Source: Fimbriimonadaceae bacterium
GTDB taxonomy: Bacteria > Armatimonadota > Fimbriimonadia > Fimbriimonadales > Fimbriimonadaceae
Direction of reading: 5' to 3'
Length of the DNA stretch: 45,130 nucleotides
Assembly (NCBI GenBank): GCA_019638795.1
Contig: JAHBTB010000015.1
Coordinates: forward strand, 1-45,130
Made by a program: the position numbers and the translations under genes. How positions within the stretch are numbered: position 1 is the first letter of the stretch; each line of letters opens with the position of its first letter. Below, piece by piece: positions 1 to 45,130 of the stretch. Below the pieces are notes generated by a model. That model saw nothing but the letters and a program-made list of their open reading frames with translations. It did not search any database and had not been told where the DNA came from.

Positions 1-1
1 T

Positions 2-430
2 TCGGGGCAGGGTAACGACGGACTGGGAGGCGGGCACACGGGCGACCTGTACGTGGTCGTCCATGTTTCGGACGACAGCCGGTTCGACCGGGAAGGCCAG
101 ACCCTCCGCACCGCCGTCGATCTCACGTTTGCCCAGGCTGCGATGGGAGACACTTTGGAGATCGAAGGGTTAGACGGCCTGATTGAGATCAATGTCCCAG
201 CCGGCACCCAACCCGGCGACGTCCTCCGCGTCCGCAATGAGGGCCTGCCCCGGCTCCAGGGAGGGACCCGGGGCGACATGCTCGTCGAGACCAACGTGGT
301 GGTGCCCACCAAACTCACCGAAGCGCAGGAAGCCTTGCTCCGTGAGTTCGCCGAAGTCAGCGGCGAACCGGTCCCGAAGGGACAGAAGAGTGACGGCTTC
401 CTCGGCGGACTGTTCAAGAAGAAGAAATGA
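2..430 (+). CDS. dnaJ: Chaperone DnaJ (Hsp40), C-terminal part
   Basis: Partial gene: the frame is open from base 2 and the start lies left of the window, leaving about 142 codons. It begins in the substrate-binding region with GDLYVVVHVSDD, which resembles the DnaJ motif GDLYV-x-h-x-V. The second C-terminal beta domain follows (GLIEINVPAGTQPGD, RVRNEGLPRLQGG, GDMLVETNVVVP). Such domains bind unfolded clients and hand them to DnaK. The J domain and zinc fingers are off-window. The tail ends in a short Phe/Gly and poly-Lys stretch. The stop overlaps the prmA start as ATGA (427-430), so translation is probably coupled. dnaJ-prmA-rsmE is a recurrent bacterial gene order. Confidence 0.93.
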   Translation, partial: SGQGNDGLGGGHTGDLYVVVHVSDDSRFDREGQTLRTAVDLTFAQAAMGDTLEIEGLDGLIEINVPAGTQPGDVLRVRNEGLPRLQGGTRGDMLVETNVVVPTKLTEAQEALLREFAEVSGEPVPKGQKSDGFLGGLFKKKK

Positions 431-1266
431 AGGCTTGGACGGAGGTAAGGGCGACCCTGCCCGACGAACCGGAGGACTGGTCGCTGTGGGCCGAGGTCTT
501 TACCCGGCACGGTGTCGACGGGACGGTACAGACCGACACGCCGCCGACGATCAGCGGCTACCTTGCCCCGGGACGGGAAGACGAGTTAGGGCCCCTAAGG
601 GCCGAACTGGAGTCTTTTGGCGCCGTCAGTGTGGCTGACCGTTTGGTTCCCGAAGAGGACTGGGCAGAATCTTGGAAGCAGTTCTTCCGGCCCCGGCGCG
701 TCGGACGGCGGTTGGTCGTCCGCCCCAGTTGGGAAGACTATGAAGCGGGCGACGGGGACGTCGTCATCGTCCTGGACCCTGGCCAGGCCTTCGGCACCGG
801 TGACCACCCCACGACCCGGGGCTGCCTAGAGATCCTTGAGTCGCTGTCGCCGCAGGGACTGGCGGTCGCCGACATCGGCTGCGGGAGCGGTGTTCTGTCG
901 GTGGCGGCGATGCTCCTGGGAGCAAAGAGCGTCGTCGCGGTCGATGTCGACCCGCCCAGCGTCACCGCCACTCTTGAGAACGCCGTACGCAACGGCGTCA
1001 CCGTCGACGCCCGTCAGGGGTTGGGGTTCGACCCCTTGCCAAATGACTCGACCTACGACCTTGTCCTGAGCAACATCATCAGCGCCGCGCTCATGGCCCT
1101 TGCCCCCGAGGCGGCGCGACGGACTCGTCCCGGTGGGCACTGGGTGGTGAGCGGAGTCATCGAGTCAAACTGGCCTGCCGTCCGCGAGGCCGCGACAAGG
1201 CAAGGCTTCACTTTGGAGACCACGATTCAGGAGAACGAATGGCTGGCCGCGTCGTTCCGGCGCTGA
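427..1266 (+). CDS. prmA: Ribosomal protein L11 methyltransferase
   Basis: 279-aa SAM-dependent methyltransferase that trimethylates ribosomal protein L11 in the cytoplasm. The N-terminal 100 or so residues form the L11-recognition domain. The PrmA signature PGQAFGTGDHPTTRGC lies near residue 118. SAM motif I, VADIGCGSGVLSVAA, is near residue 147. The catalytic-loop segment LSNIISAALMAL (family form N-I-L-A-x-x-L) is near residue 214. Length matches the family. It starts inside the dnaJ stop (ATGA), and rsmE starts inside its 3' end, so the three are probably one translationally coupled unit. Confidence 0.95.
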   Translation: MKAWTEVRATLPDEPEDWSLWAEVFTRHGVDGTVQTDTPPTISGYLAPGREDELGPLRAELESFGAVSVADRLVPEEDWAESWKQFFRPRRVGRRLVVRPSWEDYEAGDGDVVIVLDPGQAFGTGDHPTTRGCLEILESLSPQGLAVADIGCGSGVLSVAAMLLGAKSVVAVDVDPPSVTATLENAVRNGVTVDARQGLGFDPLPNDSTYDLVLSNIISAALMALAPEAARRTRPGGHWVVSGVIESNWPAVREAATRQGFTLETTIQENEWLAASFRR

Positions 1267-1973
1267 GGTCGTTGCCTCGGGCGTTCGTTGAACTGCCCAA
1301 GGATCTTCCGGCCCGGGTCGAACTCCCGGAGCCGGAGGCCCGCAAGTTTCGTCACGTCCTGCGACTGGGGACGGGGGACGAGGTAGCCCTTCTTCCCGGC
1401 GACGGCCGACTGATAAGGTGCACCCTCGACGGTAAAGAGGTCGTGCCGACCGAGGTCTTGTTCCCCGAGACCGAAGCGGCTCGACGCGTCACCGTCGCAC
1501 TAGGACTGCCCAAACCAGACAAATTGGAAGAGAGCGTCCGTATGGCCACCGAACTGGGTGCCGCGCACTTCATCCTGTTTCCCGCCGAACGAAGCGTCGT
1601 CCGGTGGGACCCGGCCAAGTTTGCCAGCCGCCTCAGCCGGTTGGAGGCCATCGCGAGAGAGGCGGCTGAGGTCTCGTTCCGTACGATGCTCCCTGGGTTC
1701 ACCGTCCTGATGTCTCTACGGCAGCTGCTGGACCAGACGCCCGACGCGCTCGTCCTCAGCGAGAGTGAGACGGCCCCGGCCCAGTGGCCGGCACTGGGAG
1801 GGGCAGCGACGTTGGTCATCGGCCCTGAGGGGGGCTGGGCTCCAAAGGAAGTGGAAATGGTCGGCGACCGTGCGGTCTCGCTTGGGCCGCGTGTCTTGCG
1901 GGTCGACACCGCCGTCGCCTCGGCCTGTGCCATCGCCTTGGCACGACCGGTAGAATCGGCGCATGCGCATTGA
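1239..1973 (+). CDS. rsmE: 16S rRNA (uracil-1498-N3)-methyltransferase
   Basis: 244-aa SPOUT-class methyltransferase for m3U1498 of 16S rRNA. The trefoil-knot SAM site is visible as [16 protein letters not shown] near residue 192 and [15 protein letters not shown] near residue 219. The latter has Asp where the family usually has Glu (LRTET). The ATG at 1239 has a good ribosome site (CAGGAG, 5-nt spacer) inside prmA. A downstream TTG at 1272 would give the classic RsmE N-terminus (M-P-R-x-F-V) but has a poorly spaced GAGG, so the start is uncertain by 11 codons. Its 3' end overlaps rph by 11 bp. Confidence 0.93.
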
Positions 1974-2676
1974 CGGGCGACAGCCCGACGAACTCCGGCC
2001 CACGAAGCTGGAACGAGGCTTCGCCAAGTTTGCCGAAGGATCCTGCCTGATCACGATGGGTGACACCCACATGCTGGTGACGGCCACCGTCGACGACCGA
2101 GTCCCGCCTTGGCTGAAAGGCCAGGGGCAGGGGTGGGTGACGGCTGAGTACGCCATGCTCCCCCGGAGCGGTCGGCAACGAAACCAGAGGGACGGCAACC
2201 GCGGCCCCAACGGCCGGTCCATGGAGATCCAGCGCCTGATCGGGCGGGCCCTTCGGGCGGTGGTGGACATGGAGGCCCTCGGTGAGCGGACCATCACCCT
2301 GGACTGCGACGCCCTGCGCGCCGACGGAGGTACCCGCACTGCCGCGATCACCGCGTCGTACGTCGCTTTGGTCGACGCCCTCGACTGGATGAGCAAGCAA
2401 CGGATGCTGAAGAAGAAAGTGCTCAAGGACTCCCTCGCCGCCGTCAGCGTCGGCGTCGTGAACGGGGTCGAACTCCTGGACTTGTGCTACGAGGAGGACT
2501 CCAAGGCCCAAACCGACATGAACGTCGTCATGACGGGGAGCGGCAAGTTCGTCGAGGTCCAGGGAACGGCCGAGGCCGACCCGTTCAGTGCGGAGACCCT
2601 AGGCAAGTTGCTTGCCTTGGCAAAGAAGGGGATCAGCGAACTCACCGACATGCAAGAAGCCGTCCTGGGGCACTAG
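1963..2676 (+). CDS. rph: Ribonuclease PH
   Basis: 237-aa phosphorolytic 3'-5' exoribonuclease that trims tRNA 3' ends. It starts with the canonical [12 protein letters not shown]. Family segments include [31 protein letters not shown], the phosphate-binding [14 protein letters not shown] (Arg near residue 86), [18 protein letters not shown], and near the C-terminus [15 protein letters not shown]. Length is typical. It overlaps rsmE by 11 bp and is followed after 2 bases by rdgB. The rph-rdgB pairing is common in bacteria. Confidence 0.96.
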
Positions 2677-2678
2677 GT

Positions 2679-3293
2679 TTGCGTCTTGTCGTCGCCACCC
2701 ACAATGCCAAAAAGGCGGGCGAAATGACCTCCATCCTGAGCGGGCGGTTTCCCGACCTTGAAGTCGTCACGCTGGCCGCCTACCCCGGGGCGCCGGAGCC
2801 CGAGGAGACGGGGACGACCTACGCTGAGAACGCCGTGATCAAGGCGGAAAGTGCTGCGGACTTCACCGGCGAATGGTGCGTCGCCGACGACGCAGGACTG
2901 GAGATCGACGCCCTACCTGGCGAGCTCGGCGTCTACAGCAAGCGGTTCGCCGGCGAGGACACGCCGTTTCCCGAAAAGATGTCCTTGATTCTGGAGCGGC
3001 TTCATGGGGTGCCCGACGACCAGCGTGGGGCACGGTTCCGTTGCTGTGTCGCAGTGGCCCGAAATGGACGTCCGACGGAGGTCTTCGAGGCCACCTGCGA
3101 GGGCCGGATCGCCCAGCAGCCGAGCGGGGCCGGCGGCTTTGGTTACGACCCCATCTTTTGGCTGGTCGAGCGGGGTTGCACGATGGCGGACCTGACTGCC
3201 GAAGAGAAGCACGAGGTCAGCCATCGGGGCAAGGTCCTCCGCGCCTTTGCCGAGGCTTGGCCGCAGTTGGTGGCGGGCCCCATGGCAACCTGA
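2679..3293 (+). CDS. rdgB: dITP/XTP pyrophosphatase (non-canonical NTPase)
   Basis: 204-aa RdgB/HAM1 family enzyme that hydrolyses dITP, XTP and ITP to monophosphates, keeping deaminated purines out of DNA and RNA. N-terminal LVVATHNAKKAGEM is the nucleotide-binding signature. VADDAGLEIDAL near residue 66 carries the metal-binding Asp. GAGGFGYDPIF and SHRGKVLRAF are the conserved C-terminal blocks. The frame is open further upstream, but homology begins at the TTG at 2679, directly after the rph stop, so I take that as the start. Coupled translation from rph is likely. Confidence 0.93.
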   Translation: MRLVVATHNAKKAGEMTSILSGRFPDLEVVTLAAYPGAPEPEETGTTYAENAVIKAESAADFTGEWCVADDAGLEIDALPGELGVYSKRFAGEDTPFPEKMSLILERLHGVPDDQRGARFRCCVAVARNGRPTEVFEATCEGRIAQQPSGAGGFGYDPIFWLVERGCTMADLTAEEKHEVSHRGKVLRAFAEAWPQLVAGPMAT

Positions 3294-3319
3294 CGGGCCC
3301 GATAGCGTAAAGTCGTGGC

Positions 3320-4060
3320 ATGAGAGCGTTTAGCGTCGCTTTGCTCGTGGGGTTGCTTGTCAGCCCGGCCCTCGCAACCCAAGACAAGGTCGATTTGACC
3401 TGGAAGCCCAAGGTCGGCGAGACCAAGAAGTACAAGCTGGAAGTCAACATGTCGCTTGATCTGGGTGGTCAGACCGGCGACATCAAGGTCAGCATGATCA
3501 ACGTCAACAAGACGACGAAGATCGACGGGGACAAGGTGACCACCGAGGGCAGCATCGAGAAGTTCACGATGGCCTTCAACGGTAATGAAGCCGATCCTTC
3601 CCAGGCCGGTGGCCCCGATCCGTCCGACGTCAAGACGATCCAAGTCCGGAGCCTCAAGACCGGCGAGGTCCTGAGCACGGAGACCACGGGCACGGGGGAG
3701 GTTCCGCCCCAGAACCCGCGTATCGAGGCCATGGGGTTCTTCTGGCGCCCCGACGTCCAGGCGAAAGTTGGTGACTCGTGGACCAAGGAGCTCAAGAAGG
3801 ACGAGAAGAAGGGCACCGAGGCGAGCACCGCCAAGTTCACCGCCGCCGGCGAAGAGGTGGTGCTGGGTAAGAAGTGCTGGAAGGTGACCTACGCCTACAC
3901 CGAGACCGGGATTGAAAAGCCGTTCGGGGCGACGGGCACGTTCTGGATCGACCAGGCCGACGGGACGCCAGTGAAGTACGAGGCGAACTACGAAAACGTC
4001 GTGTTCCAAGAGGGACTACCGCCGACCTCCGCGAAGGTCTCCATGGTCTTGGTGTCCTGA
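3320..4060 (+). CDS. Secreted hypothetical protein (possibly DUF6263-like)
   Basis: 246 aa. A clear signal peptide (hydrophobic residues 4-20, cleavage after ALA) precedes a Lys/Thr/Asp-rich beta-strand domain beginning VDLTWKPKVGETKKYKLEV. That opening resembles secreted beta-sandwich proteins annotated DUF6263, but I cannot confirm membership. There are no catalytic motifs; one Cys occurs near residue 186. It is probably periplasmic or surface-exposed. It starts 26 bp after rdgB, has its own ATG, and is followed at its stop by another secreted protein, suggesting a two-gene export unit. Function is unknown. Confidence 0.8.
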   Translation: MRAFSVALLVGLLVSPALATQDKVDLTWKPKVGETKKYKLEVNMSLDLGGQTGDIKVSMINVNKTTKIDGDKVTTEGSIEKFTMAFNGNEADPSQAGGPDPSDVKTIQVRSLKTGEVLSTETTGTGEVPPQNPRIEAMGFFWRPDVQAKVGDSWTKELKKDEKKGTEASTAKFTAAGEEVVLGKKCWKVTYAYTETGIEKPFGATGTFWIDQADGTPVKYEANYENVVFQEGLPPTSAKVSMVLVS

Positions 4061-4842
4061 GACCCTTCGCGCCCCTCGCGTTTGTCGGGGCCGTGGTGAC
4101 CACCGCGGCCCCGGCCTTGTGCCTGGCCAGCTCGGGCAAGCTCTTTGATGCGGCCGTCAACCCCGACCCAGTCGACCCGGTCTGGGGATGGCACGCCGTC
4201 GGAGGCCGGTCGCCGGAGGCATCGACCCTGGACACCATGGCGGACCGGCGGGAAATGTCCGGTTGGTGGGTCGATTTGGGTCAGGCCGGCGCCCCTCCAG
4301 ACGGGTTGGACCTCGTCGTGGTCGTCGATTTGGCCAAAGAGTCCCACGCGTCACGCCACCGGGCCGGGCTGTCCGTCGCCCTGACCACCAAGGCGGGGAA
4401 GTCGGTCGTCGTGAACCTTTGGGAGAGCGAAGCCTGGCTCGCCGGAGACGATCCCCTGACTGGCAAGGGCGAGTCTCTCCAGTTGCGGACTTCGGGCCGG
4501 CACGAGGTCACCATCGAGGAGGCCGGGCAGTCGGCGGCCGTCTTGGTCGACGGCCAGCGCATCGGGCGTGTGCCGCTCCGCGATTTGTCCCTTGTCGCCG
4601 GTGTGCCCGACGGATATCTCAAGCCGGGTTCCGTCTTTTTCGGTGACGCAAGCACGGGTGCCGGGTGCCAGGCCACCCTGCGGTCGGTGACTTGGCGGTC
4701 GCGCGGGGTCGACGTCGACTTGGCGAGGGCGGTGCTGTCGACGTCCCTCGTCGTGGCCGCGGGGGGCGGGCTTGTCGCGACTTTCCTACGCCGTCGACCG
4801 CGCGAGCGGCACACCGGCCGGGTCTACATCGAGCGGCGCTGA
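4057..4842 (+). CDS. Secreted, C-terminally membrane-anchored hypothetical protein
   Basis: About 261 aa if it starts at the CTG at 4057, or 249 aa from the first conventional start (GTG 4093). The CTG choice gives a good signal peptide (M-R-P-F-A-P-L-A-F-V-G-A-V-V...) and overlaps the previous stop as CTGA. Starting at 4093 would cut the signal peptide in half. The middle is a lectin-like beta-rich domain (GWWVDLGQAG, VTIEEAGQSAAVLVDG) that could be a concanavalin-type or NPCBM-like fold. A transmembrane helix near the C-terminus (LSTSLVVAAGGGLVATFL) is followed by an Arg-rich cytoplasmic tail. No family is recognised with confidence. Confidence 0.72.
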   Translation: MRPFAPLAFVGAVVTTAAPALCLASSGKLFDAAVNPDPVDPVWGWHAVGGRSPEASTLDTMADRREMSGWWVDLGQAGAPPDGLDLVVVVDLAKESHASRHRAGLSVALTTKAGKSVVVNLWESEAWLAGDDPLTGKGESLQLRTSGRHEVTIEEAGQSAAVLVDGQRIGRVPLRDLSLVAGVPDGYLKPGSVFFGDASTGAGCQATLRSVTWRSRGVDVDLARAVLSTSLVVAAGGGLVATFLRRRPRERHTGRVYIERR

Positions 4843-4843
4843 C

Positions 4844-5869
4844 CTATTCCGGTGGCGGTGCCGGGGGCGGGGCGGCATGGGCGGCCTCGCACTTCTTTTG
4901 GAAGAACCACTCGTTGACCCAGATCGCACGGGTCGACACACTGACCAGCATGTCGGGCAAGACCTGGGGCGTGTAGAGCGTGTTGGGGACGAAGACGCGG
5001 AAGGCGAGCCTGCCCTCGTGGGCGCACCAGGAACCGAGCACGTGACAGCGCTTGTAGTCGGTCCGCTCCAGTCCGTTGAGGTCGAGGACGAGATGGCCGA
5101 TCGCCTCGGTGCTGAGCTTCAAGGGGACCGTCATGGTGATGTGCAACCCGTTGCCCAGATAGCTGTGCGGCTGGTCGGTGCGGGCGGTCACGTGGATGTT
5201 GCCTTCGCCGCAGCCCCACTCAAACTCTGCTTCTAGGCGTGAACTGCGGTCACTTTCAAACTGGACGGCCTCCCGTTCCATCACCCACGTTCCTTCGCGC
5301 CACTCCTCGGTGTCGATCCAGCGGCTGGGATGCATGCCTGCCTGCCAGAAAAACTTGTGGGCACTTTTGAGCAGCGGGTGGGGCTCTTCGCGCATGCCGG
5401 CCGTGGGGTGGCCGCTGACCGCTCTGACCGCGTGGAGCTTCTCGACCAATCGGTCGATCATCAATTGGGCGTCGTATACCTGGAGGGCCGTCGCCGCTAA
5501 GACGGTGCGCCGGAGCCAATCGACGTTTTCGTCGGCAAGATACACGGAGCAGTGCAACTTGAACGTGTCCGTGGCTTGGTCGTAGACCGGCCCGCTGAAC
5601 GAGCAGTCGTCCATCTCGTCTTCCAGCGCGAGGGCAAGGTCGCGCATGTGCCCGCGCCCTTTCAGGAAGTCGGTCTCCGCGGTCACCCGGTATGTGACGG
5701 TGGACTGGCGGAAAATTCCTTCGTCGGTCTTGATGGTCTGGCAGAAGTCGCCCGGCCACCAGGTGAACCCATGGACGTCGTCAAGGACGTGCTGGTCGTC
5801 GATCCGCAACGTGTCGTGGATCTCGCGCACCACGCCATGCCCCAGCGCGAACCCTTCACGCCAAGACAC
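4844..5869 (-). CDS. Hypothetical cytoplasmic protein
   Basis: 341 aa, from a GTG at 5869 with an upstream GGAGG. A longer reading from 5980 is possible but runs through an AT-rich, promoter-like stretch. There is no signal peptide or membrane helix. The sequence is rich in Trp and acidic residues (GFTWWPGDFCQTI near residue 34, WIDTEEWREGTW near residue 185) and appears to have two similar alpha/beta halves. The end is Pro-rich (APPPAPPPE). It faintly resembles YbjN/type-III-chaperone-like folds, but this is a guess. It is convergent with the preceding gene, with 1 bp between the stops. Confidence 0.75.
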   Translation of the reverse strand: MSWREGFALGHGVVREIHDTLRIDDQHVLDDVHGFTWWPGDFCQTIKTDEGIFRQSTVTYRVTAETDFLKGRGHMRDLALALEDEMDDCSFSGPVYDQATDTFKLHCSVYLADENVDWLRRTVLAATALQVYDAQLMIDRLVEKLHAVRAVSGHPTAGMREEPHPLLKSAHKFFWQAGMHPSRWIDTEEWREGTWVMEREAVQFESDRSSRLEAEFEWGCGEGNIHVTARTDQPHSYLGNGLHITMTVPLKLSTEAIGHLVLDLNGLERTDYKRCHVLGSWCAHEGRLAFRVFVPNTLYTPQVLPDMLVSVSTRAIWVNEWFFQKKCEAAHAAPPPAPPPE

Positions 5870-6002
5870 GCGACCTCCGTATAGCAAAGACAACCATATG
5901 TAAACAATACCTACGGCCCACCCGGGGGATGGATTCTGTAAACTTCTGTCAATTGGAGAAACTAGTAGACGCATGAGCACCTAGTTGGTGTATCATGGGA
6001 GC

Positions 6003-6476
6003 ATGTCGCTGAAGCAACATCTGATCGACAACAACAACTCCGTTTCTGCTCAGTTCTTCGCTGCCGTGGACAAGGTGCCGGCCGACAAGGCCGGTTGGAA
6101 GCCTCTTGACAACGGTCGCTCCGTCCTCGATATCGCCGCCGAGGTCGCCCTGAGCACGACGTGGCCGCTGGTCTTCATGCCTGGTGCCCCCAAGTTTGAG
6201 ATGACCGACGAGGTCATGGAGCAGTTCATGGCGGAAAAGGCGGCCCTGACCACGGTGGCCGCATGCAAGAAGGTGGCTGAGGAGGGCCTCGCCAAGACCA
6301 ACGCCGCGCTGGCTGGCTTGACCGACGAGCAACTTGCCGAACCGATCGAGACGTTCTTTACCCCTGGGCCGACGCCACGGTCCAACGCCTTGACCGTCTT
6401 CGCTGACAACGCCCGGTACCACACCGGACAGATCAACTACATCCAGACCCTGTACGGGGACATGAGCTTCCCCTGA
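6003..6476 (+). CDS. DinB-fold protein lacking most of the metal triad
   Basis: 157-aa DinB/YfiT-like four-helix bundle. The diagnostic last helix ARYHTGQINYIQTLYGD is near residue 138. Classic DinB enzymes bind a metal through three His. Here the partner four residues before the last His is Asn, and the first His position (helix 2, DIAAEVALS) has no His. Metal binding is therefore doubtful and the role unknown. The family includes thiol-dependent transferases. ATG at 6003 is chosen over the in-frame TTG at 5985 because homology starts there. A second DinB gene follows 60 bp downstream. Confidence 0.85.
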   Translation: MSLKQHLIDNNNSVSAQFFAAVDKVPADKAGWKPLDNGRSVLDIAAEVALSTTWPLVFMPGAPKFEMTDEVMEQFMAEKAALTTVAACKKVAEEGLAKTNAALAGLTDEQLAEPIETFFTPGPTPRSNALTVFADNARYHTGQINYIQTLYGDMSFP

Positions 6477-6486
6477 GTCCGTGAAG

Positions 6487-6514
6487 TTCCCCTCCTCTAT
6501 GATGGGGAGGGGAA
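6487..6514 (+). terminator. Hairpin after first DinB gene
   Basis: TTCCCCTCC (6487-6495) pairs with GGAGGGGAA (6506-6514). Two further inner pairs leave a 6-nt loop. There is no T-tract after it. It sits 10 bp after the stop and may limit read-through into the second DinB gene. Confidence 0.5.
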
Positions 6515-6536
6515 GTCCGGATTTCCTTGAACTCCA

Positions 6537-6974
6537 ATGCAGATAGCAAACCCTTCCCTCGTCGAACTCTTTGACCATATCCTTGGTGGCTACGAAATCC
6601 CCAAGCCTACGGGTCTCGCTCGCATGCGGAGAGAGGTTGCGGCAGAGAGGCATCCGGCGAGCCCTTACTCGCCGCTCACCAACCTTGCCCATGCCGTCCT
6701 CTGGCAGGACGCCTGGCTGAAGTCGCTTGTCGGGGTGAAGACGGCGGGGCCCGACCTCTGGAACAACGACTTTCGGATCCCCGAGCCCGAGGAATACGAA
6801 GGTCTCCGCAAGCGGTTTGTCGAGGGGCTACGGGTAGCCCGTGCTTTTGCCGCAGGCGAGAAGCACGTCGAAGTCACAGAAGAGAAGGCGACCACGACCT
6901 TGCTCAAGATTGCGGTCCACGCGAGCTATCACATGGGCCAGATCAACCTGCTCCGCCGTCTCAAGGTCTCCTGA
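6537..6974 (+). CDS. DinB family protein (putative metalloenzyme)
   Basis: 145-aa DinB-superfamily protein with the complete metal triad: His52 in NLAHAVLWQDAW, and His128 and His132 in VHASYHMGQINLLRRL. Members bind Ni or Zn and often act as thiol (for example bacillithiol or mycothiol) transferases or stress-induced hydrolases. The substrate here cannot be read from sequence. The ATG at 6537 matches the start of the domain. It follows a divergent DinB paralogue and precedes a PEP-CTERM gene that has its own promoter. Confidence 0.87.
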   Translation: MQIANPSLVELFDHILGGYEIPKPTGLARMRREVAAERHPASPYSPLTNLAHAVLWQDAWLKSLVGVKTAGPDLWNNDFRIPEPEEYEGLRKRFVEGLRVARAFAAGEKHVEVTEEKATTTLLKIAVHASYHMGQINLLRRLKVS

Positions 6975-7000
6975 AATCAGGTAAGGACCCGAGTCCGGTT

Positions 7001-7016
7001 TGGCACGCATATTGCA
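7001..7016 (+). promoter_or_regulatory. Sigma-54 (-24/-12) promoter of PEP-CTERM gene
   Basis: TGGCACGCATATTGCA matches the RpoN consensus TGGCACG-N4-TTGCA, with the required 10 bp between GG and GC. Transcription should start near 7027, only about 7 bases before the ATG at 7034. The alternative ATG at 7016 touches the -12 element and is therefore excluded as a start. A partly palindromic GGACCCGAGTCC lies just upstream (6985-6996). Confidence 0.75.
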
Positions 7017-7033
7017 TGGACCTGACTCATAGT

Positions 7034-7603
7034 ATGCGTCTGCGCAACATCCTCTTGACCACCGCGGCCTTGTCGGTTCTGGCTGTCCAGGCCAACGCGA
7101 ACCTCGTCGTGAACGGCGACTTTGAAGCCGATGCGTTTCCGGTCGGCAGCTTCGCCGTCGTCCCGCCTGCCACGCTCACCGGCTGGAATGTCTTTGGCGG
7201 TACTGTCGCCGGTATCGGCGTCGGCTATCTCAGTGCTCCGAGCCAGGAACTTGACCTGAGCGGCATCACGGACACCTCGGGCAGCGGCATCGACCAGTCT
7301 TTCGCCACCGTCGTCGGCCAGCAGTACCTTGTCACGTTCGACGTCTACACCGGAAACGGCGGCTCGATCGGCGCGAAGATTGACGGCAACCTGATCGTCA
7401 GTGGTATTGACTCCCCGGCTGTCCGAACTCCGTACACCTTCAATTTCGTCGCCAGTAACGCCTCGACCAACCTGGCGTTCGTTTCCGAACAGGGGCACAT
7501 CACCCACATCGACAATGTCAGCGTGGAGTCGGTGCCCGAGCCGGCCAGCATGGCTGTCTTGGGTCTCGGAGCCCTGGCGCTCCGCCGGAAGAAGAAGGCC
7601 TGA
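7034..7603 (+). CDS. PEP-CTERM sorting-domain protein
   Basis: 189-aa secreted protein. The N-terminal signal peptide (MRLRNILLTTAALSVLA) is followed by NLVVNGDFEAD, a start typical of secreted beta-sandwich carbohydrate-binding-like domains, here about 150 residues. The C-terminus has the tripartite PEP-CTERM signal: VPEPASMAV, a hydrophobic LGLGALAL helix and an Arg/Lys tail. These tails are processed by an exosortase, which is not in this window. The start at 7034 is set by the signal peptide and by the sigma-54 promoter. No Shine-Dalgarno is visible, so the message may be nearly leaderless. Confidence 0.88.
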   Translation: MRLRNILLTTAALSVLAVQANANLVVNGDFEADAFPVGSFAVVPPATLTGWNVFGGTVAGIGVGYLSAPSQELDLSGITDTSGSGIDQSFATVVGQQYLVTFDVYTGNGGSIGAKIDGNLIVSGIDSPAVRTPYTFNFVASNASTNLAFVSEQGHITHIDNVSVESVPEPASMAVLGLGALALRRKKKA

Positions 7604-7624
7604 GTCCAAACTCAGACAAAGAAA

Positions 7625-7654
7625 ACGGCCCCCTACTTCTCAGTAGGGGGCCGT
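7625..7654. terminator. Bidirectional terminator between PEP-CTERM gene and groEL
   Basis: Perfect 12-bp stem ACGGCCCCCTAC / GTAGGGGGCCGT with a 6-nt loop (7637-7642). On the minus strand it is followed by TTTTC, a standard intrinsic terminator for groEL. On the plus strand it ends the PEP-CTERM transcript without a U-tract. Confidence 0.85.
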
Positions 7655-7675
7655 CCTGTTGCTACGGCGACGCCT

Positions 7676-9599
<1,924 letters not shown>

Positions 9600-9667
9600 G
9601 TTCTTGTTCTCGTTTGGCCCCGGCGGGGCGGGGCATGGTTCGGGCGGGCATGGCCGGCCCACGACGA

Positions 9668-9694
9668 TTGGCAGTCTACACTCGGGAGTGCTAA
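9668..9694 (-). promoter_or_regulatory. CIRCE operator (HrcA site) upstream of groES
   Basis: On the minus strand: TTAGCACTC (exact consensus half), 9-nt spacer, GACTGCCAA (7 of 9 to GAGTGCTAA). It lies about 70 bp before the groES start. This is the classic HrcA-binding inverted repeat, so groESL should be derepressed on heat shock. hrcA itself is not in the window. Confidence 0.85.
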
Positions 9695-9729
9695 TCCCGG
9701 GACCAATTTCAGTGTGTTCGCCTAACATG

Positions 9730-9760
9730 ACGGCCCGCCTTGCCAGGCAAGGCGGGCCGT
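9730..9760 (-). terminator. Hairpin downstream of second PEP-CTERM gene
   Basis: 15-nt arms ACGGCCCGCCTTGCC and GGCAAGGCGGGCCGT flank a single base, in practice a 14-bp stem with a 3-nt loop. It lies 22 bp past the stop of the 9782-10495 gene and before the groES promoter. There is no U-tract on the minus strand. Confidence 0.7.
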
Positions 9761-9781
9761 TGGTCTCCACTCCGGAATGAC

Positions 9782-10495
9782 TTACTTGCGGCGGCGGCGG
9801 GCCAAGAGGGCCGCGCCGGCGGCGAGGACAGCCATGGTCGCCGGCTCGGGCACGGCTTCCTTACCGTTGATGCCCAGGCTGATCTGGGTCGGCCAGCCAG
9901 ATTGCAGACTTGTCTTGAACCAGTCTGTGCCACCCGACAAGCCAAAGGAGCCACCCGGGTTGCGGGCCCACGAGTCAACCGAGGTGTCGGACGACTCCAT
10001 GTGGAACGCCTGGCCATGGGCGCCGAAGTCGGCGATGCCGGTGAAGGTCACAAAGTACGTACCGGCGTCAATCACCGGCACCAACGAGGCGTCGCCGACG
10101 AAGTTGAACAAGGTGCCGCTGACGTTGGTCATCGTGGCACTCAGGACACCGTCATAAACGATGTCGCTTCCGGAGCTGGCGCCGCCGGGCGTGTGCTGGG
10201 TCGACGGGGCGCTGCCGTCGAATTTGGAGATCGTCAGGCGACCGCTGTTGACACCGTCGGCGATCCAGGTTCCGCTGTCGGTCAGTCGCGTCTGGACGTC
10301 GGCGAGTTGGACACTGGTGGCAAACGTGACGACGTTGCCGGCACCCGTCGAATAGTCAGGGAAGTCGCCGAACTCTTGGTCGACGATACCGGTGCCACCG
10401 TCATTGGCCTGGGCCAGATACAGGTTTCCGGAGAGCTGGGCGTGAGCAAATGCGCCAAGGGCGGCAAGGGTGGTCAAGAGGGCTAGTCTTTTCAT
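9782..10495 (-). CDS. PEP-CTERM sorting-domain protein
   Basis: 237 aa. The signal peptide (MKRLALLTTLAALGAFAHA) is followed by a beta-rich secreted domain (LSGNLYLAQANDGGTG...). The C-terminus is a textbook PEP-CTERM tail: VPEPATMAV, Ala/Leu hydrophobic segment, ARRRRK. The start at 10495 is set by the signal peptide; the upstream open frame has no coding character. The domain resembles uncharacterised extracellular proteins whose substrate is unknown. No sigma-54 site was found upstream, unlike the PEP-CTERM gene at 7034. Confidence 0.86.
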   Translation of the reverse strand: MKRLALLTTLAALGAFAHAQLSGNLYLAQANDGGTGIVDQEFGDFPDYSTGAGNVVTFATSVQLADVQTRLTDSGTWIADGVNSGRLTISKFDGSAPSTQHTPGGASSGSDIVYDGVLSATMTNVSGTLFNFVGDASLVPVIDAGTYFVTFTGIADFGAHGQAFHMESSDTSVDSWARNPGGSFGLSGGTDWFKTSLQSGWPTQISLGINGKEAVPEPATMAVLAAGAALLARRRRK

Positions 10496-10595
10496 CGTTC
10501 TTCGTACTCCAATCCATAAACCCGACGCAGTCGGTTCCATGAACCTCATTTTCACCAAGCAAATCTGCAAGGTGCCTATAACCATAATATATGAA

Positions 10596-10616
10596 GGCCC
10601 AGAAAAACACTGGGCC
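10596..10616 (-). terminator. Hairpin downstream of beta-propeller gene
   Basis: GGCCCAG / CTGGGCC 7-bp stem with a 7-nt loop. It lies about 60 bp past the stop of the 10677-11699 gene. On the minus strand it is followed by an AT-rich stretch (TTCATATATTATGG) that probably also holds the promoter of the next gene. No other gene lies in 10496-10676. Confidence 0.5.
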
Positions 10617-10676
10617 CAAGGATTTCCTGGTGAAATTGCCGGGGGAGTTCTTGACCGGTCAACTAATTGTCGGCCA

Positions 10677-11699
10677 TCAACGGGTCCGGCGGAGGAGCGT
10701 CACCCGCCCGACCTCGACCCATTCGGCGACGAGAATGTCACCGTTGGCCAGGTAGATCGCCTGGTGTGGGTTGATGAATTTGCCCGGGATGAACTTGGAG
10801 CGCGGCTCGGCCCGCAAGTTACTGGGATGTCCGTCGCCCAGTTGGACGACGACTTTGTTGTCTTCGTCCAAGATGGTCACGACCGAGTCAAGGTCGGGGC
10901 AGACCACCTCCTTGCCACGGATGTCGAAATTGCAAGGTAGACGGAGCCCGTCGGTCACGAACTTGATGTGCTGCCCGTCAAGGTCGAAGTACTGCATCCG
11001 GTGGTTCGCGCGGTCGGCGACGGCAAGGACAGGCGTCCCGAACCGGTCGTCGAGCCACAGGCCATGCGGACAGTTGACTTTGCCCGGTTCGTCCCCGAGC
11101 CCCCCAAAGGTCTTCTTCCAGTGACCGTTCCGGTCATAGAAATGAAGGTAGCTGGACCCATAACCGTCGCCGACGCAGAAGTCTCCGTTGGGCAAGAAGG
11201 CGACGTTGGTCGGAACGAAGGCATGCTTGTCATCGTAGACTCCGGGCTCCTTCGGCGTTCCAAAAGCCCAGACCTGGACACCGTCAAGCGTGGTCTTGAC
11301 GACCTCGCGCTTGTGGGTGTCGCAATGGTAGAGAAACTCGCCTTCAGGTTCCTTACGCAGGGCCAGGCCGTGTGACCCGCCGTCGAACCGGCCGCCCCAA
11401 GAGGTGATGAACTGTCCGTCGGCGGTGTAGACGCACACGCCGTCGCGGATCCTGCTCTCCTTATTGACGGTGTGGCAGAGGTAGATCCGTCCCGCCGAGT
11501 CTTGGGCCAACCCATGGGTGTTGCCGAAGACCATTCCTTCCGGCGGGGTCAGCCAGTCATGGATGCACTCGTACTTGTGGGAACCCTTGCCCAGAATGAT
11601 CTTTTCGTCAGTCACGCCCATCGATATCCGCCCCATCGCCGCCCCGGCGGCGGCTGCTGCCGTGCGGCCCAGGAATTGGCGCCTGGTCAGGTCGTCCAT
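10677..11699 (-). CDS. Tat-exported NHL/six-bladed beta-propeller protein
   Basis: 340 aa. The N-terminus carries a twin-arginine signal, TRRQFLGRTAAAAAGAA, so the folded protein is exported by Tat. The body has repeated NHL-type blades (NTHGLAQDSAGRIYLCHTV, HAFVPTNVAFLPNGDFCVG, PVLAVADRANHRMQYFDLDG, NPHQAIYLANGDILVAEW). It resembles the peptidylglycine-monooxygenase-like/NHL repeat proteins of Planctomycetes and related phyla. Function is probably binding or structural; no catalytic residues can be assigned. The start at 11699 gives the Tat motif at residues 5-10. TPR gene upstream on the same strand with a 43-bp gap. Confidence 0.85.
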   Translation of the reverse strand: MDDLTRRQFLGRTAAAAAGAAMGRISMGVTDEKIILGKGSHKYECIHDWLTPPEGMVFGNTHGLAQDSAGRIYLCHTVNKESRIRDGVCVYTADGQFITSWGGRFDGGSHGLALRKEPEGEFLYHCDTHKREVVKTTLDGVQVWAFGTPKEPGVYDDKHAFVPTNVAFLPNGDFCVGDGYGSSYLHFYDRNGHWKKTFGGLGDEPGKVNCPHGLWLDDRFGTPVLAVADRANHRMQYFDLDGQHIKFVTDGLRLPCNFDIRGKEVVCPDLDSVVTILDEDNKVVVQLGDGHPSNLRAEPRSKFIPGKFINPHQAIYLANGDILVAEWVEVGRVTLLRRTR

Positions 11700-11742
11700 G
11701 ACCTCATCCTGGCATATTTTGTGGGGGATCGGTCGACAGCTT

Positions 11743-12291
11743 CTATGGCGTCTGGCGAAGCTTGACGGGGGGAGCCGCCATGAGTGCCCCACCCTTGGCC
11801 TTGGCCGCTTCTTCGTCGCCCTTCATCTTTGCCAAAAGGGCCTTGTACGCCGGTTCGCCACGAAGGATGGCAAGGTCTTCGTCCTGGTCAAGGAAAGTGA
11901 CACTCTTGAAGCCCTTGTCGACGGCCTGGACGAGGTGCTCCATGGCGTCGGCTTTGCGGCCCAGCCGCGCCTCGGCGCATGCGACGTCATAAAGGCAAAG
12001 CGACTCGTTGTAACCGAGCTTGAGGGCCTGCCAGAAGCCGACGAGGGCGTCTTCGTAGCGGCCCAACTTATGATGGGAGAAGGCTAGGAGAAAGACCGAC
12101 TCGGCGTCTTTGGGCCGCAACCGCGTCATCGCCTCGTAACCGCGGGCCGCCCGTCCCCAGTCCTCCTGAACGAAGGCCGCCTTGGCCGTCACCTTCGTGT
12201 CCTCTACCTTCGTCGTCTGGACGGTCGACCACGCGAGGTAACCGCCTGCGGCAAGGATCAAAAACGAGACCAAGAAGAGGAGGCGGGACAT
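11743..12291 (-). CDS. Membrane-anchored TPR protein
   Basis: 182 aa. An N-terminal transmembrane or signal-anchor helix (LLFLVSFLILAAGGYLAW) is followed by about three TPR-like helical hairpins (AFVQEDWGRAARGYEAMTRL, AFSHHKLGRYEDALVGFWQA, ACAEARLGRKADAMEHLVQA). It ends with a charged, Ala/Lys-rich stretch. It is probably a periplasm-facing scaffold. The ATG at 12291 is preferred to a TTG five codons upstream. It is divergent from the Lrp-type regulator gene and may be in one transcript with the beta-propeller protein. Confidence 0.8.
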   Translation of the reverse strand: MSRLLFLVSFLILAAGGYLAWSTVQTTKVEDTKVTAKAAFVQEDWGRAARGYEAMTRLRPKDAESVFLLAFSHHKLGRYEDALVGFWQALKLGYNESLCLYDVACAEARLGRKADAMEHLVQAVDKGFKSVTFLDQDEDLAILRGEPAYKALLAKMKGDEEAAKAKGGALMAAPPVKLRQTP

Positions 12292-12343
12292 CTTGATGAC
12301 TCTCAATACGAGGATGTGTCCTGGATTTGTTCCAGATATCGGT

Positions 12344-12399
12344 CATTTAACCCCAGGCGGCGACCCACCCCCATCATTAACATAGATTCGGGTTTAATG
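12344..12399. repeat. Spaced inverted repeat upstream of Lrp gene
   Basis: CATTTAACCC (12344-12353) and GGGTTTAATG (12390-12399) are inverted copies matching at 9 of 10 positions, 36 bp apart, in the divergent region between the TPR gene and the Lrp/AsnC gene. A long-spaced dyad suits an octameric Lrp-type autoregulator. The role is inferred only. Confidence 0.4.
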
Positions 12400-12413
12400 G
12401 AACCCTCTCACTC

Positions 12414-12878
12414 ATGAAGGACAAGCTCGACGAGGCAGACGTTAAGATTCTTCGGTTGCTGCAAGCCGACGGGCGTATGACGAACGCCGACCTCGCCCGA
12501 AAGATCGGCCTGTCGCCGCCGTCGATGCTCCAGCGTGTGCGCAAGCTCGAGGAGGCGGGCTACATCAAGGGATACTACGCCGAGCTCAGCCCGGAGGCCC
12601 TCAACTACCAGTTGCTTGTCGTGGCGATGGTGAGCCTTTCCTTGCACCAGGAGGGGTCGATCGAGCAGTTCCGCAACGCCACCCGGGCGGTGCCGGAGAT
12701 TCTGGAGGTCCTCCACATCAGCGGCGAGTACGACTTCATGCTCAAGGTCGTGGCCCACGACATGCGCGACTATGAGCGCATCGTGACCACCCACATCAGC
12801 TCGATCAAGGCGGTGGGCAAGATCAACAGTTGCTTCGTTTTGGCGGTGAACAAGCAAGGGACGGCACTGCCTCTGTAA
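12414..12878 (+). CDS. Lrp/AsnC family transcriptional regulator
   Basis: 154 aa. The N-terminal winged HTH (DVKILRLLQADGRMTNADLA then KIGLSPPSMLQRVRKLEEAG) and a C-terminal RAM/AsnC effector domain (LEVLHISGEYDFMLKVVAHD) are complete. These feast/famine regulators sense amino acids. It is followed after 13 bp by an Eis-like acetyltransferase, then by a Cys/Met-metabolism PLP enzyme. A plausible job is local control of sulfur amino-acid metabolism, perhaps with autoregulation through the dyad upstream. The start codon fits the family start. Confidence 0.94.
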   Translation: MKDKLDEADVKILRLLQADGRMTNADLARKIGLSPPSMLQRVRKLEEAGYIKGYYAELSPEALNYQLLVVAMVSLSLHQEGSIEQFRNATRAVPEILEVLHISGEYDFMLKVVAHDMRDYERIVTTHISSIKAVGKINSCFVLAVNKQGTALPL

Positions 12879-12891
12879 ACTGCGGGCCGCC

Positions 12892-14025
12892 ATGCCCCGG
12901 TTGTCGATGCACCTCGCCGACGAGCGGCACTACGATGCCCTCAACCACATTTGGGCGCACGTTTACGGTGACGGCGACACGAGTGAGGCCCTTGACCCGC
13001 CCGGCGAGGGCACCAGCTTCTGGATCGGCTACTGTGACGACACCCCGGCCTGGGCGGCCCAGGTCCACACGTACCAGATCGTCCGACGGCCCTGGCCGTT
13101 CACCCTCAAATGCGCGGGGGTGGCCGCGGTGGCGACTTTGGTCGAGCACCGGAACTCGGGTTTGGCCCAACACTGCATGCACCAGTTGCTCCTCGAGGCC
13201 CGGTCGGCCGGGTTCGACGTGAGCATGCTCTACGCTTACCGGGACTCGTTCTATCGCAAGGTGGGCTATGCGGCTTGTGGCTGGCGGTGGCGCATCAAGG
13301 TGCCGGCGACGCGCATGCCCAAGACCGAGTCTGTCTTGACGGCAAGGCAGGTCCGCCCCGAGGACGCCGAAACGGTGCTCGGCCCCTGCCACCGCCAGTT
13401 CATCGAGACCTTCTCCGGGTCGTCCCGGCGCGACGCGGTCGATTGGAAGGACCGTCTGGGGAAGAAGCCGCCGTTCATCTATGCGGTCGGCGACCCGGTG
13501 GAGGCGTACTTTTGGGCGCGTCCCCAAGGCTTTTGGAACGAGTTGGAGATCGGCGAGTTCGCCTGGTCCACGCGACGTGGTTACAACGCCGCCCTGGCCG
13601 TGGTCCGGGGGATGGCCAACAACCAGACCCACGTCATTTGGAACGAACCGCCCCGGTCTCCCTACCTGGCCCGCCACATTGACCACGGGACGGAAGTCTC
13701 CGTCCACCGGCCGACCATGGCCCGGGTGCTGGACTGGCCGGGTCTGGTGGCAAAGATCCCCGGCGGCGAAGGGCTTGTCGTCGAAGTAGACGACCCATGG
13801 ATCGCCGAAAACAACGGTCGGTGGGCCTGCGGTCCCTCGCCGAGACGGACCGACGCAGAAACGAATGCGAGCGGCCCGGTCAGCGCCTGGGCCCAAGCCC
13901 TGTTCGGCGAGCCAAGCCTCGAAGACCTCATGATCGAAGGAGATTTAGCGATAGAGACGTCACATGCCGACGAATTGAAGGCATGGATGCCAGCATCGCC
14001 CGTCGTTTGTATGGAATTCTACTGA
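12892..14025 (+). CDS. Eis-like GNAT N-acetyltransferase
   Basis: 377 aa in the three-part Eis architecture: N-terminal GNAT domain, central second GNAT-like domain, and C-terminal SCP2-like domain. The acetyl-CoA loop is in VATLVEHRNSGLAQHCMHQL near residue 80 (R-x-x-G-x-A). The Tyr of SFYRKVGYA near residue 125 matches the catalytic Tyr of Eis. The chain ends in an aromatic residue (EFY), as in Eis, where the C-terminal carboxylate acts in catalysis. Eis enzymes acetylate amines, including aminoglycosides and protein lysines; the substrate here is unknown. 13 bp after the Lrp gene and 4 bp before the next. Confidence 0.82.
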   Translation: MPRLSMHLADERHYDALNHIWAHVYGDGDTSEALDPPGEGTSFWIGYCDDTPAWAAQVHTYQIVRRPWPFTLKCAGVAAVATLVEHRNSGLAQHCMHQLLLEARSAGFDVSMLYAYRDSFYRKVGYAACGWRWRIKVPATRMPKTESVLTARQVRPEDAETVLGPCHRQFIETFSGSSRRDAVDWKDRLGKKPPFIYAVGDPVEAYFWARPQGFWNELEIGEFAWSTRRGYNAALAVVRGMANNQTHVIWNEPPRSPYLARHIDHGTEVSVHRPTMARVLDWPGLVAKIPGGEGLVVEVDDPWIAENNGRWACGPSPRRTDAETNASGPVSAWAQALFGEPSLEDLMIEGDLAIETSHADELKAWMPASPVVCMEFY

Positions 14026-14029
14026 CGCT

Positions 14030-15181
14030 ATGCCAGACTACTGTATCGACACCCAGCTTGTGTGGCTGGGTTCCCGCCCTGACCCGGAACATGGGTCGGT
14101 CACTCCTCCGATCTTCCAGTCGAGCACGTTCAGCCAGTCCTCGCCTGGCGTATACGGCCAGTACGACTACACGCGGACCGACAACCCCACACGCACGGTG
14201 TTGCAGTCGATGCTCGCGGCCAGCGAGGGGGCAAAGTACGGTCTGGCGTTCAGTTCGGGCATGGCCGCCATTGACTGCGTTTTCGGCCTCCTTAAAGCCG
14301 GCGACCATGTCCTGACCAGCGACGACCTTTACGGCGGCACGTACCGCTATCTCGAAGACGTCGTCAAGTACCGGGGCGTCGATTTTGATTTCGTCAACAT
14401 CGCAGACGAAGAAGTCCTCCGCGCGTCGATCAAGCCGAACACGAAGTTGATTTGGGTCGAGTCTCCGACCAACCCCCTGTTGAACCTGGTGGATGTCGGC
14501 ATGGTGGTGAGGGTTGCGAAGGAGAAGGGGATCTGGACGGCCATGGACAACACCTTTATGAGCCCGTACTTCCAGAAGCCGCTGTCGTTGGGCGTCGATT
14601 TCGTCATGCATTCGATGACCAAGTACATCAACGGGCACAGCGACGTGATCATGGGGGCGGTCATGACGAACGACGACGAGGCGTACACACGGCTGAAGTA
14701 TCTGCAAAACGCGGTAGGCCCGACTCCGTCGCCCTTCGACTGCTTTCTTGCGATCCGTGGCATGAAGACCATGGGCGTCCGCATGCGGCAGCACGCATCC
14801 AACGCCCAGCACGTCGCTGAGTGGCTCCAGTCCCATCCCAAGGTCGACAGCGTCCTCTACCCCGGCTTACCGGTCCATCCCCACCACGACCTGGCCAAGC
14901 GCCAGATGACCGGATTCGGGGGGATGCTCTCGTTCCGGGTGAAGGGCGACGTCGAGGCGACGAAGCGGTTCCTGACCTCGACAAAGCTGTTCACGCTGGC
15001 GGTTTCTTTGGGTGGGGTCGAGAGTCTGGTCGAGCAACCCGCCACGATGACCCATTTCGAAATGCCCAAGGAGGTGAGGGAAGCGGTAGGCATCACCGAC
15101 AACCTGGTCCGCGTCAGTGTGGGCATCGAAGACGCCGCCGACCTCTGTGCGGACTTAGACCAGGCATTGGCCAACGTTTGA
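14030..15181 (+). CDS. Cys/Met metabolism PLP enzyme (cystathionine gamma-synthase/lyase type)
   Basis: 383-aa fold-type I PLP enzyme of the trans-sulfuration family. Evidence: YDYTRTDNPTRTVLQSMLAA (phosphate and substrate contacts), FSSGMAAIDCVF, WVESPTNPLLNLVDV, the PLP lysine Lys198 in HSMTKYINGHSDVIMG, and SLGGVESLVEQPATMTH near the C-terminus. It could be MetB (cystathionine gamma-synthase), MetC or a gamma-lyase; sequence alone does not settle which. It is co-transcribed with the Lrp regulator and the Eis-like gene (4-bp gap). Confidence 0.9.
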   Translation: MPDYCIDTQLVWLGSRPDPEHGSVTPPIFQSSTFSQSSPGVYGQYDYTRTDNPTRTVLQSMLAASEGAKYGLAFSSGMAAIDCVFGLLKAGDHVLTSDDLYGGTYRYLEDVVKYRGVDFDFVNIADEEVLRASIKPNTKLIWVESPTNPLLNLVDVGMVVRVAKEKGIWTAMDNTFMSPYFQKPLSLGVDFVMHSMTKYINGHSDVIMGAVMTNDDEAYTRLKYLQNAVGPTPSPFDCFLAIRGMKTMGVRMRQHASNAQHVAEWLQSHPKVDSVLYPGLPVHPHHDLAKRQMTGFGGMLSFRVKGDVEATKRFLTSTKLFTLAVSLGGVESLVEQPATMTHFEMPKEVREAVGITDNLVRVSVGIEDAADLCADLDQALANV

Positions 15182-15279
15182 ACCGTCTCGTCGTGATTTG
15201 TCGCGACTGTGCGGGCCACGTGCTTGCGGGGCCGCATGACCCGCATTTACACCAGGATTGTAGCGATTCGCCGGTATTT

Positions 15280-15308
15280 TTGCTCCCTGGTAGCAAGAAT
15301 GTGATAAT
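15280..15308 (+). promoter_or_regulatory. Putative sigma-70 promoter of third PEP-CTERM gene
   Basis: A -10 GATAAT (15303-15308) with extended TG at 15300-15301. A weak -35 TTGCTC (15280-15285) lies 17 bp upstream. The expected start is near 15315, leaving a 60-nt leader with AAGGAGA at 15361-15367, well placed before the ATG at 15376. The rest of 15182-15375 holds only a small TTGCT/AGCAA dyad overlapping the promoter. Confidence 0.55.
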
Positions 15309-15375
15309 TTTATGGTTCAGTGCGGTGCAGATTTGTGAGGCCGCCTGATTCTCGATACGCAAGGAGACATTTCAC

Positions 15376-15918
15376 ATGAACCGAACTTCTCTCGTTCTTG
15401 CCCTTTCAGTGTTGACCCTGGCTGGGTCGGCCGTCGCATCGGCCAACTTCACCGGATACTACGACCATGCCAACTGGACATTTGAGCAGTTGGCTGGCGG
15501 CGACGGTCACGTCGTGTCGGCGGACGCGGACACCCTTGTCCTGCTTGGGGACGAGTCCGACACCGGAGGCGACGACTACTACTGGATCAATGCGGAGGCC
15601 GACGGCAACTTCAGCTTTGACTGGCTCTACAACTGCGACGACGACCCTGGTTTCGACGGTGGCTACTATGTCGTCGACTCCCTGGGTAATTTCACCCTGC
15701 TGTCGGACACAGACGGTGATTCAGGCCATGTCGACGTCGCCGTCACCGCCGGCCAGTTGATCGGCTTCAACGTCTATTCGTTCGACGGGTTCTTCGGTGG
15801 GCCGATGCTGACGATCACCAATTTCAGCGCACCGGTCAATTCGGTCCCCGAGCCGGCCACGATGGCCGTCCTCGGTCTCGGGCTGGCTGCGGTCGCCCGA
15901 CGCCGCAACCGCAAGTAA
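15376..15918 (+). CDS. PEP-CTERM sorting-domain protein, Asp-rich
   Basis: 180 aa. Signal peptide (SLVLALSVLTLAGSAVASA), then an acidic beta-rich domain with many Asp/Gly clusters (DESDTGGDDYYW, DTDGDSGHVDVAV) that could bind calcium. It ends with VPEPATMAV, a hydrophobic stretch and an ARRRNRK tail. It is presumably exported, processed at the PEP-CTERM and associated with exopolysaccharide. It has a strong Shine-Dalgarno and its own promoter, and ends at a long hairpin shared with clpB. Confidence 0.88.
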   Translation: MNRTSLVLALSVLTLAGSAVASANFTGYYDHANWTFEQLAGGDGHVVSADADTLVLLGDESDTGGDDYYWINAEADGNFSFDWLYNCDDDPGFDGGYYVVDSLGNFTLLSDTDGDSGHVDVAVTAGQLIGFNVYSFDGFFGGPMLTITNFSAPVNSVPEPATMAVLGLGLAAVARRRNRK

Positions 15919-15936
15919 TCACGGAACCGGCCGATT

Positions 15937-15970
15937 GACGGGCCCCCGCCTTTGGTGGCGGGGGCCCGTC
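15937..15970. terminator. Bidirectional hairpin between PEP-CTERM gene and clpB
   Basis: Perfect 14-bp stem GACGGGCCCCCGCC / GGCGGGGGCCCGTC with a 6-nt loop. It lies between convergent stops, and neither side has a U-tract. Confidence 0.75.
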
Positions 15971-15976
15971 GGCCTG

Positions 15977-18577
15977 TCAGGACGTCACTTTGGCTGGCTC
16001 AAAGGAGAACCGGCCGTCGGCGAAGTCCACGACGACGGTCTGGTCGTCGGACACCTTGCCCTCCAAGAGGGCCATGGCGAGGGGGTTCATGACCTCCTTT
16101 TGGACGGCCCGTTTGAGGGGTCTGGCACCGAAGACCGGGTCGAACCCGATCGCAGCGAGTTCGGTCAGGGCTGCCTCGGTGACTTCCAGAGTCACGCGAC
16201 GGTCGGCCAGCCGTTCGGCAAGGTGGGCGATCTGGATCCGGACGATCTCCTTGATCTGAGTGACACCCAGGGCACGGAACACGACGATGTCGTCGAGCCG
16301 GTTGATGAACTCGGGCCGGAAGTGGTGGCGGAGTTCGGCCGTCACCTTCTTCTGGACCTCTTCGAAGTTCTCCTCGTCCAGCGGCCCTTCACTGTAGTAG
16401 TGGCTGCCGATGTTGCTGGTGAGGATGACGACCGTGTTCTTGAAGTCCACGGTATGGCCTTGGCTGTCGGTCAGCCGGCCGTCGTCCAGCAGTTGGAGGA
16501 GCACGTTGAACACCTCGGGATGTGCCTTCTCGACCTCGTCGAGGAGCACGACTGAATAGGGTCGACGCCGCACTTGCTCGGTGAGCTGGCCCCCTTCCTC
16601 GTAGCCGACGTAGCCCGGAGGCGCCCCGATGAGACGGGCGACAGTGTGCCGTTCGCCGTACTCGCTCATGTCGATCCGCACCATGGACTTTTCGTCGTTG
16701 AAGAGCACCTCGGCAAGGGCCTTGGCCGTCTCGGTCTTACCGACACCGGTGGGGCCCAGAAAGAGGAACGACCCGACCGGACGGTTAGGGTCGCCGATAC
16801 CGGCCCGACTTCGTCGGATGGCGTCGGCGAGCAGTCGCAGTGCCTCGTCTTGGCCGATCACCCGGCGGCCGAGTTGCTCTTCCAACCGGACGAGCTTGGC
16901 CATTTCGCCCTGCATCATCTTGTTGACGGGGATCCCGGTCCACTTGCTGACGATCTCGGCGACGTCGTCGGCCTCGACCTGAAGCTTCATCATTGGCGAC
17001 GCTCCAGACTCACCCTCCATCGCCTCCTGGGTCTCGGCGAGCGCCTTCTCAAGGTGGGGGATCCGGCCGTGCATGAGCTCGGCCGCCTTCGTCCAGTCGA
17101 GGTCTCGCTCGGCGGCCTGGAGTTCCAGTCGTGAGGTCTCGATTTGCTCCTTGAGGGCGCGGACTTCTTCGATCTTGTCCTTCTCACGTGACCACTGGGC
17201 GCGGAGAGAGTCAGCTTGCTCCTTCGCCTCGGCAAGCCTGCGTTCGGTCACCTGAAGCCGTTCCTGGCTGGCTTGGTCCGTCTCCTTCTTGAGCGCCTCG
17301 CGGTCGATTTCCAGCTGGCGCATCTGTCGTTCGATGACGTCAAGCTCTTGGGGGACGCTGTCAATCTCGATCTTGAGGCGGCTCGCCGCCTCATCGACGA
17401 GGTCGATCGCCTTGTCAGGCAGCTTGCGCTCGGTGATGTAGCGGTTGCTCAGGGTGGCCGCCGCGACCAACGCGCTGTCGGTGATCCGCACCCCATGGTG
17501 GATCTCGTAGCGTTCCTTAAGGCCGCGCAGGATGGAGATCGTCTCTTCGACGCTGGGTTCACCGACGAGGACGGTCTGGAAGCGGCGTTCGAGAGCCTTG
17601 TCCTTCTCAATGTACTGGCGGTACTCATTCAGAGTCGTCGCGCCGATGCAGCGGAGCTCACCTCGGGCGAGCATCGGTTTCAGCATGTTGGCCGCGTCCA
17701 TGCTCCCCTCGGCGCGCCCTGCGCCGACCAATGTGTGCATCTCGTCGATGAAGAGGATGATCTGGCCCTCGGCCTGCTTGATCTCGTCAAGGACGGCCTT
17801 CAGCCGTTCTTCAAACTCACCACGAAACTTGGCCCCGGCGACAAGGGCGCCCATGTCGAGGGCGACCACGCTCTTGTTGCGCAGGCCCTCGGGGACGTCC
17901 CCCGCCACGATGCGCTGGGCAAGGCCCTCGACGACCGCCGTCTTGCCCACGCCGGGTTCGCCGATCAGGACCGGGTTGTTCTTGGTCCGCCGGCTGAGCA
18001 CCTGGACAGCGCGGCGGATCTCCTCGTTGCGCCCGATGACCGGGTCGAGCTTGCCCTGGCGGGCCCGGGCCGTCAAGTCGATCCCGTACTTCTCCAGCGC
18101 CTGGAAGTTACTTTCGGAGTTGGGGTCCGTGACCTTGCGTCCGGCGCGCACCTCAAACACGGCGGCCTCCAGGGCGTCCTTGGTCAGGCCCGCCGCCTTC
18201 AGGGTGCGGCCGGTCGGGCCGGTGTCGTCGAGCGCGGCGAGGAGAAAATGTTCTGTGCTGACGAACTCGTCTTGGAGCTTGTCGGCAAGGGAGAATGCGT
18301 TGTTGAATAGGGTGGTCAGGCGGCTGCCGATATTGGTGCCGTAGGTAGCCGCGCCGCTGACCTTGGCCTGACGGCCCGTCTCGTCGGTCAGCTGGCCCAC
18401 GATGTCTTCCGCCCGTGCCCCGGCTTTTTCGACGAGGGACCGGGCAAGGCCGGGTTGCTCCAGCATGGCGACGAGCAGATGCTCGGGTTCGATGGCCTGG
18501 TGCTGGAACCGCACGGCCGTCTCTTGGGCCGCTTGAAAGGCCTCCTGGGCCTTGATCGTGAGTTTGTCAAAACGCAT
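15977..18577 (-). CDS. clpB: Disaggregase ClpB (Hsp104/Hsp100)
   Basis: 866-aa AAA+ unfoldase that rescues aggregated protein together with DnaK/DnaJ. The N domain ([15 protein letters not shown]...) is followed by NBD1 with Walker A GEPGVGKT near residue 205. A long coiled-coil middle domain spans about residues 410-530. NBD2 carries Walker A GPTGVGKT near residue 605, and a C-terminal domain follows. Length is typical of full-length ClpB. Upstream is a consensus-like -10 (18613-18618) and a HAIR-like inverted repeat touching the start codon. Confidence 0.98.
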
Positions 18578-18597
18578 ATGAGTCTATGAGGCTCAAG
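18577..18597 (-). promoter_or_regulatory. HAIR-like inverted repeat at clpB start
   Basis: Plus strand TATGAGT-N7-GCTCAAG matches the HspR-associated repeat CTTGAGT-N7-ACTCAAG at 11 of 14 positions. It overlaps the clpB start codon and lies downstream of the putative -10. This is suggestive only. Confidence 0.3.
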
Positions 18598-18612
18598 TAA
18601 TGTGCCTCACTC

Positions 18613-18618
18613 ATTATA
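18613..18618 (-). promoter_or_regulatory. Putative -10 element of clpB
   Basis: TATAAT on the minus strand, 36 bp upstream of the clpB ATG. No convincing -35 is visible. A dyad TGAGGC-N11-GCCTCA (18587-18609) lies between it and the start codon. Confidence 0.45.
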
Positions 18619-18669
18619 ACGTTCCTATGCGCTCGTTCGTTTCATTGGTCCCGTGGGTCGAGGGCGACG

Positions 18670-18978
18670 TCAGCCGGTCGCCGGTGGTTCGGCGGCGACC
18701 TCGTCGGCGGCACGGCGGGCACGCTTGCCGCGTACCAGGCCAAATCCCACCAAGTACACCACGCCCAAAGCTAGGCCGGCCAGGGTTCCGACTGTGCCCA
18801 GGCTGATCGCCCCGGTCACCTCCTGGGGATAACCTTCGCCGTTGATGTACGTCCAGTCGTACTTGTCCTGGTTGTTTTGGCCGTCGCGATAGCCCAGCGA
18901 GGCACCGAGGGCCGCCCCGACCAACACAAACGCCACGCAGACGAGGACGGCGTGTCCCCAACCCCGTTGTTGCTTCAC
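18670..18978 (-). CDS. Small two-helix membrane protein
   Basis: 102 aa from a GTG at 18978 with GGAGAAA upstream. Two hydrophobic segments (AVLVCVAFVLVGAALGASL and ISLGTVGTLAGLALGVVYLV) flank a short polar loop with GYRDGQNNQDKYDW. The end is Arg/Ala/Glu-rich and probably cytoplasmic. No family is recognised. It lies upstream of clpB on the same strand (91-bp gap with its own -10) and is divergent from another membrane protein gene. Confidence 0.65.
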   Translation of the reverse strand: MKQQRGWGHAVLVCVAFVLVGAALGASLGYRDGQNNQDKYDWTYINGEGYPQEVTGAISLGTVGTLAGLALGVVYLVGFGLVRGKRARRAADEVAAEPPATG

Positions 18979-19072
18979 AGTCTTTCTCCACCGGGCCGAG
19001 CCCGCAATGACTGGAGTATAAGCCCCTCGTTGTCCATTTCTGCGCGGGAACGTGGAACAAACCCTTGGGCAT

Positions 19073-19534
19073 ATGAGCGTCTTGGGCTTGATCGCGTACC
19101 TATTCGCCAGCTTTTGCGTGGGCGGCCTGCTGACCCTGGTCGTCAGCATGTTCCGGAGCGTGAAGAAGCAGGACGAGTGGCGTGCCTGGGTGTGGGTCGT
19201 CAGTTTTGGCCTGTTGACCGCGGCGGCACCCTACATCTACCTTGAGGCGATGACCCGCACGGCGGGCAAGGACATGTACCGGGCGGCCGAGAAGGTCGTG
19301 AAGGACGCCGAGATCCAGGGTGACCTGGCCTATTACCGGGTGATCAGCGCCAATGACAAGGAGGCCAAGGCCTATGTCGTCGCGAGTGAGGACAACGGTA
19401 TCGGCATGAAAGAGCACGTCGTCATCAAGGTGTCCATGGAGAAGGTGCGTGACGGCTGGAAGCCGACAGAGTACGAGATCCTCAACTCCTTCCGTCGCCA
19501 ACGGGACGCGGTCGCCTTTCCTCCCCTTTGGTAG
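19073..19534 (+). CDS. Membrane protein of unknown function
   Basis: 153 aa. Two N-terminal transmembrane helices (LIAYLFASFCVGGLLTLVV, WVWVVSFGLLTAAAPYIYL) are followed by a soluble alpha/beta domain of about 95 residues (AYYRVISANDKEAKAYVV, HVVIKVSMEKVRDGWKPTE). That domain looks like a small NTF2- or PepSY-like fold, but this is unproven. The ATG at 19073 is chosen because the hydrophobic stretch begins there. A CBS-domain gene follows 15 bp later. Confidence 0.72.
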   Translation: MSVLGLIAYLFASFCVGGLLTLVVSMFRSVKKQDEWRAWVWVVSFGLLTAAAPYIYLEAMTRTAGKDMYRAAEKVVKDAEIQGDLAYYRVISANDKEAKAYVVASEDNGIGMKEHVVIKVSMEKVRDGWKPTEYEILNSFRRQRDAVAFPPLW

Positions 19535-19549
19535 GTTAGACTCGCCCGC

Positions 19550-19948
19550 ATGACCCTGCGGGAGGTCCTCCACGCCCACATACCGACACTTGGCCGGGAG
19601 AGTTCCTTCCGTGACGCCGTCGACAAGATGGACGTCTACCAGTTTCCCGCGTTGGTCGTCGTCGACGACGACCGAAAGCCGACCCATGTGTTGACCGAGG
19701 GTGACTTGTGCCGTGCGGTCGGCGACCAAGGTGGGGCGCTCGTGCTGTCGGGAGAGCCCGCCGTACGGTTCGCGACCCCCGACCCCGTTTGCGAAGGCCC
19801 GACCACCGAGATCAGCGACGCCCTGCACCTGATGCTGTCGCGGGGGATCTCCTTGCTCCCGGTCGTGCAAGACGACCGGTTGCTGGGAGTCGTCCTGCGG
19901 GTCGACCTCTTGCAGGCCCTGTTAATGGACGCCGCCGCCGCAAGCTAG
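19550..19948 (+). CDS. CBS-domain-pair protein
   Basis: 132 aa made of two CBS motifs in tandem: residues about 5-60 (FPALVVVDDDRKPTHVLTEGDLC) and 70-128 (ISDALHLMLSRGISLLPVVQ then LLGVVLRVDLLQALLM). Stand-alone CBS pairs bind adenine nucleotides and act as energy or redox sensors. No effector domain is attached. It is co-directional with the membrane protein before it; the stop lies 4 bp from the lysS stop on the opposite strand. Confidence 0.88.
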   Translation: MTLREVLHAHIPTLGRESSFRDAVDKMDVYQFPALVVVDDDRKPTHVLTEGDLCRAVGDQGGALVLSGEPAVRFATPDPVCEGPTTEISDALHLMLSRGISLLPVVQDDRLLGVVLRVDLLQALLMDAAAAS

Positions 19949-19952
19949 GAGA

Positions 19953-21542
19953 CTAGTCCTCGGGCTGGTCGTGGCCCACGGGCCGCATCATCGGGAAGAG
20001 CAAGATCTCACGCAGGTGCTCGGCACCGGTCATGAGCATGACCATGCGGTCAATGCCGATGCCGCAGCCTCCGGTGGGAGGCATACCGTTTTCGAGGGCG
20101 AAGAGGAACTCCTCGTCCATGGGGTGGGCCTCGTCGTCGCCGCCGGCGCGGTGGTCCATCTGCATCTCGAAGCGCTCCCGCTGGTCGAGCGGGTCGTTGA
20201 TCTCGCTGAAGGCGTTGCAGAGTTCCTTGCCCCGGATGTAGCCTTCAAACCGGCGGGTCATGCCGGGGTTGGCGGGGTCTTTCTTGGCCAAGGGCGAGGT
20301 TTCGAGCGGGTAGCCGACGACAAAGGTCGGCTGGACGAGGGTGGGCTCGACAAAGACTTCGAGGAGCTTTTCGATGAGGCCTCCCAGGTGCTGCTCGGCG
20401 TCGGGGTCGATGCGCTTGCCCGTGACAGGGTTGATGACCTCCCGACGGCGTAGGGCGTCCTTGGCGTCTTCGAGAGTCGCCAAGTCGGCGCGGCCAAGGC
20501 CAGTGTGCCGCTCGATCTCGTCCATGAGGTCCACCCGGCGCCACGGCTTCCCGAAGTCCATCGTGACCGTCTCCGCCGGACAGTCCTCGTCTTGCGGCTC
20601 GCCCGAGGCGAGCTCCATCGTGACGACAGTAGTGCCAAAGGCTTGCTTCGCGACAAAGGCCATCAGACCTTCGACGAAGGCCATGATGTCCTCGAGGTTT
20701 GCGTACGCCTCATACCACTCAAGCAGGGTGAACTCGGGGTTGTGACGGTTGCTGACCCCTTCGTTTCGGAAGACGCGGCCGATCTCGAAGACTTTGGGCA
20801 CGTCACCGCAAATGATCCGCTTGAGATAGAGCTCCAGCGATATGCGCAGCTTGACGTCGATGTCGTAGGCGTTGTAGTGGGTGAGGAAGGGGCGTGCCGC
20901 CGCGCCGCCGGCCTCAAGCTGGAGGAGGGGCGTTTCTACCTCGACAAAGCCCTTCTCGTCGAAATACTCGCGGACGGCGCGGACGATCTTTGACCGCAGG
21001 AGCAAGAGACGGCGTGCCGCCGGGTTGCAAACTAAGTCCAGGTTGCGGTGGCGGTAGCGCTGGTCGACGTCGCTGAGGCCGTACCACTGCTGGCCGTCCT
21101 TCTCCTTGCCAAGGGGAAGCGTGTGCAGGCTCTTGGAGAGCGGGGTCAGGGAAGTCACATGGATGGACTTTTCGCCAGTCTTGGTGACAAAAAGGTAGCC
21201 CTCGACCCCGACGTGGTCGCCGATGTCCAGGAGTCCGAACGCCTCCCAAAGGAGTTCGCCGAGTTCGTCCTTCTTGAAGTAGCCTTGGATGCGTCCGTCA
21301 CCGTCGGAAATGTGGGCGAAGGCCGCCTTGCCCATGAGCCGTTGGCTGACCAGGCGCCCGGCGAACCGCACGCGTTTCGTCGCCTGCTCTCCCTCCGACT
21401 GGGGGGCGAGGGCGTCGAACTCGGCCAAGAGCCGGTCGGCCGACCGCTCGAACGGGAACCGCTCGACCGCGTAGGGGTCGAGGCCCAGTTCGCGCAGGCG
21501 GGCCAGCTTGGCGAGGCGTTGGGTGCGGATGTCGTCGGACAC
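19953..21542 (-). CDS. lysS: Lysyl-tRNA synthetase, class II
   Basis: 529 aa. N-terminal OB-fold anticodon-binding domain ([20 protein letters not shown]), motif 1 around [20 protein letters not shown], motif 2 [20 protein letters not shown], and motif 3 [16 protein letters not shown] near the C-terminus. It charges tRNA-Lys with lysine. The GTG at 21542 is the best start, because the upstream codons do not match the family. An insertion with [11 protein letters not shown] lies in the catalytic domain. Its promoter must lie within 21543-21600, back-to-back with that of rpsL. Confidence 0.96.
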
Positions 21543-21589
21543 TGGCGGCAGTTTAGCAGGGTGCCTTCGGCCGTGACCGGCCCGGGACC

Positions 21590-21619
21590 TTGACGCCACG
21601 GGCCGCGTTAGCCTATACT
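21590..21619 (+). promoter_or_regulatory. Sigma-70 promoter of rpsL-rpsG
   Basis: TTGACG (21590-21595), 18-bp spacer, TATACT (21614-21619). It drives a leader of about 208 nt before rpsL. The interval 21620-21833 has no gene; it contains the attenuator-like hairpin listed separately. Confidence 0.65.
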
Positions 21620-21732
21620 TCCACTCCGGCCCGGGCGACCGTGCCGTGACTTTGACTGCCTGTCAGGCGGCCATTGCGAGCAGACGACCAGCATGATTGA
21701 CGACTCGACCATTGCAACCAACGTCCGCACGG

Positions 21733-21762
21733 AAGGGCCCATGGCGCAGCCAGGGGCCTTTT
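21733..21762 (+). terminator. Attenuator-like hairpin in rpsL leader
   Basis: AAGGGCCCATGGC pairs imperfectly (11 bp, one bulge, one mismatch) with GCCAGGGGCCTT and is followed by TT. It lies 72 bp before rpsL. It could be an attenuator or a ribosomal-protein binding site. The evidence is the structure alone. Confidence 0.35.
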
Positions 21763-21833
21763 GAATTGAAGGCCGCGGCCAAGAAGGGTGCAGAGTCGAA
21801 CCGATAAGTAAGTGTTAGGATCCTGAGGAACGA

Positions 21834-22220
21834 ATGCCGACCGTCAACCAGCTTGTCCGCAAAGGCCGGGAGCAGTCTTCGAACAAATCGAAGTCGCCCG
21901 CGCTTAAGGAGAACCCGTTCAAACGGGGGGTGTGCACCATTGTCCGCACCGTGACGCCGAAGAAACCGAACTCCGCGCTCCGCAAGGTCGCCCGTGTCCG
22001 GCTTGTCAACGGCATCGAGGTGACCGCCTACATTCCGGGCGAAGGGCACAACCTGCAAGAGCACTCGGTCGTCCTCGTCCGCGGCGGACGCGTCAAAGAC
22101 CTGCCGGGCGTCCGCTACCACATCGTCCGCGGCACCCAGCAGACGGGCGGCGTCTCTAAGCGCATGAAGAGCCGCAGTAAATACGGGGCCAAGAGGCCCA
22201 AGAAGACGGCAGGGAAGTAA
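21834..22220 (+). CDS. rpsL: 30S ribosomal protein S12
   Basis: 128 aa. Canonical [12 protein letters not shown] start, [20 protein letters not shown] with Lys43 (the wild-type, streptomycin-sensitive residue), [19 protein letters not shown], and [20 protein letters not shown] with the Asp that RimO methylthiolates. It sits at the decoding centre. GAGGA lies 5 bp before the ATG. rpsG follows after 3 bp. Confidence 0.98.
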
Positions 22221-22223
22221 GAG

Positions 22224-22694
22224 ATGCCACGCAAAGGTCCAGTCCCGCCCCGCGTTGTCCTCCCGGACCCCGTCCACGGCAACGAACTTCTTCAACGCTT
22301 TATCAACCGCCTCATGCTCGACGGCAAGAAGGGCAAGTCCGAGACCATCGTCTACAAGTCTCTGGAACAGGCCGCCGCCAAGCTGGAGACCGAACCTCTG
22401 GAAGTCTTTGAGAAGGCCTTGGCCAACATCATGCCGAGCGTCGAGGTCCGCCCTCGCCGGGTCGGTGGCCAAACCTACCAAGTCCCCATGGACGTCCGTC
22501 CGAACCGGCGCCGGACCCTGGCCTTGCGCTGGTTGGTGACGTTCTCGCGCCGCCGCCCGGGCAAGACGATGATCGACAAACTCTCCGCCGAGTTCGTCGA
22601 CGCTTACAACAACACGGGCAACGCGGTCAAGAAGAAGGAAGACACCCACAAGATGGCCGACGCCAACCGCGCGTTCAGCCACTACCGGTTCTGA
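22224..22694 (+). CDS. rpsG: 30S ribosomal protein S7
   Basis: 156 aa, standard length. Starts [10 protein letters not shown]; contains [56 protein letters not shown] and [21 protein letters not shown] near the C-terminus. It binds the 3' major domain of 16S rRNA and starts head assembly. In many bacteria fusA and tuf follow, but here a terminator and an unrelated gene do. Confidence 0.98.
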
Positions 22695-22720
22695 CCGTAA
22701 CCTCGGCAGGGATCACATAC

Positions 22721-22750
22721 ACGCCGTCCGGACAATAGTCCGGACGGCGT
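22721..22750 (+). terminator. Terminator of rpsL-rpsG
   Basis: Perfect 13-bp stem ACGCCGTCCGGAC / GTCCGGACGGCGT with a 4-nt loop, followed by TTAGTC. It lies 27 bp after rpsG and closes the short str operon. Confidence 0.75.
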
Positions 22751-22827
22751 TTAGTCGCCCATGGGGACTATGGGGGAAACTCGGCGGTCCCCCTGTCACC
22801 GTCCAGACGTCATGATTTTGTAGGGCC

Positions 22828-23952
22828 ATGATACGCAAGGTTCTTTTCCTGTTTGTCGTGATGCTGGCGGCACTCGTGTGGGCGGCGCCTCGCGCTGACA
22901 AGATCGCGCCGGGCGACCGGATCCACATCACCTGTGATGAGGAGACGAGCCTTAACCGCGACTACAAGGTCACCAACGACGGCTTTGTGTTGGTGAACTT
23001 CCTTGGTGCGGTCAAGGTCGCCGGCCTGACCGCCGAAGAGGCCGCGACGACCATCGCCGACCGGCTGGTCTCCGAGAAGATCGTGAAGAAGGCGACCGTG
23101 ACGGTGGCCCTTGCCGGGGCGTCGCCTAAGACGAACGCCACGCTCGCACCGGTCAAGTTCCGGGGCGTCTGTGAGGCCGAAGGCGAGCTTGCGTTTCATG
23201 AAGGGCTTGGCCTTGGTGAGCTGCTCAGGGCGGCGAAGCCGCGGGCAGACGCCGATTTGGCGCGAGTGAGCATCACGAGCACCGGTGGCCAGACCAGGGT
23301 CGTCGATTTTTCGGCCTACGACCCGGCGACCAAGGCCAACGACATCGCCTTGTCGCCCGGTGACACGGTCACGTTCATCTCCAAGTCGGCCGGCGTCATC
23401 GGGAAAGTGCGGGTGGAGGGTCAAGTCGTCAACCCGGGTGAATATGACTTGGTCGAAGGCCTCAAGGTCAAAGACTTCTTGGCGAAGGCCGGAGGCTTTG
23501 CCAGCGAGGCGGAGTCAGGTTATGTCCGGCTCACCCGGGTGGGGGACGCCGACCGCAAGCTGAAGTTGCCGCAGGATCTGGAAACCGAACTCAAGCCGGG
23601 CGACATCTTGCTCGTGGACAAGCAACTCAAGAAGCTCGTGGTCAAGATCGACGGCTTTGTCCGACATGCGGGCCAGGTGGAGATCACCGAAGGCATGACC
23701 TTGACCGAGGCCCTTCGGGCCGCCGGTGGCGTCACCAGCGACGCCGACACCAGCAAACTCCGCCTATATGGCCCTGACGAGGAGAAGCCCCGTGTCATTG
23801 ACGTGGGCGAGATTGACAGGGGATACATGGGCGACCTGCTCATGCGCAAAGGGATGCGGATCGAGGTGCCCGACAAGAAGGGCAAGGTCGACCAACGCGC
23901 CGTCCGCACCGCCGCGGGCGCCGCGTTCCTCTTGTTCCTCGTGGGAATCTGA
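22828..23952 (+). CDS. SLBB/polysaccharide export (Wza-like) protein
   Basis: 374 aa. Signal peptide (MIRKVLFLFVVMLAALVWAA), a polysaccharide-export domain (KIAPGDRIHITCDEETSLN, residues about 25-90), then three SLBB units: about 110-190, 195-260 (GKVRVEGQVVNPGEYDLVEG) and 270-345 (VVKIDGFVRHAGQVEITEGM). A C-terminal hydrophobic segment (RTAAGAAFLLFLVGI) follows. Wza-type proteins form the outer-membrane exit for capsule or EPS. There is no lipobox Cys, unlike E. coli Wza. No other EPS genes adjoin; a VanX-like dipeptidase follows after 7 bp. Confidence 0.85.
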   Translation: MIRKVLFLFVVMLAALVWAAPRADKIAPGDRIHITCDEETSLNRDYKVTNDGFVLVNFLGAVKVAGLTAEEAATTIADRLVSEKIVKKATVTVALAGASPKTNATLAPVKFRGVCEAEGELAFHEGLGLGELLRAAKPRADADLARVSITSTGGQTRVVDFSAYDPATKANDIALSPGDTVTFISKSAGVIGKVRVEGQVVNPGEYDLVEGLKVKDFLAKAGGFASEAESGYVRLTRVGDADRKLKLPQDLETELKPGDILLVDKQLKKLVVKIDGFVRHAGQVEITEGMTLTEALRAAGGVTSDADTSKLRLYGPDEEKPRVIDVGEIDRGYMGDLLMRKGMRIEVPDKKGKVDQRAVRTAAGAAFLLFLVGI

Positions 23953-23959
23953 CGGCCCG

Positions 23960-24697
23960 ATGAGCTGGGACAGGACAAAGGGAAGGCCCGAACCGATCCG
24001 GGCGCTGAACCTCGTGCGCGAGTCTGACAACGGCGAGCCTCTGGTCGCCTTGGCAGAGGCCGCGCCCAGCGTCCACATCATGCGGCCGAGCGTCATCCCC
24101 TATCTCCGGCAGACGGTCGCGGGGATGTTGGAACAGGCGGCCCGGTCGTTGCCGGTGGGTCTGAAACTGGGGGTCATCGACGCTTGGCGACCCTTCGACC
24201 GCCAGGTGAAGATTTACGACTGGATGTGGAAAGCCCTCCACGAGGCCCGGCCGGGGGTCTCCTATGCGACAGCCCGCCGCATGGTCTGCCGGTTTGTCGC
24301 TCCGGTCGACCAGAAGGCCCCGCCTGGCCACTGCACCGGCGCGGCGGTGGACGTCAACCTCCTTGACGCGGACAACCGCATCGTCGATGTGGTTTCGCCG
24401 TTCGCCAGGCTACGGGGCGCCCCGACGTTCACCTTCGGCCTGTCACCAGAGGCCGAGGCCAACCGGTTTGTCTTGTACGACGCGATGATGGGGGTGGGGT
24501 TCAGCAACTGCCGCGACGAATGGTGGCACTACAGTTACGGTGACGCCGGGTGGGCGGTACGCCTCGGGCTGGACTCTTGCGTCTATGGCAAGGTCGACCT
24601 CTATCCGGAAAGCCTGTATGCGACCCAGACGAAGGAGTGGGACGAGGCGGCTAAGCGCCGCCCGAACCCCTTCCTCGAGAAGCCCCCGGAGGCTTAG
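23960..24697 (+). CDS. D-alanyl-D-alanine dipeptidase (VanX/DdpX, M15)
   Basis: 245 aa. Zinc ligands and catalytic residues are visible: GHCTGAAVDVNLLD (His and Asp ligands) near residue 117, and DEWWHYSYGD (catalytic Glu, His ligand) near residue 187. The conserved Arg is in GVIDAWRPFDRQVKIYDW near residue 75. Such enzymes cleave D-Ala-D-Ala, for peptidoglycan turnover or nutrition; resistance would need VanHA, absent here. There is no signal peptide, so it is probably cytoplasmic. It starts 7 bp after the SLBB gene; its last 47 bp overlap the opposite-strand gene. Confidence 0.9.
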   Translation: MSWDRTKGRPEPIRALNLVRESDNGEPLVALAEAAPSVHIMRPSVIPYLRQTVAGMLEQAARSLPVGLKLGVIDAWRPFDRQVKIYDWMWKALHEARPGVSYATARRMVCRFVAPVDQKAPPGHCTGAAVDVNLLDADNRIVDVVSPFARLRGAPTFTFGLSPEAEANRFVLYDAMMGVGFSNCRDEWWHYSYGDAGWAVRLGLDSCVYGKVDLYPESLYATQTKEWDEAAKRRPNPFLEKPPEA

Positions 24698-26999
24698 GCG
24701 CCTGCTGCAGGGCCTTCAGGAACTCAAGCGGTGGCCGCGGCCCCTTGGGCACGAACGGTGCGGGTGAGAGCATCACGACATCGACGGCGGCCCTGACACC
24801 GGGTTGGTTCGTCGAAAGCATCAGTGTCTCGGGTCCGTTGAGTTCAATCTCACCCACCTTGTACCAACCAAGACCGTCGCCATAGAAGCTGACTGGCGGT
24901 GTGGCAGTCAGAGTGAACGACTTCGACCCGACGCGGACGGTGACCGCACCACGGTCTTCTGGCTTGATTGCCGCCGTGACCCAGACTTCGTGGTTGCCCG
25001 CTTGCCGGGGACGAAGGTTATAGGAAACGGACGTCCTGCCCCCGAGGCCCAGCATGTCTCCTAAGAGGAGCACCGTTCCCTCGCTTGCACCGGCCCGTGG
25101 CCCCCTGCTGGCGTACAGCAGGTCAGGTGTCTTCTCCGCCTCGATCCACATGTAAGGCGCGATGCGGACGGCCTTCTCGCGCTGGAGTTCCTTGAGCAGC
25201 CGGTAGGACGCCTCAGGGTTTCGGTCAAAGCCGTCCATGATGTTCTTGATCTTGTACATCGAGTCGCCTTCCGTGTCGGCGATCCGGGGAAAGTTGTCGA
25301 TCGCCGCGCGGACGTCGAGGAGCGACTGGGTGTAGTCCTCCATCGGCACCGGCATCGCGTCGTAGCCCCGGACAATGACGGGAGCCGGCCCAAGGTCGAC
25401 TTCCAGAAGTTGCTTTTTGACCTTGGTGGTCACAAAGGCGTTGTCGGTGGACATGAAGCTCACCTTGTCGGGGTTGTTGAGCTTGAACACGACCTTTCTG
25501 GTACCTCCCGGGGACCAGACCGCCATGGCGGGCCCGGCGGAGTCGGTGAAGAGATAGCCGTCGAGATTGGGGCCAAGGTCAAGCCGTTGGCCCGGGATCG
25601 GGGCGGGCAGCCACCAGAGGCCGCTACCGAGACGACCGGGCGCGGCCGGGTCGTTGGCCGCTTCGGGAAAGTAGAGGGCGTTCGGCTTCCACTGGGCCGA
25701 CTCAGCGTCATGCTTTTCGGCAAGCGCGGCCACCGCCTTGACCTGGGCGTCGCTGTCACAGCGGAAGAAGAAACCGCGCAGGCCGATGCTCTCCAAAAGT
25801 TCAAGGGTGTCCCCAGGTGAGGCAGAAGTCGCGTCAGAGCTGAGTTTTATGTCCGTTCCCCACCCAAAGCGGCCCGGGCTGCGCAGGACGGTGCTGGCTG
25901 GGCGGCTTGCCTCGCCCATGAGCGGTGCGATGCGCGGCGAACTCAACACGGCACCGACACCGGCGGTGGGGACGTCGCCCTCGTAAGGGCCGCCCCATCC
26001 GCGCCACTCCTCGATGACGGGCACGCCGACCGCCTGCTGGACAGCGTCGACCAGGTTCCGGTAGCGCCGGTTTGCGCTGGCCTCCATCACCTGGCGCAGG
26101 TCGCTCCACATGCGGGACCGAGGGGTCTCGACGCTGTAGAGCCGGTCATTGGCCGGGTCGTAGACCATCGGAAGGCCACGCTTGCTGTTCCACAGGGGAA
26201 GCAGCTTGGCAAACTCGCTGAACTCGGTCAAGCCGTTAAAGCTCATGGACCAGGCGCGGGCGAGGGCGGTCGGGCTGGGATAGTTCTTGCGGAGAAAGGC
26301 CTCAAGCTCGACCTGGAACATCGGTGACTGGGGCACGTACTCCGGTTGTTCAGGGACGAACGCTTTGACTTTCCCCAGGGGGTTGAGCAGACCCCGCAGG
26401 CCGGGGCCGGCCTTGAACTTGCCTAGCGTCGCGAGGATCATGTCGCGATGGCCGTCGAACGGCTCCCAGAAGTCGGTGACCTCCGACCGCTTCATGTACG
26501 GATAGATCAGGAGGACGCAAGCGGCGCCTGGCCCCCGGTCGTCGTCAATCTTCAGCCGGCCGTTGACCACAGGCATGGTCTTGCGCCACCGGACCGCCGC
26601 CGACGTCTGTTGGACCATGATGACCAAGGCGCGGTCGGCGTCGGGGATGGCGAAATCGAAGTGGTAGGGTCCCTCGATGTTGGGCACCCGGTACTCGTCC
26701 GGTTCGACGGCAAACACCTGGGCACGGGGTGACGGCGTCCCCACCGAAATGACATAGCGGGCCTTGCCCTTTTCAAGGGTACCGACGGCCTCGTCCCATC
26801 CCGTGCCGTCGGCGGGAAGGTCGACGATAAAGTCATGGACACCCGCCGCCAAGCCCTTGGTGATGCGGTCAGGATCGCCGGATATCCGCACCCCGACGGG
26901 CACGTACGGCTTGTCGTCCCACATCAGGGCGTGGTTGGGGTTGACGCTCCAAGCTGGGGCGACCCCCGCCAAGAGCAGGGACGCGAAAAGGACGGTCAC
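24651..26999 (-). CDS. Large secreted glycoside-hydrolase-like protein
   Basis: 782 aa. GTG start at 26999, signal peptide (TVLFASLLLAGVAPAWS), then an N-terminal region opening HALMWDDKPYVPVGVRISG, as in TIM-barrel glycosidases of the GH5/GH42 type. A possible barrel follows, with EFAKLLPLWNSKRGLPMVYD and PVIEEWRGWGGPYEGDVP, where Glu could be catalytic. The C-terminal third is beta-rich and carbohydrate-binding-like (GRTSVSYNLRPRQAGNHEVW, GWYKVGEIELNGPETLMLS). It ends in a Gly/Arg-rich tail. Function is probably polysaccharide-related, not proven. It overlaps the VanX-like gene tail-to-tail. Confidence 0.75.
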   Translation of the reverse strand: MTVLFASLLLAGVAPAWSVNPNHALMWDDKPYVPVGVRISGDPDRITKGLAAGVHDFIVDLPADGTGWDEAVGTLEKGKARYVISVGTPSPRAQVFAVEPDEYRVPNIEGPYHFDFAIPDADRALVIMVQQTSAAVRWRKTMPVVNGRLKIDDDRGPGAACVLLIYPYMKRSEVTDFWEPFDGHRDMILATLGKFKAGPGLRGLLNPLGKVKAFVPEQPEYVPQSPMFQVELEAFLRKNYPSPTALARAWSMSFNGLTEFSEFAKLLPLWNSKRGLPMVYDPANDRLYSVETPRSRMWSDLRQVMEASANRRYRNLVDAVQQAVGVPVIEEWRGWGGPYEGDVPTAGVGAVLSSPRIAPLMGEASRPASTVLRSPGRFGWGTDIKLSSDATSASPGDTLELLESIGLRGFFFRCDSDAQVKAVAALAEKHDAESAQWKPNALYFPEAANDPAAPGRLGSGLWWLPAPIPGQRLDLGPNLDGYLFTDSAGPAMAVWSPGGTRKVVFKLNNPDKVSFMSTDNAFVTTKVKKQLLEVDLGPAPVIVRGYDAMPVPMEDYTQSLLDVRAAIDNFPRIADTEGDSMYKIKNIMDGFDRNPEASYRLLKELQREKAVRIAPYMWIEAEKTPDLLYASRGPRAGASEGTVLLLGDMLGLGGRTSVSYNLRPRQAGNHEVWVTAAIKPEDRGAVTVRVGSKSFTLTATPPVSFYGDGLGWYKVGEIELNGPETLMLSTNQPGVRAAVDVVMLSPAPFVPKGPRPPLEFLKALQQAPKPPGASRGRGSGGA

Positions 27000-27021
27000 G
27001 TGACTATCCTAACAGATCAGG

Positions 27022-27585
27022 TCAGGCCTTGGCCTTGGTGACCTTTTTCTTGCCCCCGGGGCCAAGCTCGACGCCGGTGTGGCCACCTTCAAACTCGGCA
27101 CGGAAACGCACGCGGCGACGGAGCTCGCCGCCGCTGTAAGTGGCCCAGTTCACCCGTTCCAGGGTCCAAGGCCAGCCGATGTCGGTCGGGGAATAGAGGT
27201 ACTCCACGCCCTCGGCGACGATATCGGCGAACAGGGTGCGTAAGTCTTCGCGGTCAAGGAGGTTCGCCTCTCCTGCCTTGTAGCTGGGGCGCAGGTGGAC
27301 GGTCAGGGTCACCGGCTCCTCTTCGGGAGCCTTAGCCGACTTCTTGGCCTTGTCGGCTTCCACTGCCTCCTGGACCTGACGGACTTCCTGGGCGATCAGC
27401 TTGGCCAAGCTGTCGTAGTCATCCGGCCACGTGTGCGTCTCGCCGTCATAAACGGCGTCGGCCGAACGGCCGGCCTCGACCAGGGCGGTCGCGATCAGGG
27501 CCGCGTCGGTCGGCTTCAGGTCTTTGTACGTCTTGCGGATCGTGTCGAAGGTCGACTCGGGCTTTGTCAAATTGCAGGTGATCAA
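27022..27585 (-). CDS. Hypothetical cytoplasmic protein
   Basis: 187 aa from a TTG at 27585 (GAGG 9 bp upstream). Starting further upstream would run into the divergent lipoprotein promoter. It opens ITCNLTKPESTFDTIRKTYK, then a helical region with a Lys/Glu-rich linker (ADKAKKSAKAPEEEP) and a C-terminal beta domain (VTLTVHLRPSYKAGEANLLD; RVNWATYSGGELRRRVRFRA). There is no signal peptide and no recognised family. It is followed after 22 bp, on the same strand, by the large secreted protein gene. Confidence 0.65.
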   Translation of the reverse strand: MITCNLTKPESTFDTIRKTYKDLKPTDAALIATALVEAGRSADAVYDGETHTWPDDYDSLAKLIAQEVRQVQEAVEADKAKKSAKAPEEEPVTLTVHLRPSYKAGEANLLDREDLRTLFADIVAEGVEYLYSPTDIGWPWTLERVNWATYSGGELRRRVRFRAEFEGGHTGVELGPGGKKKVTKAKA

Positions 27586-27606
27586 GACAGGGGACCTCGT
27601 GGGAAG

Positions 27607-27621
27607 CTGGTATTGTACCAG
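27607..27621. promoter_or_regulatory. Palindrome in divergent promoter region
   Basis: CTGGTA-TTG-TACCAG, a perfect 6-3-6 inverted repeat 15 bp before the BMP-lipoprotein ATG and 21 bp before the divergent TTG start. Position and symmetry fit an operator controlling one or both genes. Confidence 0.4.
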
Positions 27622-27636
27622 TCCGAGGGAAACGGC

Positions 27637-28674
27637 ATGGGTCACAGGTTTTGGTTAGTTGGTGCGGCGGCGTTGCTTGTCTTGGCGGGGTGCGGTTCGT
27701 CGTCTCCGTCACCGGCGAACACCGGCGGCGGCGCGACAAGCGGCAAGAAGCTCAAGATCGGCGTCGTCTTTGACAAGGGCGGGGTGAACGACAAGTCGTT
27801 CAACGAGAGCGCCAAGGCGGGTCTGGACCGTGCGGCGAAGGAACTGGGGGTCGAGGCCTTTCCGGTCGAGAGTCATTCGGACAGCGACTACGAGTCAAAC
27901 CTGGAGGCCCTGGCTGACAAGCAATGCGACCTCGTGATGGCGGTGGGCATCACGATGCAGACCGCCCTGCAGCGGGTCGCCAAGGACCACCCTGACACCA
28001 AGTTCGCGATCATCGACGGCTCGGTGGACGCGCCGAACGTCCGGCAGTTGCTGTTTAAGGAGGAAGAGGGCAGCTATCTGGTCGGTTACGCGGCCGGGCT
28101 GGCGACGAAGACGAACAAGGTCGGCTTCGTCGGGGGCATGAAGCTGCCGCTCATCGAGAAGTTTGAGTATGGGTTCATGGCCGGTGCCAAGGCGGCGAAC
28201 CCGGCCGTCGAAGTCTTGCCGAGCAAGTATGTGGGCAGCTGGGACAACGTCGACGCGGCAAAGACCGCCGCGACCGTCCTCTTTAACGACGGGGCGGACG
28301 TTGTTTACCATGCCGCCGGCCTGGCGGGCCTCGGGGTCATCCGCGCAGCCGAAGAGAAGGGCAAGTTTGCCATCGGGGTCGATAAAGACCAGGACGACGT
28401 CGCCAAGGGGTTCGTCCTGACCTCCATGGTCAAAAAGGTGGACGAAGCGGTGTTCTCGACGATCAAAGACCTGAAGGACGGGGCTTGGTCGGCGGGTGCC
28501 AAGGTCTACGACCTGAAGGCCGGTGGGGTCGGCACCTCGCCGTTCACCTACACCAAGGACAAGATTGGCGAGGCCAACATCGCCAAGCTGGAGGAGGTCA
28601 AGAAGAAGATCATCTCCGGCGAAATCAAGGTGCCGACGGACAAGGCGTCGTATGACGCCTTGATGAGCAAGTGA
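27637..28674 (+). CDS. BMP-family nucleoside-binding lipoprotein
   Basis: 345 aa. Lipobox LAGC with Cys19. The mature domain is a periplasmic-binding fold of the BmpA/Med family: KIGVVFDKGGVNDKSFNESA (family start), SDYESNLEALADKQCDLV, IDGSVDAPNVRQLLFKEEEG, FVGGMKLPLIEKFEYGF, IGVDKDQDDVAKGFVLTSMV. Relatives bind nucleosides such as guanosine or inosine for an ABC importer. No ABC or permease genes adjoin, so its transporter is elsewhere or absent. GAGGGA lies 7 bp before the ATG. Confidence 0.93.
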   Translation: MGHRFWLVGAAALLVLAGCGSSSPSPANTGGGATSGKKLKIGVVFDKGGVNDKSFNESAKAGLDRAAKELGVEAFPVESHSDSDYESNLEALADKQCDLVMAVGITMQTALQRVAKDHPDTKFAIIDGSVDAPNVRQLLFKEEEGSYLVGYAAGLATKTNKVGFVGGMKLPLIEKFEYGFMAGAKAANPAVEVLPSKYVGSWDNVDAAKTAATVLFNDGADVVYHAAGLAGLGVIRAAEEKGKFAIGVDKDQDDVAKGFVLTSMVKKVDEAVFSTIKDLKDGAWSAGAKVYDLKAGGVGTSPFTYTKDKIGEANIAKLEEVKKKIISGEIKVPTDKASYDALMSK

Positions 28675-28696
28675 CGCCCTGTGGCCCGAGGGTCGG

Positions 28697-28963
28697 TCAC
28701 TCGGTGGCGGCGTCCGTCGTGCACGACGGGCAGCCGCCGTCGCCACATTGGCCCTCGCTGACTTTCTCCTTCGGGGCGCTTGACTTGCCGGTGTCGTTCA
28801 CATAGAACCCAGAGCCCTTGAACATGACCGCGGTCGGCTGGATGACGCGTTTCAGCGACCCCTTGGCCCCGCAGGGGCAGTCAGTCAACGGATCTTCGGT
28901 GATGCGCTGGTCCACTTCCATGGTCTCCTCGCACGCGTTGCACCTGTAGACATAGGTCGGCAT
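28697..28963 (-). CDS. FmdB-type zinc-ribbon protein
   Basis: 88 aa. The canonical MPTYVYRCNACEETMEV start and a second CPCG cysteine pair form the zinc ribbon. The RVIQPTAVMFKGSGFYVNDT segment is the FmdB family hallmark. The Cys-rich tail (CGDGGCPSCTTDAATE) could bind more metal. The role is unclear, often described as a putative regulatory protein. It is convergent with the BMP gene and divergent from the oxidoreductase, across a palindrome. Confidence 0.93.
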   Translation of the reverse strand: MPTYVYRCNACEETMEVDQRITEDPLTDCPCGAKGSLKRVIQPTAVMFKGSGFYVNDTGKSSAPKEKVSEGQCGDGGCPSCTTDAATE

Positions 28964-28990
28964 AGCGGGTGGATTGTGGCACAGCCCCGC

Positions 28991-29012
28991 CCCAGGTTCA
29001 ATTGAGCCTGGG
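28991..29012. promoter_or_regulatory. 22-bp palindrome between FmdB and oxidoreductase genes
   Basis: CCCAGGTTCA and ATTGAGCCTGGG form a 22-bp palindrome with a single non-Watson-Crick position. It is centred in the 67-bp divergent gap, 18 bp before the oxidoreductase ATG and 27 bp before the fmdB start. It is a candidate operator for a dimeric repressor. No regulator gene adjoins. Confidence 0.5.
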
Positions 29013-29030
29013 CCCGGTATGATCCGACTG

Positions 29031-30104
29031 ATGGCAAAGAAGCTCAAGGTCGGATTGATCGGGACGGGCGGGATCGCCCAAGGGTGCCACATCCCCGGTT
29101 ACAAGAGCATGCCGGACGAGTGCGAGATCGTCTGGGCATGCGACGTGAACGTCGAGACGGCGAAGAAAGTCGCCGAGGAGCATGGCATTCCTCGGGTGAC
29201 CCACGACTACCACGAACTCCTCGCCGACAAGGAAATCGACGCGGTCAGCGTCACGACGCCGAACAAGTACCACAAGCAGCCGACGATCGACGCCCTGAAC
29301 GCAGGGAAGCACGTCCTCTGCGAGAAGCCGTTGGCGATGGACGCCGACGAGGCGAGAGCGATGTGCCGGGCTGCGAAGGACAGCGGCAAGATCCTGCAGG
29401 TCGCGCTCCAGAACCGCTTTAGCGGTGTCGGGCAGTTCATGAGGTCTTACATCGCCAACGGCCACATGGGCGACATCTATTACGCCCGGGCCCAAGCCTT
29501 GCGGCGCCGCGGCGTCCCCGCTTGGGGAGTGTTCATCGACAAGGAGCAGCAGGGCGGCGGGCCGCTCGTGGACATCGGTGTGCACATTCTGGACTTCACC
29601 CTCTTCTTGATGGGCTATCCCAAGCCGGTCAGCGCGAGCGGCAAGACGTGGGACACCTTGGGCAAAGACCCGGGCCTGTTCAACTTCTGGGGCGACTACG
29701 ACCGCAAGAAGTTCACTGTCGAGGACATGGCGGTCGGGTTCATTCGCTTTGACAACGGGGCAGTGGTCGTCCTGGAGAGCTCGTTCATGTCCAACGTCGA
29801 ACAGGAGATATTCCGGACCCAACTCTTTGGCACCAAGGCCGGGGCCGAGGTGAAAGTGTGGGGCAATGACCCGGTCAAGATTTACACCGAAGTCGACCAA
29901 CAACTCTTTGACATGTCGCCTCGGAACATCCCCGAGGTGAAGTCGGCCCATACCGCCGAGGTGCAGGCCTTTGTGCGCGCAATCGCCAACGGCGACCCTT
30001 CGCCCGTCCCCGGAGAAAACGGCCTGGTCCTCAACGCCGTCTTCGACGCTCTCTACAAGAGCAGTGAGACGGGTAAGGACGAGCTGATCGACTTGACCTT
30101 CTGA
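29031..30104 (+). CDS. Gfo/Idh/MocA family oxidoreductase
   Basis: 357 aa. The Rossmann NAD(P) motif is VGLIGTGGIAQGCHIPGY near residue 7. The family CEKPLAMDADEARAM follows near residue 97, where the Lys is conserved, then the C-terminal sugar-binding beta sheet with GGGPLVDIGVHILDFTLFL carrying the catalytic Asp and His. These enzymes oxidise or epimerise sugars and inositols with NAD(P). The substrate is unknown. The ATG at 29031 fits the family start; upstream ATG 29019 and TTG 28974 overlap the promoter region. Confidence 0.93.
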   Translation: MAKKLKVGLIGTGGIAQGCHIPGYKSMPDECEIVWACDVNVETAKKVAEEHGIPRVTHDYHELLADKEIDAVSVTTPNKYHKQPTIDALNAGKHVLCEKPLAMDADEARAMCRAAKDSGKILQVALQNRFSGVGQFMRSYIANGHMGDIYYARAQALRRRGVPAWGVFIDKEQQGGGPLVDIGVHILDFTLFLMGYPKPVSASGKTWDTLGKDPGLFNFWGDYDRKKFTVEDMAVGFIRFDNGAVVVLESSFMSNVEQEIFRTQLFGTKAGAEVKVWGNDPVKIYTEVDQQLFDMSPRNIPEVKSAHTAEVQAFVRAIANGDPSPVPGENGLVLNAVFDALYKSSETGKDELIDLTF

Positions 30105-30110
30105 CGCGAA

Positions 30111-30142
30111 CTGCCGCCCCGACCTTCTGGTCGGGGCGGCAG
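30111..30142. terminator. Bidirectional hairpin between oxidoreductase gene and dnaN
   Basis: Perfect 14-bp stem CTGCCGCCCCGACC / GGTCGGGGCGGCAG with a 4-nt loop, 6 bp after the oxidoreductase stop and 16 bp from the dnaN stop. No U-tract. Confidence 0.8.
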
Positions 30143-30158
30143 ATGACTCAGTCTGAAA

Positions 30159-31259
30159 TCAGCCGATCGCCATCGGCATGACGACGCAGAAGTGGTCTTC
30201 GCCATGCTCGGCGGGTCGGAGGACGGCGGGGCGGCTGGCCTCGGTCATCTCGGCCCGGATACCGTCGCCTTCCATGGCCGCCAATGCGTCCATGACGTAG
30301 CGGCCGTTGAACGCGATTTCGAGGTCACCGTTCTTGCCGATGACCTCGACCTCTTCCTTGGCTTCTCCCTTGTCCTCGCTCCGGGCGCTGATCACGATAC
30401 GGTCGCCGCTTCCGGCGAACCTCACGCGGTTGGCGTTGTCCTTGGCGAGGATCATGATCCGCTTGACGTTGTCGTGGAACTCCTTCTTGTTCAGGGTCCA
30501 GGTGCGGGTGTACTCGCTGGGCACGACCCTCTCCCAGTTCGGATAAGTCCCGCTCAGGACTTGGCTGACGATCTTGGCCGTACCGATGTCGACGACCAGA
30601 CGAGTCTCGTCGAATCCGATGGTGAGCGGGTCCTCACCCACGACGGGAAGGGCCCGGATGGCACTGAGCGCCTTGTCGGGCACCACGGCCTCGATAGAAC
30701 TGCCTAACCCGGTCTTGTGGACGCGGGTCACGGCAAGGCGGTGGGTGTCCGTCGCCACCAAGGTCAGCGTCTCGCCGTCGTACTTGAACTGCACGCCGGT
30801 GAGTACGGGTCGGCTCGTGTCTTCGCTGACGGCGAAGGCGACACCGTCGATGGCGTTGCGCAGACTGTCGGCGGGCAAAGTCAACTCCGACGAGGCCTTG
30901 ACCTCGGGGATGGGCGGGAACTCTTCGGCGGGCATCGCCAGCATCATCCATTCGGACTGCTGGGCGCGAAGATAGACCGACGTTCCTGCCAATTCCAGGG
31001 TGACCTGCACCTCAGGAAGGGCGCCGACGATATCGGCGAGCAGGCGGGCCTGGACGCAGACGGAGCCTGGTTCGGCGACGTTGGCGTGCAACGTCGCCGT
31101 TGCCCACATCTCTCCGTCGCATCCGGTCAAGGTGAGGCCCGAGCTTCCTGCCTCCAACTTGATCGACATGAGCGCGGGGAGCGACGAGCGGTTGCTGCTG
31201 GCCGCGCCGGCGATGGCGAGGGCGTCGGACAGTTCCTTGCGAGTGACAGTGGCCTTCAT
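30159..31259 (-). CDS. dnaN: DNA polymerase III sliding clamp (beta subunit)
   Basis: 366 aa, typical length, with three clamp domains. Start MKATVTRKELSDALAIAGAA; SWIVEL-like features such as GVAFAVSEDTSRPVLTGVQF near residue 136 and TLVATDTHRLAVTRV near residue 170; LNKKEFHDNVKRIMILAKDN; it ends HFCVVMPMAIG (family: L-x-M-P-M). It tethers Pol III to DNA. dnaN usually sits beside dnaA and recF at the origin. Here it follows an ECF sigma/anti-sigma pair by 30 bp with no intervening terminator. Confidence 0.97.
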   Translation of the reverse strand: MKATVTRKELSDALAIAGAASSNRSSLPALMSIKLEAGSSGLTLTGCDGEMWATATLHANVAEPGSVCVQARLLADIVGALPEVQVTLELAGTSVYLRAQQSEWMMLAMPAEEFPPIPEVKASSELTLPADSLRNAIDGVAFAVSEDTSRPVLTGVQFKYDGETLTLVATDTHRLAVTRVHKTGLGSSIEAVVPDKALSAIRALPVVGEDPLTIGFDETRLVVDIGTAKIVSQVLSGTYPNWERVVPSEYTRTWTLNKKEFHDNVKRIMILAKDNANRVRFAGSGDRIVISARSEDKGEAKEEVEVIGKNGDLEIAFNGRYVMDALAAMEGDGIRAEMTEASRPAVLRPAEHGEDHFCVVMPMAIG

Positions 31260-31289
31260 TGCGGGTCTGGATGAGTCTAGCAGGTCGGA

Positions 31290-31571
31290 TTACCGGAACA
31301 GGCGGTATTGGCGGATTGCGGCCGGGTCGGCGATTTCCGCGGGAATGTCGGCGCCGTCGAGGATGCGGCGCAAGATCCTTTGGGTGCAGACGTCGGTGAG
31401 CTCGGGGCCGGGCAGGCTTCGCAACACGTCCACCGTCAGACTAAGGCTTGCCATATCGTGGCGCAGGTCGGGGTCGGCGGTGGCGGCGGCGTCCATTTCG
31501 GCCACAAGCTCTTCCGTGAGCTCGTTTCCGGCATACATGTCCACCAGCTTTTGATAGAACGAATTGTTCAT
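31290..31571 (-). CDS. Small putative anti-sigma factor
   Basis: 93 aa. Its ATG overlaps the sigma-factor stop (ATGA), the usual arrangement for a cognate anti-sigma. The first 50 residues resemble the helical anti-sigma domain (LVDMYAGNELTEELVAEMDA, DPDLRHDMASLSLTVDVLRS). The zinc motif H-x3-C-x2-C is missing and there is no transmembrane helix, so it would be a soluble, zinc-free variant. Assignment rests mainly on position. Confidence 0.7.
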   Translation of the reverse strand: MNNSFYQKLVDMYAGNELTEELVAEMDAAATADPDLRHDMASLSLTVDVLRSLPGPELTDVCTQRILRRILDGADIPAEIADPAAIRQYRLFR

Positions 31572-32113
31572 GTCAGTTTCTCCAATGAGCCACCCAAGCG
31601 GTCCCTCAGTGCCCGTCGGCCACGGTACAACCGCGACTTCAGAGCCGGCACACTGATCCCGAGTATCTCTGCCGCTTCCTTGGCGGAGATGTCCTCTAGA
31701 TCACAGAGTATCAAAGGATGGCGGTATTCGTCCGGCAATTCGTCCAACGCCTGTTGGACGGTCACCTTGAGTGCGGACCGCGCCTCAGTCCCTGTGTAGT
31801 GCGCCTCTGCGGGAAGTTCTAACAGCTTGTGCTGCCGCATGCGGTCGATGCAAAGGTTTCGGGCGATGCGGAAGAGCCAGGTGCGGAACGCTCCGTCGGC
31901 GCGAAGTTCGGCCGAGCGTCGCACGACCCGCAAAAAGGTCTCTGCCGTCGCGTCCTCTGCGTCGGTCCGGTTGCCGAGCATTCTGTACGTGTAGCGGAAA
32001 ATCTTGTCTCCGTACAACTGGTACAGACCGGTCAGCGCACTACGGTCGCCCATGGTGAGGGCGTTCAGCAGACGCTTTTCAGCAAGCGAGTCGTCCCGAG
32101 GATTGCTCGACAT
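31568..32113 (-). CDS. ECF-type RNA polymerase sigma factor
   Basis: 181 aa. Region 2: LYQLYGDKIFRYTYRMLG and DAEDATAETFLRVVRR, then AFRTWLFRIARNLCIDRMRQ. Region 4: ALDELPDEYRHPLILCDLED, then AAEILGISVPALKSRLYRGR. The ATG at 32113 is preferred, because a TATACT at about 32150-32155 on the minus strand places transcription start inside the longer reading. It is followed by an overlapping small anti-sigma gene and dnaN. ECF factors usually answer envelope or oxidative signals; the signal is unknown here. Confidence 0.94.
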   Translation of the reverse strand: MSSNPRDDSLAEKRLLNALTMGDRSALTGLYQLYGDKIFRYTYRMLGNRTDAEDATAETFLRVVRRSAELRADGAFRTWLFRIARNLCIDRMRQHKLLELPAEAHYTGTEARSALKVTVQQALDELPDEYRHPLILCDLEDISAKEAAEILGISVPALKSRLYRGRRALRDRLGGSLEKLT

Positions 32114-32209
32114 AGAGACGGAGAAGGCGTCCGAAAGGACGCGGGGCAAAGTATAACCCAGTGCCTTTGCTGGGCGTCCGAGGTTTTCCCCGCGTCCCGG
32201 GCCGCCTTG

Positions 32210-32962
32210 TCAGTCCGTCTTGACGGAGAGAGGGACAAACGTGATCTTGGGTTGCTTGGCAGCGTCGGCGTTGCCTTCGACACCCGCGACGACGACCAGA
32301 TACAACTTGCCGGACGCGACCGTCGACGTGGCGGTCGCGTAGACCGCTTCAGCGTCCGACCGCTTGGCTTCCCAGGTGAACGTCCCCGCGTCGACTTCCA
32401 TCGTCGCCGACTCGCCGGGATTGACGGCCCCCGACTGGAACTGCGGGTTCTCGCCTGGGTTCTTGAGGATGATCGCCGGGGTGCCTTGGCCCGTCGAACG
32501 GTTGAAAGCGTTGAAAACGACGAGGCGCGCCTTGCCCGTGTTGGGTTGGACGCGGTTCACGGTGAAGCTGACAAGGCGCAGGATCTTCGCCGAGTCTCCG
32601 TCCGCCGGCGTCTTTTCGCCGACGAGGGCGAGGACGGTGGACGAATTGGCCGTCAGTTGCTGGGCGACGCGGTCATAGTCCAGTCCTCCGCCGGTGGGGG
32701 CGACAGAGATGTCGTAGCCACCCGTGCTGGTGTTGTCTTGGAGGCCAAGCTGGACCCAGTCCGCCGACTTGCCCATGAAATCCAGGCCCGTCGCCTTTGC
32801 CGTGTCGTCGACCAAGAAGTCGCTGGCCCCTGCGTCTGTCGACGCGTTCAGGAAGAAGACCCGCGGGTCAGCGTCGACAAATCCGCCGCCGCTGCCGCCG
32901 CAACCGGACAGACCCATGAACAAGAGGGCCGCCACGAGGGTGACGGCGTCGCGCATCTTCAT
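32210..32962 (-). CDS. DUF4397 lipoprotein
   Basis: 250 aa. Lipobox MGLSGC with Cys21 and a Gly-rich linker. The mature part carries DUF4397-type beta-sandwich repeats: RVFFLNASTDAGASDFLVDD, GYDISVAPTGGGLDYDRVAQ, KARLVVFNAFNRSTGQGTPA. It is probably an anchored surface protein of unknown function. AGGGA lies 5 bp before the ATG. It starts 7 bp after the zinc-ribbon gene on the same strand, perhaps as the third gene of an ilvE-like operon, and ends upstream of the sigma factor. Confidence 0.85.
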   Translation of the reverse strand: MKMRDAVTLVAALLFMGLSGCGGSGGGFVDADPRVFFLNASTDAGASDFLVDDTAKATGLDFMGKSADWVQLGLQDNTSTGGYDISVAPTGGGLDYDRVAQQLTANSSTVLALVGEKTPADGDSAKILRLVSFTVNRVQPNTGKARLVVFNAFNRSTGQGTPAIILKNPGENPQFQSGAVNPGESATMEVDAGTFTWEAKRSDAEAVYATATSTVASGKLYLVVVAGVEGNADAAKQPKITFVPLSVKTD

Positions 32963-32969
32963 TGCGTCC

Positions 32970-33230
32970 CTAAGATACCAAATCCGAGCTTCCGCCCGTG
33001 AGCTTCAGTTTGTCGGCGAACACGGAGTAGCAGAGCCCGCAACCCATCAGGCCCGTGGCCAAGACTTTCTCCAGCGTCGCACCGCAAGCCGGGCACACCG
33101 TCGACGGCTTGGGTAGCGGCCGCATCAGGCGGAGCAGACGGTGGAGACCGGTCACCCCGGTGAGACGGTCGACGGCGTCACCGTCGGCCGTCGTCTCCAG
33201 TCCACGTTGGTCACGGACGCGCGCCGGCAT
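32970..33230 (-). CDS. Small zinc-ribbon protein (McsA/UvrB-type Cys motif)
   Basis: 86 aa from an ATG at 33230 that overlaps the aminotransferase 3' end by 20 bp. The C-terminal half has two Cys pairs in STVCPACGATLEKVLATG and LMGCGLCYSVFADKL, matching the C-x2-C...GC-x2-CY-x-x-F pattern of McsA-type zinc ribbons. The N-terminal half is basic and helical. Translational coupling to the aminotransferase is likely. Confidence 0.65.
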   Translation of the reverse strand: MPARVRDQRGLETTADGDAVDRLTGVTGLHRLLRLMRPLPKPSTVCPACGATLEKVLATGLMGCGLCYSVFADKLKLTGGSSDLVS

Positions 33231-34107
33231 GGGCGGCGAAGGGGACTCCCGTGTGGGTGTGTTCACGGAAGAGGTCCGTGAGCTTGCGGCAGACCGGGCC
33301 GGGCTTGCCGTCGCCGATGAGCTGACCGTTGATCTTGACGACAGCGACGACTTCGGCGGCTGTGCCGGTGCAGAAGCACTCGTCGGCCTCGAAGACGTCA
33401 TAGGGCGTCAAATTCTCCTCGGAACACGCAATGCCGGCCGTGGCGGCGAGGGACATGACGGTGTCCCGGGTGATACCCCGCAGGATGCCGCAAGAGGGAT
33501 GAGGTGTGCGGAGCTTGCCGTCCTTGACCAGGAAAATGTTCTCGCCGGTGCCTTCGGTGAGGAACCCGTCGTGGTTGAGGAGGAGCGCCTCTCCGACTCC
33601 GGCGCGGTTGGCCTCGGCCTTCGCCATGATGTTGCTGGCGTAGCGGCCGATGCACTTCAGACGGGGGTCCAGGCTGTCTGCGGCGATGACCCGGACAGAA
33701 CTGAACATCGCGTCGAGGCCCGTCTCATAGAACTCGGGCGGATAGAGGGCCAGGGAACTGACCATGACCATGACGTTCGGGGCGGTCTTCACCGCCCGTG
33801 GGTCAAGGCCGAGCCCCGTGCCCCGCGTGACGTTGACGCGGATGTAGCCGCCGGTGACGCCCGACTGGGCGCAGAGGTCAAGGATGGTCTGGCGGAGTTC
33901 ACCCTGGCTGACTTCCATGGCGAAGCCCATCATCTTGCAACCGTAGTAAAGGCGGTCCAGGTGTGCGTCGAGCTTAAAGACTTTCGAGTGATAAATCCTG
34001 ATGCCCTCGAACAGGCCGTCGCCGTAAAGGTGGGCGTGGTCGGCGGCCGGGATGGCCGCTTCTTCCAGGGTCGTCACCTTGCCGTTGAACCAGACCAACT
34101 TTTCCAT
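33211..34107 (-). CDS. ilvE: Class-IV aminotransferase (branched-chain type)
   Basis: 298-aa fold-type IV PLP enzyme. Evidence: HAHLYGDGLFEGIRIYHSKV, the PLP lysine in LDPRLKCIGRYASNIMAKAE (Lys near residue 155), ALLLNHDGFLTEGTGENIFL, CGILRGITRDTVMSLA and DECFCTGTAAEV. It is most likely the branched-chain amino-acid aminotransferase IlvE, interconverting Val/Leu/Ile and their keto acids. D-amino-acid transaminase and aminodeoxychorismate lyase share the fold. The start at 34107 gives the family MEKLVWFNGKV opening. Confidence 0.88.
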   Translation of the reverse strand: MEKLVWFNGKVTTLEEAAIPAADHAHLYGDGLFEGIRIYHSKVFKLDAHLDRLYYGCKMMGFAMEVSQGELRQTILDLCAQSGVTGGYIRVNVTRGTGLGLDPRAVKTAPNVMVMVSSLALYPPEFYETGLDAMFSSVRVIAADSLDPRLKCIGRYASNIMAKAEANRAGVGEALLLNHDGFLTEGTGENIFLVKDGKLRTPHPSCGILRGITRDTVMSLAATAGIACSEENLTPYDVFEADECFCTGTAAEVVAVVKINGQLIGDGKPGPVCRKLTDLFREHTHTGVPFAAHAGARP

Positions 34108-34165
34108 ATCTGAAGAATACATCGGTCGGTTGTCATGACAATAGGATCAGTCCGAGTCATGTGGG

Positions 34166-34195
34166 TGGACAATTGTCCAGGCAGGCAAGTAGAAT
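34166..34195 (+). promoter_or_regulatory. VanW-gene promoter with overlapping palindrome
   Basis: -35 TGGACA (34166-34171), 18-bp spacer, -10 TAGAAT (34190-34195). The -35 is the left half of a perfect 14-bp palindrome TGGACAATTGTCCA (34166-34179), a candidate repressor site. Transcription would start near 34202, about 8 bases before the ATG, with no Shine-Dalgarno. Confidence 0.5.
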
Positions 34196-34209
34196 TGACG
34201 TCGCCAGCC

Positions 34210-35559
34210 ATGCCGAAACCCAGCCGACTCGGCGCCGTGTCGCCTGCCCAGATCGCCTGGGTTTCTGTCCTGAGTCTCTTGTTGGCCGGTGGTGGGACGG
34301 CGGCATATCTAGGCGTCAACATGCCTGCGACAGTTTTGCCCCGCGTCACGGTGGCAAGCGTCGACCTTGGCGGAATGACGGCCCCTCAAGCGCGCGACGC
34401 GGTCGACGCTTGGTGGCAGGGCGTCGCCCAGAAACCAATGGTGGCCCGTTCTTCAGAGTTGGCCGGGCAGCCCGGGTCGTGGACTCCGCAAGAACTGGGC
34501 ATGTCGATTGACTCGGAGGCGACGGTGGCCGCCCTGCCCAAGGAGGCGTATTGGCCGCGGATGTTCCGCGAATGGCGGGGTGAACGCCCACCCAAGCGCG
34601 AGGTGAAGCCGGTGTTGCTCTTGGAAAGGGGCGGCCTCAAACCGGTGGAAGAGGCGGTCCTGAAGAACCGGAAGCCTCCGCAACCGGCCAAAGTCTCCTT
34701 CACCAATGGGACCGTCAGCAAGACTCCCGAACAGGCCGCGTATAGCCTTGACACCACCGCGGCGGTTGCGCGGTGGAAGGAGGCGGTGGTCGAAGGTTCA
34801 GATGTCGAGTTGCCTCTGAAGGCCAGCCCGAAAAAGGTGCCCGACGCCATGCTCGAACAAATCCGCACGGTGATCGGTCAGTTCACGACGCGCTTTGACG
34901 CGGGGAACACGAGCCGGTGCAGCAACATCGCCCTGGCCGCAAAGATGCTCAACGGCCGCATCCTCATGCCGGGCGAGACGTTTGGTTTCAACGACACCCT
35001 GGGCCAGCGGACCAAGGCCAAGGGGTTCAAAGAGGCCGGCGTCTACGTCAGCGGTAGGCACGACATCGACGTCGGCGGAGGCATCTGTCAAGTCAGCACG
35101 ACACTCTATAACTCGGTGCTCCAGGCTGGGCTCAAGGTCGCCCTCCGTTCGTCGCACTCGCTTCCCGTCGCCTATGTGCCTCTCGGCCAAGACGCGACGG
35201 TGAGTTTTCCCGAACCCGACTTCAAGTTTGTCAATGACCGCAAAGAACCGGTGGCGATCACGACTGAATACGAACCTGGCAAGTTGACGTTCCGCCTCCT
35301 GGGGGCGACCAGGGAGCCGGGCGACGTCTCCATCGTCAACAAACTCGTGCGGTCTTGGTCACGCGGGGTCAAGTACGTCCATGACCCCGACCTTCCGCCG
35401 GGAAAGGAGGTCGTGATGGAGAAGGGCGGTACCGCGCGCGAGGTCATGAGTTGGCGAGTCGTCACCCTTGACGGCAAGGTCGTGAAGCGTGAACCGCTGG
35501 GGATGAGCAGTTACACCGGCGGGCCAAGGGTCGTCCTGGTCAACAAGAAGGCCGGCTAG
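34210..35559 (+). CDS. VanW family protein
   Basis: 449 aa. N-terminal transmembrane anchor (QIAWVSVLSLLLAGGGTAAYL), then YoaR-like/peptidoglycan-binding-4-type region (GGMTAPQARDAVDAW), then the VanW domain from about residue 225 (RFDAGNTSRCSNIALAAKML, MPGETFGFNDTLGQRTKAKG, DVGGGICQVSTTLYNSVLQA). A C-terminal beta segment follows. VanW proteins are widespread envelope proteins of unknown biochemistry; the name does not mean vancomycin resistance. It is convergent with the next gene: the stops share the tetranucleotide CTAG. Confidence 0.92.
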   Translation: MPKPSRLGAVSPAQIAWVSVLSLLLAGGGTAAYLGVNMPATVLPRVTVASVDLGGMTAPQARDAVDAWWQGVAQKPMVARSSELAGQPGSWTPQELGMSIDSEATVAALPKEAYWPRMFREWRGERPPKREVKPVLLLERGGLKPVEEAVLKNRKPPQPAKVSFTNGTVSKTPEQAAYSLDTTAAVARWKEAVVEGSDVELPLKASPKKVPDAMLEQIRTVIGQFTTRFDAGNTSRCSNIALAAKMLNGRILMPGETFGFNDTLGQRTKAKGFKEAGVYVSGRHDIDVGGGICQVSTTLYNSVLQAGLKVALRSSHSLPVAYVPLGQDATVSFPEPDFKFVNDRKEPVAITTEYEPGKLTFRLLGATREPGDVSIVNKLVRSWSRGVKYVHDPDLPPGKEVVMEKGGTAREVMSWRVVTLDGKVVKREPLGMSSYTGGPRVVLVNKKAG

Positions 35560-37394
35560 CGTCCGGCCGCGAGCCTGACCAGACCCCAGTGCGTACCGAG
35601 GTAGACGACTTCGCCAAGTTGGTCGAACGGGGCGATGCTGACCCCGGGGACGACCGGGACCACCGCAAAGTCCACCTTGTACTTCGCGATGATCTCGCGC
35701 TTCAATTCGACCGGTGCCCGCGACGAGTAGATCGTGTTGACGTCCTTGAGCCGGTCCAAATAGGACGGCGTCTCACTCCAATGTCCTGCCACGGTGTAGG
35801 CCCCGGTCATCCCGCTCAGGATCGCGTTCAGATCGTTGCGAAGCGGCTTGTTGAACCGTCCGGGGACGTCACTGGGCGAGGGGATGCCCGAAGGGGCGAC
35901 CACCACTGTCCGTCCGGTCCGTTCGTTGAGGCGCCTGATGATCTCCACGACGTCGGGGCTGTAGTAGACCGAATGACGCGTCGTGCTGGCGACGTCGTTC
36001 CGGACAAACCAGACCTCCCGTTGTAGCCACATGAGTGAGGTGAGGGAGCAGACCAGAAGGGTCGCTCCGGCGAGGATGTTCCGATGGCTCCGCTCCATGC
36101 GCTCCAGGCACCGGCCCGCTTGGACGGCCGCCAATAGCCCCCATGGCACGGCCAGACCCATGAGCAGTTTTCGCTGGAAGAGGGCAGGGAAGTAGGGGGC
36201 GACCAGTCCGACGAGCGCCCAGGCCCAGAGAAAGTTCTGGAAGTCGTCATCTCCGGCCATGAACGCGACCAGGCCGCAAGCCACGGCGAACGCCACCCCA
36301 AACTGGACCGGTCCGGCAAACATCTTGCCTGGGTCGGCGCCATTGGCCCATTGGTGGAGGACAAGGACGAAAAGTGCCAGGGCGCCTGCCCGCAGCCGGT
36401 TGCGCCCGTCGTCTCGGTTAAAGGCCAAGCCAAGGACGACGAGGATCACCAGGGGCAAGATTCCGACGACGACCTGCTGAAGGGTCGGGGAATAGGTCAG
36501 CGTGTTGGCCCGTGCCTGGAACACGGGGTCCTTGGCAAGGACGTAGAGGAACCATAACGCGCTCGGCACGGCGCCGAGGCCGATAAGCGCCGCCCGACCC
36601 GCCCATGCGCGGCTGAACCGCTTGGCGGCCAATGCCGCGGCCAAAAACCCGACCAGCACAAGGGTGACGAGCAAGACGTCGTAGCTGTGGATGTTCATCA
36701 GCGCGGCGAACGCCAGCGCGCCACCGAGCACGGGTCTCATGCTGTCCCTAGCCTCGATGACCGCCCGGACGACCACCACGATCAGGCACAAGCTGACCAT
36801 GAACAAGGAGTTCGTCAGCATGGAGGGAAAGACGAACGCCTCTGGTTGCCAAACGTCAATGGGCAACCACCCGCCCGTGAGGGCGCCAACTGGTGAAGAT
36901 TTGTCCGTGATCTCTTGGCCGAAAAAGGTGAAGACCATGAACCCGACGCCACCACCCAGGCTCGCCAGGGTCAGGGCGGACTTAGCGACAAAAGTCGAGA
37001 CATTGCTCGCTTCGAGCCAGCGTCCCAAGAGCCAGACGAAGAGGAACGAGAAGCACACCCGGGCCAACGTGACCGCCCCGACGATCCCGGTGACCTTGGC
37101 TACCCACCCGAGCAAGAGGAAGTAGACGTGAAAGGTCAGGCCCGGTTGAGGGTCGGTGGTGAACCGGTTGTCAAAGAGGATTCGGCCCTCCATCGCCTGC
37201 CGCATCCAGGCGGCGTAGACCATGTGGTCGTCCACGTTGGTCTGGTGACCGAGGTACAGCGTGTTGGGTGGGGCGGTGACCAGGGCGAAGAGGGTGGGCA
37301 GGAACGCCAACACGACGGCGGCACCGGCGAACAGCAGGGTGTATCGCCGAATCAGGCCTGCCCGGTCTGGTGTCGCGTCGGTGAGGGTGTCCAC
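35556..37394 (-). CDS. Polytopic membrane protein, GT-C glycosyltransferase-like
   Basis: 612 aa from GTG 37394. About 11-13 transmembrane helices and a C-terminal soluble domain of about 150 residues. The first extracytoplasmic loop holds TNVDDHMVYAAWMRQAMEGR, whose Asp-Asp recalls the catalytic loop of GT-C enzymes. A large hydrophilic loop has GWLPIDVWQPEAFVFPSML. It could transfer sugars from a lipid-phosphate donor to an envelope acceptor; this is inferred. Last gene of a five-gene operon, 6 bp after the TPR lipoprotein. Confidence 0.75.
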   Translation of the reverse strand: MDTLTDATPDRAGLIRRYTLLFAGAAVVLAFLPTLFALVTAPPNTLYLGHQTNVDDHMVYAAWMRQAMEGRILFDNRFTTDPQPGLTFHVYFLLLGWVAKVTGIVGAVTLARVCFSFLFVWLLGRWLEASNVSTFVAKSALTLASLGGGVGFMVFTFFGQEITDKSSPVGALTGGWLPIDVWQPEAFVFPSMLTNSLFMVSLCLIVVVVRAVIEARDSMRPVLGGALAFAALMNIHSYDVLLVTLVLVGFLAAALAAKRFSRAWAGRAALIGLGAVPSALWFLYVLAKDPVFQARANTLTYSPTLQQVVVGILPLVILVVLGLAFNRDDGRNRLRAGALALFVLVLHQWANGADPGKMFAGPVQFGVAFAVACGLVAFMAGDDDFQNFLWAWALVGLVAPYFPALFQRKLLMGLAVPWGLLAAVQAGRCLERMERSHRNILAGATLLVCSLTSLMWLQREVWFVRNDVASTTRHSVYYSPDVVEIIRRLNERTGRTVVVAPSGIPSPSDVPGRFNKPLRNDLNAILSGMTGAYTVAGHWSETPSYLDRLKDVNTIYSSRAPVELKREIIAKYKVDFAVVPVVPGVSIAPFDQLGEVVYLGTHWGLVRLAAGR

Positions 37395-37400
37395 GGGTGC

Positions 37401-37853
37401 CTACTCGGGGACGGGGCGTCCCATCGACTTGTAGATGGACACGATCAAGTCGGCGTTCTCCTGGGCTTGCTTGTTGGCGGGATCGACTTTGACAACCTCC
37501 CGGTAGTACTGGAGGGCCTTCTTGTACTTGACCTTGGTGTCGACTTCCTGGCTGAACATGTAGCCGTCGGCCACGGCCATGGTCGCCTTCAGGTAGGCCG
37601 ACTTGTTGGCCTGGTCGTCCTTCTTGCCCTTTTCGTACGCTGACTTGGCCGCCTCATAAGCCTTCTCCAGCTCCTCGACCGGAATCTTGGCCGCCTCTGG
37701 CTTCGCGGCTTCGGCCGCGTCGGCCGGTTTGGTCGGCGCGACGGCCACGGGCGGGGCACTCGGGGCCGGCGTCTTGTCGACGGTCTTTGGTTGGTCACAG
37801 GCCCCGACGAGAACCGCGCAAAGCCCGCACAAGAGGAATCGTCCTTTGCGCAT
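37401..37853 (-). CDS. Lipoprotein with TPR-like helices
   Basis: 150 aa. Lipobox LVGAC with Cys19, then a Pro/Ala-rich linker (TPAPSAPPVAVAPTKPADAA), then two or three TPR-like helical hairpins (ELEKAYEAAKSAYEKGKKDD; KYKKALQYYREVVKVDPANK). It is probably an anchored scaffold that may hold the neighbouring membrane proteins together. It lies between the DUF4350 and GT-C-like genes, 30 and 6 bp away. Confidence 0.82.
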   Translation of the reverse strand: MRKGRFLLCGLCAVLVGACDQPKTVDKTPAPSAPPVAVAPTKPADAAEAAKPEAAKIPVEELEKAYEAAKSAYEKGKKDDQANKSAYLKATMAVADGYMFSQEVDTKVKYKKALQYYREVVKVDPANKQAQENADLIVSIYKSMGRPVPE

Positions 37854-37883
37854 AGACGAAATATTACGACATCTGAGACAGGC

Positions 37884-38996
37884 TTAGTTCAGGGGCTCGC
37901 GTTTCAGACGCGTGTCCTTCTCAAAGTCGGTCACTCTATCGTCTAGTTCCCGAGCCATCGGCATCGTCTTGGCGCGGGCCCGGCGGGAGTCGTCGTCGAG
38001 GTGGAGCGACGCCAGGGCTTCTGCTTTCGTCACGGCGTTGAGGAGGGGTTGAGGCATTCGCTCCCGGAGGTTGTCCCGAGTCGTGCCGTGGGGCGCCCCG
38101 ACGCCTAAGCGAAACCGCTCGTATGCGTCTTCCAGGGCGACTTCGAGGGCGAACTGCGTCTTCCCGCTCCGCCGGAGCAACTCGGCGACGGCATCGAGCA
38201 TGTCGCGGGCGCTGCGCTGTCGGACAATGTTCTGACTTGGCGAGCCAAACCGGACAGCGAGTGTCAGGACCACGACGGTCAGGAGGATGTACGCCTGGGT
38301 GCGGCCGGCGACCGCCCACGACCCCAACGTGTCGAGGGGCCCTTGGTCTTGGGCGTTGCCGATCAGTGCCTCGGGGAAGACCACGCGGGAACCTGGTTCG
38401 GCCAACATGTGGACGTATCCCAGCATCACCTCCGCGTTTTGTCCTTGGCCGATGAACCTGTTGGTCGCTCCAATGGCCTCTGGAACCGTGATCTGACGGG
38501 GAAACTTCCAGTGGGCGTCGGCAAATGCAGATCGGTAGGTTGGGCCGTAGAGCGCCGATTTCTCGTACGTCAGCTTCTTGGGTGCCATACCGGCGAGGGG
38601 GGCCAACTCCACCAGAGTCATTTGCCGAGACGCAGAGTCAAACTCATTGGAAAGACCGAGGACCAGTTCCGCGCCACCCTCGCCCAGATATGTGTCGATC
38701 GCCTGCTTGGTCATGTCATCATGCGTCCCTTGGCCGAAGATGTCCTCGGCAGTGGGCATGTCGACCGACACGACAAGGTCTCCGGCGGTGAATCTGGGCC
38801 GAGGACGCTTGTCCAAGACGACCTGATAGCCGTCCCGTCGGAGGAGTTCGGCAAACGCAGCCAGGCCACTGGGATACGTGCTCTCGATCGTCGGGGACGT
38901 CCTCGGTTCCTCCTTGGCAAAGACAAGGAGGACAAAGGACAGGCCCATGAGGGCCAGCAGGGCGAGAGCGATCTTTCCGCCGGGGAACTTCTTCAT
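37884..38996 (-). CDS. DUF4350 membrane protein
   Basis: 370 aa. N-terminal helix (KIALALLALMGLSFVLLVFA), then a DUF4350 extracytoplasmic domain (YPSGLAAFAELLRRDGYQVV; GDLVVSVDMPTAEDIFG; YLGEGGAELVLGLSNEFD), then a second helix near residue 235 (AYILLTVVVLTLAVRFG) and a cytoplasmic helical tail. DUF4350 proteins typically occur with DUF4129 and MoxR ATPases in envelope-associated clusters. It overlaps the DUF4129 gene by 4 bp (ATGA), so translation is coupled. Confidence 0.83.
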   Translation of the reverse strand: MKKFPGGKIALALLALMGLSFVLLVFAKEEPRTSPTIESTYPSGLAAFAELLRRDGYQVVLDKRPRPRFTAGDLVVSVDMPTAEDIFGQGTHDDMTKQAIDTYLGEGGAELVLGLSNEFDSASRQMTLVELAPLAGMAPKKLTYEKSALYGPTYRSAFADAHWKFPRQITVPEAIGATNRFIGQGQNAEVMLGYVHMLAEPGSRVVFPEALIGNAQDQGPLDTLGSWAVAGRTQAYILLTVVVLTLAVRFGSPSQNIVRQRSARDMLDAVAELLRRSGKTQFALEVALEDAYERFRLGVGAPHGTTRDNLRERMPQPLLNAVTKAEALASLHLDDDSRRARAKTMPMARELDDRVTDFEKDTRLKREPLN

Positions 38997-39946
38997 GCGG
39001 CAGTCTTGGTGCGGTGGGTGACCTTGATCACCTGCTCATAGAAGGCGCGGAACCAATCGACGTCGGCCTGACCACGTGTCCTCTGTCCGTACCAAATGAC
39101 GTCGAACGCGCGGGTCGCTTCGGCAAGGTCGAGCCCCTCGGGCCGCCGCGGGCTCTCTTGGTAGCGGCGGAGGTGCTCCCAGTTGGTTTCACCGCGCCGG
39201 AACCTCATGACATTGGCCTCGTCGAACCGCACCAAGCTGGCCAAATAGAGGCATCGGACGGCTTCCCGGTACTGTTTGTTGGCGGTGAGCTCTTCACTTC
39301 GCACCACCCACTCGTCTGCCGTCCGGTCTGGCTCGTCATCGTCAAGTAGCCCGCCGGCTTTGACCTTCCGGGACGACACCCAGCGGAACCTGGTCACGGC
39401 GTAGACGGCGAAGGCGAGGAGACCGCAGATGAGGACTCCCCAGACTACAGGTTGGAAATTGATCCGCCCGAACCCAGACGAAGGCAGCTCCATCCCCTTG
39501 GCGTTGCCAAAGAGCTTCTTGAGCAAGTTTTCGAACCAATCACTGATAAACCGTCCGGCTCGCTCTAGACTTTGTGACAGCCAGTTTTTCTCGTTCCGGA
39601 CCCCATTGTCGTGGTATTCGGGGCTGGACAAGATCTTTCGCGATTCGGCCTGGGGATCCCGCAAGCGGCCGCTTGCGGCCTTTTCGGCATTGATGACGTT
39701 GTCGAGTTGGACGAGGGCCTCCTTGCGGCACTCCCGCCAGGAGCGATCACCGGTGTGTTCACCCATGGACTCGTGGGGTGACCAGTCACCCCCAAGCGTC
39801 TCGTTCAGTTCGTTGACAAGGCTCCGGTACCCCACCTCAGAATCGACCGCCGCCACCTTGTCCCGGAGCGTGTTCGGGCTTGCCGTGACGAGGGCGGCGA
39901 GCCAAAGGCAAGCGCTAAGAAAGAAGAATCGTGCTGCGGTCTGCAT
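38993..39946 (-). CDS. DUF4129 membrane protein
   Basis: 317 aa. Signal peptide, a helical extracytoplasmic region (SEVGYRSLVNELNETLGGDW, LSQSLERAGRFISDWFENLL), one transmembrane helix (VVWGVLICGLLAFAVYAV) near residue 170, then the C-terminal DUF4129 domain (ELTANKQYREAVRCLYLASL; FRRGETNWEHLRRYQESP; AFDVIWYGQRTRGQADVDWF). The domain recurs with MoxR/DUF58 genes. It overlaps its neighbours by 32 and 4 bp. Function is unknown, probably part of an envelope complex. Confidence 0.85.
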   Translation of the reverse strand: MQTAARFFFLSACLWLAALVTASPNTLRDKVAAVDSEVGYRSLVNELNETLGGDWSPHESMGEHTGDRSWRECRKEALVQLDNVINAEKAASGRLRDPQAESRKILSSPEYHDNGVRNEKNWLSQSLERAGRFISDWFENLLKKLFGNAKGMELPSSGFGRINFQPVVWGVLICGLLAFAVYAVTRFRWVSSRKVKAGGLLDDDEPDRTADEWVVRSEELTANKQYREAVRCLYLASLVRFDEANVMRFRRGETNWEHLRRYQESPRRPEGLDLAEATRAFDVIWYGQRTRGQADVDWFRAFYEQVIKVTHRTKTAA

Positions 39947-40949
39947 TCTTGATGTCCTCGGCCAATGTCCTGATGTCGAAAGCTTCTATCCGTACCCTAC
40001 GGTCAAAGTATAAGACGGTTGTGGTGGTCGCGTAGAGAGGTACGGCGAGCCAGCAGGTGAAGAACGCCGGCAACATCTCGATCATCGTCTTCATCAGCTG
40101 TCCGCCGGTCCCCGAAAATGAGAGGCCTTGGTAGAACGGTGTGGCCGCGACCAAAGAGACGAGGATTGAAAAGCCAGCAAAGAGGGAGACGCCGACCAAG
40201 AAGATGATCAGCCAGACGATCAGCAGCGACGAACCTGCCGCACCGTGAAACGGATAGCTCTTCATGAGGAGGCGGCTCCTCTGTCGGGCGGCCTTTCCCT
40301 TGACGCCCTCAAACACCATGGCGGTGGGGGCAAGGGCATATGAGTACAGGGCCCACGGCACGGCGACGAGTGAGCAAAGAAAGGCGATGACGGCCAAAAA
40401 GCCCGACAACAGGGCCGCCTCGTCACCCGCCCGCTGGCCCATGACGGCACTCACCGTCATAAAGGCGACCCCCGCGAGCACGGGCCCGGCGGCACGCAGA
40501 GTGATGTCACCCATGAGGCGCATCATCGACGGTGTGGATTTCATGGCCAACGAGGCGGCGGCTTTCTCGTCCGGCGGGTCACCCATCACGAAGTCAGCGG
40601 CCAAGCGGCCGCACACGGCCATGGTGTAGCCCACCCCGAGGACAAAGAGCGGGAGGGAGACCAGCAGGGCCACGGTCAGTCCGACGACGACCTCGCCGAC
40701 CTGACCGGCGAGCTGGTCGGTCTTGGTCTGGAAGATCAAGGGGAGGACGAAGGCATAGACCTGCACGATCGCGGCGTAGCAGAACGCCATCGGGACAAGG
40801 CTTTGCCGGAGCATCGGGCCGGCCAGGTTCTGGTAGACGCGGGTCGCGACGTCGACGACCTCGCTGTCACGCATCGGCTTCAACAGCCGGCGCTTGTCAA
40901 TCGACCTCATTCGGGCCTGGAACAGGTCAAAGGGTGTCTGGGCCGCCAT
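39915..40949 (-). CDS. Polytopic membrane protein
   Basis: 344 aa with about six transmembrane helices (among them VPMAFCYAAIVQVYAFVLPL, VVVGLTVALLVSLPLFVLGV, LIVWLIIFLVGVSLFAGFSI). The N-terminal 50 residues are cytoplasmic and basic. It resembles the glycerophosphoryl-diester-like or DUF4013-type membrane partners that often accompany DUF4129 genes, but I cannot assign it. First gene of the five-gene operon; it overlaps the DUF4129 gene by 32 bp and is divergent from the LolA-like gene. Confidence 0.75.
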   Translation of the reverse strand: MAAQTPFDLFQARMRSIDKRRLLKPMRDSEVVDVATRVYQNLAGPMLRQSLVPMAFCYAAIVQVYAFVLPLIFQTKTDQLAGQVGEVVVGLTVALLVSLPLFVLGVGYTMAVCGRLAADFVMGDPPDEKAAASLAMKSTPSMMRLMGDITLRAAGPVLAGVAFMTVSAVMGQRAGDEAALLSGFLAVIAFLCSLVAVPWALYSYALAPTAMVFEGVKGKAARQRSRLLMKSYPFHGAAGSSLLIVWLIIFLVGVSLFAGFSILVSLVAATPFYQGLSFSGTGGQLMKTMIEMLPAFFTCWLAVPLYATTTTVLYFDRRVRIEAFDIRTLAEDIKNADRSTILLS

Positions 40950-41055
40950 GCCTCGTGAACAATTGTACGCGCCGGACTCCGCAAAGGTTGAGGGAAACTT
41001 GGCCTACCCAGCGCAAAGGGCGGCCGTGCCGTCCGTCTATAGGGAAGCGACCACC

Positions 41056-41769
41056 ATGACGACCGCATTGACCGCCGCAGTCAGCCTCATCCTGGGACAG
41101 AGCCACTCGATCTACGACTACGTCCAGCCCAACCTGAAGGACGTTTCTTTCACCGCCAAGGTCGGCGACGCGAACCAAAAGGAGCTTGCTAAGATCAACG
41201 AGGACTTTGCCAAGTCTTATCGGATCAAGTCGACCCTCGTCCGCCTGAAAGAGCCGATGAAGCTGCGGGTCGAATCGGAGCTAGACCCTGACAACAAGAT
41301 CGTCATGGTGCTGAACGGCGCCACGCAGTCGTACCGCTACCCGCGGGCCGGGCTGGGGGGCAAGCAAAACTTGTCGCGGTCGCCCGGTAAACGGCAGACG
41401 TTCCTGGACTTCGGCCTCCTGACGCCCGGTTTGTTCAAGGACTTCTATGTCCCGCACTTCGTGAGGATGGACCGGGATTCTGGGCTCGCCGTCTTTGACC
41501 TGACATTCCCGAAGGCCCTCGACGACACGTCGCGCCAGCGTGTCTTCATCGACCCGTCGAAGCATTACATTGTCAAGAGGGAGTGGTACGCCCAAGAAGG
41601 CAACCTCCGGGCCGTCTTCCACTATGACAAGCCGGTGCAGTCTGGTGGCGTGTGGATACCCACCAAGACCACGGTCTACAACGCCGAGCGTAAGGTGGCG
41701 GGAGTGACCAACTATTCCGGCGTCAGGGCCAACAGCGGGTTGAGCGAAGACCTGTTCCGCATCGGCTGA
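41056..41769 (+). CDS. LolA-like secreted protein
   Basis: 237 aa. Short signal peptide (MTTALTAAVSLILG), then a half-barrel of long beta strands resembling outer-membrane lipoprotein-sorting (LolA/DUF-type) proteins: KDVSFTAKVGDANQKELAKI, LKEPMKLRVESELDPDNKI, HYIVKREWYAQEGNLRAVFH and SGGVWIPTKTTVYNAERKV. LolA relatives carry acyl chains or lipids across the periplasm. The ATG at 41056 is chosen because the upstream frame has no coding character. AGGGA lies 10 bp before. Confidence 0.75.
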   Translation: MTTALTAAVSLILGQSHSIYDYVQPNLKDVSFTAKVGDANQKELAKINEDFAKSYRIKSTLVRLKEPMKLRVESELDPDNKIVMVLNGATQSYRYPRAGLGGKQNLSRSPGKRQTFLDFGLLTPGLFKDFYVPHFVRMDRDSGLAVFDLTFPKALDDTSRQRVFIDPSKHYIVKREWYAQEGNLRAVFHYDKPVQSGGVWIPTKTTVYNAERKVAGVTNYSGVRANSGLSEDLFRIG

Positions 41770-41858
41770 CCGTACGATTCCGGACATTGGCGGTCGGATT
41801 CCTCCTGGAGCCTTGCCGCCACGGAGCCGTCGGCCTAGTCAACCGTCACAATAGCACC

Positions 41859-44210
41859 ATGCCCGTGATGTGGCTTGCCCTGGCCGTCCTTGAAGACCAC
41901 GAACTCAAGGCCGGTGACGTCCTATCAAAATCGACCAACGTTGTGCGCCGGTCATATGACTTCGCCAACGACGACGAGACGGGCCGGACATCGGCCGTCA
42001 CCGTCAAGGGAAAGGGGATCGTCATCGATTTCCAAGGTGCCACCCTGCGCGGCACCCCCGCGACGACCCCTCCGGACAAGCGCCTCGGCACCGCCCTCAT
42101 CGTGGAAGGTGAGGACATAACCGTCAAGAACCTCAACGTCCGCGGCTACAAGCTTGGCCTCCTGGCGCGGCAGGTGAAGGGCCTCAAACTCATCAACTGC
42201 GACTTCTCCTACAACTGGAAGCAGCACCTGGGCTCGACGCTGGAGCGAGAGGACGAATCCGACTGGATGAGTTACCACCACAACGAAGCCAACGAGTGGT
42301 TCCGTTATGGGGCGGGCGCTTACCTTGACCGGGTCACCGATTTCGAGGTCAAAGGGTGCACCGCGGTCGGTGGGCAGTGCGGCCTGATGATGACCAAGTG
42401 CGAAAGGGGGCTTGTCTGGAACAACGACTTCAGCTTCCTCAGCGGATTGGGCGTCGGCATGTACCGGACAAGCCATGTCAAGGTCATGCACAACAAGATC
42501 GATTGGTGTGTGCGCGGCTACAGCCACGGTGTCTATAACCGCGGGCAAGACTCGGCCGGCATTCTGGTTTTCGAGCAGTGCATGGACAACACCTTTGCTT
42601 ACAACTCGGTGACCCATGGCGGCGACGGCTTCTTCCTGTGGGCTGGTCAGACGACGATGGACACCGGCAAGGGAGGGTGCAACAACAACCTCCTCTATGG
42701 CAACGACTTCAGCCATGCCCCGACGAACGGCATCGAGGCGACGTTCAGCCAGAACGCCTTCGTCAACAACCTTGTCCTTGAGTGCTGGCACGGAGTCTGG
42801 GGCGGCTACAGCTATGACACACCTGTCCTGGGCAACTACTTCGGCATGAACGAGGTGGGGGTGGCGATCGAGCATGGCCAGGCGAACCATGTCGTCGGCA
42901 ACGTCTTCGACCGAGACGCCAAGGCCCTTGACATCTGGAGCAACCCGAGCCAAGACCCGAACTGGGGCTATCCGAAGGGTCATGACACCCGGAGCCGGGA
43001 CTACGTGGTGACCGACAACGAGTTTAGGCAGGTCAGCGACACCGTCGCCGCAGTGCGGAGGACAAGCGGCTTTGACTTCCGGGCGAACAAGGTTCTTTTG
43101 TGCAAGCGTGTCTTCACTTTGGGCGAGTTGGCGACCGGGGTGGTCGCCAAGTCCAACATCGTGCAGAGCTACGGCACCGAAGAAGCCTGGCCCGCCGGGA
43201 GCAAAGACAACCTGTGGCGGCAGATCAACACGATCAAGGCCCCTGAATGGAAGTCGGCGAACAAGGACGACCTCTCGCTCCCGACCGCTACCTACCTGGC
43301 CCAATTCAAGACAAATTGGTCGCCAGGAATCGGCGGACGGGCGACGACGGCGGTCAGCGACGCCGTGCTCAAGCAGGTCTTGGCCAAGCGTGTGCCGCCG
43401 TTGAAGGGGGGGATGGACCCCTTCCTTCCGGCCGGCACGTTGCGGGGCCGACGCTACATCCTCGTCGACGAGTGGGGTCCGTATGATTTCAAGTCGCCGC
43501 TGCTGTGGCCTCGCAAGCAGACGACCGACGCCGATGGACGACGGGTCGTCGAGTTCGAGGTCCTCGGGCCGAAGGGCACTTGGACGGTAGCCCAGGACGA
43601 CGGGGTCGCCGCCGTCTCCGCCAAATCGGGGCAGGTGCCTGGCGTCCTGACCGCAACACTCGCCCCGGGCAAAGCCACGATGGTCGATTTGAAGCTGACC
43701 TACACAGGAGGGGCGACCGTCGACTATCGGGGTGTGGCCCGTGACAAGGGGGAGCCGGTCACCTTTGGTTACAAGGCGTTCTTCATGCCTATCGACTGGG
43801 ACGTCAAGTTCTACGACTTTGACCACGACACGCAGGACCCCCGGACCCACATGGACGGGTTCAACCACGCCGTTTCCGGAACTCCGGTCTACGAAATGAA
43901 GACCCAGAAGCTCCTTTTGTCCGGTGGACGCCGCCCGGGGCCCGGGCAGAGGGGGGTCTATTGGACGACGTGGGCGGTCGGTACGGTCGAGGTGCCCGCG
44001 GGTGACTACGAGATCAAGGTGACGAGTGACGACGGCGTGAGGGTCTGGGTCGACGGGAAGCTCGTCATCGACAACTGGACCTACCATGCCCCGACACTCG
44101 ACAAGGCGGACCTCAAACTCGGGCCAGGCAAGCACAAGATCGAGGTCCGGCACTTCCAACTGGACGGGTACGGAACGTTGCAGGTGGATTTGCAACCCGC
44201 CGCGAATTGA
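41859..44210 (+). CDS. Right-handed beta-helix protein with PA14-like domain
   Basis: 783 aa. Residues about 50-440 are a parallel beta-helix of repeating strands (GKGIVIDFQGATLRG, DITVKNLNVRGYKLGL, NTFAYNSVTHGGDGFFLWAG, AFVNNLVLECWHGVWGGYSY), as in pectate-lyase-like/NosD proteins. After a linker, a C-terminal PA14-like sugar-binding domain (VEVPAGDYEIKVTSDDGVRV, DGKLVIDNWTYHAPTLDKAD, GPGKHKIEVRHFQLDGYG) closes the chain. A signal peptide is only weakly visible, yet the composition suggests export. It may bind or degrade polysaccharide. It ends at a strong hairpin. Confidence 0.82.
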   Translation: MPVMWLALAVLEDHELKAGDVLSKSTNVVRRSYDFANDDETGRTSAVTVKGKGIVIDFQGATLRGTPATTPPDKRLGTALIVEGEDITVKNLNVRGYKLGLLARQVKGLKLINCDFSYNWKQHLGSTLEREDESDWMSYHHNEANEWFRYGAGAYLDRVTDFEVKGCTAVGGQCGLMMTKCERGLVWNNDFSFLSGLGVGMYRTSHVKVMHNKIDWCVRGYSHGVYNRGQDSAGILVFEQCMDNTFAYNSVTHGGDGFFLWAGQTTMDTGKGGCNNNLLYGNDFSHAPTNGIEATFSQNAFVNNLVLECWHGVWGGYSYDTPVLGNYFGMNEVGVAIEHGQANHVVGNVFDRDAKALDIWSNPSQDPNWGYPKGHDTRSRDYVVTDNEFRQVSDTVAAVRRTSGFDFRANKVLLCKRVFTLGELATGVVAKSNIVQSYGTEEAWPAGSKDNLWRQINTIKAPEWKSANKDDLSLPTATYLAQFKTNWSPGIGGRATTAVSDAVLKQVLAKRVPPLKGGMDPFLPAGTLRGRRYILVDEWGPYDFKSPLLWPRKQTTDADGRRVVEFEVLGPKGTWTVAQDDGVAAVSAKSGQVPGVLTATLAPGKATMVDLKLTYTGGATVDYRGVARDKGEPVTFGYKAFFMPIDWDVKFYDFDHDTQDPRTHMDGFNHAVSGTPVYEMKTQKLLLSGGRRPGPGQRGVYWTTWAVGTVEVPAGDYEIKVTSDDGVRVWVDGKLVIDNWTYHAPTLDKADLKLGPGKHKIEVRHFQLDGYGTLQVDLQPAAN

Positions 44211-44223
44211 CGCCGCGCGGAAT

Positions 44224-44256
44224 CGTCCCCGCCCCCGGTCGCCGGGGGCGGGGACG
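44224..44256. terminator. Bidirectional hairpin after beta-helix gene
   Basis: Perfect 15-bp stem CGTCCCCGCCCCCGG / CCGGGGGCGGGGACG with a 3-nt loop, between convergent stops (44210 and 44269). No U-tract. Confidence 0.8.
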
Positions 44257-44268
44257 AATCAATCGCGG

Positions 44269-45130
44269 TCAGGGTTGGAAGCCCTTGGGTAGGGCTTCGC
44301 GGAGCGGCTCGCCGACATTGCCGCTGGGATACTCGATGCCCAAGAGGGTGCACAGGGTGCTGGCGATGTCGTGGGTGTAGACCCGGCGGGCCACCTTTTG
44401 CGCCTTCTGGCCCCCCCAGTGGGTGAGGATGGGGACGTGAGTGTCGTAGGCCCAGGCTGAGCCGTGGGTGGTGCCGGTCGAACCGGATTCGATCTGGTTG
44501 GGGCCGTCGAGGACGATGACGTCCCCCCCGACGAGGGGGTTCAGGCCGTTCGTGATCCACGTCCGATACCGCATGTCAGGCAAACGGCCGGCAAGGATGT
44601 CGGTGCGGGTGAACGCCCGGTACACGCCTTTCACCGTCATCGCCGCGTCCGCCGCTGTCTTTTCGACCGCCTCATGGCTCAGCTTCTTGGCGTCCATCAG
44701 CTTCCGGTCCAAATAGATGTCGCAGCCGTTGTAGGAGAGGACCCACTTGCCCTTACCGTACTTCGCGCTCAGGGCGTCGTCCACCGTCTTCTTGATCGTG
44801 CTGCCACTCACCCGACCCGCCTGGATGTTGTAGACATCCGACATTTCGGACGGGATCGCGCTGACCCCGTGGTCGGCGCTGACCACGATCGCGACATTGT
44901 CGATGCCGCCGGGGACTTGCTTGTCGAGCAAATTGAAGAGGCGGGAGAGACGCCGGTCGGTGACGGCCCAGATCTCCATGGCCTCGGGGCTGTTCGGACC
45001 CCAGCTGTGACCGACGTAGTCGTTCGAGGCGAGGTTCAAGACCAGCATGTCCGGTGTGGCGTGTTGGCCGAGCTTGTCGGCGACGACGGCCTTCTCCGTC
45101 AAGTCGAAGATGACGTTTTGTCCGTCGGCG
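44269..45130 (-). CDS. Alkaline phosphatase (PafA/PhoV-like), C-terminal part
   Basis: Partial gene: open to the right edge, about 286 codons present. Metal-binding motifs of the alkaline-phosphatase superfamily are clear: SNDYVGHSWGPNSPEAMEIW (Asp and His ligands) and VVSADHGVSAIP (Asp-His pair). A third His, in GTTHGSAWAYDTHVPILTHW, lies near the C-terminus. The pattern matches the PafA/PhoV type of phosphate-monoester hydrolase. The catalytic Thr/Ser and signal peptide would be off-window. It releases phosphate from organic esters, probably in the periplasm. Confidence 0.9.
   Translation of the reverse strand, partial: ADGQNVIFDLTEKAVVADKLGQHATPDMLVLNLASNDYVGHSWGPNSPEAMEIWAVTDRRLSRLFNLLDKQVPGGIDNVAIVVSADHGVSAIPSEMSDVYNIQAGRVSGSTIKKTVDDALSAKYGKGKWVLSYNGCDIYLDRKLMDAKKLSHEAVEKTAADAAMTVKGVYRAFTRTDILAGRLPDMRYRTWITNGLNPLVGGDVIVLDGPNQIESGSTGTTHGSAWAYDTHVPILTHWGGQKAQKVARRVYTHDIASTLCTLLGIEYPSGNVGEPLREALPKGFQP

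Follow-up and report, generated by a model that had tools for sequence, protein, structure and literature searches.

A five-gene envelope run in a Fimbriimonadaceae genome probably combines two units, the membrane part of a MoxR/DUF58 system scattered over the genome and a self-standing TPR-GT-C pair

Couples of a MoxR ATPase and a VWA protein are ATP-driven and act on membrane protein complexes; in NorQ/NorD, the VWA protein NorD plugs the ring formed by the MoxR protein NorQ (PMC9976466). For archaea, DUF4350 (arCOG01314) together with MoxR and a VWA protein was predicted to form a secretion or membrane-remodeling complex (Makarova et al. 2015, PMC5898192). The bacterial locus described below resembles the archaeal system in having a membrane-anchored DUF4350 protein with an extracytoplasmic domain that is tied to a MoxR AAA+ ATPase and a VWA domain. 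It differs in that the ATPase and VWA genes lie on other contigs, the VWA domain sits inside a DUF58 protein, and the partners are a DUF4129 protein and a six-helix membrane protein in place of S-layer or Ig-like proteins (PMC5898192). Like NorQ/NorD and RavA/ViaA, the system would combine a MoxR ATPase with a VWA partner acting on membrane complexes, but here that partner is a DUF58 protein.

The window, by which we mean the whole 45,130-nucleotide stretch analyzed (G000:C15:1-45130), comes from a genome of 2.70 Mb in 18 contigs that is 99% complete. Five open reading frames follow one another on its minus strand. The first three, which we call unit A or the trio, encode a six-helix membrane protein (TM344; 344 aa, 39915-40949), a DUF4129 protein (317 aa, 38993-39946), and a diverged DUF4350 protein (370 aa, 37884-38996). 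The remaining two, unit B or the pair, encode a TPR-like exported protein that is a probable lipoprotein here (150 aa, 37401-37853) and a predicted integral membrane glycosyltransferase of the GT-C fold (612 aa, 35556-37394). By open reading frame coordinates, the genes overlap by 32 and 4 bp and are spaced by gaps of 30 and 6 bp. The initial annotation had given the coordinates of the run, this order, and these overlaps and gaps exactly, and its remark that the run lacks MoxR and DUF58 agrees with our finding that neither is among the five open reading frames. Most loci of family f1 have the run flanked as it is in the window, by a divergent LolA-like gene upstream (40894-41769) and a convergent gene for a VanW/G5 protein downstream (34135-35559); past the latter comes a BCAT-like gene. 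An 807-aa protein encoded at 41787-44210 combines a NosD-like beta-helix with a PA14 domain at its C terminus.

We examined the proteins of unit A one at a time. DUF4129 (PF13559) was matched by residues 233-303 of the 317-aa protein (E value of 1.1e-7, 32.2 bits against a Pfam cut-off of 24.8). The match of the window's 370-aa protein to DUF4350 (PF14258) fell below threshold (E value of 0.05, 14.3 bits against 30.4). However, 47 of 50 aligned rows of its family match PF14258 at an E value of 0.01 or lower (best, 7.7e-21), so the name given in the initial annotation is right despite the weak match of this member. G44 and N179 are invariant in all 50 rows. The AlphaFold2 (AF2) model of the first protein confidently shows six long helices (pLDDT, 91.8), as had been claimed for it. 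Its sole Pfam match in the window copy, EMP70, was under the cut-off and was not adopted as its identity. Among 44 aligned relatives, 5 match GPDPase_memb (PF10110; best, 2.5e-11) and 2 match DUF975. In structural comparison the model reached Z scores of 15.8 with PNS1, 13.8 with CTL1, and 11.6 with CysZ (next row, 5.4), while the best Foldseek E value was weak, at 0.055. Residues E214, R224, and E322 are invariant in the 44 rows. The model suggests, as a lead only, a small-molecule- or lipid-facing membrane protein of the GPDPase_memb/DUF975/CysZ-like kind. The likeness to PNS1 and CTL1, which are eukaryotic choline-transporter-like proteins, may reflect a wider relation of that group.

In unit B, the evidence for the second protein is structural. 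The 612-aa protein had no Pfam match, to any glycosyltransferase family or otherwise, and a sequence-profile search of the PDB returned nothing for it (for DUF4350, the same search gave chance-level rows only). Its AF2 model (pLDDT, 95.1; pTM, 0.94) matched 13 PDB chains by Foldseek at an E value of 0.001 or lower, all of them GT-C enzymes (oligosaccharyltransferases, AftA, and DPY19). Z scores were 20.1 for STT3/OST, 18.9 for AglB, 17.5 for PglB, 16.2 for ArnT, and 16.1 for AftA, over about 435 to 465 residues. The putative GT-C assignment made earlier is thus borne out by structure prediction, with Z up to 20, and by its predicted fold the protein is a GT-C transferase. Like STT3/PglB/AglB, ArnT, and AftA, with which its predicted fold scores Z of 16 to 20, it has an acidic pair after the first helix; D55 and D56, in the first external loop, are invariant in 44 of 44 rows. 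A WWDYG-type motif in the C-terminal domain marks oligosaccharyltransferases such as STT3, PglB, and AglB. Unlike these, the window protein, read by eye, has no WW pair and hence no WWD or WWDYG motif, and its C-terminal domain instead holds HWSETP (H538-P543), invariant in the 44 rows. For the 150-aa protein, the match to TPR is a weak one (a single repeat with an E value of 0.002, under the Pfam cut-off). The window copy does have the lipobox-like start expected of the "TPR lipoprotein" first proposed, but a crude lipobox pattern fits just 18 of 82 rows of its relatives, so that a conserved lipoprotein is not what the family shows.

We then looked at how well the run is conserved. A related-locus search with the DUF4350 protein alone returned no relative. 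A phylum-wide search by this one protein gave relatives in 115 of 291 genomes, which is an underestimate (it missed G045, which holds DUF4350 beside MoxR). Neighborhoods of the DUF4350 loci were read, with the window left out of the f1 and f2 counts. The trio is near-constant across families f1 to f5; DUF4129 adjoins DUF4350 in 71/72 f1, 5/5 f2, 17/17 f3, 1/1 f4, and 1/1 f5 loci. An apparent DUF4129-DUF4350 fusion in locus L078 was rejected, being merely an open frame in which the two matches sit in different frames. DUF4350 is followed by the TPR gene in 56/72 f1 and 5/5 f2 loci but in none of the f3 (0/17), f4 (0/1), or f5 (0/1) loci. In 61 of the 77 other f1 and f2 trio loci, the GT-C gene immediately follows the TPR gene. 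Besides the window, 51 of 72 f1 loci and all 5 f2 loci, or 56 of 77, keep the whole order of five genes, and three of the misses are loci cut by contig ends. Linkage in relatives, the lack of which would have spoken against the initial annotation, is therefore conserved beyond what chance would give. In f3 loci where two genes of 270 aa and of 639 aa with 10 helices come after DUF4350, these were considered as a diverged TPR-GT-C pair and rejected, since in G163, the locus examined with Pfam, they are an NTP transferase and an amino-acid permease.

This tight order invites the reading that the five proteins form one complex, a variant glycosylation or export machine with the TPR protein and the GT-C enzyme in the roles of MoxR and DUF58. 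The GT-C fold of the 612-aa protein and a probable co-transcription, with gaps of at most 30 bp, fit such a machine as well. However, the two units come apart. In ten genomes that hold both (G134, G135, G137, G145, G146, G083, G078, G107, G109, and G110), trio and pair lie at separate places, and the TPR-GT-C pair itself is intact in all ten. Most GT-C genes distant from the trio have the TPR gene beside them. The pair also occurs alone, with DUF4350 missing, in G100, G106, G139, G141, G148, G067, G069, and G070; in G149, likewise without DUF4350, no TPR gene was detected. G106 keeps LolA, TPR, GT-C, VanW, and BCAT in their usual order with just the trio missing, and it is also without the 436-aa DUF58 described below. 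GT-C copies away from the trio in f1 and f2 retain the acidic pair (19/19) and HWSETP (18/19). Conversely, GT-C was found in 0 of 18 f3 genomes, of which 17 hold DUF4350. Each of the two units thus occurs in the absence of the other, which makes TPR-GT-C an independent two-gene unit and probably not part of the MoxR/DUF58 system.

What, then, does DUF4350 usually travel with? Outside the order (Fimbriimonadales), MoxR lies directly downstream of DUF4350 in 17 of 18 loci, and the remaining locus ends at a contig edge. DUF58 comes after MoxR in 7 of those 17. We also approached the question from the other side with 20 MoxR loci, selected by hand such that no copy next to a strong DUF58 match was included; 10 of these hold DUF4350, in every case directly upstream of MoxR. 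For this phylum, the general statement that DUF4129/DUF4350 normally travel with MoxR, and often with DUF58, is thus supported by the neighborhoods. MoxR was not directly downstream of DUF4350 in the window or in any parsed locus of f1, f2, f3, or f4. G177 (f5) is the sole genome of the order in which DUF4350 and MoxR are still adjacent, with DUF58 on another contig, and in G176 (f4) the trio and MoxR share a contig but are some 35 kb apart. The outgroup loci and these two genomes imply that the ancestral run probably comprised the six-helix protein, DUF4129, DUF4350, MoxR, and often DUF58. With the canonical operon, the window shares adjacent DUF4129 and DUF4350 genes and a multi-helix membrane gene upstream of them. 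Its trio is thus probably the membrane half of this MoxR/DUF58 system, and because MoxR is not adjacent, we do not file it as a canonical operon.

Counterparts of the missing half are present in the same genome. It encodes two MoxRs and two DUF58 proteins, with three weaker AAA matches under the family cut-off. One gene of each kind belongs to a MoxR-DUF58-transglutaminase cluster at G000:C4:141-146 kb. The others stand singly on separate contigs, a MoxR at G000:C6:176389 and a 436-aa DUF58 at G000:C2:235984-237288, which has a VWA_2 match over the cut-off. NorD and ViaA, for their part, presumably belong to VWA families other than DUF58. Simple motif patterns matched neither the Walker A and B motifs nor MIDAS; by eye, the MoxR has GVPGLAKT and LLADE, and DxSxS was not seen in the solitary DUF58.

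We built trees of 54 MoxR and 44 DUF58 rows. The solitary MoxRs of f1 and f2, together with the f4 copy and the DUF4350-linked f5 MoxR, form a starred clade (95/93). A wider starred group (97/89) takes in all 14 DUF4350-linked MoxRs and excludes the transglutaminase and Bat types. The solitary 436-aa DUF58s cluster with linked DUF58s at 83/88, a node that is not starred, and the transglutaminase-type (100/100) and Bat-type (100/99) DUF58 clades stand apart. The cluster on contig 4 resembles the system in having MoxR, DUF58, and a DUF4129 domain, the last at the end of its final gene, but its MoxR and DUF58 belong to a separate paralogous clade in both trees, and we found no DUF4350 in it. Given their placement with DUF4350-linked copies, the solitary MoxR and DUF58 are best read from their sequences as displaced partners and not as unrelated paralogues. 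The initial annotation had named a clearly co-regulated MoxR/DUF58 pair elsewhere in the genome as evidence against itself; both proteins are there, although as two separate single genes and not as a pair.

If the solitary genes are displaced partners, they might be expected to follow DUF4350 in its gains and losses. We scored 113 genomes of the order; most are metagenome-assembled, so that a gene may seem absent through a gap in the assembly. Of the 113, 97 hold DUF4350 and 98 hold the 436-aa DUF58. DUF4350 was scored absent in G141, G147, and G148, where weak matches (E values of 0.001 to 0.005) fell in 553- to 715-aa frames, and DUF58 was scored absent in G100 and G140 despite weak matches (2e-12 and 6e-11); G076 was scored present on an 81-aa open frame (2e-16). 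Both genes occur in 95 genomes, neither in 13, DUF4350 only in 2, and DUF58 only in 3 (phi of 0.81). Thus, 108 of 113 genomes are concordant, though the genes are unlinked. Completeness in the five discordant genomes runs from 65 to 96% (77 and 89% for DUF4350 only; 68, 96, and 65% for DUF58 only). All three DUF58-only genomes are also without GT-C; the two from f1 fit a missing stretch of assembly, and the third is from f3, a family with no GT-C in any genome. For DUF4350 and GT-C, by comparison, both occur in 79 genomes, DUF4350 only in 18 (17 of them f3), GT-C only in 10, and neither in 6 (phi of 0.16), so that GT-C is retained in 10 of the 16 genomes without DUF4350.

The GT-C gene tree (83 rows) served in place of a species tree; it leaves out G087 and G177 (under 400 aa), G025 (outside the order), and G140 (a GT-C fragment, no DUF4350). 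On this tree, DUF4350 changes 6 times, 4 of them forced by starred branches, and DUF58 changes 7 times. In the starred independent pairs, DUF58 goes with DUF4350 in 4 of 4, too few for significance (sign test, p of 0.125). A branch-overlap figure of 3e-10 assumes that parsimony changes on a gene tree are independent, and we do not use it as an argument. MoxR co-loss was examined by place in two genomes without DUF4350. G100, which is 99% complete in two contigs, carries two MoxRs and G140 carries one, and all of them lie in other clusters; hence, no solitary MoxR is left in either.

These data bear on two alternatives. The first is that unit A works alone, with no ATPase, and that MoxR and DUF58 acquired different roles once the operon had come apart. 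No physical linkage is left in f1 to f4, and MoxR now adjoins a GT4 glycosyltransferase gene, both of which would suit such a history. Yet DUF4350 and the 436-aa DUF58 are jointly absent in 13 genomes, by at least four independent events according to the starred branches, and we consider it very improbable that the trio acts by itself. The second is the five-protein complex introduced above. The genome still holds orthologues of MoxR and DUF58, DUF58 is lost with DUF4350, and GT-C does not follow DUF4350, which together with the separation of the units makes a single complex very unlikely. The statement that MoxR and DUF58 are replaced here therefore holds for gene order, with TPR and GT-C succeeding the trio in a conserved arrangement, but is not supported as the description of a variant complex.

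We put a probability of roughly 0.8 on the reading of two adjacent units, one being the membrane half of a MoxR/DUF58 system whose genes are dispersed and the other an independent TPR-GT-C pair. Counting against it are the metagenome-assembled genomes behind most absences, the non-significant sign test, and the two genomes to which the MoxR check extends. A further point is that 56 of 77 loci keep the units joined; this implies selection of some kind for co-expression, which the reading leaves unexplained. By analogy with the described systems, unit A would be the membrane half of a MoxR/DUF58-DUF4129-DUF4350 envelope system, on which the cytoplasmic AAA+ ATPase MoxR and the VWA-bearing DUF58, supplied from other contigs, most likely act in trans; supply in trans is the most economical account of the cytoplasmic pair. 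As in NorQ/NorD, the MoxR ring would spend ATP, via the VWA protein, to assemble or remodel the membrane complex, in whichever direction that remodeling may run. Unit B would separately, and probably at the outer face of the inner membrane, provide an acceptor with sugar taken from a polyprenyl-phosphate donor, a kind of donor suggested by the superfamily to which the GT-C fold belongs, with whatever part the TPR protein might play.

A link between unit A and sugars may nevertheless be real, but through GT4, a different enzyme than GT-C. At G000:C6:176 kb (L062:6261-8234), the solitary MoxR gene is directly followed by the GT4 gene mentioned above. The same neighbor was found in 12 of the 16 genomes of the order examined, that is, in the window's genome and 11 of 15 others, and in family f13, DUF4350, MoxR, and GT4 are contiguous in 5 of 5 genomes examined. 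For the glycosylation idea of the initial annotation, this is the strongest support that is left. From this, GT4 could be unit A's real glycosylation partner, with the system assembling or regulating an envelope glycan enzyme and GT-C later acting on the same glycan and for that reason drawn into the run. GT4 is, however, missing after MoxR in 4 of the 16, and in many outgroup loci the place next to MoxR is taken by DUF58 or another gene. A small GT4 tree does not settle the matter either, as the GT4s of f13 and of the order were not separable as orthologues or otherwise. We regard a GT4 partnership as doubtful, and it overlaps with the two-unit reading as an addition to it. In a broader and still less probable form, the DUF4350/DUF4129 system might use ATP to assemble or regulate the machinery of envelope glycosylation. 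MoxR would then act through DUF58 on both the trio and GT4, and GT-C would have been recruited into the trio transcript in two families to work on the same glycan.

In the open-licence literature that we searched, there was little experimental work on DUF4350, DUF4129, or DUF58, and these proteins recur across the phylum. A broken-up operon in which DUF58 still tracks DUF4350 separates true partners from passengers. Here, the evidence points to MoxR and DUF58 as the partners of the trio, against the adjacent TPR and GT-C proteins. Taken together, the locus serves as a warning, since operon membership alone would give the wrong complex.
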